Shown here one piece after another: positions 1 through 42,047 of a stretch of 42,047 nt of DNA; positions within the stretch are counted from its first letter, which is position 1; each line of letters starts with the position of its first letter. Source of the DNA: an uncultured Solirubrobacterales bacterium (GTDB lineage: Bacteria > Actinomycetota > Thermoleophilia > Solirubrobacterales > Solirubrobacteraceae); the NCBI GenBank assembly GCA_903821395.1, contig CAIJLJ010000038.1, positions 1-42,047 on the forward strand, read 5' to 3'. The translations under genes were made by a program, and so were the position numbers. A model generated the notes under the pieces. That model saw only the letters and a list, made by a program, of their open reading frames with translations. It did no database searches and had not been told where the DNA came from.

Positions 1-1095
1 CCCGCCTACATCGCGCAGTCTTAACTGCCGGACGATCTCATCGGCGGCCTCAAGGTTGGTCTTCGTGATTGTGTCTTCGAGGCGTGCCTGTCGGCCGCGA
101 CCGACGTACGAGCCGGAGTTGACGTCGAACACGGTCAACGCTTCTCCATAATCAACCATCAGGTAGCCACCGCTCGGTAGATCTACACGCCTTGATGTGA
201 CGCCTTCGATTACCTCTTCGACGCCAGCCTGTTCAAAGAGCGGCGTTGACTCCTGCCACAGCTCAACCCGTTCGACGAGCTCTGGGGCGGTGCGCTCGAA
301 GAATGAACGCAAGCGGTTGTACTGCCCCTCGTCATCGACGATTGCTCGCTCGAAGTCGACGCTGAAGATGTCGCGCACTACGCGAACCGAAAGGTCGGCC
401 TCCTGGAATACGAGCGACGGCGCCGACTGACCTTCGGCGCGCTCGATTAGTACCTCGTGCAGCTTGAAGAGGTATGGCAGCTCGCGTTCGAAATCTTCCT
501 TCGTCGCGCCGTGGGCGGCGGTGCGGAGAATCGCTCCGCCGCTCTTCAGGTCGAGATCTTTTAGTGCGCGCCTCAGTCGCGCGCGCTCCTTGTCCTCCAG
601 CCGCTTGGAGATTCCAACTCCTTCGCCACTCGGCGTGTAGACCATGTATCGACCGGCGATCGCGAGCTCCATTGAGCAGCGCGCGCCCTTCGTCTTGAGT
701 GGGTCTTTGACGATCTGCACTACGACCTCTTGACCCTTCTTGAGCAGCGAGCTGATCTTCTTACCACCCTCTTCGCCGCGGCCGCGACGGGGAGTCTCAA
801 CGCCCGGAAGCACGATCTCGTCGATGTGAAGGAAGGCGTTCTTCTCCAAGCCGATGTCGATGAATGCTGCTTCGAGTCCGTCGATCACATTGTCGACTTG
901 ACCCTTGTAAACGTTGCCAACGATCGACCTGTTGCCTCGTCGCTCGATGTAGAGCTCGGCTACGCGATATCCGGCCGAGGGGTTGGCTTTCTCCGACGGG
1001 CGCTGATCGCGCTCTGTCGCCGGCGTTCCTGCTTGTTCGAGCAGCGCGACCCTGGTTTCCCACGGATCGACGCTGACTAGTACTTGCTTTTTCAT
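1..1095 (-). CDS. rng: Ribonuclease E/G family endoribonuclease (3' end cut by window edge)
   Basis: This is a single-strand RNA endonuclease of the RNase E/G family, acting in rRNA/mRNA processing. 365 codons are visible from ATG at 1095, and the reading frame runs open off the left edge. The N-terminus starts MKKQVLVSV; an S1-like RNA-binding domain follows (GNVYKGQVDNVIDGLEAAFI, about residues 53-72, then the FLHIDE element). The catalytic DNase I-like part has the metal-binding FDVNSG motif, then TNLEAADEIVRQLRLRD and GG at the edge, both hallmarks of the family. Between VALLEQ and YRVAELYIER there are about 20 extra residues that short RNase G proteins lack. It is the last gene seen of the mre-mrdA-rodA run, 13 bp after rodA; rng next to mreBCD/maf is also the E. 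coli arrangement. RNase G versus a longer RNase E cannot be decided because the C-terminus is missing. Confidence 0.95.
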   Translation of the reverse strand, partial: MKKQVLVSVDPWETRVALLEQAGTPATERDQRPSEKANPSAGYRVAELYIERRGNRSIVGNVYKGQVDNVIDGLEAAFIDIGLEKNAFLHIDEIVLPGVETPRRGRGEEGGKKISSLLKKGQEVVVQIVKDPLKTKGARCSMELAIAGRYMVYTPSGEGVGISKRLEDKERARLRRALKDLDLKSGGAILRTAAHGATKEDFERELPYLFKLHEVLIERAEGQSAPSLVFQEADLSVRVVRDIFSVDFERAIVDDEGQYNRLRSFFERTAPELVERVELWQESTPLFEQAGVEEVIEGVTSRRVDLPSGGYLMVDYGEALTVFDVNSGSYVGRGRQARLEDTITKTNLEAADEIVRQLRLRDVGG

Positions 1096-1108
1096 TGGGT
1101 TGCTCTTT

Positions 1109-2305
1109 TCATTGGAATTGGAGCACCCGTCCTTGCGACATCGCGGCCCTACGGCCTTGAGCGTAGATCGACTGCAGCAGACCGAAGGCAATCATCGTCG
1201 CGATTAGCGACGAGCCTCCGTAACTCATCAGCGGCAACGGAATTCCCGTGATTGGCATGATGCCGACGGTCATTCCGACGTTGACGAAAACCTGGAACAT
1301 CAACATCACAACGATGCCTCCGGCCAATAACGCGCCGTAACGGTTTTTCGCCATCGTCAGTATTCGCAGAGCGCGCCAAATAACAAGCGCGTAAAGCGAG
1401 AGGACGAGTGCCGCCCCCGCGAAGCCCCACCGCTCGCCAACTACAGCGAAAATAAAGTCGGTGTGGTGTTCGGGGAGGAAGTTGTACTTAGTCTGAGTCG
1501 CGCCTGCTCCGCGTCCGGTTTTTTCGCCGGACCCGATCGCAATTCGCGACTGATTCTGCTGGTAACCCGCACTGCCCGATGTCTCGGACGGGTGAAGAAA
1601 CGCCGTTAGGCGATTGGTTTGATAGCTGTGTAGAACGTTTATGCCAACGCTCGGCAGCACCGCGAGCGAAAGCACTACCGCTGCAAGAGCGAGAGCACCA
1701 AACGCCGCGAAGTGCTGCCACGGAACGCCTGCGATGAATAGGACAGCCAAAGTAATGGCGACAAAGACGAGAGCCGAACCGAGGTCCGGCTGAAGCATCA
1801 CGAGCGCTGCCGGCGCGAAGCCGATGAGCAGCAGCCTGACGGTGGTTCGACCGTCGGCCATTCGGCGCGTCATGTCGATCGTGAACGCAGCTAGCGACAC
1901 GATCAGCAGGATTTTGCCGAGCTCCGATGCTTGGAACGAGAAGAATGGAAGGTCTAGTGCGCGGCGGGAGCCACGGGCGACTGAACCAAAGACGATTACC
2001 GCCATGATCGAGGCGATCAGCAATCCGTAGAGGAAGTATCGAATCTCGCGCAGGCGTGAGTAGTCGCTGCGCCAGAGCGCTACCGCTATCGCCGATCCGA
2101 CAACGAAGTAGATGATCTGACGGATCACGAAATAGCTTGGGCTACCGGGAATGTCGTTGGCGGTCGCTGCCGCAATCGTCAGCACGGAACAGAGCGCAAG
2201 GCCCGCAACGCCGAGCAACAAGACGAGGTCGAACGGCAGCTCGATACCCAGCGCCTTGTCAGCTTTCACATCCTCGCTGCGCTTGATCACTGTCGTCGCG
2301 CTCAT
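1109..2305 (-). CDS. rodA: RodA, SEDS-family peptidoglycan glycosyltransferase
   Basis: This is a polytopic membrane enzyme that polymerises glycan strands from lipid II during cell elongation, paired with PBP2. The 398 residues contain about ten hydrophobic segments and the SEDS signatures: QPDLGSAL (172-179), PEHHTDF (278-284, with the essential Asp at 283) and IPLPLMSYGGSS near the C-terminus. FtsW has the same fold. RodA is chosen because the gene follows a class-B PBP and mreBCD rather than the division cluster. Its ATG overlaps the mrdA stop by 4 bp (ATGA), which implies translational coupling. Confidence 0.95.
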   Translation of the reverse strand: MSATTVIKRSEDVKADKALGIELPFDLVLLLGVAGLALCSVLTIAAATANDIPGSPSYFVIRQIIYFVVGSAIAVALWRSDYSRLREIRYFLYGLLIASIMAVIVFGSVARGSRRALDLPFFSFQASELGKILLIVSLAAFTIDMTRRMADGRTTVRLLLIGFAPAALVMLQPDLGSALVFVAITLAVLFIAGVPWQHFAAFGALALAAVVLSLAVLPSVGINVLHSYQTNRLTAFLHPSETSGSAGYQQNQSRIAIGSGEKTGRGAGATQTKYNFLPEHHTDFIFAVVGERWGFAGAALVLSLYALVIWRALRILTMAKNRYGALLAGGIVVMLMFQVFVNVGMTVGIMPITGIPLPLMSYGGSSLIATMIAFGLLQSIYAQGRRAAMSQGRVLQFQ

Positions 2306-4359
2306 CGCGTCCTCGAGCTTCCTGCCGAGCAGCTGTTCTGCTGCTTAAACCAGGTCGAAAGCATCGTGCAGACCGCTGGCGCAGCGGCCTCGGCGCCAAA
2401 GCCGCCGTCCTCGACCGTCGCGACGATCACGATCGGCGTGGTCGGGCTTGGAACATAGGCCGCGTACCAGGACTGATCCGGCCGTGGCGGGCGCTCAGCG
2501 GTACCTGTCTTTCCGTATACCGGGAACTTGGCTTGATCCCAGCCTCTGAAGACATCGGCCGAGGTACCGTCACCGAGCGTCGACTGATGGAGACCATCGA
2601 GGATCGACTGCTGGTAACTCGGGTTGATTGCGACGTGCCGTACAGGCGGGGCAGCGATCTGCTCGAGCTGCTGACCCGTCTGGCTCTCAATCGCCAGACC
2701 AAGGTGCGGCCGGAGGACAGTGCCACCGTTAGCGAGCGCAGAGTAGGCCACGGCCATCTGGAGCGGCGAAGCCTGAACATCGCCTTGACCGACCGCTAGC
2801 TGGATGTTGTCGCCGACCGACCAAGGGCGCTTGTCCGAGTAGAGGCAAGTTGGTGGGCAATGCTTGCCCGTCTGCTTCTCCCACGCGACCTCTTTGGCGT
2901 TCTGGCGAGCGCGCCACTGGCGATCGGGGATCGTTCCGGCAGACTCGCCCGGAAGGTCGATTCCCGTCGGCCGGTTAAGGCCCAATCGCCGCGCCCAACT
3001 CTGGATCACCTGTCCCTGAAGCGGATTTGTGTCGCGCCCAAGCGTGTAGAAGAACACGTCGGACGAGACCTGCAGGGCGCGCACGAGGCTGAGCGGGCCA
3101 TTTGCTGCGTGCCCAGCGTTGAAGAACTTCTGAGTGCCGACGGTCAACACGCCAGGGTCGTCGATCGTTGTGTTGGCGGTGATGGTTCCGCTGTCGAGCG
3201 CGGCCAGCGCGGTGATCGGCTTGAAGATCGAACCGGTTGGGTAGCCACCGCTGATCGCCCTATTGAAAAGTGGCGCGCCAGCGGCGGCTCCAAACCGTCG
3301 CTCGTACTCAGCTTGAGTGGCGATTGGCTTCGCTCGTTCACTCGGGTCATAGGTTGGGGCCGAACCGAGCGCGAGGATCCGTCCATTACGCGGATCGATC
3401 GCAACGAACGCTCCGGCAGTACCGCTCCCGCCTCCGATCGCGGCCGCCAAAGCTGCTTCGCCGCTGCGCTGCAGGTTTGCATCGAGCGAGGTGCGGACCG
3501 TGTCGCCCGCAATCGTCTCACGCGAGATCCGTTGCCCTTTTGGACGCCCTGCAGCGTCCACCGTGATGCTGCGTGCACCGTCGGTGCCTCGCAGGTAGCG
3601 ATCGTATGAGCGCTCTAGTCCTTCTTGCCCGACGATTGCCCCCGAGACAACGCCGCGGAATGCTGAGCTGCGCAGCTGCGCAGGGCTCACCTGGCCCACT
3701 GCTCCTAAAAGCTGCGCTGCTCCAACCCCGCCCGGGTATCGCCGCACGAAGACCTGGTCAACACTGACGCCAGGGAAGTCGCCAGGGCGTTCAAGGATGT
3801 AATTGCGAACCTCGGCCGGGACGTCGACCTGAACCCGGACATTGGCGTAGGGGAGCTGGGCCAACTGTTCGGTCACGCGCTCGTTGATCGTCTTAGTTGA
3901 AATTCCGAGCACGCTGGCGAGCTTCGCGTAGCGCTGTGCCAGCTGAGCGTTGGCCGGGGCCGGAACGGCCGGCCGCGGGCCACGCTTAGCGCGTGGGGTG
4001 CGCACCCAAGTCGTCATCTCTTGGCCCCATGTCGCGGCCGCCGTGCGCGTTGCGACCGGAAGCTGCTCGGGATCGAGCTGCATTACCGAAGCTGGCCGGT
4101 TCTCTACCAGCGTGTTGCCATTTCGGTCGAGCACGGCGCCGCGCGGCGCGGCCACGGCAACGACCCGGACGTGGTTATTGGCGGCTTCCACAACCGCCTG
4201 GTCTCCTGTAAGGACCTGCAGGAACCAGAGCCGGAAGAAGATGATCGCGAAGAGCAGCAAGGCGATGCCGCCGAGCACCGCTACCCGCATAGCCAGCTGC
4301 GGAGTGAGCGGAGACTCTCCGATGCTGCGCAGCGGTGTCTTGTCGAGCGGATCGATCAT
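2302..4359 (-). CDS. mrdA: Penicillin-binding protein 2 (class B transpeptidase of the elongasome)
   Basis: This is a membrane-anchored DD-transpeptidase that cross-links peptidoglycan made by RodA. It has 685 residues, with one membrane anchor at about 26-50, a PBP dimerisation/pedestal region (GAVLDRNG at 74-81; VGQEGLE at 243-249), then the transpeptidase domain. Catalytic motifs are SIFK (Ser377, Lys380), SSD (432-434, the SxN-equivalent in the SxD form typical of PBP2) and KTG (617-619). A Lys/Arg/Pro-rich insert lies at about 119-137. The two Cys in HCPPTC (501, 505) lie in a loop before the WSVGDNIQ segment. The gene overlaps mreD and rodA by 4 bp on each side. Confidence 0.95.
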   Translation of the reverse strand: MIDPLDKTPLRSIGESPLTPQLAMRVAVLGGIALLLFAIIFFRLWFLQVLTGDQAVVEAANNHVRVVAVAAPRGAVLDRNGNTLVENRPASVMQLDPEQLPVATRTAAATWGQEMTTWVRTPRAKRGPRPAVPAPANAQLAQRYAKLASVLGISTKTINERVTEQLAQLPYANVRVQVDVPAEVRNYILERPGDFPGVSVDQVFVRRYPGGVGAAQLLGAVGQVSPAQLRSSAFRGVVSGAIVGQEGLERSYDRYLRGTDGARSITVDAAGRPKGQRISRETIAGDTVRTSLDANLQRSGEAALAAAIGGGSGTAGAFVAIDPRNGRILALGSAPTYDPSERAKPIATQAEYERRFGAAAGAPLFNRAISGGYPTGSIFKPITALAALDSGTITANTTIDDPGVLTVGTQKFFNAGHAANGPLSLVRALQVSSDVFFYTLGRDTNPLQGQVIQSWARRLGLNRPTGIDLPGESAGTIPDRQWRARQNAKEVAWEKQTGKHCPPTCLYSDKRPWSVGDNIQLAVGQGDVQASPLQMAVAYSALANGGTVLRPHLGLAIESQTGQQLEQIAAPPVRHVAINPSYQQSILDGLHQSTLGDGTSADVFRGWDQAKFPVYGKTGTAERPPRPDQSWYAAYVPSPTTPIVIVATVEDGGFGAEAAAPAVCTMLSTWFKQQNSCSAGSSRTR

Positions 4360-4925
4360 GATCTCGAAAGTGGCGAGAGACCGCCGGTCGTGTAGGCGCG
4401 CCGCCGGCGCCTACGTGGGTCTTCTGGGAGGGCCGCGATCAAGCAGCGTCGGACGACCAAGAAGACCGGGATCGCGATTGCGGCGTTGACAGCAACTGTC
4501 CCGAGCAGATCCCAAAGCAAAGCCCAGCCGAACGGCACGGGCTGACCGAGCAAGAATGTCAGCACTAGGAAGCCTGCCTGCGCCGCCGCGGTCGCGGCCG
4601 CACCGACGAGCAGCGGCACAATCGCTCCTTGCGGGTCACGCAGCTCGCGCAGGCGGCCGGCCGCGAAGCCAATCGCCAACAGAATAAGTGACGCCACACC
4701 GACCGTTTCAACCAAAGCAAGATCCAACAGCATTCCGATCGCGAAGCCGAAGATTGCGCCGGGTAGTGAGCCGAGGATCAGACCGACCGATGCAGCGACG
4801 AGCGGCACGAGGTCGGCGTTGAGGCCGAAAATCTTGACCTGCGAGACCGCTGCGATTTGGAAGACGACCGTCACAACGCAAATCAACCCGAGGCGCCAAG
4901 AGAGACTTCGGTAGTCGAGATTCAT
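4356..4925 (-). CDS. mreD: Rod shape-determining protein MreD
   Basis: This is a small integral membrane protein of the elongasome that couples MreC/MreB to the PBP2-RodA synthase. The 189 residues are almost all hydrophobic, with about five or six predicted helices. The segment VKIFGLNADLVPLVAASVGLILGSLPGAIFGFAIGMLLDLA (about residues 30-70) has the look of MreD despite low family conservation. The C-terminal tail is basic (RRRRRR). Position between mreC and mrdA, with ATGA overlaps to both, fixes the identification. Confidence 0.88.
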   Translation of the reverse strand: MNLDYRSLSWRLGLICVVTVVFQIAAVSQVKIFGLNADLVPLVAASVGLILGSLPGAIFGFAIGMLLDLALVETVGVASLILLAIGFAAGRLRELRDPQGAIVPLLVGAAATAAAQAGFLVLTFLLGQPVPFGWALLWDLLGTVAVNAAIAIPVFLVVRRCLIAALPEDPRRRRRRAYTTGGLSPLSRS

Positions 4926-5791
4926 GGCCGATTCCCGTTGATCGCGGCGGTAAGCACTTGGACGATCTCGAGCTTTTGCAGATCCGCGTAGCTGTGGAGG
5001 TAGATCTTTTGCGCGTCGGTGCCCGGGTCGTCAACGCGGGTCACGGCTCCGATTGGAATGCCCGGCGGGTATAGCGACTGAAGCCCTGCCGAGTTGGCGA
5101 GCGTGCCAGCGGTGACCACAGCAGCACCGGGATCGACGCGGTAACGCCTCGCGATGAACTTAAGCCTCAGATCACCCGGCCCCCCTGCCCCGGTCTGCAC
5201 TATCCCTTCTGCCCCACCTGCGCTGATCCGCGCTGGCACGGCCATCTCACCGTCGCTGATCAATGTGACGATTGCGGCATGGCCCGTAACAGTTGTGACC
5301 TGGCCGACAAGCCCGTCGCTATTGATCACCGGGTTACCGGCCCTGATCCCAGTGTCGCTGCCTTGGTCGATTGTCACCGTCGCGTACCAGACCGTCGGCG
5401 ACTGTCCGATCACGCGTGCAGTCACAGGCTTAGCTGCGGCGAGCCCCCCGGCATTATCGAAGTTAAGTAGCCCCTGGAGCTGGGCGTTTACGCGCAGCGC
5501 GTCACTGGCTGCGATCGAGCGGGCGCGCAGATTCTGGTTCGAGCGCTCAAGCTCGCCTAGGCGGCCCTTAGCGTCGATGGTGTCGCCGACCCAGCCGACG
5601 AGGTCGCGAGCCGGTTTGAGGACCGTAGAAGCGCCCTCCTGAATCGGGACAAAGACGCTGAAGACGCCGCGCTGAAAGCCGTGCAAAGCACCGTCCGACG
5701 ACTCGCCGAAGTAGGCGGTTAGGAGCAGCAGCGAGCAGGCGACCAGGGCCGCTAGCGTTAACCGCCGCCGACGAATAGTCCGGTCGTACAT
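4922..5791 (-). CDS. mreC: Rod shape-determining protein MreC
   Basis: This is a bitopic periplasm-side scaffold of the elongasome that activates PBP2. It has 289 residues: a basic N-terminus (RTIRRRRLT), one membrane helix at about 12-28, a short coiled coil (about 72-105, LGELERSNQNLRARS) and a beta-rich domain with the typical GLVGQV and PARISAGGAEGIVQ segments. The last residues fall in the overlap with mreD. A 50-bp gap separates it from mreB with no obvious terminator, so it is probably co-transcribed. Confidence 0.92.
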   Translation of the reverse strand: MYDRTIRRRRLTLAALVACSLLLLTAYFGESSDGALHGFQRGVFSVFVPIQEGASTVLKPARDLVGWVGDTIDAKGRLGELERSNQNLRARSIAASDALRVNAQLQGLLNFDNAGGLAAAKPVTARVIGQSPTVWYATVTIDQGSDTGIRAGNPVINSDGLVGQVTTVTGHAAIVTLISDGEMAVPARISAGGAEGIVQTGAGGPGDLRLKFIARRYRVDPGAAVVTAGTLANSAGLQSLYPPGIPIGAVTRVDDPGTDAQKIYLHSYADLQKLEIVQVLTAAINGNRP

Positions 5792-5841
5792 TCCAGAATG
5801 ATGGTTAGGCGAGGCATGGGAGTTCGTCGAAGCTGCAGCGC

Positions 5842-6888
5842 TTAGCGCCGGCGACGTTTCCTCGCGGAGCGGTTAGTTTTGTGAATCACTTCAAACTCTT
5901 CCAGCGACCGGCCGGACCCAACGGCAACACAGGTCAGTGGTGATTCTGCAAGGTGAGCCGGCATGTGGGTCTCACTGCGTAGCCGCTCATCGAGGCCGCG
6001 CAGCAGCGCGCCTCCGCCCGCCAACATGATTCCTCGATCCATAATGTCGGACGAGAGCTCAGGCGGCGTGCTATCCAGTGTTTCCTTGATCGACGCGATG
6101 ATCTGAGCCAACGGCTCCTCAATCGCGCCTCGAACCTCTTCACTAGTTAGCGCAATCGTCTTCGGCAGTCCGCTCACTAGATCGCGGCCACGAATCTCCG
6201 CTTGAAACTCCTCGGCCATCGGAAATGCTGAGCCAATCTCCAACTTGAGCTCCTCGGCGGTCTGCTGCCCGATCAAGAGCTTGTACTCGCGTTTCGCGTA
6301 GTTGATGATCGCTTCGTCGAGTTCATCTCCACCAATTCTAATTGAGCGTGAGACGACAATCCCTCCGAGCGAGATAACGGCGACCTCGCTGGTGCCGCCA
6401 CCGATGTCGACGATCATCGAACCGGTTGGCTCGCCGATCGGCAAACCGGCACCAATCGCCGCCGCCATTGGCTCCTCAATCAGGTAAGCCTGACGGGCCC
6501 CAGCGGAGAGGCAAGCCTCCTCAACGGCGCGCTTCTCGACACCTGTAACGCCCGACGGAACACAGACCACTACGCGCGGATGGGCCCAGCGTCCCTGGTG
6601 GACCTTCTGAATGAAGTGCCGAAGCATCGCTTCGGTTACGTCGAAGTCGGCAATCACGCCGTCCTTCAACGGACGGATTGCCTGAATCGTCCCGGGTGTC
6701 CGACCGAGCATTCGCTTCGCTTCGACCCCGACTGCGTGCACTTCGCCGCTTCGGGCATCGATCGCAACAACGCTCGGTTCGGAGAGCACAATGCCGCGCC
6801 CGCGGACATATACGAGTGTGTTGGCCGTGCCGAGATCGACGGCCATGTCGCGGCCGCCCATTCCGGTCAAGTAGCTAAGGACGCCCAT
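5842..6888 (-). CDS. mreB: Actin-like rod shape protein MreB
   Basis: This is a bacterial actin that forms membrane-associated filaments steering cell-wall synthesis. It is full length at 348 residues. Phosphate-1 motif: DLGTANT (19-25). Phosphate-2: DIGGGTSEVAVISLGG (about 166-181). Adenosine-binding: AGGGALLRGLDERL near 300. The N-terminus (MGVLSYLTGM) can form an amphipathic membrane-binding stretch. The C-terminus ends in basic residues (RSARKRRRR). The gene is followed directly by mreC and preceded at 59 bp by maf. Confidence 0.97.
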   Translation of the reverse strand: MGVLSYLTGMGGRDMAVDLGTANTLVYVRGRGIVLSEPSVVAIDARSGEVHAVGVEAKRMLGRTPGTIQAIRPLKDGVIADFDVTEAMLRHFIQKVHQGRWAHPRVVVCVPSGVTGVEKRAVEEACLSAGARQAYLIEEPMAAAIGAGLPIGEPTGSMIVDIGGGTSEVAVISLGGIVVSRSIRIGGDELDEAIINYAKREYKLLIGQQTAEELKLEIGSAFPMAEEFQAEIRGRDLVSGLPKTIALTSEEVRGAIEEPLAQIIASIKETLDSTPPELSSDIMDRGIMLAGGGALLRGLDERLRSETHMPAHLAESPLTCVAVGSGRSLEEFEVIHKTNRSARKRRRR

Positions 6889-6947
6889 GGACAGAAAAAC
6901 GTGGGCGGAAAGCGATTCCTGAAGGGAATAACCGACGGTCCACGTGT

Positions 6948-7631
6948 TTAATCAGTGTAGCGATCGGGGGCCACGCTTCCAGCGGGCAAGAGTCCTTGCA
7001 CAAGGCCGCCCAAAGCGACGATTGAGAGCCCTACGACATTGAGCCGATCGGCACCAATCTCTGCCACCATCTCATCGCCGGAGAGCTGAATCGCATAGCC
7101 GCCCGCGCGGTCTTGCCATTCGCCACGCGCAACCTGCGATGAAATTTCGTCCGTGCTCAGATTGCGAAACGCCACCTCGGTGCAGACAAGCGTTTCGCGG
7201 GCCACCCCGTCGACGTCGATCACGACGATCGCCCCGATCACTTGATGCGCAGCACTTGAGAGCTCGGTTAGGTACTGACCGGCCTGAGCGGCATCGCGCG
7301 GTTTGCCGTAGACCGTGCCGCCTAGCGCGACGACAGTGTCGGCAGCGAGCACTACACAGAAGTCCCGCTCAGCTTCGCTAAGCGCGGCTCGACCCGCCTC
7401 CGCCTTCGCCCGGGCATTGCTGAGCGCGACCAGATCGGGGTCCCCGACCGAAAGCTCATCTACGTGGGTTGGTCGGGCCTCAAACTCAACCCCGAAGTCG
7501 CGGAGGATCTGCTGGCGCTGCGGCGATGCCGACGCCAGAACGAGCCGACGGTCGGGACTCCAAGCCAGCGGCGCGAGCTGCTCAGCCAAGTTCGGGGAAG
7601 AAGAGTGCTGCCTCGCGCGCCGCAGACTCAT
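6948..7631 (-). CDS. maf: Maf-like nucleotide pyrophosphatase
   Basis: This is a house-cleaning NTP pyrophosphatase (dTTP/UTP or modified nucleotides) of the Maf/YhdE family. Signatures are [14 protein letters not shown], the EARPTHVDE stretch and [21 protein letters not shown] with the catalytic Asp. The ATG at 7631 lies inside ndk and adds about 28 residues before the usual family start; a TTG at 7589, which just overlaps the ndk stop, would fit the family length better. No convincing ribosome binding site separates these options. maf beside mreBCD is a widely conserved arrangement. Confidence 0.93.
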
Positions 7632-7989
7632 CAGAGTCTGAGCCGTGGACCATGTTGCGACCTACCTCTAGCGCATAATCGGCTCGGATTGAGCCCATCG
7701 TCGCTTCGATCGGGTCTGTCGCGCCTATCACTTGGCGCGCGGCAACAACAGCGTGGTCGCCTTCGAGGATCATTGCGACCAGCGGACCGCTGGTGATGAA
7801 GTCAACTAGCTCACCGAAGAATGGTCGCTCGGCGTGCTCGGCATAGTGGGCCTCTGCCAATTCTCGGCTGGCCGTCATCATCTTGAGCGCGGCCAGTTGG
7901 AGGCCCTTCCTCTCGAAGCGGGCGATAATTTCACCGCTGAGATTACGAGCGAATGCGTCAGGCTTTACGAGGATCAAGGTCCGTTCCAT
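7582..7989 (-). CDS. ndk: Nucleoside diphosphate kinase
   Basis: This enzyme transfers the gamma phosphate between nucleoside tri- and diphosphates through a phospho-histidine. The 135 residues match the normal family length. It begins [12 protein letters not shown] and carries the active-site motif NMVHGSDS with catalytic His115; [17 protein letters not shown] (77-93) is also characteristic. The gene overlaps the long version of maf by 50 bp, which argues that maf really begins downstream. It sits 22 bp after the zinc-ribbon membrane gene. Confidence 0.97.
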
Positions 7990-8011
7990 CGGGTTCTCTG
8001 CTTTCGGTTGG

Positions 8012-8656
8012 TTAGCGTCGCTCTTCGAGGTCGTCGACCGGCGGCGCCTCAGCGTGCTCAGCAGTGACGGTATCGGGATTCTCGCTGGCGTAGTCGAACG
8101 CTTCTACTTCGTCGGTGTCAAAAGGCTCGTTGAATTCGGCCGGTTCTACCTCGGCAGACTCCCGCTCCCGTTGCCCTGGGAGGCGCGGCTTGGTGGCCGG
8201 CGTGACCCCTTCGATCTCAGACTCGCAGTAAGGACAAAGAAGCCAATCCGGGTCGAGCGGCTTACCGCAACCGACGCATGCGTCACGTAGCTTACGCATG
8301 CAGTGTGGGCAGCGGAGGAATTGACCGCCAACGACCTCCTCGCAGTGCGGGCAGGCCTGATAATCGGTGGACGCGAGGCGCGCTACCGCGGCCTCCATCT
8401 CGAGCTCGCGCTCAATTCGATCCTCGATGTACTCAGGCGGGCGCACAATCACATATACGACGGTTCCAACCAGTGGGAAGATCAACGCCGCGATCGTCGC
8501 TGAGCGAATCAGCAGCTTGTCCTCGAGGCGGCGCCGAGCGTCAGTGAACGTGTACCAGACGAGCGCCAGCCAGATAACGATTGCGGCTAGCACGATCAGC
8601 TGCGCGATCATGTTGAAGACGCCGTCGAGGCCGAATATTGCGAGTGGAAGAGTCAT
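8012..8656 (-). CDS. Membrane protein with double zinc ribbon
   Basis: Function unknown. From ATG 8656 the protein has 214 residues. Two membrane helices (about 15-35 and 52-72) are followed by an acidic amphipathic linker. Then come two C4 zinc ribbons: CPHC (102-105) with CPHC (116-119), and CVGC (127-130) with CPYC (141-144). The C-terminal 65 residues are acidic and low in complexity. A TTG at 8701 could extend it by 15 residues, but those look unlike a signal sequence, and a weak GGA precedes the ATG. This double-ribbon layout occurs in many actinobacterial membrane proteins of unknown role. The zinc binding is inferred from the Cys spacing. Confidence 0.8.
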
Positions 8657-8743
8657 CGGTGGAGTCCAAGCGTAGAGCACTGTTCGCCGTCGGCTGGACA
8701 AAGCCTTCTAAGCGACTTGCAGAGCGCCACTGACGCCCGTGCC

Positions 8744-8860
8744 CTAGAGGAAAGCTTTACCGAGCAGGTAGCCAACGCCGAAAAATACGAGTATCACGGC
8801 GGCCACCAAGACGGCAACCGTCACAACCATCACGATGACCGAAGGGCCGTCCTCGTTCAC
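8744..8860 (-). CDS. 38-residue single-helix membrane peptide
   Basis: This short gene is easily missed. Its GTG at 8860 overlaps the folC stop codon (GTGA, 4 bp), so translation is probably coupled. The product starts with a polar tip (NEDGPS), then a single run of about 27 hydrophobic residues (VIVMVVTVAVLVAA... FFGVGYLLG), and ends KAFL. No family is recognised. The coupled start, tidy single-helix design and position inside an otherwise gap-free operon support a real gene. Confidence 0.65.
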   Translation of the reverse strand: MNEDGPSVIVMVVTVAVLVAAVILVFFGVGYLLGKAFL

Positions 8861-10125
8861 AGCGTCGAACCCCCTTTCGCATCGGCGGAGCGCTTAAGGT
8901 CTGCGATCAGGTAGAGGGAACCCGCCGCGTAAACGAGTCCGCCGGCGCCAGCGGCTGCGCGGGCGTCGCGGAGCGCGTCGTGTGGCGAGTCGACAACCAA
9001 ACTCGGCGGGCCGCCAAGCCGCTCGTTGGTGGCAGCAAGCTCGGCAGGGTCGAGTGCGCGCGGATGCGTGGCGCGCGTGAAAATCAGCTGATCTGAACAA
9101 GGCCCAAGCGTGCTCAACATCGCTTCAGCGTCCTTGTCGTCGAGGACGGAAAGGCAACCGATGAGCTTTCCGCTGAGATTCTCGCGCTCCAACGAGGCAC
9201 GTAGAGCCGATGCGCCGTCGACGTTATGAGCGCCGTCGAGAATTGTCTTTGGCTCACTTGCGCAGATTTCATAGCGTCCTGGTATCCGGATTTCAGCTGC
9301 CGCCCGCTCGGTAGCGCGCGCGTCAAGGGCGCCGAGGAGCGCATGTGCAGCGGCGGCCGCAAGCGCGAAATTACTTCGTTGAAACTCACCTTGAGCGGCG
9401 AGTAACTTTGGCGCGTCGCGCCCGGCGACAACGAGGCGGGCAGACTCTTCCGCGCAGCGCACCAGCGCAACGTCAAGCGCAGCCGGGTCAAGATCGGCGG
9501 TAACGACGAGGGTCCCGCCGGGCTTTACAACGGCAAGCTTTTCGGTAGCGATCAGTTCGACCGTGTCGCCCAGCAGCGCGGTGTGCTCGAGCGCCACTCC
9601 TGTGCAGACCTGAACCGACGAATCGATCACGTTGGTCGCGTCGAGCCGCCCTCCGAGCCCGGCTTCGATTACAGCGGCGTCGACCCCAGCGCCCTTGAAC
9701 ACCACGAAGGCGATCGCTGTTAGCGCCTCAAACTGCGTGATTGGGCCGGAGCTGGGCTGCTCACGCTCGATCTCGGTGGCAGCCTCTGAGACTGCCTGGG
9801 CGGCAGAGCCGAACTGCTGCGGATCGCACGGCACTCCGTTGATCAAGATCCGCTCGGTGAACGAAACGAAATGCGGCGAGAGGTACGCACCGACCTTCAG
9901 CCCGTGCGCAGCAACGATCGCGGCGGTCATTCGAGTCACCGACGACTTTCCATTTGATCCGACCACATGAACGAGCCGCGGAAGCTGCTGCGGGCCGCCA
10001 AGCGACTCGAGCAGCCGCTTAATCCGGTCCAGCCCGAAGTCGATCCCAAAGAGCTCTAACGAGAGCAGCCAGCTCTCTGCCGTCGGCTCATCCCACGCAG
10101 CTTCGCTCTCGGTCTGGGAGCGCAT
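8857..10125 (-). CDS. folC: Folylpolyglutamate synthase / dihydrofolate synthase
   Basis: This Mur-ligase-like enzyme adds glutamate to dihydropteroate and/or folates, using ATP. The 422 residues include the P-loop VVGSNGKSS (54-62, the family form of GTNGKGS), SPHFVSFTERILING (83-97) and VIEAGLGGRLDATNVI with the metal-binding Glu. The C-terminal domain contains KTILDGAHN. valS-folC is a conserved pair in many Gram-positives. The start lies 12 bp after the valS stop. Confidence 0.95.
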   Translation of the reverse strand: MRSQTESEAAWDEPTAESWLLSLELFGIDFGLDRIKRLLESLGGPQQLPRLVHVVGSNGKSSVTRMTAAIVAAHGLKVGAYLSPHFVSFTERILINGVPCDPQQFGSAAQAVSEAATEIEREQPSSGPITQFEALTAIAFVVFKGAGVDAAVIEAGLGGRLDATNVIDSSVQVCTGVALEHTALLGDTVELIATEKLAVVKPGGTLVVTADLDPAALDVALVRCAEESARLVVAGRDAPKLLAAQGEFQRSNFALAAAAAHALLGALDARATERAAAEIRIPGRYEICASEPKTILDGAHNVDGASALRASLERENLSGKLIGCLSVLDDKDAEAMLSTLGPCSDQLIFTRATHPRALDPAELAATNERLGGPPSLVVDSPHDALRDARAAAGAGGLVYAAGSLYLIADLKRSADAKGGSTL

Positions 10126-10137
10126 CTCGTGCCCTTC

Positions 10138-12687
<2,550 letters not shown>

Positions 12688-12695
12688 GGCGGCTG

Positions 12696-12701
12696 AGTCT
12701 A
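12696..12701 (-). promoter_or_regulatory. Candidate -10 box for valS (TAGACT)
   Basis: The box matches TANNNT and sits 8 nt before the valS GTG, the spacing expected for a leaderless transcript. No -35 element is recognised. Confidence 0.4.
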
Positions 12702-12727
12702 CGACGCGCGCGCCGCCAAGCGAGCGC

Positions 12728-12994
12728 TCAGCGCTTCTTGCGGCCGCCGCGAAGCCCCGGAACGGGGATCGGAGCGAGATCGGCCATCAAGCCGCGGTGA
12801 TCGATCTTGCGCGCCACTTCGATCAGATGCTCACGCTGGGTGGCTGTCATTCGGTTGGGCAGGCCGCGCGACTCGGCGAGCGCTTTGAGCGCTTTCGAAC
12901 GGTCTTTTGGATCGAGGCGGCGCCAATGGTCGTTGACCACCATCGTCGCTTGCATCGCGGCCAACCAGGGAATCGATTTTAGCTTCGGCTTCAT
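12728..12994 (-). CDS. 88-residue basic protein of unknown function
   Basis: No family is recognised. The protein is soluble and predicted mostly helical. It is rich in Lys/Arg, starts MKPKLKSIPWLAAMQATMVV, has a central DPKDRSKALKALAES stretch and ends in GLRGGRKKR. It lies 4 bp after the clpX stop and 40 bp before valS, all on the same strand, so it belongs to this operon. A nucleic-acid or ribosome partner would fit its charge and neighbours, but that is only inference. Confidence 0.75.
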   Translation of the reverse strand: MKPKLKSIPWLAAMQATMVVNDHWRRLDPKDRSKALKALAESRGLPNRMTATQREHLIEVARKIDHRGLMADLAPIPVPGLRGGRKKR

Positions 12995-12998
12995 CGCT

Positions 12999-14279
12999 CT
13001 AGCTGGCCTCGGGGAGCTGTTGATCTTCAGCGCGGCCGTCGTCGACCGATTCGGTCACAAGCGTTGGCGGGAAGCCGTTCTCTACCGACTCGCGCGTTAC
13101 AACGCACTTCTTCACGTCGCCGCGTGAAGGCAGCTCGAACTGAACTTCGAGCAGCACCTCTTCGATGATCGAACGGAGGCCGCGCGCACCGGTCTCGCGC
13201 TCAAGCGCCTTGTCGGCAACGGAGTCGAGCGCGTCGTCGGCGAAGACCAGCTCGATACCGTCGAAGGCGAAGAAGGTCTGGAATTGCTTCGTCAGCGCAT
13301 TGCGCGGCTCGGTCAGGATTGAGATCAGGTCGGCACGCGTCAACTGGTGAACGGCGCTGGTGACCGGGAGGCGGCCGATGAACTCTGGAATCAGGCCGTA
13401 GTTGACGAGATCCTCGGGCAGACACTGCGCAAAGATCTTGCCCGGGTCGTGTTCGCTGCGAGCCGAAATCGCGGCACCGAAGCCGATCCCCTTGTGGCCT
13501 ACGCGCTTCTCGATCACCTTGTCGAGGTTGGCGAAGGCACCGCCGCAGATGAAAAGGATGTTGGTCGTGTCGATCGTCAGGAACTCTTGGTGCGGGTGCT
13601 TGCGCCCACCCTGCGGCGGCACGCTCGCAGTCGTCCCTTCGAGGATTTTCAACAGCGCCTGCTGCACTCCCTCGCCAGAGACGTCGCGGGTAATTGAAGG
13701 GCTCTCCGACTTGCGCGCGACCTTGTCTACCTCGTCGATGTAGATGATCCCGGTCTCGGCCTTCTTGACGTCGTAGTCGGCTGCCTGAATCAACTTCAGC
13801 AGGATGTTTTCAACGTCCTCACCGACGTAGCCGGCCTCAGTCAGCGCCGTCGCATCAGCAATCGCAAATGGCACGTAGAGAAGCTTGGCGAGCGTCTGCG
13901 CCAGCAGCGTCTTGCCGCAGCCGGTCGGGCCGAGAAGCAGGATGTTCGACTTCTGCAGCTCGATTTCGTTGTCGTCGCCCTGCGACATCTGGATTCGCTT
14001 GTAGTGGTTGTAGACGGCGACCGACAGCGTCCTCTTAGCCTCGTCTTGACCGATTACATACTCGTCGAGAAAGTCGTAAATCTCCTTCGGACGGGGAAGG
14101 TTTTCGACGTCAAACGAAGTTGGAACTGAGAGCTCTTCATCAATGATCTCGTTACAAAGATCGATGCACTCGTCGCAGATGTAGACGCCGGGACCGGCGA
14201 TCAGCTTCTTGACCTGCCGCTGCGACTTGCCGCAGAAACTGCACAGCAGCTGCTCGCTTGAATCGGTTGGACGCGCCAT
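12999..14279 (-). CDS. clpX: ClpX, ATPase subunit of the ClpXP protease
   Basis: This hexameric AAA+ unfoldase feeds substrates to ClpP. The 426 residues carry an N-terminal C4 zinc-binding domain (Cys13, Cys16, Cys35, Cys38), Walker A GPTGCGKT (117-124), the GYVG pore loop (150-153), Walker B IIYIDE (178-183) and the sensor region EFIGRLPV. The gene follows clpP by 35 bp. GGGGAAACA upstream of the ATG can serve as a modest ribosome binding site. Confidence 0.98.
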
Positions 14280-14314
14280 TGTTTCCCCTTCGTCTAAACG
14301 CAGGCGCCGCCCAG

Positions 14315-14899
14315 CTAATGCTTGGCGATCACCTTGTCAATTATCCCGTACTCGGCGGCCTCTTCGGCCGACATGAAGTAGTCACGTTCGGTGTCGCCGC
14401 GGACCTTGTCGTACTCCTGGCCGGTGTGCTCGGCGAGGATGTGATCGAGCCGCTGACGGACGTCGATGATCTCTTTGGCGTGGATCTCAATGTCGGTCGC
14501 CTGACCTTCAAAGCCGGAGCTGACCTGGTGGATCAGGATCTTTGCGTTGGGCAGAGCCATGCGCTTGCCTGGTGCTCCGCCAGCCAGCAGCAGCGCGCCC
14601 ATCGACATCGCGATACCCACACAAATCGTTGAAACGTCAGGCTTGACGAACTGCATCGTGTCGTAAATCGCGAGGCCTGAATAGACCGAGCCACCCGGCG
14701 AGTTGATGTAGATCGAGATGTCCTTGTCTGGATCCTGCGACTCAAGGTGCAGGAGCTGCGCGACAACGAGGTTGGCGATCTGGTCGTCAACTTGGCTGCC
14801 GAGGAAGATGATTCGCTCGTTTAGAAGGCGCGAGTAGATGTCAAACGAACGTTCTCCGCGTGAGGTCTGCTCAACAACCATTGGGACTAGGGGGCTCAT
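14315..14899 (-). CDS. clpP: ClpP, serine protease subunit of ClpXP
   Basis: This self-compartmentalising serine peptidase is the proteolytic core for ClpX and other Clp ATPases. From ATG 14899 it has 194 residues, the normal size, with the standard N-terminus [20 protein letters not shown]. The catalytic triad is Ser99 (GIAMSMGA), His124 (LIHQ) and Asp173 (ERDYFMS). An in-frame start at 14947 would add 16 residues ([15 protein letters not shown]). GAGG four bases before ATG 14899 favours the shorter form. Only one clpP is present here, although many actinobacteria carry two. Confidence 0.97.
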
Positions 14900-15004
14900 G
14901 TTCCTCGCTTTGTTTCGGTCGGCTGGGTTGATTCCTCCCACGTGCAACTTTGCTCGCAGATGGAGCAGTCAACACTAGCAACGGGGAGACGCTGAAACGG
15001 AGCT

Positions 15005-16312
15005 TCAGGAAGGGCTGGTAGGCACTGCGCTCTCGACGATTAGGTCGAGCGCTTGGCGCTGCGAGAGCTCTTCGATCAGGTCGTCAAGACGGTTGGCCTT
15101 CTCAAGCCGTTCTCGCAGCTTCTCCGGCGTGGTCTGCTCCTGCGCGGCCGAGGCCTGCAGCGCGGTGAGGATGTCTCCATCGCCTGGCTGAATGTCCTCT
15201 GCCTCGACGATCGCCACCAGCGCTGCCTCGTGGCGCAAGCTCTTCTGCGCAGCCTCAGCGCTCTCACCGAGCATCTCTTCTTCGGTGCGGCCCGAGATCT
15301 GGAAATACATCTCGCGGCTGATGCCCTGGTGTGAGAGCTGGTGGAGCATGCGGTCGAGCAGCTCGCTGGCGCGCGCGTCAACGAGCGGCTGGGGCAGATT
15401 GATCTTGGCGTTGTCTGCGACGGCGTCGAGCACCGCTTCGCGGAATTCTTCCTCAGCTTTGTCACCATCGGCCGCGAGCATCTGAGTCGCGAGATCCTCG
15501 CGCAGCTCGGCAATCGTCTCGAGTCCAGCGGCCTCGTTGGCGAACTCGTCGTTTAGCTCGGGGAGAATCCGGCGGCGGATCTCGGTCGCCGTGACGGCAA
15601 ACTCTGCATCCTTGCCGGCCAGCTCCTCTGCTTGGTAGTCCTCAGGGAAGGCGAGCTTGACGGTCCGCTCGTCGCCGGCCTTTATGCCCTCGAGCTGCTC
15701 CTCGAAGCCTGGAATCAGACGCCCGGAGCCGAGCTCAATCAGCTGGTCGGTTCCCTCGCCACCCTCGAAGACCTCTCCATCTATGGAACCGACGTAGTTC
15801 ATCACAACAAAGTCACCGGTCGCGGCGGCTTCTTCGACTGTTTCAAGGCTTGCCATCCTGCCGCGCAGCTCTTCGATCTGGGCGTCGATCGCTTCCGGCT
15901 CGGCAACCGCTTCGCGGCGCTCAACCTTCAGTCCCTTGTACTTGCCAAGCTTGGCGACAGGACGCACCCCGACCTCAAAGCTGAACTTCAAATCCTCACC
16001 GGCCGGCGGCAATTCGCCGAGTTCAACCTCGGGCTGGCCGACGATTGCGAGGCGGGCGCCATCAACGGCTTCTGTGTACCAGTGACCAAGCGAGCCGCGG
16101 ATTGTCTCGTCAACGACCGCGTCACGGCCGATCCGCTGGATTACGACCTCGGCCGGAATCTTGCCTTTGCGAAAACCGGCCATCTTCATCTCTTTGCCCA
16201 TCGAACGGGCGGTTTGAGCGATCCGGCGATCGAGCTCTTCGAGCGGTACCTGAACCTCCACGCGGACGCGCGAATCAGGCAGCTCTTTGACGTTGGCAGT
16301 GACTGTGCTCAT
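15005..16312 (-). CDS. tig: Trigger factor (ribosome-associated chaperone, peptidyl-prolyl isomerase)
   Basis: This chaperone binds at the ribosomal exit tunnel and helps nascent chains fold. From ATG 16312 it has 435 residues. The N-terminal ribosome-binding domain has the GFRKGKIP signature. An FKBP-type isomerase domain follows (about 160-240, DFVVMNYVGSIDG), then a long helical C-terminal domain. A GTG at 16321 would add three residues (MPP). A TATCGT box 7 nt before ATG 16312 supports the ATG and a leaderless transcript. tig-clpP-clpX order is widely conserved. Confidence 0.97.
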   Translation of the reverse strand: MSTVTANVKELPDSRVRVEVQVPLEELDRRIAQTARSMGKEMKMAGFRKGKIPAEVVIQRIGRDAVVDETIRGSLGHWYTEAVDGARLAIVGQPEVELGELPPAGEDLKFSFEVGVRPVAKLGKYKGLKVERREAVAEPEAIDAQIEELRGRMASLETVEEAAATGDFVVMNYVGSIDGEVFEGGEGTDQLIELGSGRLIPGFEEQLEGIKAGDERTVKLAFPEDYQAEELAGKDAEFAVTATEIRRRILPELNDEFANEAAGLETIAELREDLATQMLAADGDKAEEEFREAVLDAVADNAKINLPQPLVDARASELLDRMLHQLSHQGISREMYFQISGRTEEEMLGESAEAAQKSLRHEAALVAIVEAEDIQPGDGDILTALQASAAQEQTTPEKLRERLEKANRLDDLIEELSQRQALDLIVESAVPTSPS

Positions 16313-16319
16313 CGGCGGC

Positions 16320-16329
16320 ACGATAGCGT
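16320..16329. promoter_or_regulatory. Shared bidirectional -10 element, ANNNTANNNT, between tig and the 47-residue gene
   Basis: The 10-mer is ACGATAGCGT. On the minus strand it reads TATCGT, 7 nt before the tig ATG. On the plus strand it reads TAGCGT, 6 nt before the GTG at 16336. The two boxes share the central TA. Only 23 bp separate the two start codons, so any -35 contact must fall inside the opposite gene. Confidence 0.55.
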
Positions 16330-16335
16330 CAGGGC

Positions 16336-16479
16336 GTGGCCAACGACCGCCAGCCCCTACCGCGCAGGATCGAAACCTGGGTCGTAACCGGCCCCGTCGG
16401 CCATCTGCTCTCCGCCGCCGGCGACTGGGCCGTATTGCTTACGACTTTGGCGCGCGATCGGATCAGCCGCGGCAACTGA
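16336..16479 (+). CDS. 47-residue protein of unknown function
   Basis: This is a small open frame from GTG 16336 to TGA 16479, divergent from tig. The product has a short basic N-terminal part (PLPRRIETW), a moderately hydrophobic middle (VVTGPVGHLLSAAGDWAVLL) and a basic tail (ARDRISRGN). It is not a convincing membrane span. Evidence for a real gene is a protein-like composition and a properly spaced TAGCGT box. An in-frame stop at 16324 excludes a longer form. No family is recognised. Confidence 0.6.
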   Translation: MANDRQPLPRRIETWVVTGPVGHLLSAAGDWAVLLTTLARDRISRGN

Positions 16480-16511
16480 CGTTGTCCGAATAATCCGCCG
16501 GACGAGTGGTT

Positions 16512-16517
16512 TACCTT
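16512..16517 (+). promoter_or_regulatory. Candidate -10 box (TACCTT) for the 16525 lipoprotein
   Basis: This is a TANNNT box 7 nt before the ATG, fitting a leaderless start. No ribosome binding site is visible. Confidence 0.4.
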
Positions 16518-16524
16518 TTCGCCC

Positions 16525-16998
16525 ATGAAAAGACTCCGGGTCTCAACGCTATTTCTCGGCATTGCCGCTGCCGCCGCCATCGCCGGATGCGGTTCCAGCT
16601 CGACCGACACGACGACCGCCTCAAGCGCCGCGTTTAAGAGTCAGGCTTCGGCGATCTGCACCGCCGCGTTCAACAAGGTCAACGCCCAAAAGCTGCCGAC
16701 AACCAATGCCGCCGTCGTTAAGGTCCAGCTCGATTCGGCCGCTTTCTTCAACGCAGCACTCGCAAGGCTCAGCCAGCTTCAGCCGAGCGGCGATGCACAA
16801 GGCAGGTACCAAACATGGCTAACAACCTTCAAGCAGGTGCCTGCGGTCAACTCCGAGGCGGCGACAGTCGCGAAAGCTCATGGCGTGTTGAGCAGCCAGT
16901 TCCTAGCGCTTGCGCCTAAGTTCCGTGAGGCGGTCGCGAAAGCCAATTCGGCCGCCGTTGCCGCCGGCATACCGGACTGCGCCCTGAAGAAGGGCTAA
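16525..16998 (+). CDS. Small predicted lipoprotein of unknown function
   Basis: The 157 residues start with a lipoprotein signal peptide: a basic MKRLR, a hydrophobic run and the lipobox IAGC with lipidated Cys22. A Ser/Thr-rich linker follows (about 23-36). The mature domain is mainly helical and Ala-rich, with Cys45 and Cys153 (PDCALKKG end) that could form a disulfide. Many such helical secreted proteins exist in actinobacteria, but no named domain is recognised. Confidence 0.8.
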   Translation: MKRLRVSTLFLGIAAAAAIAGCGSSSTDTTTASSAAFKSQASAICTAAFNKVNAQKLPTTNAAVVKVQLDSAAFFNAALARLSQLQPSGDAQGRYQTWLTTFKQVPAVNSEAATVAKAHGVLSSQFLALAPKFREAVAKANSAAVAAGIPDCALKKG

Positions 16999-17009
16999 TC
17001 GCAGCGGAA

Positions 17010-17083
17010 GGTGAGTGACGGGACTCGAACCCGCGACCGCCTGGACCACAACCAGGAGCTCTACCAACTGAGCTACACCCACC
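17010..17083 (-). tRNA. tRNA-His (anticodon GTG)
   Basis: 74 nt with a complete cloverleaf. The extra 5' G (G-1, from 17083) faces C73, as in all bacterial His tRNAs. Acceptor GTGGGTG pairs with CACTCAC with one G-T. The anticodon arm is CCTGG-TTGTGGT-CCAGG. CCA is not encoded. Confidence 0.97.
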
Positions 17084-17136
17084 GCGCAGGGCGCAGTGTA
17101 CGGCTTAGTGCGCCCGCGAGAGCGGCCGCTTCGCGA

Positions 17137-17211
17137 TGCCCCCGCCAGGACTCGAACCTGGGACCTGCCGGGTAGAAGCCGGCCGCTCTAATCCAACTGA
17201 GCTACGGGGGC
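17137..17211 (-). tRNA. tRNA-Arg (anticodon TCT)
   Basis: 75 nt. Acceptor GCCCCCG/CGGGGGC, D arm GCTC/GAGC, anticodon stem GCCGG/CCGGC around loop CTTCTAC (TCT), T arm CCAGG-TTCGAGT-CCTGG, A73. CCA is not encoded. Confidence 0.97.
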
Positions 17212-17277
17212 CTGATCGGCTAGCCGCCAATCTAGTCGCCAACCGTACAGCGCCGACGCGTCGACGACCGGTTCAAA

Positions 17278-17351
<74 letters not shown>

Positions 17352-17392
17352 ATGAGTTCCAGATGGTAGGGCTGTTTGAGGCCAGCATGTTC

Positions 17393-17398
17393 TAGCGT
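17393..17398 (+). promoter_or_regulatory. Candidate -10 box (TAGCGT) for the DUF1015 gene
   Basis: This is a TANNNT box 6 nt before the ATG at 17405. It lies 42-47 bp beyond the 5' end of the opposing tRNA-Pro. Confidence 0.4.
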
Positions 17399-17404
17399 GC
17401 CGGT

Positions 17405-18685
17405 ATGGCCGACGTCCGCCCACTCAATTCGCTCCGCTACGACCTCGATCGAGTCGGTGGATTCGACGCGGTTCTATCGCCGCCCTACGACGTGATCGAC
17501 CCGGCCCAGCGGGCCGAGCTGGCTGCGCGCTCCCCGTTCAATGTCGTTGGCATCGACCTGCCTGAGCCGGCGACCACTGGCGGCGATCCTTACGAGAACG
17601 CAGCAACGCTACTGGCCGAGTGGCAGCAAGCTGGCGCGTTGGTGCGAGACGACGAACCATCGTTCTGGATCCTGACTCAGGACTACCTCGCGCCCGACGG
17701 TGGTCGCCGCACGCGCTCGGGTTTCCTTGCCGCAGTCAAGATCGAGGAATACGGGGCCGGCAAGATTCGCCCCCATGAGCGCACGCACCCTGGCCCAAAG
17801 GAGGACCGTCTCCGTCTGACGCGTGCAACCAAGACCAACCTGTCGCCGATCTTTGCGCTCTACTCCGATTCGACCGGCGCCGCCCGCGCGACGATCGCCG
17901 CCCAGACAGAGGGCGAGCCGCACGGAGAGCAGACCGACGACGACGGAACCGTCAACCGCCTCTGGAGAGTCAACGACCTTGACGCCCAAGCCGCGCTTAG
18001 CGAGGCGCTTGACCCTGCCGAGCTACTGATCGCCGACGGCCACCACCGCTACGAGACGGCTCGCATCTACGCCGACGAGATCGGTGGCGATGGCCCCCAC
18101 CGTTTCGTATTGATGGACCTCGTCGCGCTGGAAGACCCGGGCCTCAGCGTCTTCCCAACCCACCGCCTCATCAGCGGCCTAGCCGATGACCCGGTGCGCG
18201 CTAACGCTCTGCGCGAAACAGTTGAGAAGTGCTTTGAGGTGACCGCATTGGAATCGACCGAGGAGCTGCCACCGAACGGCCTTTCAGCCGACGGCAGGCT
18301 TCAGTTCGGCTACCTCGATTCGCGCCACAAGCGGCCGCTGAGACTCGTGCTGCGCGACCAGGCGATCGCCGACGAAGCGCTCGCCGACTTCCCCGCCCCG
18401 TACCGCAAGCTCGACGCCGCCGTGCTCGAAGCATTGATTCTGAAGGGGCCGCTAGGCCTGAGCGAGGACGACATTTCCCACTTCAATGGTCTTGGTTACT
18501 CGCGCAGCGACGAGGAAGCTCTGGCGCTACTGGAAAACGGTGAATACGACGCAGCTTTCTTCCTCTCCGGCGCACCGATCGAGCAAATCCAAGAGATAGC
18601 CGGAGCCGGTGTCAACATGCCACCGAAGTCGACGTTCTTCACGCCGAAGGTGCCAACCGGGTTGGTCTTCAATCCGCTGTCCTAG
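17405..18685 (+). CDS. DUF1015 family protein
   Basis: This 426-residue soluble protein has the DUF1015 pattern: an N-terminal VRPLNSLRYD and VLSPPYDVIDPAQRAEL (about 23-39), a central IRPHERTHPGPKEDRL, and the family hallmark IADGHHRYETARIYADEI around residue 210. The His-His-Arg-Tyr motif suggests an active or ligand site, but the biochemical role is not established to my knowledge. It is probably transcribed with the OsmC and NUDIX genes downstream, with gaps of 11 bp or less. Confidence 0.9.
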   Translation: MADVRPLNSLRYDLDRVGGFDAVLSPPYDVIDPAQRAELAARSPFNVVGIDLPEPATTGGDPYENAATLLAEWQQAGALVRDDEPSFWILTQDYLAPDGGRRTRSGFLAAVKIEEYGAGKIRPHERTHPGPKEDRLRLTRATKTNLSPIFALYSDSTGAARATIAAQTEGEPHGEQTDDDGTVNRLWRVNDLDAQAALSEALDPAELLIADGHHRYETARIYADEIGGDGPHRFVLMDLVALEDPGLSVFPTHRLISGLADDPVRANALRETVEKCFEVTALESTEELPPNGLSADGRLQFGYLDSRHKRPLRLVLRDQAIADEALADFPAPYRKLDAAVLEALILKGPLGLSEDDISHFNGLGYSRSDEEALALLENGEYDAAFFLSGAPIEQIQEIAGAGVNMPPKSTFFTPKVPTGLVFNPLS

Positions 18686-18696
18686 TCTTCTTAGTA

Positions 18697-19101
18697 ATGA
18701 AAGCAATCGCCACCCGCAAAGAAGGGCACCAGCACAGCATCACGATCCGTGATCATGAGCTGACAGTTGACGAAGACGCTGAGCTCGGCGGTACGGACAC
18801 TGGACCTACTCCGCTAGAACTTCTTGCCGCCAGCCTCGCCAGCTGCGTCGCCGTGACGGTCGAGATGTACGCCGACCGGAAGGGTTGGGAAGTAGGAAAG
18901 CTGGAGGTTGAGGTGGACTACGCGACAGCAGAACGCGGCACTCCTACGAAGTTCGAAGTTGTGCTGCGTGTCCCGAGCGACCTCACCGACGAACAGGTCG
19001 AACGGCTTTCCGTGATCGCGGCAAAGTGCCCGGTCCATCGGACGCTCGATGGCGAAGTGATGTTTCACGAGCGTGTCGAGCGCACCACTCTCACGAGCTG
19101 A
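18697..19101 (+). CDS. OsmC/Ohr family thiol peroxidase-like protein
   Basis: The 134-residue OsmC-fold protein contains the two family cysteines: Cys50 in LAASLASCVAVTVEMYADRKG and Cys111 in AAKCPVHRTL. Members reduce organic hydroperoxides as dimers. This one resembles the general OsmC group rather than Ohr, judging by the CPVHRTL motif. The end of the gene overlaps the NUDIX gene by 29 bp in another frame. Confidence 0.9.
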   Translation: MKAIATRKEGHQHSITIRDHELTVDEDAELGGTDTGPTPLELLAASLASCVAVTVEMYADRKGWEVGKLEVEVDYATAERGTPTKFEVVLRVPSDLTDEQVERLSVIAAKCPVHRTLDGEVMFHERVERTTLTS

Positions 19102-19672
19102 ACTGGCGGGCGCACTCGCCCCTGAGCTGCTGAGCCCCGAAGCGGCGGCGGTGCTTCCGGTGCGCGGCCGCAAGAAGGCCGGCGTGCTGGTTCCACTGTT
19201 TGCCAGCGACGAAGGCATGCTCTCGATCGTGATGACGCGCCGAGGCGACAACCTGCGCCGCCACGCCGGTGAGCTCTCATTCCCCGGCGGACGCATTGAT
19301 GATGACGACGCCGACCTGACTGCCACGGCGCTGCGCGAAGCGCATGAGGAGATCGGCCTCGCGCCGCCATCTGTCGAGTTAATCGGTGCGCTTCCTCCAA
19401 CCCCAACAATTGCGACCGGCTACGCCGTTCACCCGTTCGTAGGCTTGATCGATCCGGGCCAGGAGTGGGTGCTCTCGCAGCGCGAGGTCGCGTCGATCCA
19501 CGAGTTCGACGTCGCGGAGCTGCTCGCTGGTTACGGCAGGCGCCGCATCAAGCGTCGTGGGATCGGCTTCACCACCGATACCTATGCAGTTGACGATCAG
19601 CTCGTCTGGGGTGCGACCGCGAGGATCCTTGGCGACCTATTCGCCCGCCTCAAAGCCGCCGGCCTCAGCTGA
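19073..19672 (+). CDS. NUDIX hydrolase, CoA-pyrophosphatase-like
   Basis: The 199 residues start at a GTG inside the OsmC gene. The NUDIX box runs about 72-96 (GGRIDDDD... ALREAHEEIGL) with catalytic Glu92/Glu93. The preceding TRRGDNLRRHAGELSFPGG is the extra signature of the NudL/YeaB group, which cleaves CoA and its derivatives. The substrate is inferred from that group. The 3' end overlaps the convergent peroxiredoxin gene by 8 bp. Confidence 0.9.
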   Translation: MSSAPLSRAELAGALAPELLSPEAAAVLPVRGRKKAGVLVPLFASDEGMLSIVMTRRGDNLRRHAGELSFPGGRIDDDDADLTATALREAHEEIGLAPPSVELIGALPPTPTIATGYAVHPFVGLIDPGQEWVLSQREVASIHEFDVAELLAGYGRRRIKRRGIGFTTDTYAVDDQLVWGATARILGDLFARLKAAGLS

Positions 19673-20336
19673 CCTTCGCGCCGCTCGGGTCGCTAACGAT
19701 GCGGATGTATGGACGCGGCTCTTCCCAGCCGTCTGGGTACTTCTCGGCCGCCTGCTCGTTTGTAACCGAGCCGGCAATGATCACGTTTTCGCCTGGCTGC
19801 CACTGAGCTGGCGTGGCGACCGCGTGCTCAGCAGTCAGCTGAAGCGAGTCGATCACACGCAGCACCTCGTCGAAATTGCGGCCGGTTGTCATCGGGTAGA
19901 TCAAGACCAACTTGATTTTTTTATCGGGCCCGATCACGAAGACGTTGCGAAGCGTGCCGTTCTGGGCCGGAGTGCGCTCGGTTGGGTCGCCCTCAACATC
20001 TGCCGGGAGCATCCCGTAAAGCTTCGAGACATTGAAGTCTGTGTCGGCGATCATCGGGAAGTTCGGCGCCGTTCCCTGAGTTTCAGCGATATCCGAAGCC
20101 CACTTCTCGTGGTTGTCTAGCGGGTCAACTGAGAGGCCGATGATCTTTACTCCGCGCTTGTCGAACTCCGGCTTGATCGAAGCCATGTAGCCGAGCTCGG
20201 TCGTGCAGACGGGAGTGAAGTCTCGAGGGTGCGAGAAGAGAACGGCCCATGAGTCGCCGATCCAGTCGTGGAAGTTGATCTTCCCTTCCGTTGTTTCAAC
20301 GTCGAAATCTGGTGCTGTGTCGCCAATTGTCGGCAC
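19665..20336 (-). CDS. 1-Cys peroxiredoxin (Prx6 type)
   Basis: This thiol peroxidase reduces hydrogen and organic peroxides. It has 223 residues, with the Prx6 active site SHPRDFTPVCTTELG (Cys44) and the long C-terminal arm of this class. Cys44 is the only cysteine, so there is no resolving Cys and an outside reductant is needed. The start is GTG at 20336. The AAGGAGA ribosome binding site at 20344-20350 (7-nt spacing) is among the clearest in the window, which contrasts with the many leaderless neighbours. Thioredoxin reductase lies about 4 kb away. Confidence 0.95.
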   Translation of the reverse strand: MPTIGDTAPDFDVETTEGKINFHDWIGDSWAVLFSHPRDFTPVCTTELGYMASIKPEFDKRGVKIIGLSVDPLDNHEKWASDIAETQGTAPNFPMIADTDFNVSKLYGMLPADVEGDPTERTPAQNGTLRNVFVIGPDKKIKLVLIYPMTTGRNFDEVLRVIDSLQLTAEHAVATPAQWQPGENVIIAGSVTNEQAAEKYPDGWEEPRPYIRIVSDPSGAKVS

Positions 20337-20343
20337 GGGTTTG

Positions 20344-20377
20344 TCTCCTTGGTGTCGGTGTTCTAGCCAAAACTATA
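20344..20377 (-). promoter_or_regulatory. Promoter and ribosome binding site of the peroxiredoxin gene
   Basis: On the minus strand TATAGT (20372-20377) is a good -10 box, preceded by only a weak -35. The AAGGAGA site (20344-20350) sits 7 nt before the GTG. The transcript would have a leader of about 30 nt. Confidence 0.5.
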
Positions 20378-20397
20378 CAAACCTGATCGCGATTATG

Positions 20398-20907
20398 TTA
20401 TTTAGATGTTCTGCGTGGCCCAGCGAGTAGCCCAGCGATTGCTTGCTGACTCTCCGCGAGCCAGGCATCACGGGCGCCAAGAGGGTCGCAGTGGAGCAGC
20501 GCGAAGGGGATTTCATTCTTCTCACGCGCAAGCTCCATCTCCGCAACGCCGCTCGCCAGCAACTGTTCGCCAATCGGTCCTGCCGCTTCATAGATCACGC
20601 CTCGGACCGTCGTGTCGGTCGTCTTCTCGAGCATCATCCGTAGCCGCGAACCGTGCAGCGCTGCGACCTTCTCTTCGTCGCCGCTGGCGGTGCCGAGCAG
20701 CCACAGCAGGAGCGTCACATTCTCGAGCGCGTAGCGGAGCGTGCCAATCACGTCCGGCGTGCCAATCCAGCACTCTCCCCCAGCCGCCTCGATCGCCGCA
20801 CGCCCGTCCTCGGTCCGCGTAACGCAGCGCGCGGCATGCCCCTCAGCGACAAGCTCGCTTGCTAAGTCAAGACCGCGGCAGCCGCCGCCGATAATCAGAG
20901 CCCTCAC
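20398..20907 (-). CDS. Short Rossmann-fold NAD(P)-binding protein
   Basis: The 169-residue protein begins MRALIIGGGCRGLDLASELVAEGH, an N-terminal dinucleotide-binding motif (GGGCRG). It continues as a short epimerase/NAD(P)-binding-like domain with LLWLLGTASGDEEKVAAL. It lacks the Tyr-x-x-x-Lys motif and the usual C-terminal substrate domain, so it may bind a nucleotide without being a classic dehydrogenase. The GTG start directly abuts the stop of the upstream membrane gene (TAAGTG), so the two are probably one operon. Confidence 0.75.
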   Translation of the reverse strand: MRALIIGGGCRGLDLASELVAEGHAARCVTRTEDGRAAIEAAGGECWIGTPDVIGTLRYALENVTLLLWLLGTASGDEEKVAALHGSRLRMMLEKTTDTTVRGVIYEAAGPIGEQLLASGVAEMELAREKNEIPFALLHCDPLGARDAWLAESQQAIAGLLAGPRRTSK

Positions 20908-21315
20908 TTAAACGCCGCCATCCGCGCCGGCTACCAGGGAGCGCTCAAACTCTTCCAACGTCTGCTCAGCCTCTCCGCGTGCGCGCCGACGAGCGTTTCG
21001 AGCCTCGAGCAGCTGCGCAAGGTCTTCTTGCTCGAGCGATTGCTCTCCTAGCTCGCCCTTAAGGTCAAGCTCGATCTCACGTTTGAGTTCGGCATGACTG
21101 ATCGCGGACGCCCCCCGAGCGCGTCGCTTAGCGTTTACCGCCGCCTCCATCTGCTCGAGATCATCTAGCTCATTGGTGAATTCGAGCTCGGCAGACCGCG
21201 TCGGCCGCCAATCAAGCTGCTCGGCGCCCGAGCCCGGGTAGAGGATCCCGATCAGCACGACCGCGGTGACGATCAGCACGATGATGACGATCACGATTAG
21301 GGCGAACGAGTCCAT
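20908..21315 (-). CDS. Membrane-anchored helical protein with an internal repeat
   Basis: Function unknown. The 135 residues start with a single very hydrophobic helix (about 5-27, ALIVIVIIVLIVTAVVLIGI). A charged, mainly helical cytosolic part follows. It contains a repeated motif: NAKRRARG (about 61-68) and NARRRARG (about 107-114). Each lies between acidic helices, suggesting an internal duplication of about 45 residues. The TAGAAT box 8 nt before its ATG supports this start. Confidence 0.75.
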   Translation of the reverse strand: MDSFALIVIVIIVLIVTAVVLIGILYPGSGAEQLDWRPTRSAELEFTNELDDLEQMEAAVNAKRRARGASAISHAELKREIELDLKGELGEQSLEQEDLAQLLEARNARRRARGEAEQTLEEFERSLVAGADGGV

Positions 21316-21323
21316 GAAGCATC

Positions 21324-21329
21324 ATTCTA
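21324..21329 (-). promoter_or_regulatory. Candidate -10 box (TAGAAT) for the 21315 gene
   Basis: This is a TANNNT box with a 5-of-6 match to the classical -10, 8 nt before the ATG. Confidence 0.45.
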
Positions 21330-21378
21330 TGGAGGGCGAACTGACGGCGTACCTGCGCACAGCATCGCCGAGACCGTG

Positions 21379-21384
21379 TAGCTT
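21379..21384 (+). promoter_or_regulatory. Candidate -10 box (TAGCTT) for the 21391 gene
   Basis: This is a TANNNT box 6 nt before the ATG. No ribosome binding site is present. Confidence 0.4.
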
Positions 21385-21390
21385 TAGCGA

Positions 21391-22143
21391 ATGGTCACTA
21401 AGCGTTCAACGAAACTTCTAGTCGCCGCTACCTGCCTAGTAGGACTGGCGCTGCCAGCTACCGCCGGGGCGGCCAAGTCGCCGATCAGCGTCGGCAACAA
21501 CCCGAAGATGTACAACGAGCGCTACTGCGAGTACCTGTTCGTCCACACCGCCCCCGACGGAGCCGGCGTCAAGTTGGTCGGCGATGTTTGGAACACGTTC
21601 GGCCTCAACAAGTGCCCCGCAGCACAGTGGGAGGCTTCCGACAAGACCGCCCTGGCGGCGCTCTTCCCCGGCACGCTGGCCGTGAAAATGAATGGCCCTC
21701 GCTATTGGATCATCAGCAGCGCGAAGATCACCTGGGACTCGCGCATCGACCCTCGCGGCGGCACGGTTCGCCAGTTCCCCGGCCTCAAGATGCGCTTCCT
21801 GACGAGCGTTGACGTACCACCAGCCGCGGTCGCAGCTGGCGGTATGCCTCCTTACGGCGAGACGATCGTCAACCGCACGACCGACTTCACATTCTCGCGC
21901 AAGAACCCAATCCATGAGCTCGTCTCACCCGATGGCAAGGTCTACGCAATGCAGGCCTACTCGCAGATCAAAGACAAGACTCTGACGCTGTCCAAGCTAC
22001 GAGGCCTCGGATCGAAGCTGGCGCTACCGGCCGGCTGGAAGTACCGCACGCGCGCACTGAAGCGCGACTTAACGCTGAGGACTAGGGGCAAGACGGTCGT
22101 GCTTCAGGACGAACTCGAGGACACCTACCAGCTCGAGAAGTAG
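21391..22143 (+). CDS. Secreted protein of unknown function
   Basis: The 250 residues start with a Sec signal peptide (about 1-28, cleaving near AGAAKS). The mature part is not repetitive and looks like one globular domain: RYCEYLFVHT, VWNTFGLNKCPAAQWEASD, VKMNGPRYWIIS and a Lys/Arg-rich C-terminus ending EDTYQLEK. Cys in RYCEY and NKCPA could form a disulfide. No catalytic motif is recognised. The conserved-looking Trp/Cys pattern suggests a real family. Confidence 0.8.
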   Translation: MVTKRSTKLLVAATCLVGLALPATAGAAKSPISVGNNPKMYNERYCEYLFVHTAPDGAGVKLVGDVWNTFGLNKCPAAQWEASDKTALAALFPGTLAVKMNGPRYWIISSAKITWDSRIDPRGGTVRQFPGLKMRFLTSVDVPPAAVAAGGMPPYGETIVNRTTDFTFSRKNPIHELVSPDGKVYAMQAYSQIKDKTLTLSKLRGLGSKLALPAGWKYRTRALKRDLTLRTRGKTVVLQDELEDTYQLEK

Positions 22144-22181
22144 TAGCTCGAAGCGGGCGCGGTGAAGCGCCCCGAAGTCGA

Positions 22182-22187
22182 TAAGGT
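22182..22187 (+). promoter_or_regulatory. Candidate -10 box (TAAGGT) for the acyl-CoA dehydrogenase gene
   Basis: This is a TANNNT box 6 nt before the ATG at 22194. The AAAG beside the ATG is too close to act as a ribosome binding site. Confidence 0.4.
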
Positions 22188-22193
22188 CGAAAG

Positions 22194-23372
22194 ATGAACT
22201 TCGACCTTTCCGATGAACAGAAGCTGATTGAGCAGACCGCGCGCGAATTCACCGACGGTGAGATCATGCCGGTCGCCAGCGAGAACTCGGAGAACCATTT
22301 CTTCGACCGCGAGCTCGTGGGCAAGATTGCCGCGCAAGGCTTCCTTGGCGCGATCGTTCCGCGCGAGTACGGCGGCGCCGGACTCGATTACACGACCTAC
22401 GCGATCATCTGCGAAGAGATCGGCCGTGGCTGCTCGGCGATGCGGACCGTCGTCTCTGTTCAAACGTCACTCGTCTGCTCGACGATCCTGAAGTGGGGAA
22501 CCGAGGAACAGAAGCAGCGTTACCTGCCGCTGCTCTGCTCAGGTGAATGGCTTGGCTGCTTCGGGCTGACAGAGCCCGGCACCGGTTCGGCTGCCGCGAA
22601 CCAAAAGACGCGCGCCGTGCAGCAGGACGACGGGACTTGGCTGATCAACGGCGCGAAGATGTGGATCTCGCTCGGCAACAACGCCAGCCTCGCGCTGATC
22701 TTCGCTCAGACCGATCCATCACTCGGTCACCGCGGCCTTGCCTGCTTCCTCGTTGAGACCGATCAACCCGGTTTCATGCCTTCCCAGATCACAGCCAAGA
22801 TGGGGCTTTGGGCCTCCGACACGGCCGAGATCGCACTCGACGATGTAACGGCGTCAGCCGACTCAATGCTCGGCGAAGTCGGTGACGGCTTCAAGGTCGC
22901 GATGAGCGCGCTTGACTCGGGCCGCTACTCGGTAGCCGCTGGCTGCGTCGGACTTGCCCGCGCCTCGCTCGAAGAGTCAATCGCCTACGCCAACGAACGG
23001 ACACAGTTCGACCGTCCAATCGCCGGCTTCCAGCTGGTCCAAGCGATGATCGCCGACATGGTCGTCAAGACCGAAGCGGCGCGGCTACTGGTCTACAAGG
23101 CCGGCTCGGTCAAGGACGCTGGCAAGCCAAGCACGCTCGAAACCTCGATCGCCAAGTACTACGCAACCGAGGCCGCCGTTTGGTGCTCGGATAAGGCGAT
23201 TCAAGTCCACGGCGGCGCTGGCTATAGCCGCGAGCACCCGGTCGAGCGCTACTACCGCGATGCCCGCGTTACGACCATCTACGAAGGCACATCGCAGATC
23301 CAACAGTTGATTATCGGCCGCGCGGTAACCGGCCAAGATGCGCTGAAGCCCATGACCACTGACATCGCTTAG
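22194..23372 (+). CDS. Acyl-CoA dehydrogenase
   Basis: This FAD enzyme catalyses the first step of beta-oxidation or short/branched acyl-CoA breakdown, passing electrons to ETF. The 392 residues are full length. Signatures are GCFGLTEPGTGS (signature 1), MWISLGNNASLALIFAQT, QVHGGAGYSREHPVERYYRDAR (signature 2) and the catalytic Glu364 in TTIYEGTSQIQ. Glu at this position is typical of short/medium-chain forms. Chain-length specificity cannot be read from sequence alone. An ogt-type gene follows at 7 bp. Confidence 0.95.
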   Translation: MNFDLSDEQKLIEQTAREFTDGEIMPVASENSENHFFDRELVGKIAAQGFLGAIVPREYGGAGLDYTTYAIICEEIGRGCSAMRTVVSVQTSLVCSTILKWGTEEQKQRYLPLLCSGEWLGCFGLTEPGTGSAAANQKTRAVQQDDGTWLINGAKMWISLGNNASLALIFAQTDPSLGHRGLACFLVETDQPGFMPSQITAKMGLWASDTAEIALDDVTASADSMLGEVGDGFKVAMSALDSGRYSVAAGCVGLARASLEESIAYANERTQFDRPIAGFQLVQAMIADMVVKTEAARLLVYKAGSVKDAGKPSTLETSIAKYYATEAAVWCSDKAIQVHGGAGYSREHPVERYYRDARVTTIYEGTSQIQQLIIGRAVTGQDALKPMTTDIA

Positions 23373-23379
23373 CGGCAAG

Positions 23380-23916
23380 ATGACGGCGAGCGACGAGCTC
23401 CGCTGGACGCAGACCGATACGCCGCTCGGGCCGTTACTGCTGATTGAAGGCGACGGTGGACTGTTAACTGCGAGCTTCCTCGACGGAAGTGAAGCCGCCG
23501 GCGCGGCCGCAAAGTTCGCTACGAACCGAAGCACCACAGCGATCGAGCAGCCGGCGGCGCTCGCACCGCTCTGTCGCCAGCTGGATTCCTACTTCGCTGG
23601 CTCGGCGGTTCAGTTCTCGGCCGCAATCGACTGGTCGCAGTTCGAGCCATTTCAAAGGCGCGTACTCCAGTGCTGCGCGACAGTGGCGTATGGCGACCGG
23701 ATCAGCTACGGCGAACTAGCTGAGGAGATCGGCTCCCCGCGCGCAGCGCGCGCGGTCGGTAACGCGCTGCGCTCGAATCCGGTCGCGATCGTGATCCCTT
23801 GCCACCGCGTCGTGCGGTCAGACGGCAGTCTCGGCGGCTATGGCGGGGAAGACCCGCAGCAGCGCAAGGCAAAGCTGCTCAATCTTGAGATCAGCAGCGT
23901 CAGCGCCGCGGCCTAG
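23380..23916 (+). CDS. ogt: Methylated-DNA--protein-cysteine S-methyltransferase
   Basis: This suicide repair protein removes alkyl groups from O6-guanine in DNA. The 178 residues have the normal two-domain shape. The active site IPCHRVV carries acceptor Cys141, followed by SDGSLGGYGG. The helix-turn-helix recognition part includes YGDRISYGELAEEIGSPRAARAVGNAL with the arginine finger. It may be co-transcribed with the acyl-CoA dehydrogenase. Confidence 0.95.
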   Translation: MTASDELRWTQTDTPLGPLLLIEGDGGLLTASFLDGSEAAGAAAKFATNRSTTAIEQPAALAPLCRQLDSYFAGSAVQFSAAIDWSQFEPFQRRVLQCCATVAYGDRISYGELAEEIGSPRAARAVGNALRSNPVAIVIPCHRVVRSDGSLGGYGGEDPQQRKAKLLNLEISSVSAAA

Positions 23917-23933
23917 CCGTGCGTAGCGCCGAA

Positions 23934-24923
23934 CTACTCGCTGGCTGATTCTTCGCCAACAACGCCGGCTGCAGCTTGGAGCGCTGGCGTATCGCGCAGG
24001 TACCACTCAGCATCCAGGGCGGCCTGGCAGCCGAGCGCTGCCGCCGTGATCGCCTGCCGGTAAGTGTGATCAACGAGATCACCGGCAGCAAAGACGCCTG
24101 GGAGTTTAGTCCGCGTTGATCGCCCTTCGGTGATTAGGTAGCCCTCGTCATCGATCTCAACCATTCCGGCCGCAATCTGCGACTGAGGCTCGTGGCCGAT
24201 CGCGATGAAAGCTCCCTGTGTTGGCAGAATCTGTTCTTCGCCGGTCTCGGCGTTGATCAGCGTGACGCTCTCGAGCGCGCCGTTCTCTCCAGCAGTGAAC
24301 TTCTGAACCGTGAACGGCGTTGCCCACTCGATGTTTTCGGTTTCACGGGCTCGATCGAGCATGATCTTCGAGGCGCGGAACTCGCCGCGGCGGTTTACGA
24401 TTGTCACCTTCGAAGCGAACTTGGCGAGGAAGATCGCCTCCTCCATCGCCGAGTCGCCCCCGCCAACGATGATCGTCTCCTTGTCAACGAAGAAGGCTGC
24501 GTCGCAGGTGGCGCAGTAAGAGACGCCACGGCCGGACAGCTCGTCCTCGCCGGGAGCGCCGATCTTCTTGTGCTCAGCACCCATCGCAAGGATGACCGTG
24601 CGGGCTTGGTACTCCTGCTCGCCAACCCAGACGCGGTGAACGCCGCCCGGCTGGTCAGAAAGCTCGAGCTTGGTTGCGAGGTCGGTGATGAAACGCGTCC
24701 CGAAGCGCTCCGCCTGATCGCGCATCGTCTGCATCAACTCGGGCCCTTGAATTCCATCGCGAAAGCCTGGGTAGTTTTCGACCTCGGTCGTTTGCTGGAG
24801 CAGGCCACCCCACTGCCAGCCCTCGATCACAAGCGGTGAGAGGTTGGCGCGCGAGGTATAAAGCGCGGCTGTGTAGCCGGCTGGCCCACTGCCAACAATG
24901 ATTACGTTCTCGATCTCGGCCAT
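23934..24923 (-). CDS. trxB: Thioredoxin reductase
   Basis: This FAD/NADPH flavoenzyme reduces thioredoxin. From ATG 24923 it has 329 residues: FAD motif GSGPAGYTAA (11-20), redox pair CATC (137-140), NADPH motif GGGDSAMEEA and the C-terminal FAD motif GVFAAGDLVD. A GTG at 24935 would add four residues, but GGAG six bases before ATG 24923 fixes the start. It lies 12 bp after the UPF0104-type membrane gene. The 1-Cys peroxiredoxin nearby may depend on this thiol system. Confidence 0.96.
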   Translation of the reverse strand: MAEIENVIIVGSGPAGYTAALYTSRANLSPLVIEGWQWGGLLQQTTEVENYPGFRDGIQGPELMQTMRDQAERFGTRFITDLATKLELSDQPGGVHRVWVGEQEYQARTVILAMGAEHKKIGAPGEDELSGRGVSYCATCDAAFFVDKETIIVGGGDSAMEEAIFLAKFASKVTIVNRRGEFRASKIMLDRARETENIEWATPFTVQKFTAGENGALESVTLINAETGEEQILPTQGAFIAIGHEPQSQIAAGMVEIDDEGYLITEGRSTRTKLPGVFAAGDLVDHTYRQAITAAALGCQAALDAEWYLRDTPALQAAAGVVGEESASE

Positions 24924-24935
24924 GCTTTTCTCCAC

Positions 24936-26063
24936 TCAGGTTGCGGGTGACTTCACTTTGTATAGCGTAGCTGCATCGCCCTTTGCTTCGTCGCGCCAGC
25001 CTTGAACCGTTAGCCGAAGCTGGAAGTAGGCAATCGCGCCTGGAATCGTAGGCAGCCAGAACGAGAAAGCGCGATAGGTCAGCACGGCAACGATCGCAAG
25101 GCTGCTGGGCACGCCGAAGGCAATCAGCACGCCGATCATTCCGCCTTCGACTCCGCCGATCCCGCCAGGTAGTGGCAGCAAGTTGGCGAACATTCCGACG
25201 TAGTACGACATCACCAGCACGGCGAACGGTGGCGGGTCCCCGAAGGCATGGAATGCAGCCCAGAGCGTGAAGATGTCGAAGTACCACCAGATCACTGCGC
25301 CGAAGACCGCTCCGTCGCGCTCGCGGATGATCTCCAGCGCCTCACGCACGCCAACCGCGAGCGCGTCGGGCACCGGGGCCAGCTTCGTCACAAGGCGCCC
25401 AATCCAACCCGAATCTTTTGCCCATTGCTCGATCCGGCGGTCGATTCGCTCTGGGATCAGCGTGCAGGCCAGCGCGAGCGCGATCGCCAAGCCGCCGATG
25501 ATCGCCGGCACCATCGTCAGCGCAAAGATTCCGCTCCCGTTAAACGCCCCGACGTACAGCCCAACTCCGGCAATCAGCAGCGTGAACATGTAGACGGCGT
25601 AGAGGATCACGTACTGCGCGATCATCCGTGTAGCAACCGTACGACGGGGCATTCCTGACCTTCGTAACGCCCAGGCGGTCAAGATCGCACCGCCGGCACC
25701 CGCGGCAGCGAAGAGCCGCGCAGCAACGAGCCCCGCCATCGTGATCTGGTAACTAACTGCCCAGTTGATCCGCTTGCTGCCACGGACGAAGACTCCGCGG
25801 AAGAGCCAAATGTAGCCTCCAAATGAGATCAGCTCGAAGACGGCGCAGACGATCAACCACTTGGGATCACCGTCCTTGATTCGATCCCAAGTCCTGTTGA
25901 TGCCCGCGATCTGTGGCAGACCGAAGTAGAGAAATACAAAAACGGCGAGCGCAAAAAACCCGGCGAAGAAGGCGTGGCGGCGCGAGAAGCGCCGCGTCGG
26001 CATCTGCTCGTCGCTACCTCCCTCTACAGCCAGCTGATCCAGCTCGCTCTGAGGCGTTTCCAT
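24936..26063 (-). CDS. UPF0104 / lysylphosphatidylglycerol synthase TM-type membrane protein
   Basis: The 375 residues have a charged N-terminus followed by about eight membrane helices. The segment NLLPLPGGIGGVEGGMIGVL near 295-315 is the family hallmark (YbhN/AglD-like, PF03706). Members are linked to lipid or glycan transfer at the membrane, but the substrate here is unknown. The start overlaps the stop of the PAP2-type gene by one base, so the two are probably translated together and may act on the same lipid. Confidence 0.88.
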   Translation of the reverse strand: METPQSELDQLAVEGGSDEQMPTRRFSRRHAFFAGFFALAVFVFLYFGLPQIAGINRTWDRIKDGDPKWLIVCAVFELISFGGYIWLFRGVFVRGSKRINWAVSYQITMAGLVAARLFAAAGAGGAILTAWALRRSGMPRRTVATRMIAQYVILYAVYMFTLLIAGVGLYVGAFNGSGIFALTMVPAIIGGLAIALALACTLIPERIDRRIEQWAKDSGWIGRLVTKLAPVPDALAVGVREALEIIRERDGAVFGAVIWWYFDIFTLWAAFHAFGDPPPFAVLVMSYYVGMFANLLPLPGGIGGVEGGMIGVLIAFGVPSSLAIVAVLTYRAFSFWLPTIPGAIAYFQLRLTVQGWRDEAKGDAATLYKVKSPAT

Positions 26064-27007
26064 CAGGTCCCCTGGGCGCGATGCTCAAGTCCCTGAATCA
26101 CACGCGAAATACCTTCCGCTAGCGGCGCAGCGCGCGGCGCGGCTGTGCGAATCCCCTCAACGAGCGCAAGCCCTGCAAGCAGATCGATCACGTAATGCTC
26201 CCCCAGATAGACGAGAGCGAAGCCGAGTGTCCCGGCATAGACCCAAGCGACCGTCCCCTCGGCTCGTCCCACGTCGGAGAGAACGTGTGCGGACATCACC
26301 GATGTTGCGAAGTGAAGTGAGGGCATGGCGGCTAGCGGGTTGCCTGCAAGGCCATCGTAAAGCGTCGGCCAGCGGCCGCGCCAGAACTGCTCGCCGTAGT
26401 CGATCATCATCCGTCGAAGGCCAAGTTTGGTCCGTGCGACATCGCCGCCGAGGCGACCCTTCTGCGCCGCGTACCAAGGCGGAGCAGTCGGCACTAGCCA
26501 GTAGCCGATCAGACCGAGGTCGAATGTTCCGTAGATCATCGCGGCAGCCTTCGGGAACTGCTCGCGGCGGCGAACAAAGACGTAGGCGACAGTCGCATGC
26601 GGAACTAGAAACCAGATCCAATGAGCCCATACGAGCAGCTTCTCCGGCGCTCGAATGTTCCCCGGGTCGGCGAATGCCCGCTGGAGACGAACGCCGGGTA
26701 GCTCACCCAAGCCGAGCCAGCGATCGACCTTCACCGGATAGTCAACAAACGCTCGGCGCTCCAACTCTTCCGGGTCGTCGGCCGGCATCTCGTAGGTAGC
26801 GAAGTAGGCCCACATCTGCAGGATCGAGACGGCAACGTCGCGTTTAGCTGAGCGTGGCGCTGCGACACAAAGCGCGACCGGTGCGCTCCACGCCGACGCC
26901 AGCACGGCCGCCTTTGGAAGCTTCACACGGCGGCGCAAAAGCGGCGCGGCAACGCCGACGGCAACCGTTGCCATTGCCGCTATCCGCAGGGCTTTAGAGG
27001 GGCTCAA
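26063..27007 (-). CDS. PAP2 superfamily membrane phosphatase/transferase (Aur1-like)
   Basis: This is a membrane enzyme of the type-2 phosphatidic acid phosphatase fold. From TTG 27007 it has 314 residues with about six helices. Motif C2 is AMPSLHFATS with His232; motif C3 is LGEHYVIDLLAG with His271 and Asp275. These form the phospho-His chemistry of the inositolphosphotransferase/PAP2 group. Substrate could be a lipid phosphate or polyprenyl phosphate. A longer frame from 27082 would run into the divergent epimerase gene. The TTG is preferred because a TATACT box stands 9 nt upstream and the extra residues (Pro/Cys/Thr-rich) look unlike this family. Confidence 0.85.
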   Translation of the reverse strand: MSPSKALRIAAMATVAVGVAAPLLRRRVKLPKAAVLASAWSAPVALCVAAPRSAKRDVAVSILQMWAYFATYEMPADDPEELERRAFVDYPVKVDRWLGLGELPGVRLQRAFADPGNIRAPEKLLVWAHWIWFLVPHATVAYVFVRRREQFPKAAAMIYGTFDLGLIGYWLVPTAPPWYAAQKGRLGGDVARTKLGLRRMMIDYGEQFWRGRWPTLYDGLAGNPLAAMPSLHFATSVMSAHVLSDVGRAEGTVAWVYAGTLGFALVYLGEHYVIDLLAGLALVEGIRTAAPRAAPLAEGISRVIQGLEHRAQGT

Positions 27008-27016
27008 GGTTGGCGC

Positions 27017-27026
27017 AGTATACGGT
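27017..27026. promoter_or_regulatory. Shared bidirectional -10 element, ANNNTANNNT, between the PAP2-type and epimerase genes
   Basis: The 10-mer is AGTATACGGT. The minus strand reads TATACT, 9 nt before the TTG at 27007. The plus strand reads TACGGT, 6 nt before the GTG at 27033. The central TA at 27021-27022 is common to both. The gap between start codons is 25 bp. Confidence 0.55.
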
Positions 27027-27032
27027 TGGGGG

Positions 27033-28013
27033 GTGCAGCTCGGCGGGCAAAGAATCGCAGTAACTGGTGCCGGTGGCTTCATCGGTCAAGCACTCTGCCG
27101 GAGACTGGCCGAGGAAGGCGCTCAAGCGGTCGGGCTCGACCGGCGCGCCGAGACTCGCGCCAGCGTAGAGGCATTCGGGGCCGAGTTCATAGCCGTCGAC
27201 GTACTCGACAGTGCCGCGGTAGCAGACGCAATCGCCGGCTGCGATGGGTTGATCCACACCGCGGCGATCGTCGGCGATTGGGGCTCAATGGAACAGTTCA
27301 TCGAAGTTAACGTGCGCGGCAGTTGCTCGGTTTTTGATGCCGCCGAGGGCGCTGGAATCCGGCGCCTCGCGCACCTCTCCTCGGTAGCCAGCTGGGGTTA
27401 CGAATTCAGCGACGACCTAGAAGAGGACGCCGCTCCGCGCGCGACCGGCGCACCGTACGCGGACACAAAGGCAGCCTCTGATTACCTCGCGCTTCGCCGC
27501 GGGGCAGCTGTCGTGCGACCCGGCGACGTCTACGGCCCGGGCTCAATTCCCTGGACTATTCGCCCAATCGAAGCGCTCCGCGCAGGGACGTTCGCCCTCC
27601 CCGGAAAAGGTGACGCCTTTATGACTCTCGTCTACATCGATGACCTAGTCGACTGCATCCTCCGAGCTCTAACAACCGAAGCTGCCGCCGGAGAGGCCGT
27701 AACTGCATGGGACGGCGAGGCGATTACGACCAGCGAGTTCTTCGGTCGCTACGCGCAGATGCTTGGAATGAAGAAGGTGCGCACCGCGCCGGCGCCATTG
27801 ATCGAGGCGCTTGCGATTGGAGCCGAGCTGGTGGCAAAGCTGAGCGGCAGCGAGCCGACTGTAAGCCGCGAAGCTATCCGCTACGTCTCACGCCAAGCCA
27901 CCTACCCGAACGCGCGCGCGATCGAGTTGCTCGGCTGGGAGCCGCAGATCGATTTCGATGAAGGGATGAAGCGGACCGAACTCTGGCTGCGGAGCGAAGG
28001 TCTGCTCGGTTAG
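27033..28013 (+). CDS. NAD(P)-dependent epimerase/dehydratase (SDR family)
   Basis: The 326-residue extended short-chain dehydrogenase has the nucleotide motif VTGAGGFIGQALC (about 10-22), DVLDSAAVADAI, HTAAIVGDWG and the catalytic YADTK (Tyr-x-x-x-Lys, in GAPYADTKAASDYLALR). The C-terminal part resembles sterol/sugar epimerases (VYGPGS, FMTLVYIDDLVDCI). The start is GTG, and its stop interlocks with that of the convergent hydrolase. The substrate is unknown. Confidence 0.92.
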   Translation: MQLGGQRIAVTGAGGFIGQALCRRLAEEGAQAVGLDRRAETRASVEAFGAEFIAVDVLDSAAVADAIAGCDGLIHTAAIVGDWGSMEQFIEVNVRGSCSVFDAAEGAGIRRLAHLSSVASWGYEFSDDLEEDAAPRATGAPYADTKAASDYLALRRGAAVVRPGDVYGPGSIPWTIRPIEALRAGTFALPGKGDAFMTLVYIDDLVDCILRALTTEAAAGEAVTAWDGEAITTSEFFGRYAQMLGMKKVRTAPAPLIEALAIGAELVAKLSGSEPTVSREAIRYVSRQATYPNARAIELLGWEPQIDFDEGMKRTELWLRSEGLLG

Positions 28014-28732
28014 ACCGCTTCGACCGAGCAAGCTTCGACGAACGCTTGGATGACAGGGCTATCCGGATCGGCCTCCGGATGCCACTGCACGCCAAGGACA
28101 AATCGGCGATCCGCCATCTCAACGGCTTCGGGAAGATCGTCGCCGACGGCCCAGCCAGTTACCTCTAGGCCCTCACCTACCCGATCAATTCCTTGGTGGT
28201 GGTGCTGCATGCCCACGTGCTTGGTTCCGCCAGCCACCGTCGCAGCCAACGAACCCTCGGAAAGGCGGACTTCATGTTCGCTCCCCTCAAACGACCCAGG
28301 GTTCGGGCGGTGGAAGCCCGGGACGTCTTGGACGAGATTGCCGCCGCAGACAACGTTGAGCAGCTGCATCCCCCTGCACACCGCTAGCAGTGGCTTATCC
28401 GCCTCGATCGTCGCCTTGATCAGCGCCATCTCACTCTCATCGCGCTCAATCCGCGAGCCTTCATGTTCAGCGGCGGGCTCAGCGCCGTATAGCGAAGCGT
28501 CAACGTCGGGACCGCCCGTGAGCAGCAACCCATCGACCGAGTCAATCAACCGCTCGGCTGCTCGCTCCGAGAACGCCGCGTCAGGTGGCACAAGCAGCGC
28601 GATTCCACCCGCCGCCTGAACCGCCTCGACAAACATCTGCGGCACCAGCGCGGCCTCCACGTCCCAGAGGCTCCAGCGCGCCGGCTCGACGTACGCAGTA
28701 ATTGCAATCAACGGATGATCGATCTGCACCAC
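28010..28732 (-). CDS. Class I glutamine amidotransferase-like hydrolase (peptidase C26, PuuD-like)
   Basis: The 240-residue protein has the C26 nucleophile elbow LLAVCRGMQLLN (Cys119), the GGPDVD segment (73-78) and the catalytic His/Glu in GVQWHPEAD (His218, Glu220). Relatives hydrolyse gamma-glutamyl compounds such as gamma-glutamyl-GABA, so this is the likely chemistry. Two GTG codons stand in tandem at the start; the second (28729) is 7 nt from a TAGCCT box and fits the leaderless pattern better. Confidence 0.92.
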   Translation of the reverse strand: MVQIDHPLIAITAYVEPARWSLWDVEAALVPQMFVEAVQAAGGIALLVPPDAAFSERAAERLIDSVDGLLLTGGPDVDASLYGAEPAAEHEGSRIERDESEMALIKATIEADKPLLAVCRGMQLLNVVCGGNLVQDVPGFHRPNPGSFEGSEHEVRLSEGSLAATVAGGTKHVGMQHHHQGIDRVGEGLEVTGWAVGDDLPEAVEMADRRFVLGVQWHPEADPDSPVIQAFVEACSVEAV

Positions 28733-28736
28733 AAGC

Positions 28737-28742
28737 AGGCTA
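28737..28742 (-). promoter_or_regulatory. Candidate -10 box (TAGCCT) for the C26 hydrolase gene
   Basis: This is a TANNNT box 4 nt before the first GTG and 7 nt before the second, so it favours the second as start. Confidence 0.4.
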
Positions 28743-28774
28743 GAGCCACCCGCCGACCGGGTGGCCTGAGTACG

Positions 28775-28780
28775 TAGGAT
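28775..28780 (+). promoter_or_regulatory. Candidate -10 box (TAGGAT) for the enoyl-CoA hydratase gene
   Basis: This is a TANNNT box 6 nt before the ATG at 28787. Confidence 0.42.
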
Positions 28781-28786
28781 GCGCGG

Positions 28787-29608
28787 ATGCCCAACTTTGA
28801 GATCGCGACCGAATTCGAAACCGTAAACCTGCTTCGCGCTGGCGCCGCGGCGAAGATTGAATTGAACCGGCCGGACTCACTTAACGCATGGAACGCGCAG
28901 ATGAGCCTCGACCTCTACGCCGCTTACGAGACGGTCCGCGATGACGACGAGATTCGCGCCGTCATCATCGGCGCCGCGGGACGCGCATTCTGTTCGGGGG
29001 CAGATCTAAAAGGCGGCGCGGCCCAAGGCATAACCAAGGACGATGGAAGGCCCGACCTCGAGCGCTCTCTCCACGAGCGCTACCACCCTGTGATCACCGG
29101 CCTGCGCCGCCTCCCGAAGCCGGTCGTCAGCGCGATTCAAGGACCGTGCGTCGGGGTTGGTCTCTCGCTCGCGCTCTGCGCTGATCTCGTTTACGCAACC
29201 GAGAACGCTTATTTCTTACTGGCCTTCGTCAACATCGGGCTAGTTCCTGATGGAGGATCATCAGCTTTCATTCCGGCGCGAATCGGACTAGCGCGGGCAA
29301 CCGAGATGGCGATGCTCGGGGAGCGAGTCGATGCGGCGAAGGCGGCCGACTGGGGCCTGATCAACGGCGTGATCGCGGACGACGAATTTGAGCAAGAGAT
29401 TGATGCGCTAGCAGCCCGCCTTGCGAGCGGTCCAACGCGCTCCTATGCCGGCTCAAAGCGCCAGCTCAACAACTGGATATTCGGCCCGCTCGACGACCAA
29501 CTCGCGCTCGAAGCATCGATCCAGCAGGAGATGGCGGAGAGCTCCGACTTCGCCGAGGGCGTACTCGCGTTCATCGAAAAGCGCTCGACATCTTTCACCG
29601 GCAGCTGA
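28787..29608 (+). CDS. Enoyl-CoA hydratase/isomerase family protein
   Basis: The 273-residue crotonase-fold enzyme has the oxyanion-hole segments AAGRAFCSGADLKGG (about 65-79) and IQGPCVGVGLSLALCADLVYA (about 117-137). The FVNIGLVPDGGSSAFIPARIG motif places Asp where hydratases have catalytic Glu. This resembles PaaG-type isomerase/hydratase members, so exact chemistry is uncertain. It could work with the acyl-CoA dehydrogenase 5 kb away. It ends 45 bp before the oxidase cluster. Confidence 0.92.
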   Translation: MPNFEIATEFETVNLLRAGAAAKIELNRPDSLNAWNAQMSLDLYAAYETVRDDDEIRAVIIGAAGRAFCSGADLKGGAAQGITKDDGRPDLERSLHERYHPVITGLRRLPKPVVSAIQGPCVGVGLSLALCADLVYATENAYFLLAFVNIGLVPDGGSSAFIPARIGLARATEMAMLGERVDAAKAADWGLINGVIADDEFEQEIDALAARLASGPTRSYAGSKRQLNNWIFGPLDDQLALEASIQQEMAESSDFAEGVLAFIEKRSTSFTGS

Positions 29609-29637
29609 GGCGCGCCTCCTCCCGTCCGATTCCTTTA

Positions 29638-29643
29638 TAGGAT
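29638..29643 (+). promoter_or_regulatory. Candidate -10 box (TAGGAT) before the first oxidase operon
   Basis: This TANNNT box lies 10 nt before the GTG at 29654, slightly farther than in other genes here. It lies within TCCTTTATAGGA, a small inverted repeat. It is the only promoter-like signal in the 45-bp gap. Confidence 0.3.
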
Positions 29644-29653
29644 TGGCTTCCCC

Positions 29654-30922
29654 GTGCGCCGCCCGACGACCTCCCCGATGACCTCCCGCCCAGCCAAGCA
29701 AACATTCCTCTTCGCGTTCATTCTCGTTGCGGCTCTGTTGATCCCTGCCTCGGCGGCGATGGCGGGCGTGATCGCACCTGAGTCGGGCGGAGGTACGCCG
29801 AACGCCGAAGGCATCCGTTCTCTATACCTGCTGATCTTCGGGATCGGCTGCGTTGTCTTCTTTGGCGTCGGCGGCTTGCTGATCTACACACTTGTTCGAT
29901 TCCGCTCGCGCCGAGGCTCGGTAGCCGTTCAAGCGCACGGGAATACTCGCCTTGAGGTTGCATGGACGGTTGGCGCCGCGATGATCCTGGTGCTTATCTC
30001 TGTCGTCACCTTCCTTAAGCTCGACCAGATTAAGAATCCCCCCAACTCGAGCGCCGACGGGCTGTCCACGCCGATGAACGTGGCGTTCAACACCGGCCCA
30101 GCGAAGCCGGCGCTACCGCCCAACGGGCACTCGCTCAACATCGACGTCAATGGGCAGCAGTACATCTGGCGATACACGTATGCAGACACCGACACCAACA
30201 ACCTGAACAACGTCTTCGCTTACGAGCAGATGGTTGTTCCAACCGATACGACGGTCAGCCTGACAATCAGGGCGCAGGACGTACAACACTCTTGGTGGAT
30301 CCCCTCGCTTGGCGGCAAGTTCGATGCCGTCCCCGGCTACACCAACTACACCTGGTTCAAGATCACCAAGCCCGGCACGTACAACGGTCAGTGCGCCGAA
30401 CTCTGCGGCCGCGGTCACGCGACGATGATCGCATCGGTCAAGGCTGTGTCGCCAGCCGAGTTCAAGGTTTGGTACGCGGCGCAGAAGCTTGCAATTACAT
30501 CCGCCGAGCGCCAAGCAGCGGCAGCCCGCAACGCGTTGGTCGCCAAAGACGCTGCCGTTCTGAAGGCGGCGGCGCCGAGCGCAGCCGCACCGATGGCAGC
30601 GCCCGCTCGCCCGGCGCCGGTTGCAATGGCTGATGGTAAGACGCTGTTCGTGGCCGGAGTACCCGCCACCGGGGCCCTGGCCTGCGGCTCTTGCCACACC
30701 TTGTCCGCAGCAGGCACGAACGGCGCCGTTGGCCCGAATCTGGACGTCGTCCTGAAGACTTGGAACGCGGCGATGATCCGTGAGGCGATCCTCTACCCGA
30801 ACAAGATGATCGCTAAGGGCTATGCGGCAAATATCATGCCTGCCAACTACGGCGCCACGCTAACCAAAGCGCAGCTGGACGTACTCGTGAAGTACGTCGA
30901 TGATTCGGTACACGGAAAGTGA
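29654..30922 (+). CDS. ctaC: Cytochrome c oxidase subunit II with fused cytochrome c domain (caa3 type)
   Basis: This is the electron-entry subunit of an aa3/caa3 oxidase. The 422 residues start with a signal peptide-like segment (about 17-38) followed by two membrane helices (57-80, 103-122). The CuA cupredoxin domain has His212, Cys247, Glu249, Cys251, His255 and Met258. An Ala/Pro-rich linker (about 286-325) leads to a C-terminal class-I cytochrome c with CGSCH (Cys344, Cys347, His348) and distal Met395. The fused haem c means a separate soluble cytochrome c is not strictly needed. The start could also be ATG at 29678. ctaD follows after 5 bp. Confidence 0.96.
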   Translation: MRRPTTSPMTSRPAKQTFLFAFILVAALLIPASAAMAGVIAPESGGGTPNAEGIRSLYLLIFGIGCVVFFGVGGLLIYTLVRFRSRRGSVAVQAHGNTRLEVAWTVGAAMILVLISVVTFLKLDQIKNPPNSSADGLSTPMNVAFNTGPAKPALPPNGHSLNIDVNGQQYIWRYTYADTDTNNLNNVFAYEQMVVPTDTTVSLTIRAQDVQHSWWIPSLGGKFDAVPGYTNYTWFKITKPGTYNGQCAELCGRGHATMIASVKAVSPAEFKVWYAAQKLAITSAERQAAAARNALVAKDAAVLKAAAPSAAAPMAAPARPAPVAMADGKTLFVAGVPATGALACGSCHTLSAAGTNGAVGPNLDVVLKTWNAAMIREAILYPNKMIAKGYAANIMPANYGATLTKAQLDVLVKYVDDSVHGK

Positions 30923-30927
30923 TCTAG

Positions 30928-32619
30928 ATGACGACTACGACAGCCGAGACAACCACCGCAGCCCCAGAGATCGTCACTGGAACGGCCGCCCCCCGTCCCA
31001 CCGGTTGGCTCTCCTGGCTTACGACGACAGATCACAAGCGAATCGGGATCATGTACCTCGTCGCTTCGTGGATGTTCCTCGTGCTTGGCGGCGTCGAAGC
31101 ACTGCTGATCCGTTTGCAGCTCGCGGTGCCGGATAACACGCTGCTCTCCCCCCAAACCTATAACGCGCTCTTCACGATGCACGGGACGACGATGATCTTC
31201 CTGTTCCTGATGCCGATGATCGCGGGCATCGCCAACTATCTCGTGCCGCTGATGATCGGCGCGCGCGACATGGCCTTCCCAAAGCTCAACGCACTCTCGC
31301 TTTGGCTCTTCATCGCTGGCGGCGTCGTCTTCTACGGCTCGCTGCTCTTCAGCCCGGCCGAATGCGGTTGGACCTGTTACGCGCCGCTCTCAGAGACTGC
31401 CTTCTCTCCAACCAACGGGGTCGACTCCTGGATTTTCCTGATCCACCTCACCGGCATCGCCTCATTCATCGGCGCGCTAAACCTCTTCGTGACTATCACC
31501 AACATGCGCGCGCCAGGAATGAGTTGGAGCCGCATTCCGCTCTTCGTCTGGACGATGTTGACGCAGGCAATCCTGCTGATCATCTCGCTGCCGGTGATCG
31601 CTGGCGCAGTGACGCTACTGCTAACGGACCGCCACTTCGGCACTCACTTCTTCGACCCAAGCAACGGGGGTTCTCCGCTGCTGTGGCAGCACCTCTTCTG
31701 GTTCTTCGGCCACCCCGAGGTCTACATCCTCGTGCTTCCGGGCTTCGGAATCATCTCCGAGATCCTGCCGGTCTTCTCGCGCAAGCCGATCTTCGGTTAC
31801 AAGGCGATCGTCGCCGCGACGCTCGGCATCGCGGTGATCGGCACGCTCGTTTGGGCCCACCACATGTTCACTGTGCCGCTCCCATTCTTCCTGCTGATCT
31901 TCTTCATGCTGGGCACCTACTTGGTCGCAATTCCAACCGGAGTCAAGATCTTCAACTGGATCTTCACGATGTGGCGCGGGGCGATTGAGTTTCCAGTCGC
32001 GATGCTCTACTCGGTCGGCTTCCTCGCAACCTTCCTGCTCGGAGGCATAACCGGGATCTTCCTCGCCACCTTCCCGGTCGATTGGCAGCTCCATGACACC
32101 TACTTCGTGGTGGCTCACTTCCATTACACGATCGTCGGCGGCGCCGTCTTTGCTCTGATGGCGGGGCTCTACTACTGGTTCCCGAAGATGACCGGCCGAA
32201 TGATGAACGAGAAGCTCGGCAAGATCAGCTTCGGCTTCACGCTCGGCGGCTTCTGGATCACGTTCCTCGTACAGCATTCAGCCGGGCTTAGCGGCATGCC
32301 ACGGCGCGTCTACGAGTACGCCGACGTAAACAACCTCGGCCTTTACAACATGATCTCCACAATCGGATCGTTCATCCTCGCGCTCGGCGTGCTCCTAACG
32401 ATCATCAACATCGTCACGAGCCTCAAGAACGGCGCCAAGTCCGGGCCCGACCCATGGCGCGGAAACACCCTCGAGTGGTTCACGCCATCGCCTCCACCGC
32501 TCAACAACTTCGACGTCGTTCCACGGGTTCGCTCTGTCGAGCCGATGCAGGACATCCGGCGTCAGATCGAACGGCAAGACCGCGTTGGCGATGAAGCCGG
32601 CGTAGTGGCCAGGAGTTAA
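30928..32619 (+). CDS. ctaD: Cytochrome c oxidase subunit I, A1 type
   Basis: This is the catalytic subunit that reduces O2 and pumps protons. The 563 residues have twelve helices. Ligands: haem a His85 and His399; haem a3 His397; CuB His262, His311, His312, with Tyr266 for the His-Tyr crosslink. The GHPEVY motif keeps Glu264, the D-channel glutamate that defines A1 enzymes; K-channel Lys340 is in PTGVKIF. The N-terminus is Thr-rich, and a cytosolic tail runs about 500-563. It is followed at 10 bp by ctaB. Confidence 0.98.
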   Translation: MTTTTAETTTAAPEIVTGTAAPRPTGWLSWLTTTDHKRIGIMYLVASWMFLVLGGVEALLIRLQLAVPDNTLLSPQTYNALFTMHGTTMIFLFLMPMIAGIANYLVPLMIGARDMAFPKLNALSLWLFIAGGVVFYGSLLFSPAECGWTCYAPLSETAFSPTNGVDSWIFLIHLTGIASFIGALNLFVTITNMRAPGMSWSRIPLFVWTMLTQAILLIISLPVIAGAVTLLLTDRHFGTHFFDPSNGGSPLLWQHLFWFFGHPEVYILVLPGFGIISEILPVFSRKPIFGYKAIVAATLGIAVIGTLVWAHHMFTVPLPFFLLIFFMLGTYLVAIPTGVKIFNWIFTMWRGAIEFPVAMLYSVGFLATFLLGGITGIFLATFPVDWQLHDTYFVVAHFHYTIVGGAVFALMAGLYYWFPKMTGRMMNEKLGKISFGFTLGGFWITFLVQHSAGLSGMPRRVYEYADVNNLGLYNMISTIGSFILALGVLLTIINIVTSLKNGAKSGPDPWRGNTLEWFTPSPPPLNNFDVVPRVRSVEPMQDIRRQIERQDRVGDEAGVVARS

Positions 32620-32629
32620 GGCCCGCGCG

Positions 32630-33538
32630 ATGCCACAAGTCGTAACAGGCACCGGCGGCACAGCTGCGATCGCGCCCTCGGTGGCGCGACAGCGCGTCAA
32701 CGACTACGTCGCGTTGACGAAGCCAAAGGTCCAGAGCCTGCTGCTCTTTACAACACTCGCAGCGATGTTGATCGCGGGGCGCCCATCGATCGCACTGATC
32801 ATCGCGACTCTGATCGGCGGAGCAATGTCCGCAGGAGGCTCCGGCGCGATCAACCACTGGTACGACCGCGACGTCGATCTGCTGATGGAACGAACGGCAG
32901 ACAGGCCGGTCGCTTCAGGGCGCGTCTCACCGCGGGCGGCGCTCACTTTTGGGCTGGTCCTGGGCGCCGCATCGTTGGTCTGGCTTGCGCTGCTCGTCAA
33001 CCCGCTGGCGGCCGCACTCTCGTTCGCCGGGTTCCTCGGTTACGCCGTCGGTTACACAATGCTGCTGAAGCGGAACACATGGCAGAACATCATCTGGGGC
33101 GGCGCCGCTGGCGCTGTGCCGCCACTGGTCGGCTGGGCCGCAGTCACCGGTTCGCTGAGCGGCCTTGCAGTATTCCTCTTCTTCATTGTTTTCTTCTGGA
33201 CGCCGCCGCATTTCTGGGCGCTCAGTCTGTTGATGAAGGACGATTACGCGGCCGCAGGCATCCCAATGCTGCCGGTCGTTCGCGGCGAGGACGAGACTCG
33301 GCGGCAGATCCTTCTCTACTCCGTCCTGCTTTATGCCGTCTCGCAGCTGCCTTTCTGCGCCGGCGGCCTCGGTATTCCTTACCTTGTTGTCTCTCTAGGA
33401 CTCGGGCTCACGCTGATCGTGATGGCCTGGCAGCTACGCCGCCGAGCAGACCGTCAGTCGGCCTTGCGCCTCTACCTTTTCTCGCTTCTCTATCTAGCGC
33501 TCCTGTTCGCATCGATGGTCGCGGACGTCTGGCTGTAA
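32630..33538 (+). CDS. ctaB: Protoheme IX farnesyltransferase (haem O synthase)
   Basis: This UbiA-family membrane prenyltransferase makes haem O, the precursor of haem A for both oxidases. The 302 residues have eight or nine helices. The first Asp-rich motif is NHWYDRDVD (75-83) followed by RTADRPVASGRVSP; the second prenyl-binding loop is DDYAAAGIPMLPVVRGEDETRRQI. Its place right after ctaD makes it part of the first oxidase operon. Confidence 0.96.
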   Translation: MPQVVTGTGGTAAIAPSVARQRVNDYVALTKPKVQSLLLFTTLAAMLIAGRPSIALIIATLIGGAMSAGGSGAINHWYDRDVDLLMERTADRPVASGRVSPRAALTFGLVLGAASLVWLALLVNPLAAALSFAGFLGYAVGYTMLLKRNTWQNIIWGGAAGAVPPLVGWAAVTGSLSGLAVFLFFIVFFWTPPHFWALSLLMKDDYAAAGIPMLPVVRGEDETRRQILLYSVLLYAVSQLPFCAGGLGIPYLVVSLGLGLTLIVMAWQLRRRADRQSALRLYLFSLLYLALLFASMVADVWL

Positions 33539-33554
33539 GCTTCACACTGAACCA

Positions 33555-33665
33555 ATGGATAAGAACCTCGCACGCAAAAACAACCGAGCCGGACTGCTGA
33601 TCACGGCGATTGGCTTCCTTATGTTCGGCCTCTCGTTCGTCGCCGCAGCTCTTTACATCTCATGA
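33555..33665 (+). CDS. 36-residue single-helix membrane peptide of the oxidase operon
   Basis: This short gene sits between ctaB and the Cox IV-like gene. ATG 33555 is 16 bp after ctaB, and its stop overlaps the next ATG (ATGA). The product has a basic N-terminus (MDKNLARKNNRAG) and one hydrophobic helix (LLITAIGFLMFGLSFVAAALYI). The positive-inside rule puts the N-terminus in the cytosol. It is probably a small accessory subunit or assembly peptide, inferred from position. Confidence 0.75.
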   Translation: MDKNLARKNNRAGLLITAIGFLMFGLSFVAAALYIS

Positions 33666-33886
33666 GCGACCTAGAACAGAGCGCGCCGCCCGCTGGCGAG
33701 AAGATCCGCATACCCGGCGGTAGCCTGCAGCCGGTTCTGATTGCCGTTGGACTCTCGCTGCTACTGATCGGACTTCTCGGGATGTGGCCACTGAGCGTCT
33801 TTGGGGTCGTGCTGATGGTTGCTGCGATTTACGGTTGGGTTCGCGGCTCAGTGCGCGAGTACCGCGAGCTACCTAGCGACCACTAG
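33662..33886 (+). CDS. Small two-helix subunit, cytochrome oxidase subunit IV-like
   Basis: The 74-residue membrane protein has a polar cytosolic N-terminus (about 1-24) and two helices (about 25-45 and 48-64) with a short WPLS turn. It resembles the small subunit IV (CtaF) of actinobacterial cytochrome c oxidases in size and topology. The identification rests mainly on operon position, since sequence similarity is weak at this length. Its stop interlocks with that of the convergent CBS gene. Confidence 0.7.
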   Translation: MSDLEQSAPPAGEKIRIPGGSLQPVLIAVGLSLLLIGLLGMWPLSVFGVVLMVAAIYGWVRGSVREYRELPSDH

Positions 33887-34317
33887 CGCTCACTAGCTCC
33901 CGGCGCTGCCGCGCCTGCCACAGCCTCTGCAGCATCCTCAATCTCGACGTAGCAGCGCACGAGATCGCGCATTGAGAGCATCCCTGCCAGCTCGCTGCCG
34001 CTAACGACGACAAGGTGGCGGAAGCCGTGACTGACCATCGCACGCGCAGCATCGTCGAGCGACCAATCGGGCGCCGCAAAGATCACGTCGCTGGCCATGT
34101 GATTGGCAACCAGCTCTTCGTCAGGCGATTCGCCCTCTCCGAGCGAGAGCATCAAGTCACGCTCGGTGATTATGCCTGGACCCGGACGTTCTGGATCATG
34201 GACCACTGCCGAACCGACGTGGCGGGCCGACATCAAAGTCGCGACCTGCCGGAGCGTGTGCCCTGGACCAACTGTCAGGACCGACTCGCTCATCGCTTCC
34301 CCCACATGCATCGTCAT
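33883..34317 (-). CDS. CBS-domain protein
   Basis: The 144-residue protein consists of two CBS motifs (about 5-60 and 70-125) that usually bind adenosine nucleotides and act as energy or redox sensors. Key segments: GHTLRQVATLMSARHVGSAVV with GIITERDLM, and DWSLDDAARAMVSHGFRHLVVV with GMLSMRDLVR. The start is ATG 34317, backed by GGAGG at 7-nt spacing and a clear promoter. A frame extending to 34377 would overlap that promoter. Its position between the two oxidases makes a regulatory link plausible but unproven. Confidence 0.92.
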   Translation of the reverse strand: MTMHVGEAMSESVLTVGPGHTLRQVATLMSARHVGSAVVHDPERPGPGIITERDLMLSLGEGESPDEELVANHMASDVIFAAPDWSLDDAARAMVSHGFRHLVVVSGSELAGMLSMRDLVRCYVEIEDAAEAVAGAAAPGASER

Positions 34318-34347
34318 AGCTACCCCTCCACTTTTGACGGTTTGACG

Positions 34348-34376
34348 AACATAACCGCTCTCTAGCCTGGTGTCCA
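34348..34376 (-). promoter_or_regulatory. Sigma-70-type promoter of the CBS gene
   Basis: On the minus strand: -35 TGGACA (34371-34376, 5 of 6), a 17-nt spacer and -10 TATGTT (34348-34353, 4 of 6). This is the best classical promoter in the window. A direct repeat of TTTGACG (34333-34339 and 34341-34347) lies around the predicted transcript start and could bind a regulator. Confidence 0.55.
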
Positions 34377-34456
34377 TGTGAATAAGCCGAACCAGCCCTC
34401 TCGCCTAGCGGCATCACTTTTGATCCAGATTGAGAGCCCGACTCGTAAACAAATCG

Positions 34457-34942
34457 ATGCAGCGGCCAGCAACAATCGCACTGAGAGCTGAGCTTTACCG
34501 CGAGGTGACCGCGATTGTTGACCGCGAGTACGGTGACGAGCTGGTACTTGAGGAGATCGCCCACCGGGTTGCCTCATCACGCAGGCAGCTGCAGCGAGCC
34601 TTCACCGAGATCGGCGAGACAACATTCCGTGAGTACCTGACGGTCGCACGGATGGACCATGCGGCCGGAATGCTCAGCCAAAGCAACCTGACGATCGGCG
34701 AAGTTGCGCGCAACGTCGGCTACCGGCAGCCGGCCCAATTCGCGAAGGCTTTCCGCCGCCGCCACGGGGAAACACCCTCGAACTACCGCGCCGCCCAGGG
34801 AATTTCAACCCAGCGACGTGCCGGCTCGCCGCGCGCCGAAAACCCAGTCCACTCGTCCGACGAGAGCTTCCCCCCGCGAAGATTCTCCCGCGCTGCGTCA
34901 CGACCGCCGACGAGGAAGCCTGCAGTCGTCACCTATCGGTAA
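34457..34942 (+). CDS. AraC-type helix-turn-helix regulator without sensor domain
   Basis: From ATG 34457 the protein has 161 residues, basically one AraC DNA-binding domain (two helix-turn-helix motifs: LVLEEIAHRVASSRRQLQRAF and LTIGEVARNVGYRQPAQFAKAFRR). A basic, disordered tail follows. No ligand-binding domain is present. A TTG at 34430 could extend it by nine residues. It points at the second oxidase operon, whose first gene starts 12 bp after its stop, so it may control or be co-transcribed with it. Confidence 0.88.
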   Translation: MQRPATIALRAELYREVTAIVDREYGDELVLEEIAHRVASSRRQLQRAFTEIGETTFREYLTVARMDHAAGMLSQSNLTIGEVARNVGYRQPAQFAKAFRRRHGETPSNYRAAQGISTQRRAGSPRAENPVHSSDESFPPRRFSRAASRPPTRKPAVVTYR

Positions 34943-34945
34943 TCT
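34940..34945 (+). promoter_or_regulatory. Candidate -10 box (TAATCT) before the second oxidase operon
   Basis: This TANNNT box overlaps the stop codon of the regulator gene and sits 9 nt before the ATG at 34955. Confidence 0.35.
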
Positions 34946-34954
34946 TCTGCGCGT

Positions 34955-35725
34955 ATGAACGCTCAACCTCATCGCGGCGCGGTTACCGCGCGAATGTGGG
35001 TCTCACTGGCCGCAATCATCGTCGTCGCCTCTGCGATCGGGATTGGAATCATGCTCGCGATCAGCTGGTTTCCGGCGCAGGGCTCAAACGTAGCTCCGAA
35101 GATCGACACGTTCTGGAACGTGCTGATCGTGGTCTCCGTGCCGATCTTCGTCTCTGTCGTGACGATGATGCTCTTCAGCATCTGGCGCTGGCGGCAACGA
35201 CCGGGAGAGGAAGGGCTCGACGGGCCACCGATCCACGGGAGCACAAAGCTCGAAGTCATCTGGACGATTATCCCGACGATCATCATTGCGGCTCTAAGCA
35301 CCTACGCAGCGATCCTGCTTCTCGACATCCAAGCGGCCCCTGCCAAGGGCACGCGCGTGGTCAACGTCAACGGGATCCAGTTCGCTTGGAATTTCGAGAC
35401 GAAAACCGATGCTGGGCCGGTCAAGAGCAACCTTCTTTATCTTCCCGTCAATGAGCCGGTCACATTCGATATCCGCTCTAAAGACGTAATCCATGCTTTC
35501 TGGGTGCCGGCGTTCCGAATGCAGGTCGACGCGGTCCCCGGAATCACGACCTCATACTCACTGACGCCAACCAAGGTTGGAAGTTTTGACATTGTCTGTG
35601 CTGAGCTCTGCGGGCTCGGGCACGCCTACATGCGCAGCACTGTGACGGTCCTACCACCAGCTCGGTACAAAGCGGTCATGGCTGGCCTGGCGCACGCGTC
35701 CGCGGCAGTAGGCGGAAGCAAATGA
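34955..35725 (+). CDS. Cytochrome c oxidase subunit II (second oxidase)
   Basis: The 256-residue subunit II has three hydrophobic segments (about 15-38, 53-76, 99-124). The CuA domain carries ligands His180, Cys215, Glu217, Cys219, His223 and Met226 (CAELCGLGHAYM). Unlike the first operon's ctaC it lacks a cytochrome c domain, so it needs an outside donor. The cytochrome c-cupredoxin lipoprotein downstream is a good candidate. Confidence 0.95.
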   Translation: MNAQPHRGAVTARMWVSLAAIIVVASAIGIGIMLAISWFPAQGSNVAPKIDTFWNVLIVVSVPIFVSVVTMMLFSIWRWRQRPGEEGLDGPPIHGSTKLEVIWTIIPTIIIAALSTYAAILLLDIQAAPAKGTRVVNVNGIQFAWNFETKTDAGPVKSNLLYLPVNEPVTFDIRSKDVIHAFWVPAFRMQVDAVPGITTSYSLTPTKVGSFDIVCAELCGLGHAYMRSTVTVLPPARYKAVMAGLAHASAAVGGSK

Positions 35726-35793
35726 TGACCCACTCAAGCAATCACCACCTGCCAAGGCGCCAATCTGGCGCAGGCGTCGAAAGGGATAACTGA
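35722..35793 (+). CDS. Possible 23-residue coupled reading frame between subunits II and I
   Basis: A tiny frame starts in the stop codon of the preceding subunit II gene (ATGA) and stops in the start of the following subunit I gene (TGATG). The product would be polar with three His (MMTHSSNHHLPRRQ...). It exactly fills the 67-bp gap. It could serve translational coupling rather than make a useful peptide, or be chance. Confidence 0.25.
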   Translation: MMTHSSNHHLPRRQSGAGVERDN

Positions 35794-37685
35794 TGGCCTC
35801 GAAGATCCGTCAAGCGGGTTGGTACCGGGCACTTGCCTTCACCATCCTCGGCATCGCCGTGTGTATCGGCCTCAGCACAGGACTGCGCGCCGCTTTTGGC
35901 CTGAACCCGGTGTATGACGGCACAGCAGTACTTCAGATTTCGCTGCTGATGGTCCCGATCTTCTTCCTTGGTGGCATCGGATGCTTTGACTACTGGCTCC
36001 GTTGGGCCAGCGGGCGCAAGGTGGTAGACGACCACGCCGACCATGGAGCCAAAAGCTGGAAGGACTACTTCAAGGTCAACACCGACCACAAAGTGATCGG
36101 TATCCAGTACATCTGCGTCTCCTTCTTCTTCATGTTCGTCGGCGGCCTGATGGCAATGCTCGTGCGCGCCGAGCTGGCGGCGCCAGGTCGTCAATTCGTC
36201 GACCCGAACACTTACAACGGCCTCTTCTCGGTTCACGCCACACTGCTGATCTTCTTGTTCGTCATCCCCGTCTTCGCCGGTATTGCGAACTATGTCCTAC
36301 CGCTGATGATTGGCGCGCCGGACATGGCCTTCCCGCGGCTGAACGCTCTGTCTTTCTGGATGCTCCCGCTGGCCGGCGTGATGATGTTGCTCTCGTTCCT
36401 TGCACCTGGAGGCTCTTTCGCTGCCGGCTGGACGGCGTATGCACCTCTCTCCGTTGATGCTCCGATTGGTCAGGCGTTCTTCACGATTGCCGTTCAGTTC
36501 GCGGGCGCTTCGTCGATTGCCACTGCGCTCAACTTCCTCGTCACGATTATTACGATGCGCGCTCCCGGGATGACTTTCTTCCGGATGCCACTGCTCGTAT
36601 GGGCGAACTTCTCGACGTCGCTCCTCGTCGTCATTGCCACGCCTTTCATCGCCGCCTCGCAGTTCATGGTGCTGCTCGATCGCGCGCTCGGGTTCAACTT
36701 CTTCAATCCAGCTGGGGGCGGTGATGTGTTGATGTACCAACACGTCTTCTGGTTCTATTCGCACCCCGCGGTTTACATCATGATGCTGCCCGGATTCGGC
36801 ATCATCAGCGAAGTCTTAGCTACCCGAGCTAGGAAACCAGTCTTCGGATACCGGATGATGGCCTTCTCGTTGCTTGCGATCGTGCTTCTTGGGTTCACCG
36901 TCTGGGCTCATCACATGTTCGTTTCGGGAATGCCCAACTGGGTCCGAATCCCGATGATGGCGACTACCGCGATCATCGCGATCCCTACCGGGATCAAGAT
37001 CTTCTCGTGGGTCGCAACTCTGTGGCGCGGCGTGCTGAAGATGGACACCCCGATGCTGTGGGCAACTGGTTTCATCGCGATGTTCACGCTCGGCGGGATT
37101 TCCGGCGTAATGTTGGCGATGGTTCCGCTCGATATCCATGTCAGCGACACCTACTTCATCGTCGCGCACATCCACTACGTGCTCTTCGGCGGATCGCTAT
37201 TCACGATTTTCGCCGGGATCTACTTCTGGTTCCCGAAGATGACCGGCCGCATGTTCAACGAGAAGCTCGGCAAGATCCACTTCTGGCTCACGTTCGTCTT
37301 CTTTAACTTGACGTTCGCGCCGATGCACCTAATTGGCGTTCAGGGAATGCCGCGCCGCGTCTCGGACTATGCGGAACAGTTTGCCACCTGGAACATGATC
37401 ATCTCGATCTCATCTTTCATCCTCGGACTGTCATCGCTGCTCTTCCTCTACAACATGGTCGCCTCTTGGCGCTCAGGGCCAAAGGCGAGCTCCAATCCTT
37501 GGAACTCGCTGACGATCGAGTGGCAGGTTTCATCGCCGCCGCCGATCTTCAACTTCGACACGATTCCGTCTGTCGTCGGTGGCCCATACGAATACGGCGT
37601 ACCTGGTGCAGTCCACGCGATCGTGGGTGACCCTGCGAAGGATCTTGTCCCTGCCGGCGCCGGCGCAACCGAAGGGCATAGCTAA
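35793..37685 (+). CDS. Cytochrome c oxidase subunit I, A2 type
   Basis: The 630-residue catalytic subunit has an extra N-terminal domain (about 1-90) with two membrane helices before the conserved core (NTDHKVIGIQY at 96-106). Ligands: haem a His148 and His461; haem a3 His459; CuB His324, His373, His374; crosslinking Tyr328. The motif is YSHPAVY (322-328), with Ala326 in place of the A1 glutamate and the Tyr-Ser pair that defines A2 oxidases. Lys402 keeps the K channel. The ATG overlaps the stop of the tiny upstream frame; AAAGGGA upstream is a weak ribosome binding site. Confidence 0.97.
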   Translation: MASKIRQAGWYRALAFTILGIAVCIGLSTGLRAAFGLNPVYDGTAVLQISLLMVPIFFLGGIGCFDYWLRWASGRKVVDDHADHGAKSWKDYFKVNTDHKVIGIQYICVSFFFMFVGGLMAMLVRAELAAPGRQFVDPNTYNGLFSVHATLLIFLFVIPVFAGIANYVLPLMIGAPDMAFPRLNALSFWMLPLAGVMMLLSFLAPGGSFAAGWTAYAPLSVDAPIGQAFFTIAVQFAGASSIATALNFLVTIITMRAPGMTFFRMPLLVWANFSTSLLVVIATPFIAASQFMVLLDRALGFNFFNPAGGGDVLMYQHVFWFYSHPAVYIMMLPGFGIISEVLATRARKPVFGYRMMAFSLLAIVLLGFTVWAHHMFVSGMPNWVRIPMMATTAIIAIPTGIKIFSWVATLWRGVLKMDTPMLWATGFIAMFTLGGISGVMLAMVPLDIHVSDTYFIVAHIHYVLFGGSLFTIFAGIYFWFPKMTGRMFNEKLGKIHFWLTFVFFNLTFAPMHLIGVQGMPRRVSDYAEQFATWNMIISISSFILGLSSLLFLYNMVASWRSGPKASSNPWNSLTIEWQVSSPPPIFNFDTIPSVVGGPYEYGVPGAVHAIVGDPAKDLVPAGAGATEGHS

Positions 37686-38299
37686 TGGAAGCCGCGGCAA
37701 TTCCCGCTCCTGCAGCACAGGACGATCACCATCACGGCCCGCCAGTCGCGAACCAGAGCTCGCGGGTTAACTCCGAGGTGCTCGGAATCCTGCTGTTCAT
37801 CATCTCGGAGATCATGCTCTTCGGAGCGTTCTTCGCGGCCTACTTCTTTATTCGCGTCGTAAACGCAGATGGCTGGCCTCCAGGTGCCGGTCTACCTGTG
37901 GCAGTGGCCGCCACTAACGCAGCGATTCTTCTCTCGTCATCGGTCACGATGCATTGGACCGACGTTTCCGCCAAGCGAGGGAACCAAGCTGGCATGCGGA
38001 TTGGGATCGTCACCACGTTCCTCCTTGGCTGCACCTTCCTCTTCATTCAGATCAACGAGTACCTGCACCTAGGCTTCACGCCAAAGACGAGCGCGTCAGC
38101 CTCGGTGTTCTTCGGGCTGACGGGCCTTCACGGCGCGCACGTGATCATCGGGCTACTTCTGCTGTGGATGTCGGCGGTCAGGATCTTCAAAGGCAAGGTC
38201 GGGCCAGCCAACTACAAGGGCCTAGAAGTGCCAGGAATCTATTGGCACTTCGTCGACGCGATGTGGATCGTTGTCTTCACAACGATCTACGTGCTCTAG
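37685..38299 (+). CDS. ctaE: Cytochrome c oxidase subunit III
   Basis: The 204 residues carry five helices, the short bacterial form lacking the first two helices. The family segments FGLTGLHGAHVIIGLLLL and YWHFVDAMWIVVFTTIYV are present. The N-terminus is His-rich (QDDHHHGPP), possibly metal-binding. This is the only subunit III gene seen for the two oxidases. It overlaps the preceding subunit I stop by 1 bp (TAATG). Confidence 0.95.
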   Translation: MEAAAIPAPAAQDDHHHGPPVANQSSRVNSEVLGILLFIISEIMLFGAFFAAYFFIRVVNADGWPPGAGLPVAVAATNAAILLSSSVTMHWTDVSAKRGNQAGMRIGIVTTFLLGCTFLFIQINEYLHLGFTPKTSASASVFFGLTGLHGAHVIIGLLLLWMSAVRIFKGKVGPANYKGLEVPGIYWHFVDAMWIVVFTTIYVL

Positions 38300-38308
38300 C
38301 GGCGCGCT

Positions 38309-38488
38309 TTGAGCGACGCTAACGACACGCCTGACGATCAGATCACAGATCTAGCGCCCACTGAGAAAGAGCCGCTCTGGGCGCTTGAGCCGGTTCGGAC
38401 AGAATCAGGCGCGTTCAAAGCCCTGATCTGGGTCGTCGGCAGCTGCCTCGTCGTGATCGCCGCAGTGGTTATTGCCCGCGCCCTTTAG
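38309..38488 (+). CDS. 59-residue single-helix membrane protein of the oxidase operon
   Basis: TTG 38309 starts a short frame 9 bp after ctaE. The product has a polar acidic N-terminal half (SDANDTPDDQITDLAPTEKE) and one C-terminal membrane helix (about 39-58, ALIWVVGSCLVVIAAVVIA). It resembles small accessory subunits that end oxidase operons. The start codon is uncertain. Its stop interlocks with that of the convergent lipoprotein gene. Confidence 0.7.
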   Translation: MSDANDTPDDQITDLAPTEKEPLWALEPVRTESGAFKALIWVVGSCLVVIAAVVIARAL

Positions 38489-39216
38489 CGGACGGTGAGC
38501 TTGCCAACCATGCCGGCCTGACGATGTCCTGGAACGGCGCAGTAGTAGACGTAGCTGCCGGCTTTGAGCGTGCCCTGCGCTTTGCCGACGCCGATCTTGA
38601 GGATCTGCGTCGCAATACTGGTGCCCTCGATCACGATGTTGTGGTCAATTCCGGACTTGTTTGGCATCTCAAGGCGGACGGGACCAGCCTTAGCCTGCGC
38701 AGTCGGCTCGACGTAGAGCAGCTGCCCATTCGGATTCGCTGAGATTGACAACAGGCCATTGCTCTCAATTGCTGGCTTGCCTCCACCGACGGGAGCGACG
38801 GCTGATGCCAGAAGACCTGCGTCCTTCCCAGGCTTTGCAACAACGGTCGAGACGTACCCAGCGACATCAGCTGCATTCTTGCCAGTGACCAAGTTGGCTG
38901 GCATCGGTGCGTTCTGGTTCGGATAAAGGATCTGGCCATAAACGACTCCGCGGATTCCCTCGTCACCCCAGTGCTGTTGCCGCGCCGAAGCGAACGCATA
39001 GTCGAGGTTTGGCCCGACTACACCTTTGCTGCCGGCTCGCGCGAGCGTGTGACAGGCGCCGCACTTCTTGACGAACAGCTGCTTACCATTGACGAGGTTT
39101 GCGCTCTGGAGACTTCCCGAATCATTCGTGCAACCGGTGAAGGCAACGGCTGCAGCGGCGGCTATCCCCCAGCAGAAGGCGATGCGCCAGCGGCGGTCTA
39201 GATCTTTCTTAATCAT
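38485..39216 (-). CDS. Cytochrome c-cupredoxin fusion lipoprotein
   Basis: This predicted extracellular electron carrier has 243 residues: a lipoprotein signal with lipobox FTGC (Cys29), a class-I cytochrome c domain with CGACH (Cys52, Cys55, His56) and distal Met105 (NAPMP), and a C-terminal plastocyanin-like domain. The type-1 copper ligands are His192, Cys226, His231 and Met236 (CAVPGHRQAGM). Both redox centres on one lipid-anchored chain suit transfer from a bc1-type complex or copper source to the CuA site of the neighbouring A2 oxidase. This role is inferred from its domains and its tail-to-tail position. Confidence 0.92.
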   Translation of the reverse strand: MIKKDLDRRWRIAFCWGIAAAAAVAFTGCTNDSGSLQSANLVNGKQLFVKKCGACHTLARAGSKGVVGPNLDYAFASARQQHWGDEGIRGVVYGQILYPNQNAPMPANLVTGKNAADVAGYVSTVVAKPGKDAGLLASAVAPVGGGKPAIESNGLLSISANPNGQLLYVEPTAQAKAGPVRLEMPNKSGIDHNIVIEGTSIATQILKIGVGKAQGTLKAGSYVYYCAVPGHRQAGMVGKLTVR

Positions 39217-39225
39217 CGACCCAAG

Positions 39226-39231
39226 ATGTTA
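39226..39231 (-). promoter_or_regulatory. Candidate -10 box (TAACAT) for the cytochrome c-cupredoxin gene
   Basis: This is a TANNNT box 9 nt before the ATG at 39216. Confidence 0.38.
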
Positions 39232-39269
39232 GCGAGAAGTGGGGACCGCAGAGGGCTCGCAAGAAGGTC

Positions 39270-39296
39270 GCGGGGGACTGGAACTGACGTCCCCGC
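39270..39296. other. GC-rich inverted repeat between divergent genes
   Basis: GCGGGGGAC (39270-39278) pairs with GTCCCCGC (39289-39296) around a 10-nt loop with one unpaired G. There is no T-run, so it is not a standard terminator. It lies between the divergent starts at 39216 and 39328 and could be an operator. Confidence 0.35.
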
Positions 39297-39315
39297 AGAC
39301 GGCCGTTGCCCGCGG

Positions 39316-39321
39316 TAGGAT
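39316..39321 (+). promoter_or_regulatory. Candidate -10 box (TAGGAT) for the 39328 gene
   Basis: This is a TANNNT box 6 nt before the ATG. Confidence 0.42.
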
Positions 39322-39327
39322 TGTGCC

Positions 39328-39594
39328 ATGGAATCGAGCCAACGTTTTCGCCTACGGGAGCCTTCGAGCGGTCGCGAAGTCATAATCGAAGCGGAGCCTG
39401 ATGTGATTTACCGCGACAAATCCACCGGCGAGCCGCTTGAGGTTGTCGGCGAGATTCTTCCGTTGGCGCCGTCGCAGTCGCAGCTCCCTTGGGCGGTCGA
39501 AAATCTGCGCTTCTGCGATTGCTGCGGTGCAATGGCTCAGCGGGATCTCAACGACTGCCCGACCTGTGGCCGTCGTATGGCGCCTTTGCGCTAA
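39328..39594 (+). CDS. 88-residue protein with C-terminal zinc ribbon
   Basis: The protein is soluble and likely cytosolic. The N-terminal half is beta-like (FRLREPSSGREVIIEAEPDVIYRDKSTG). The C-terminus has paired cysteines that form a small zinc ribbon: FCDCCG (Cys63, Cys65, Cys66) and CPTCGRR (Cys77, Cys80). The role is unknown. A leaderless start is supported by the TAGGAT box. Confidence 0.75.
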   Translation: MESSQRFRLREPSSGREVIIEAEPDVIYRDKSTGEPLEVVGEILPLAPSQSQLPWAVENLRFCDCCGAMAQRDLNDCPTCGRRMAPLR

Positions 39595-39602
39595 CTAGTC
39601 GC

Positions 39603-39608
39603 TAACGT
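39603..39608 (+). promoter_or_regulatory. Candidate -10 box (TAACGT) in a perfect palindrome
   Basis: TAACGT lies 7 nt before the ATG at 39616. It is the core of the perfect palindrome CTAACGTTAG (39602-39611), so the same bases form a -10-like box on the minus strand. Confidence 0.4.
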
Positions 39609-39615
39609 TAGAACC

Positions 39616-39987
39616 ATGCGTAAATCAATGATTCTTTCCAGCTTTGCGATAGCTACAGCTTGCGCTCTAGGCGTTACTGCCTGCGGCGGGGACAGCCGTC
39701 CGTACGATCAAGTGCCGGCGACCACCCCTCCCCTCGTTCCGCCTGCTGATGCGAACGCAGTTGCCAGTGGCACTGGAGCAGCGACGACTACGACCACGCC
39801 GACTACGACGACCGACACCACTGGCGGTACTGGCGTTGACACGACCGGTGGTACTGGCGTTGACACGACCGGTGGTGGTACCGGTGGCGGCACAGGCGCT
39901 GGTACCGGTGGCGGTACTGGTGGCGGTACTGGTGGCGGCACAGGCGGCGGTACGCCAGCCAACACCGGCGGCATCGCGCCGAACTAG
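39616..39987 (+). CDS. Low-complexity Gly/Thr-rich lipoprotein
   Basis: The 123 residues start with a lipoprotein signal peptide ending in the lipobox VTAC (Cys23). A short linker (PYDQVPATTPPLVPP) follows, then an extended Thr-rich run and Gly-Thr repeats (TGGTGVDT twice, then GGGTGGGT-type units) up to NTGGIAPN. It has no globular domain and probably serves as a flexible surface or wall-spanning chain. The DNA repeats make its length likely to vary between strains. Confidence 0.7.
   Translation: MRKSMILSSFAIATACALGVTACGGDSRPYDQVPATTPPLVPPADANAVASGTGAATTTTTPTTTTDTTGGTGVDTTGGTGVDTTGGGTGGGTGAGTGGGTGGGTGGGTGGGTPANTGGIAPN
39823..39954 (+). repeat. Tandem repeats within the Gly/Thr-rich lipoprotein gene
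   Basis: There are two 24-bp units (39823-39846 and 39847-39870) that differ at one base (GGCGGTACT versus GGTGGTACT at the start). They are followed by shorter GGTGGC/GGTACT-type units of 12 bp to about 39954. The unit length keeps the reading frame. Confidence 0.8.
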
Positions 39988-40023
39988 ACCACTAGCCGCC
40001 GGGAAGTTCGCGAAAGCTGCTGC

Positions 40024-40692
40024 TTAGGGATCTGTTACTACCTGCGCGCTGTAGGTGATTCGCGCCGTGGTGTACTGGCAGAAGTAGTCCGAAGACTGTT
40101 TTGCCGTTAGCTGAGCTGTCTGCGTTTGCGTGTCATCGCAGGTGCCCTTGGCGCGAGACGCGTTCCAGATCGTCGAGCTGTCCAGACCCGTTACGAGCGA
40201 GGGGGCCCATGTCGGCACGCTCAAGGCAATGATCTGGCCCTTCTTGACGACGATCGAGCGTGTTAGAGCGAACTGAACCGTCTTGCCGAAGTATGGCTTC
40301 AGCTTCACAGCCTCGCCTTGGCTAGCAACAGTCGCTCCGATCATCACGTGCTTCTTATTCGTCTTCGGTGTCAAAATTGTCAGCTGGGCCGTTGACGGGC
40401 CGCCGAGCTTCGAATCGAAGAACGTGATCTGCTTGGCGTTCGGGTTCCCAAGCGAAATCGTCCAGGCGACGATCCGACCGTTTGCGCCGACGACCATCGG
40501 CGTCTTCGAGCTGCCAATGCGGGTCTGGTAGCCGGTCGTTCGGCTGATTGCGTAGCAAGGGGTACCTGGGCAGCCAGGTTTAACTGTGGTGTCAAGCTTG
40601 CCGATGTCCAAGATCCGCGCGGAGGCGAGGCTTGGCCCAACCAAAGCGAGGGCGGCAAAGAGAGCTGTGAGTGCGATCAGTCGTCTGTTCAT
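40024..40692 (-). CDS. Secreted protein of unknown function
   Basis: The 222 residues start with a Sec signal peptide (about 1-25, cleaving near ASA). The mature chain looks beta-rich, with four Cys (CPGTPC near the start, and GTCDD and YFCQY near the end) suited to two disulfides. Segments such as GRIVAWTISLGNPN and GQIIALSVPTWAP suggest a carbohydrate-binding or jelly-roll-like fold, but no family is recognised. Confidence 0.78.
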   Translation of the reverse strand: MNRRLIALTALFAALALVGPSLASARILDIGKLDTTVKPGCPGTPCYAISRTTGYQTRIGSSKTPMVVGANGRIVAWTISLGNPNAKQITFFDSKLGGPSTAQLTILTPKTNKKHVMIGATVASQGEAVKLKPYFGKTVQFALTRSIVVKKGQIIALSVPTWAPSLVTGLDSSTIWNASRAKGTCDDTQTQTAQLTAKQSSDYFCQYTTARITYSAQVVTDP

Positions 40693-40731
40693 GCCACCTA
40701 TTACAGCGCACTAGCAGAGGAAATGAGCCGG

Positions 40732-40752
40732 TTCAGGCCATCGAAACCTGAA
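40732..40752. other. Short inverted repeat
   Basis: TTCAGG (40732-40737) pairs with CCTGAA (40747-40752) with a 9-nt loop. It lies in the 113-bp gap between two minus-strand genes. Without a T-run in the transcribed direction it is unlikely to be a terminator; nothing else is seen in the gap. Confidence 0.25.
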
Positions 40753-40805
40753 AAATGCCGTATCTAGTCGTTTTCGGGCCGGATTACTGCAGGATTTATG
40801 ACGTT

Positions 40806-41222
40806 CTAGCGCGCTGAGGAGCTGCGAAGCAGCTCAGCGGTCCCAGCGATCTGGCGCGGGTCGCCCGGCGCCGGCTGCCACGGAAGCTGGAGCGGGTCGC
40901 CTTCGTAGCGCGGAATCACGTGGATGTGGAAGTGAAAGACGGTCTGCCACGCAGCCGGCTGGCAGGAATTGAGCAGGTTGATTCCGTCCGCCCCGAGCCT
41001 CTCGCGGGCGATTAGCGCTGTCTGCTGCGCGGCGCTGATACATGCAGCCAAGTCGACAGCAGGAATGTCGTACAGATCGGTCGAGTGGGCCCGTGGGATG
41101 ACGAGCGCATGGCCTCGAGTAGCCGGGTTGATGTCCATGAAGGTGATCGTGCGCTCGTCCTCGGCGACGATCTCGGCTGGGATCGTGCCAGCGACAATCG
41201 CGCAGAAGAGGCAATCGGTCAT
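40806..41222 (-). CDS. HIT family hydrolase
   Basis: This is a histidine-triad nucleotide-binding protein that probably hydrolyses adenosine phosphoramidates or dinucleoside polyphosphates. From ATG 41222 it has 138 residues, normal for the family. It starts MTDCLFCAIVAG with the Cys4/Cys7 pair often seen with bound zinc. The HIT motif HFHIHVIP (His97, His99, His101) is intact. A start at 41291 would reach into the divergent peptidase gene and is rejected because of the TACGCT box. Confidence 0.95.
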   Translation of the reverse strand: MTDCLFCAIVAGTIPAEIVAEDERTITFMDINPATRGHALVIPRAHSTDLYDIPAVDLAACISAAQQTALIARERLGADGINLLNSCQPAAWQTVFHFHIHVIPRYEGDPLQLPWQPAPGDPRQIAGTAELLRSSSAR

Positions 41223-41229
41223 ACCCCAA

Positions 41230-41239
41230 AGCGTAACCT
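41230..41239. promoter_or_regulatory. Shared bidirectional -10 element, ANNNTANNNT, between the HIT and M28 genes
   Basis: The 10-mer is AGCGTAACCT. The minus strand reads TACGCT, 7 nt before the HIT ATG (41222). The plus strand reads TAACCT, 6 nt before the M28 GTG (41246). The TA at 41234-41235 is common to both. The start codons are 23 bp apart. Confidence 0.55.
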
Positions 41240-41245
41240 CTAGCT

Positions 41246-42047
41246 GTGCCTCGAGCGACGAAAGATCAGCTTGCGAAATCAGCACGCGCACTGATAGACG
41301 AATTGGCTGAGTTTGAACGGCCGTCTGCGTCCGACGCCGAACGACGCGCTGGCGTCCTCATTGCTGCGCAGCTAGAGGCAGAAGGCTGCACGGCAGCCAT
41401 CGAGCGTGAACAAGCCCACGGCACCTACTGGTGGCCGCTTGGGCTGCTTACGTTCGCGTCCGGTGTGGCCGCCCTGTTTCGTTCGCGACTGGTCCGAATT
41501 ATCGCCGGTGCGTTCACGGCCACAGCGCTAGCCGATGACATCAGCGGCGGGACGCAGTGGTTCCGCCGCGCCGCGCTGCCGCAGCGGGCGACGTGGAACG
41601 TCGTCGCCGAGACCGGCGATCCGACGGCGCGCGAGACAATTGTCTTCGTGGCCCATCACGATGCGGCCAATTGGAGCTTGCTTTTCGCTCCCCAGATCCC
41701 GGAGTTTTTCGGTGAGCGGTTTCCGGCGCAATTGGAGCGATCCCACACGACTCCGCCGATCATGTTTCCTGTTTTCGCCGGACCGGTCCTCACCTTGCTG
41801 AGCGGCCTGACCGGGTCAAACCTGCTCCGCCGGGCGGCGGCCGTGCTGTCGCTCGGGAGTGCCATCACCTTTGCGGAAATCGGTTCACGCTCTGTCGTTC
41901 CCGGCGCTAATGACAATCTCAGCGGCGTTGCCGTGCTCACGGGATTGGCCCGCCTACTACGAGATGAGCCTGCGCCTGGGCTACGCGTTCTGCTCGTCTC
42001 GACCGGGTCCGAGGAGTCCTTCATGGAGGGGATGCGCGGTTTTGCGA
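41246..42047 (+). CDS. M28 family zinc peptidase-like protein (3' end cut by window edge)
   Basis: 267 codons are visible from GTG 41246, open to the right edge. The N-terminal part (about 1-75) is charged, then has a short hydrophobic stretch (TYWWPLGLLTFASGVAALF). The peptidase core shows IVFVAHHDA (first zinc His), PGANDNLSGVAVLTGLARLL (bridging Asp region, the GADDNASG motif) and LVSTGSEESFMEGM (catalytic Glu pair). Two further hydrophobic stretches suggest membrane association. Substrate is unknown. Confidence 0.85.
   Translation, partial: MPRATKDQLAKSARALIDELAEFERPSASDAERRAGVLIAAQLEAEGCTAAIEREQAHGTYWWPLGLLTFASGVAALFRSRLVRIIAGAFTATALADDISGGTQWFRRAALPQRATWNVVAETGDPTARETIVFVAHHDAANWSLLFAPQIPEFFGERFPAQLERSHTTPPIMFPVFAGPVLTLLSGLTGSNLLRRAAAVLSLGSAITFAEIGSRSVVPGANDNLSGVAVLTGLARLLRDEPAPGLRVLLVSTGSEESFMEGMRGFA

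What the first reader, a model, noticed from the sequence alone, without database searches (positions are those of the whole stretch)
41222..41246. Third divergent pair with the shared -10 design (HIT / M28 peptidase)
AGCGTAACCT (41230-41239) gives TACGCT 7 nt before the HIT ATG and TAACCT 6 nt before the peptidase GTG. Start codons are again 23 bp apart. Three of about seven divergent boundaries in 42 kb use this nearly identical geometry. Symmetric -10 elements with divergent transcription are known in bacteria, but such a fixed 23-25 bp leaderless unit with both start codons at its edges seems unusual.
Basis: partly seen in the sequence, partly recalled or inferred. Interest (0 to 1): 0.7.

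Follow-up and report, generated by a model that had tools for sequence, protein, structure and literature searches.

The report
Two-way leaderless promoter between genes
A 10-base stretch between two genes that point away from each other appears to start transcription of both, so close that each messenger RNA begins at or next to its start codon; relatives keep these 10 bases while the surrounding bases change, so it looks like a real, selected version of a known type of two-way bacterial promoter.

Summary
Confirmed: at 41220-41248 the window reads CAT-N7-AGCGTAACCT-N6-GTG, giving TANNNT -10 hexamers on both strands that share one TA. The genome (Solirubrobacteraceae MAG, Thermoleophilia) is rich in leaderless TANNNT-N6-start genes. 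In seven same-genus HIT/M28 pairs the 10-mer is invariant (0/10 columns variable) while spacers (10/13) and third codon positions (46/48) vary. The window's other two pairs (trigger factor/47-aa ORF; PAP2/epimerase) behave alike, and the trigger-factor core ACGATAGCGT is recognisable across two families of the order. Where the plus-strand partner is missing, its half loses the final T while the other half stays (full core 32/39 with partner, 1/11 without; that one carries a fused partner). Genus-wide this geometry is about 17-fold commoner than the average other spacing. Cores are not palindromic and no -35 was seen: two -10 elements, not an operator. Best reading: bidirectional, leaderless, -10-only promoter, the 23-bp class already reported for E. 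coli. The start gap is not fixed in other genera, and the window's 3 of 7 is a local excess. New: double-leaderless compactness, preference for 23 over 18 bp, deep conservation. No transcript data were available.

The parts
41230..41239 (.). Shared 10-bp core AGCGTAACCT (AnnnTAnnnT): two -10 hexamers overlapping at TA (41234-41235)
   Evidence: invariant in 7/7 genus orthologues
41234..41239 (+). Predicted -10 element TAACCT of the M28 peptidase gene; predicted +1 = 41246 (G of GTG)
   Evidence: final T lost in L017/L048 where M28 is replaced
41230..41235 (-). Predicted -10 element TACGCT of the HIT gene; predicted +1 = 41223 or 41222 (A of ATG)
   Evidence: TANNNT-N6/7 before the HIT start also in other genera
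40806..41222 (-). HIT-domain protein (138 aa)
   Evidence: Pfam HIT E=1.7e-22
41246..42047 (+). M28-family peptidase, GTG start, runs off the window
   Evidence: Pfam Peptidase_M28 E=3e-8; start position is GTG or ATG in all 7 genus members
16320..16329 (.). Shared core ACGATAGCGT of the trigger factor / 47-aa ORF pair
15005..16312 (-). Trigger factor (tig)
   Evidence: Pfam Trigger_N, Trigger_C, FKBP_C
16336..16479 (+). 47-aa small protein, conserved motif W-x-VTGPxGHL, GTG start
   Evidence: HMM hits in 39 of 50 tig loci; no Pfam or NCBIfam family
27017..27026 (.). Shared core AGTATACGGT of the PAP2 / epimerase pair
   Evidence: 9/9 closest genus orthologues identical; AGTATAGGTT in L288
26063..27007 (-). 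PAP2-family protein, TTG start (GTG at this place in L288); spacer N9
   Evidence: Pfam PAP2_3
27033..28013 (+). NAD-dependent epimerase, GTG start (ATG in L281, L286, L288)
   Evidence: Pfam Epimerase

Best explanation
The 10-mer is a bidirectional, -10-only core promoter. RNA polymerase with the housekeeping sigma factor can melt the same TA step in either orientation: one way it reads TAACCT and starts at the GTG of the M28 gene, the other way it reads TACGCT and starts at (or 1 nt before) the ATG of the HIT gene. Both mRNAs are leaderless or nearly so; the intergenic region is little more than the promoter core. Because the two hexamers share only TA (positions -12/-11), the remaining bases of each can be set separately, and overlapping footprints should let only one polymerase bind at a time. 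Shown here: the geometry, its over-representation, conservation of the core, and selective decay of one half when its gene is lost. Inferred: the start sites, the sigma factor, actual transcription and mutual exclusion.
For: Leaderless signal: in the own-genome sample TANNNT lies 6-10 nt before the chosen start in 57 of 200 genes, peak at 6, against 0-5 per column for the ATNNNT control. Conservation: 0/10 core columns vary against 10/13, 8/13 and 6/15 spacer columns and 46/48, 46/48 and 39/48 third codon positions at the three pairs. Over-representation: 98 genus hits against 19 controls; with matched spacers, 58 shared hits (20 cores) against at most 7 unique sequences per gap for non-overlapping pairs. 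Depth: ACGATAGCGT or a variant at tig across families f1 and f2; 28 exact matches against 2 controls in 250 class genomes. Natural loss: full core 32/39 with partner, 1/11 without, Fisher P=1.8e-5 by locus and 3e-4 by genus; the exception has a fused partner; where M28 is replaced, TAACCT has become TAACCG. No palindromy (0.71 vs 0.88 expected by shuffling); hexamers are the same kinds as at single genes and no -35 preference was seen.
Against: No RNA data. Start codons are predictions in MAGs. Loci within the genus are not independent. 7 of 39 tig loci with the partner lack the full core, so the design is not obligatory. On the PAP2 side the spacer is 9 nt and itself largely conserved, so that gene has a short leader or another constraint. 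Over-representation alone could reflect compaction.
Confidence: 0.86

Rival explanations
1. Two ordinary leaderless promoters that share a TA only because the genome is compact; there is no functional coupling and no benefit beyond saving space. (This keeps the promoter reading and disputes only coupling, so it overlaps with the best explanation.)
For: The genome is small (1.98 Mb) and leaderless; hexamers are the same kinds as at single genes; divergent leaderless pairs also occur at many non-overlapping spacings.
Against: Overlap by TA is far commoner than gaps of 0-10 bp, which would be almost as compact (0-4 sequences per gap), and the unit is also enriched in larger genomes of the class.
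Confidence: 0.4
2. The 10-mer is an operator for a regulator that controls both genes.
For: The whole 10-mer, including the N positions, is conserved; ACGATAGCGT is nearly palindromic.
Against: Different pairs have different cores (31 distinct in the genus) with less palindromy than shuffled halves; partner-less loci lose one end only; gene functions are unrelated.
Confidence: 0.04
3. One direction only is a real promoter; the other hexamer is coincidental or reflects the inherent symmetry of -10 elements, and that gene has a distant promoter.
For: Divergent RNA from symmetric -10 elements is often antisense and non-coding in enterobacteria (PMC10268837).
Against: Both halves are conserved when both genes are present, and only the orphaned half decays.
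Confidence: 0.07
4. Chance match in a motif of only four fixed bases.
For: Four specified bases plus start codons occur by chance about once per genome (controls).
Against: Fivefold excess in the genus, invariant orthologous cores and the partner-loss pattern.
Confidence: 0.01

Closest known systems
Bidirectional promoters of Warman, Grainger and colleagues (Nat Microbiol 2021, cited in PMC12825309 and PMC10268837)
   Same: Overlapping -10 elements on opposite strands; predicted start sites 23-24 bp apart, one of the reported preferred distances (18 commonest, 10 and 23 also common); between divergent genes
   Different: Here both transcripts are predicted leaderless, and for gene pairs the 23-bp form is enriched (f1 32 vs 3 control, f7 50 vs 9) while the 18-bp form is barely so (f1 8 vs 4, f7 22 vs 12)
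TANNNT leaderless genes of Actinobacteria (PMC3160421; M. tuberculosis, PMC3898074)
   Same: TANNNT without a -35, about 12 bp (counted from its first T) before the start codon; no Shine-Dalgarno
   Different: Those studies treat single genes; the shared double-leaderless core is not described in the parts read
M. tuberculosis Rv1129c/Rv1130 and other closely juxtaposed divergent promoters (figure legend in PMC3898074)
   Same: Divergent neighbours, both leaderless by TSS mapping
   Different: I did not test whether their -10 elements share a TA

Membership tests
Bidirectional promoter (shared -10) | -10 elements of opposite strands overlap | tested here: met
   AnnnTAnnnT at all three pairs
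Bidirectional promoter (shared -10) | Divergent TSSs 7-25 bp apart (18, 10 or 23 preferred) | not testable with these tools
   Predicted 23-24 bp from the hexamer positions; no 5'-end data
Bidirectional promoter (shared -10) | One short fragment transcribes both ways | not testable with these tools
   Comparative support only: each half persists with its gene
Leaderless TANNNT gene | TANNNT about 12 bp (from its first T) upstream of the start codon | tested here: met
   N6 and N7 spacers; genome-wide peak at N6
Leaderless TANNNT gene | No Shine-Dalgarno site | tested here: met
   Only 6-7 nt lie between -10 and start, with variable sequence
Leaderless TANNNT gene | mRNA 5' end at the start codon | not testable with these tools
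   No RNA data
Regulator operator | Dyad symmetry or one common motif across sites | tested here: not met
   31 distinct cores, palindromy below the shuffled mean

The most novel reading that the evidence does not exclude
A class-wide, selected gene-pairing device: a 10-bp core plus two start codons forms a complete divergent unit in which mutually exclusive polymerase binding sets the ratio of two leaderless mRNAs, with the 23-bp geometry preferred because it lets the two hexamers be tuned separately.
Probability: 0.25. Interest if true: 0.62.

Novelty: new variant of a known kind. Interest (0 to 1): 0.46.

Why it matters
It is comparative evidence that both halves of a bidirectional bacterial promoter are kept by selection: the core stays over large divergence, and the half that loses its gene loses its -10. 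It also shows how small a divergent regulatory region can be, and gives a simple rule for finding true start codons and missed small genes in Thermoleophilia.

Tried and rejected
The 18-bp arrangement between starts was tested and is not enriched in the genus (10+8 hits, below its reversed controls) and only weakly in the class. A conserved -35 was looked for and not seen. An operator was considered and rejected on palindromy and core diversity. My gene caller missed two of the three window pairs in their shared form (M28 runs off the end; the 47-aa ORF is too short), and starts such as TTG were left out, so its divergent-pair counts are rough. Pfam and NCBIfam gave no family for the 47-aa and 79-aa partners. 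Paper searches combining leaderless with bidirectional or divergent promoters found no description of such units; the 2021 source paper is not held. The phylum-level scan is mixed, because AT-richer lineages have high controls, and I drew no conclusion from it.

Full report
Observation. The sequence at 41220-41248 is CAT ACCCCAA AGCGTAACCT CTAGCT GTG. On the plus strand TAACCT ends 6 nt before the GTG of an M28-family peptidase; on the minus strand TACGCT ends 7 nt before the ATG of a HIT-domain protein (Pfam). With the last T at -7, the predicted +1 is the G of GTG on one side and 41223 or the A of ATG (41222) on the other. An in-frame TAA inside the core (41234-41236) rules out an upstream M28 start.

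Organism. The window is contig 38 of a 1.98-Mb genome; its nearest named relatives are Solirubrobacteraceae MAGs. In sampled stretches TANNNT sits 6-10 nt before the chosen start in 57 of 200 genes, with its peak at 6 and almost nothing outside that range; the control ATNNNT shows no peak. The genome is therefore rich in leaderless genes, as described for Actinobacteria (PMC3160421; PMC3898074).

Conservation. Orthologues were found by protein similarity, not by the motif. In the seven genus members with adjacent HIT and M28 genes in this arrangement, 0/10 core columns vary, against 10/13 spacer columns and 46/48 third codon positions. The trigger-factor pair gives 0/10, 8/13 and 46/48 in 11 genomes; the PAP2 pair 0/10, 6/15 and 39/48 in nine. 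GTG and ATG replace each other at the M28 and epimerase starts, and TTG becomes GTG at the PAP2 start in the more distant L288, which supports the start calls. In other genera, and in some members of this genus, the HIT/M28 pair is wider apart or absent, so this particular unit is lineage-specific; L058 has a different core (ACCCTAGACT) of the same design. The trigger-factor unit is much older: ACGATAGCGT or a close variant is present in two families of the order with trigger factors only about 47-60% identical, while the distance to the tig start varies from 7 to 11 nt. In 250 class genomes the exact core between start codons has 28 matches against 2 controls; those in families f1 and f2 are tig pairs, whereas family f7 uses the same 10-mer between a probable acetyltransferase and a probable DNA polymerase I gene (my reading of the translations). 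The same sequence at an unrelated pair points to polymerase, not to a gene-specific regulator.

Enrichment and geometry. In 17 genus genomes CAT-N6/7-AnnnTAnnnT-N6/7-RTG has 98 hits against 19 for the reversed pattern. With comparable spacers, non-overlapping -10 pairs at gaps of 0-30 bp have about 90 hits spread over 31 gaps, at most 7 unique sequences each, against 58 for the shared form. Allowing for about 10 chance hits among the 58, the shared form is about 17 times the average gap. The arrangement behind the commonest E. coli distance (TANNNTA, 18 bp) is not enriched here. In 61 class genomes the 23-bp form totals 245 against 95 controls and the 18-bp form 172 against 128; family by family the 23-bp form is 32 vs 3 (f1), 50 vs 9 (f7) and 7 vs 0 (f10), but 35 vs 36 in f8. 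At phylum level the picture is mixed: AT-richer lineages have high controls.

Natural experiment. Among 50 tig loci, the full AnnnTAnnnT core is present in 32 of 39 with the small partner and 1 of 11 without (Fisher P=1.8e-5; by genus P=3e-4), while the tig-side A...TA persists almost everywhere. The single exception (G064), and its sister G061 where my window missed the core, carry the partner as the start of a longer, apparently fused protein. At the HIT locus of one genome M28 is replaced by a gene on the other strand and TAACCT has become TAACCG, leaving TACGCT intact. Seven loci keep the partner without the full core; there the partner is probably served by another promoter. Relatedness is only crudely handled by the genus-level count.

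What it is not. The 31 distinct cores of the genus are less palindromic than shuffled halves (0.71 vs 0.88 matches), the hexamers are of the same kinds as single promoters, and no -35 preference appears. An operator or a chance match is therefore unlikely.

Relation to known systems. Bidirectional promoters with overlapping -10 elements are established, with TSS distances of 18, 10 and 23 bp (PMC12825309) and a working range of 7-25 bp (PMC10268837). M. tuberculosis has many closely juxtaposed divergent promoters and at least one double-leaderless pair (PMC3898074). The present unit works like the 23-bp class; the defining transcription data are not testable here. The differences are that both genes are predicted leaderless, that the 23-bp form is preferred over 18 bp for gene pairs, and that conservation reaches across families. 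I found no description of this combination in the held literature, which is not proof of absence.

Limits. No transcript data; start codons are inferred; the genome is an incomplete MAG; and the 3-of-7 density of the window is not representative of the genome. Mutual exclusion of polymerases is inferred from overlapping footprints and from work on E. coli promoters, where basal firing was too low for competition unless one direction was strongly activated (abstract of PMC12825309).

Noticed in passing
window 16336-16479 (+): 47-aa small protein divergent to trigger factor, conserved across Solirubrobacterales (motif W-x-VTGPxGHL), with no Pfam or NCBIfam family; easily missed by annotation. 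In G061/G064 it looks fused to an NAD-binding protein.
   Followed up: partly
L009, divergent to DUF34/NIF3: 79-aa ORF without any family, paired with NIF3 through the conserved core AGGGTAGAGT in many genus members.
   Followed up: partly
L010: Glyoxalase-fold / metallo-beta-lactamase-fold divergent pair with core AGCGTAGCCT seen in most genus genomes.
   Followed up: partly
L254-L257, L260: Family f7 of the same class uses the identical 10-mer ACGATAGCGT between a probable GNAT acetyltransferase and a probable DNA polymerase I gene.
   Followed up: partly
genus-wide: Non-overlapping divergent leaderless -10 pairs are also far above control (about 90 vs 2) and seem to cluster at gaps of 11-13, 19 and 24-30 bp; orthologues were not collapsed.
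   Followed up: no
L042, L046, L048: Public contigs titled Bifidobacterium breve hold HIT loci closest to Solirubrobacteraceae; the organism label looks wrong.
   Followed up: no
L245, L246: The -10 of the small partner has changed in G031 and G028 although partner-like sequence remains; possibly genes in decay or with a moved promoter.
   Followed up: no
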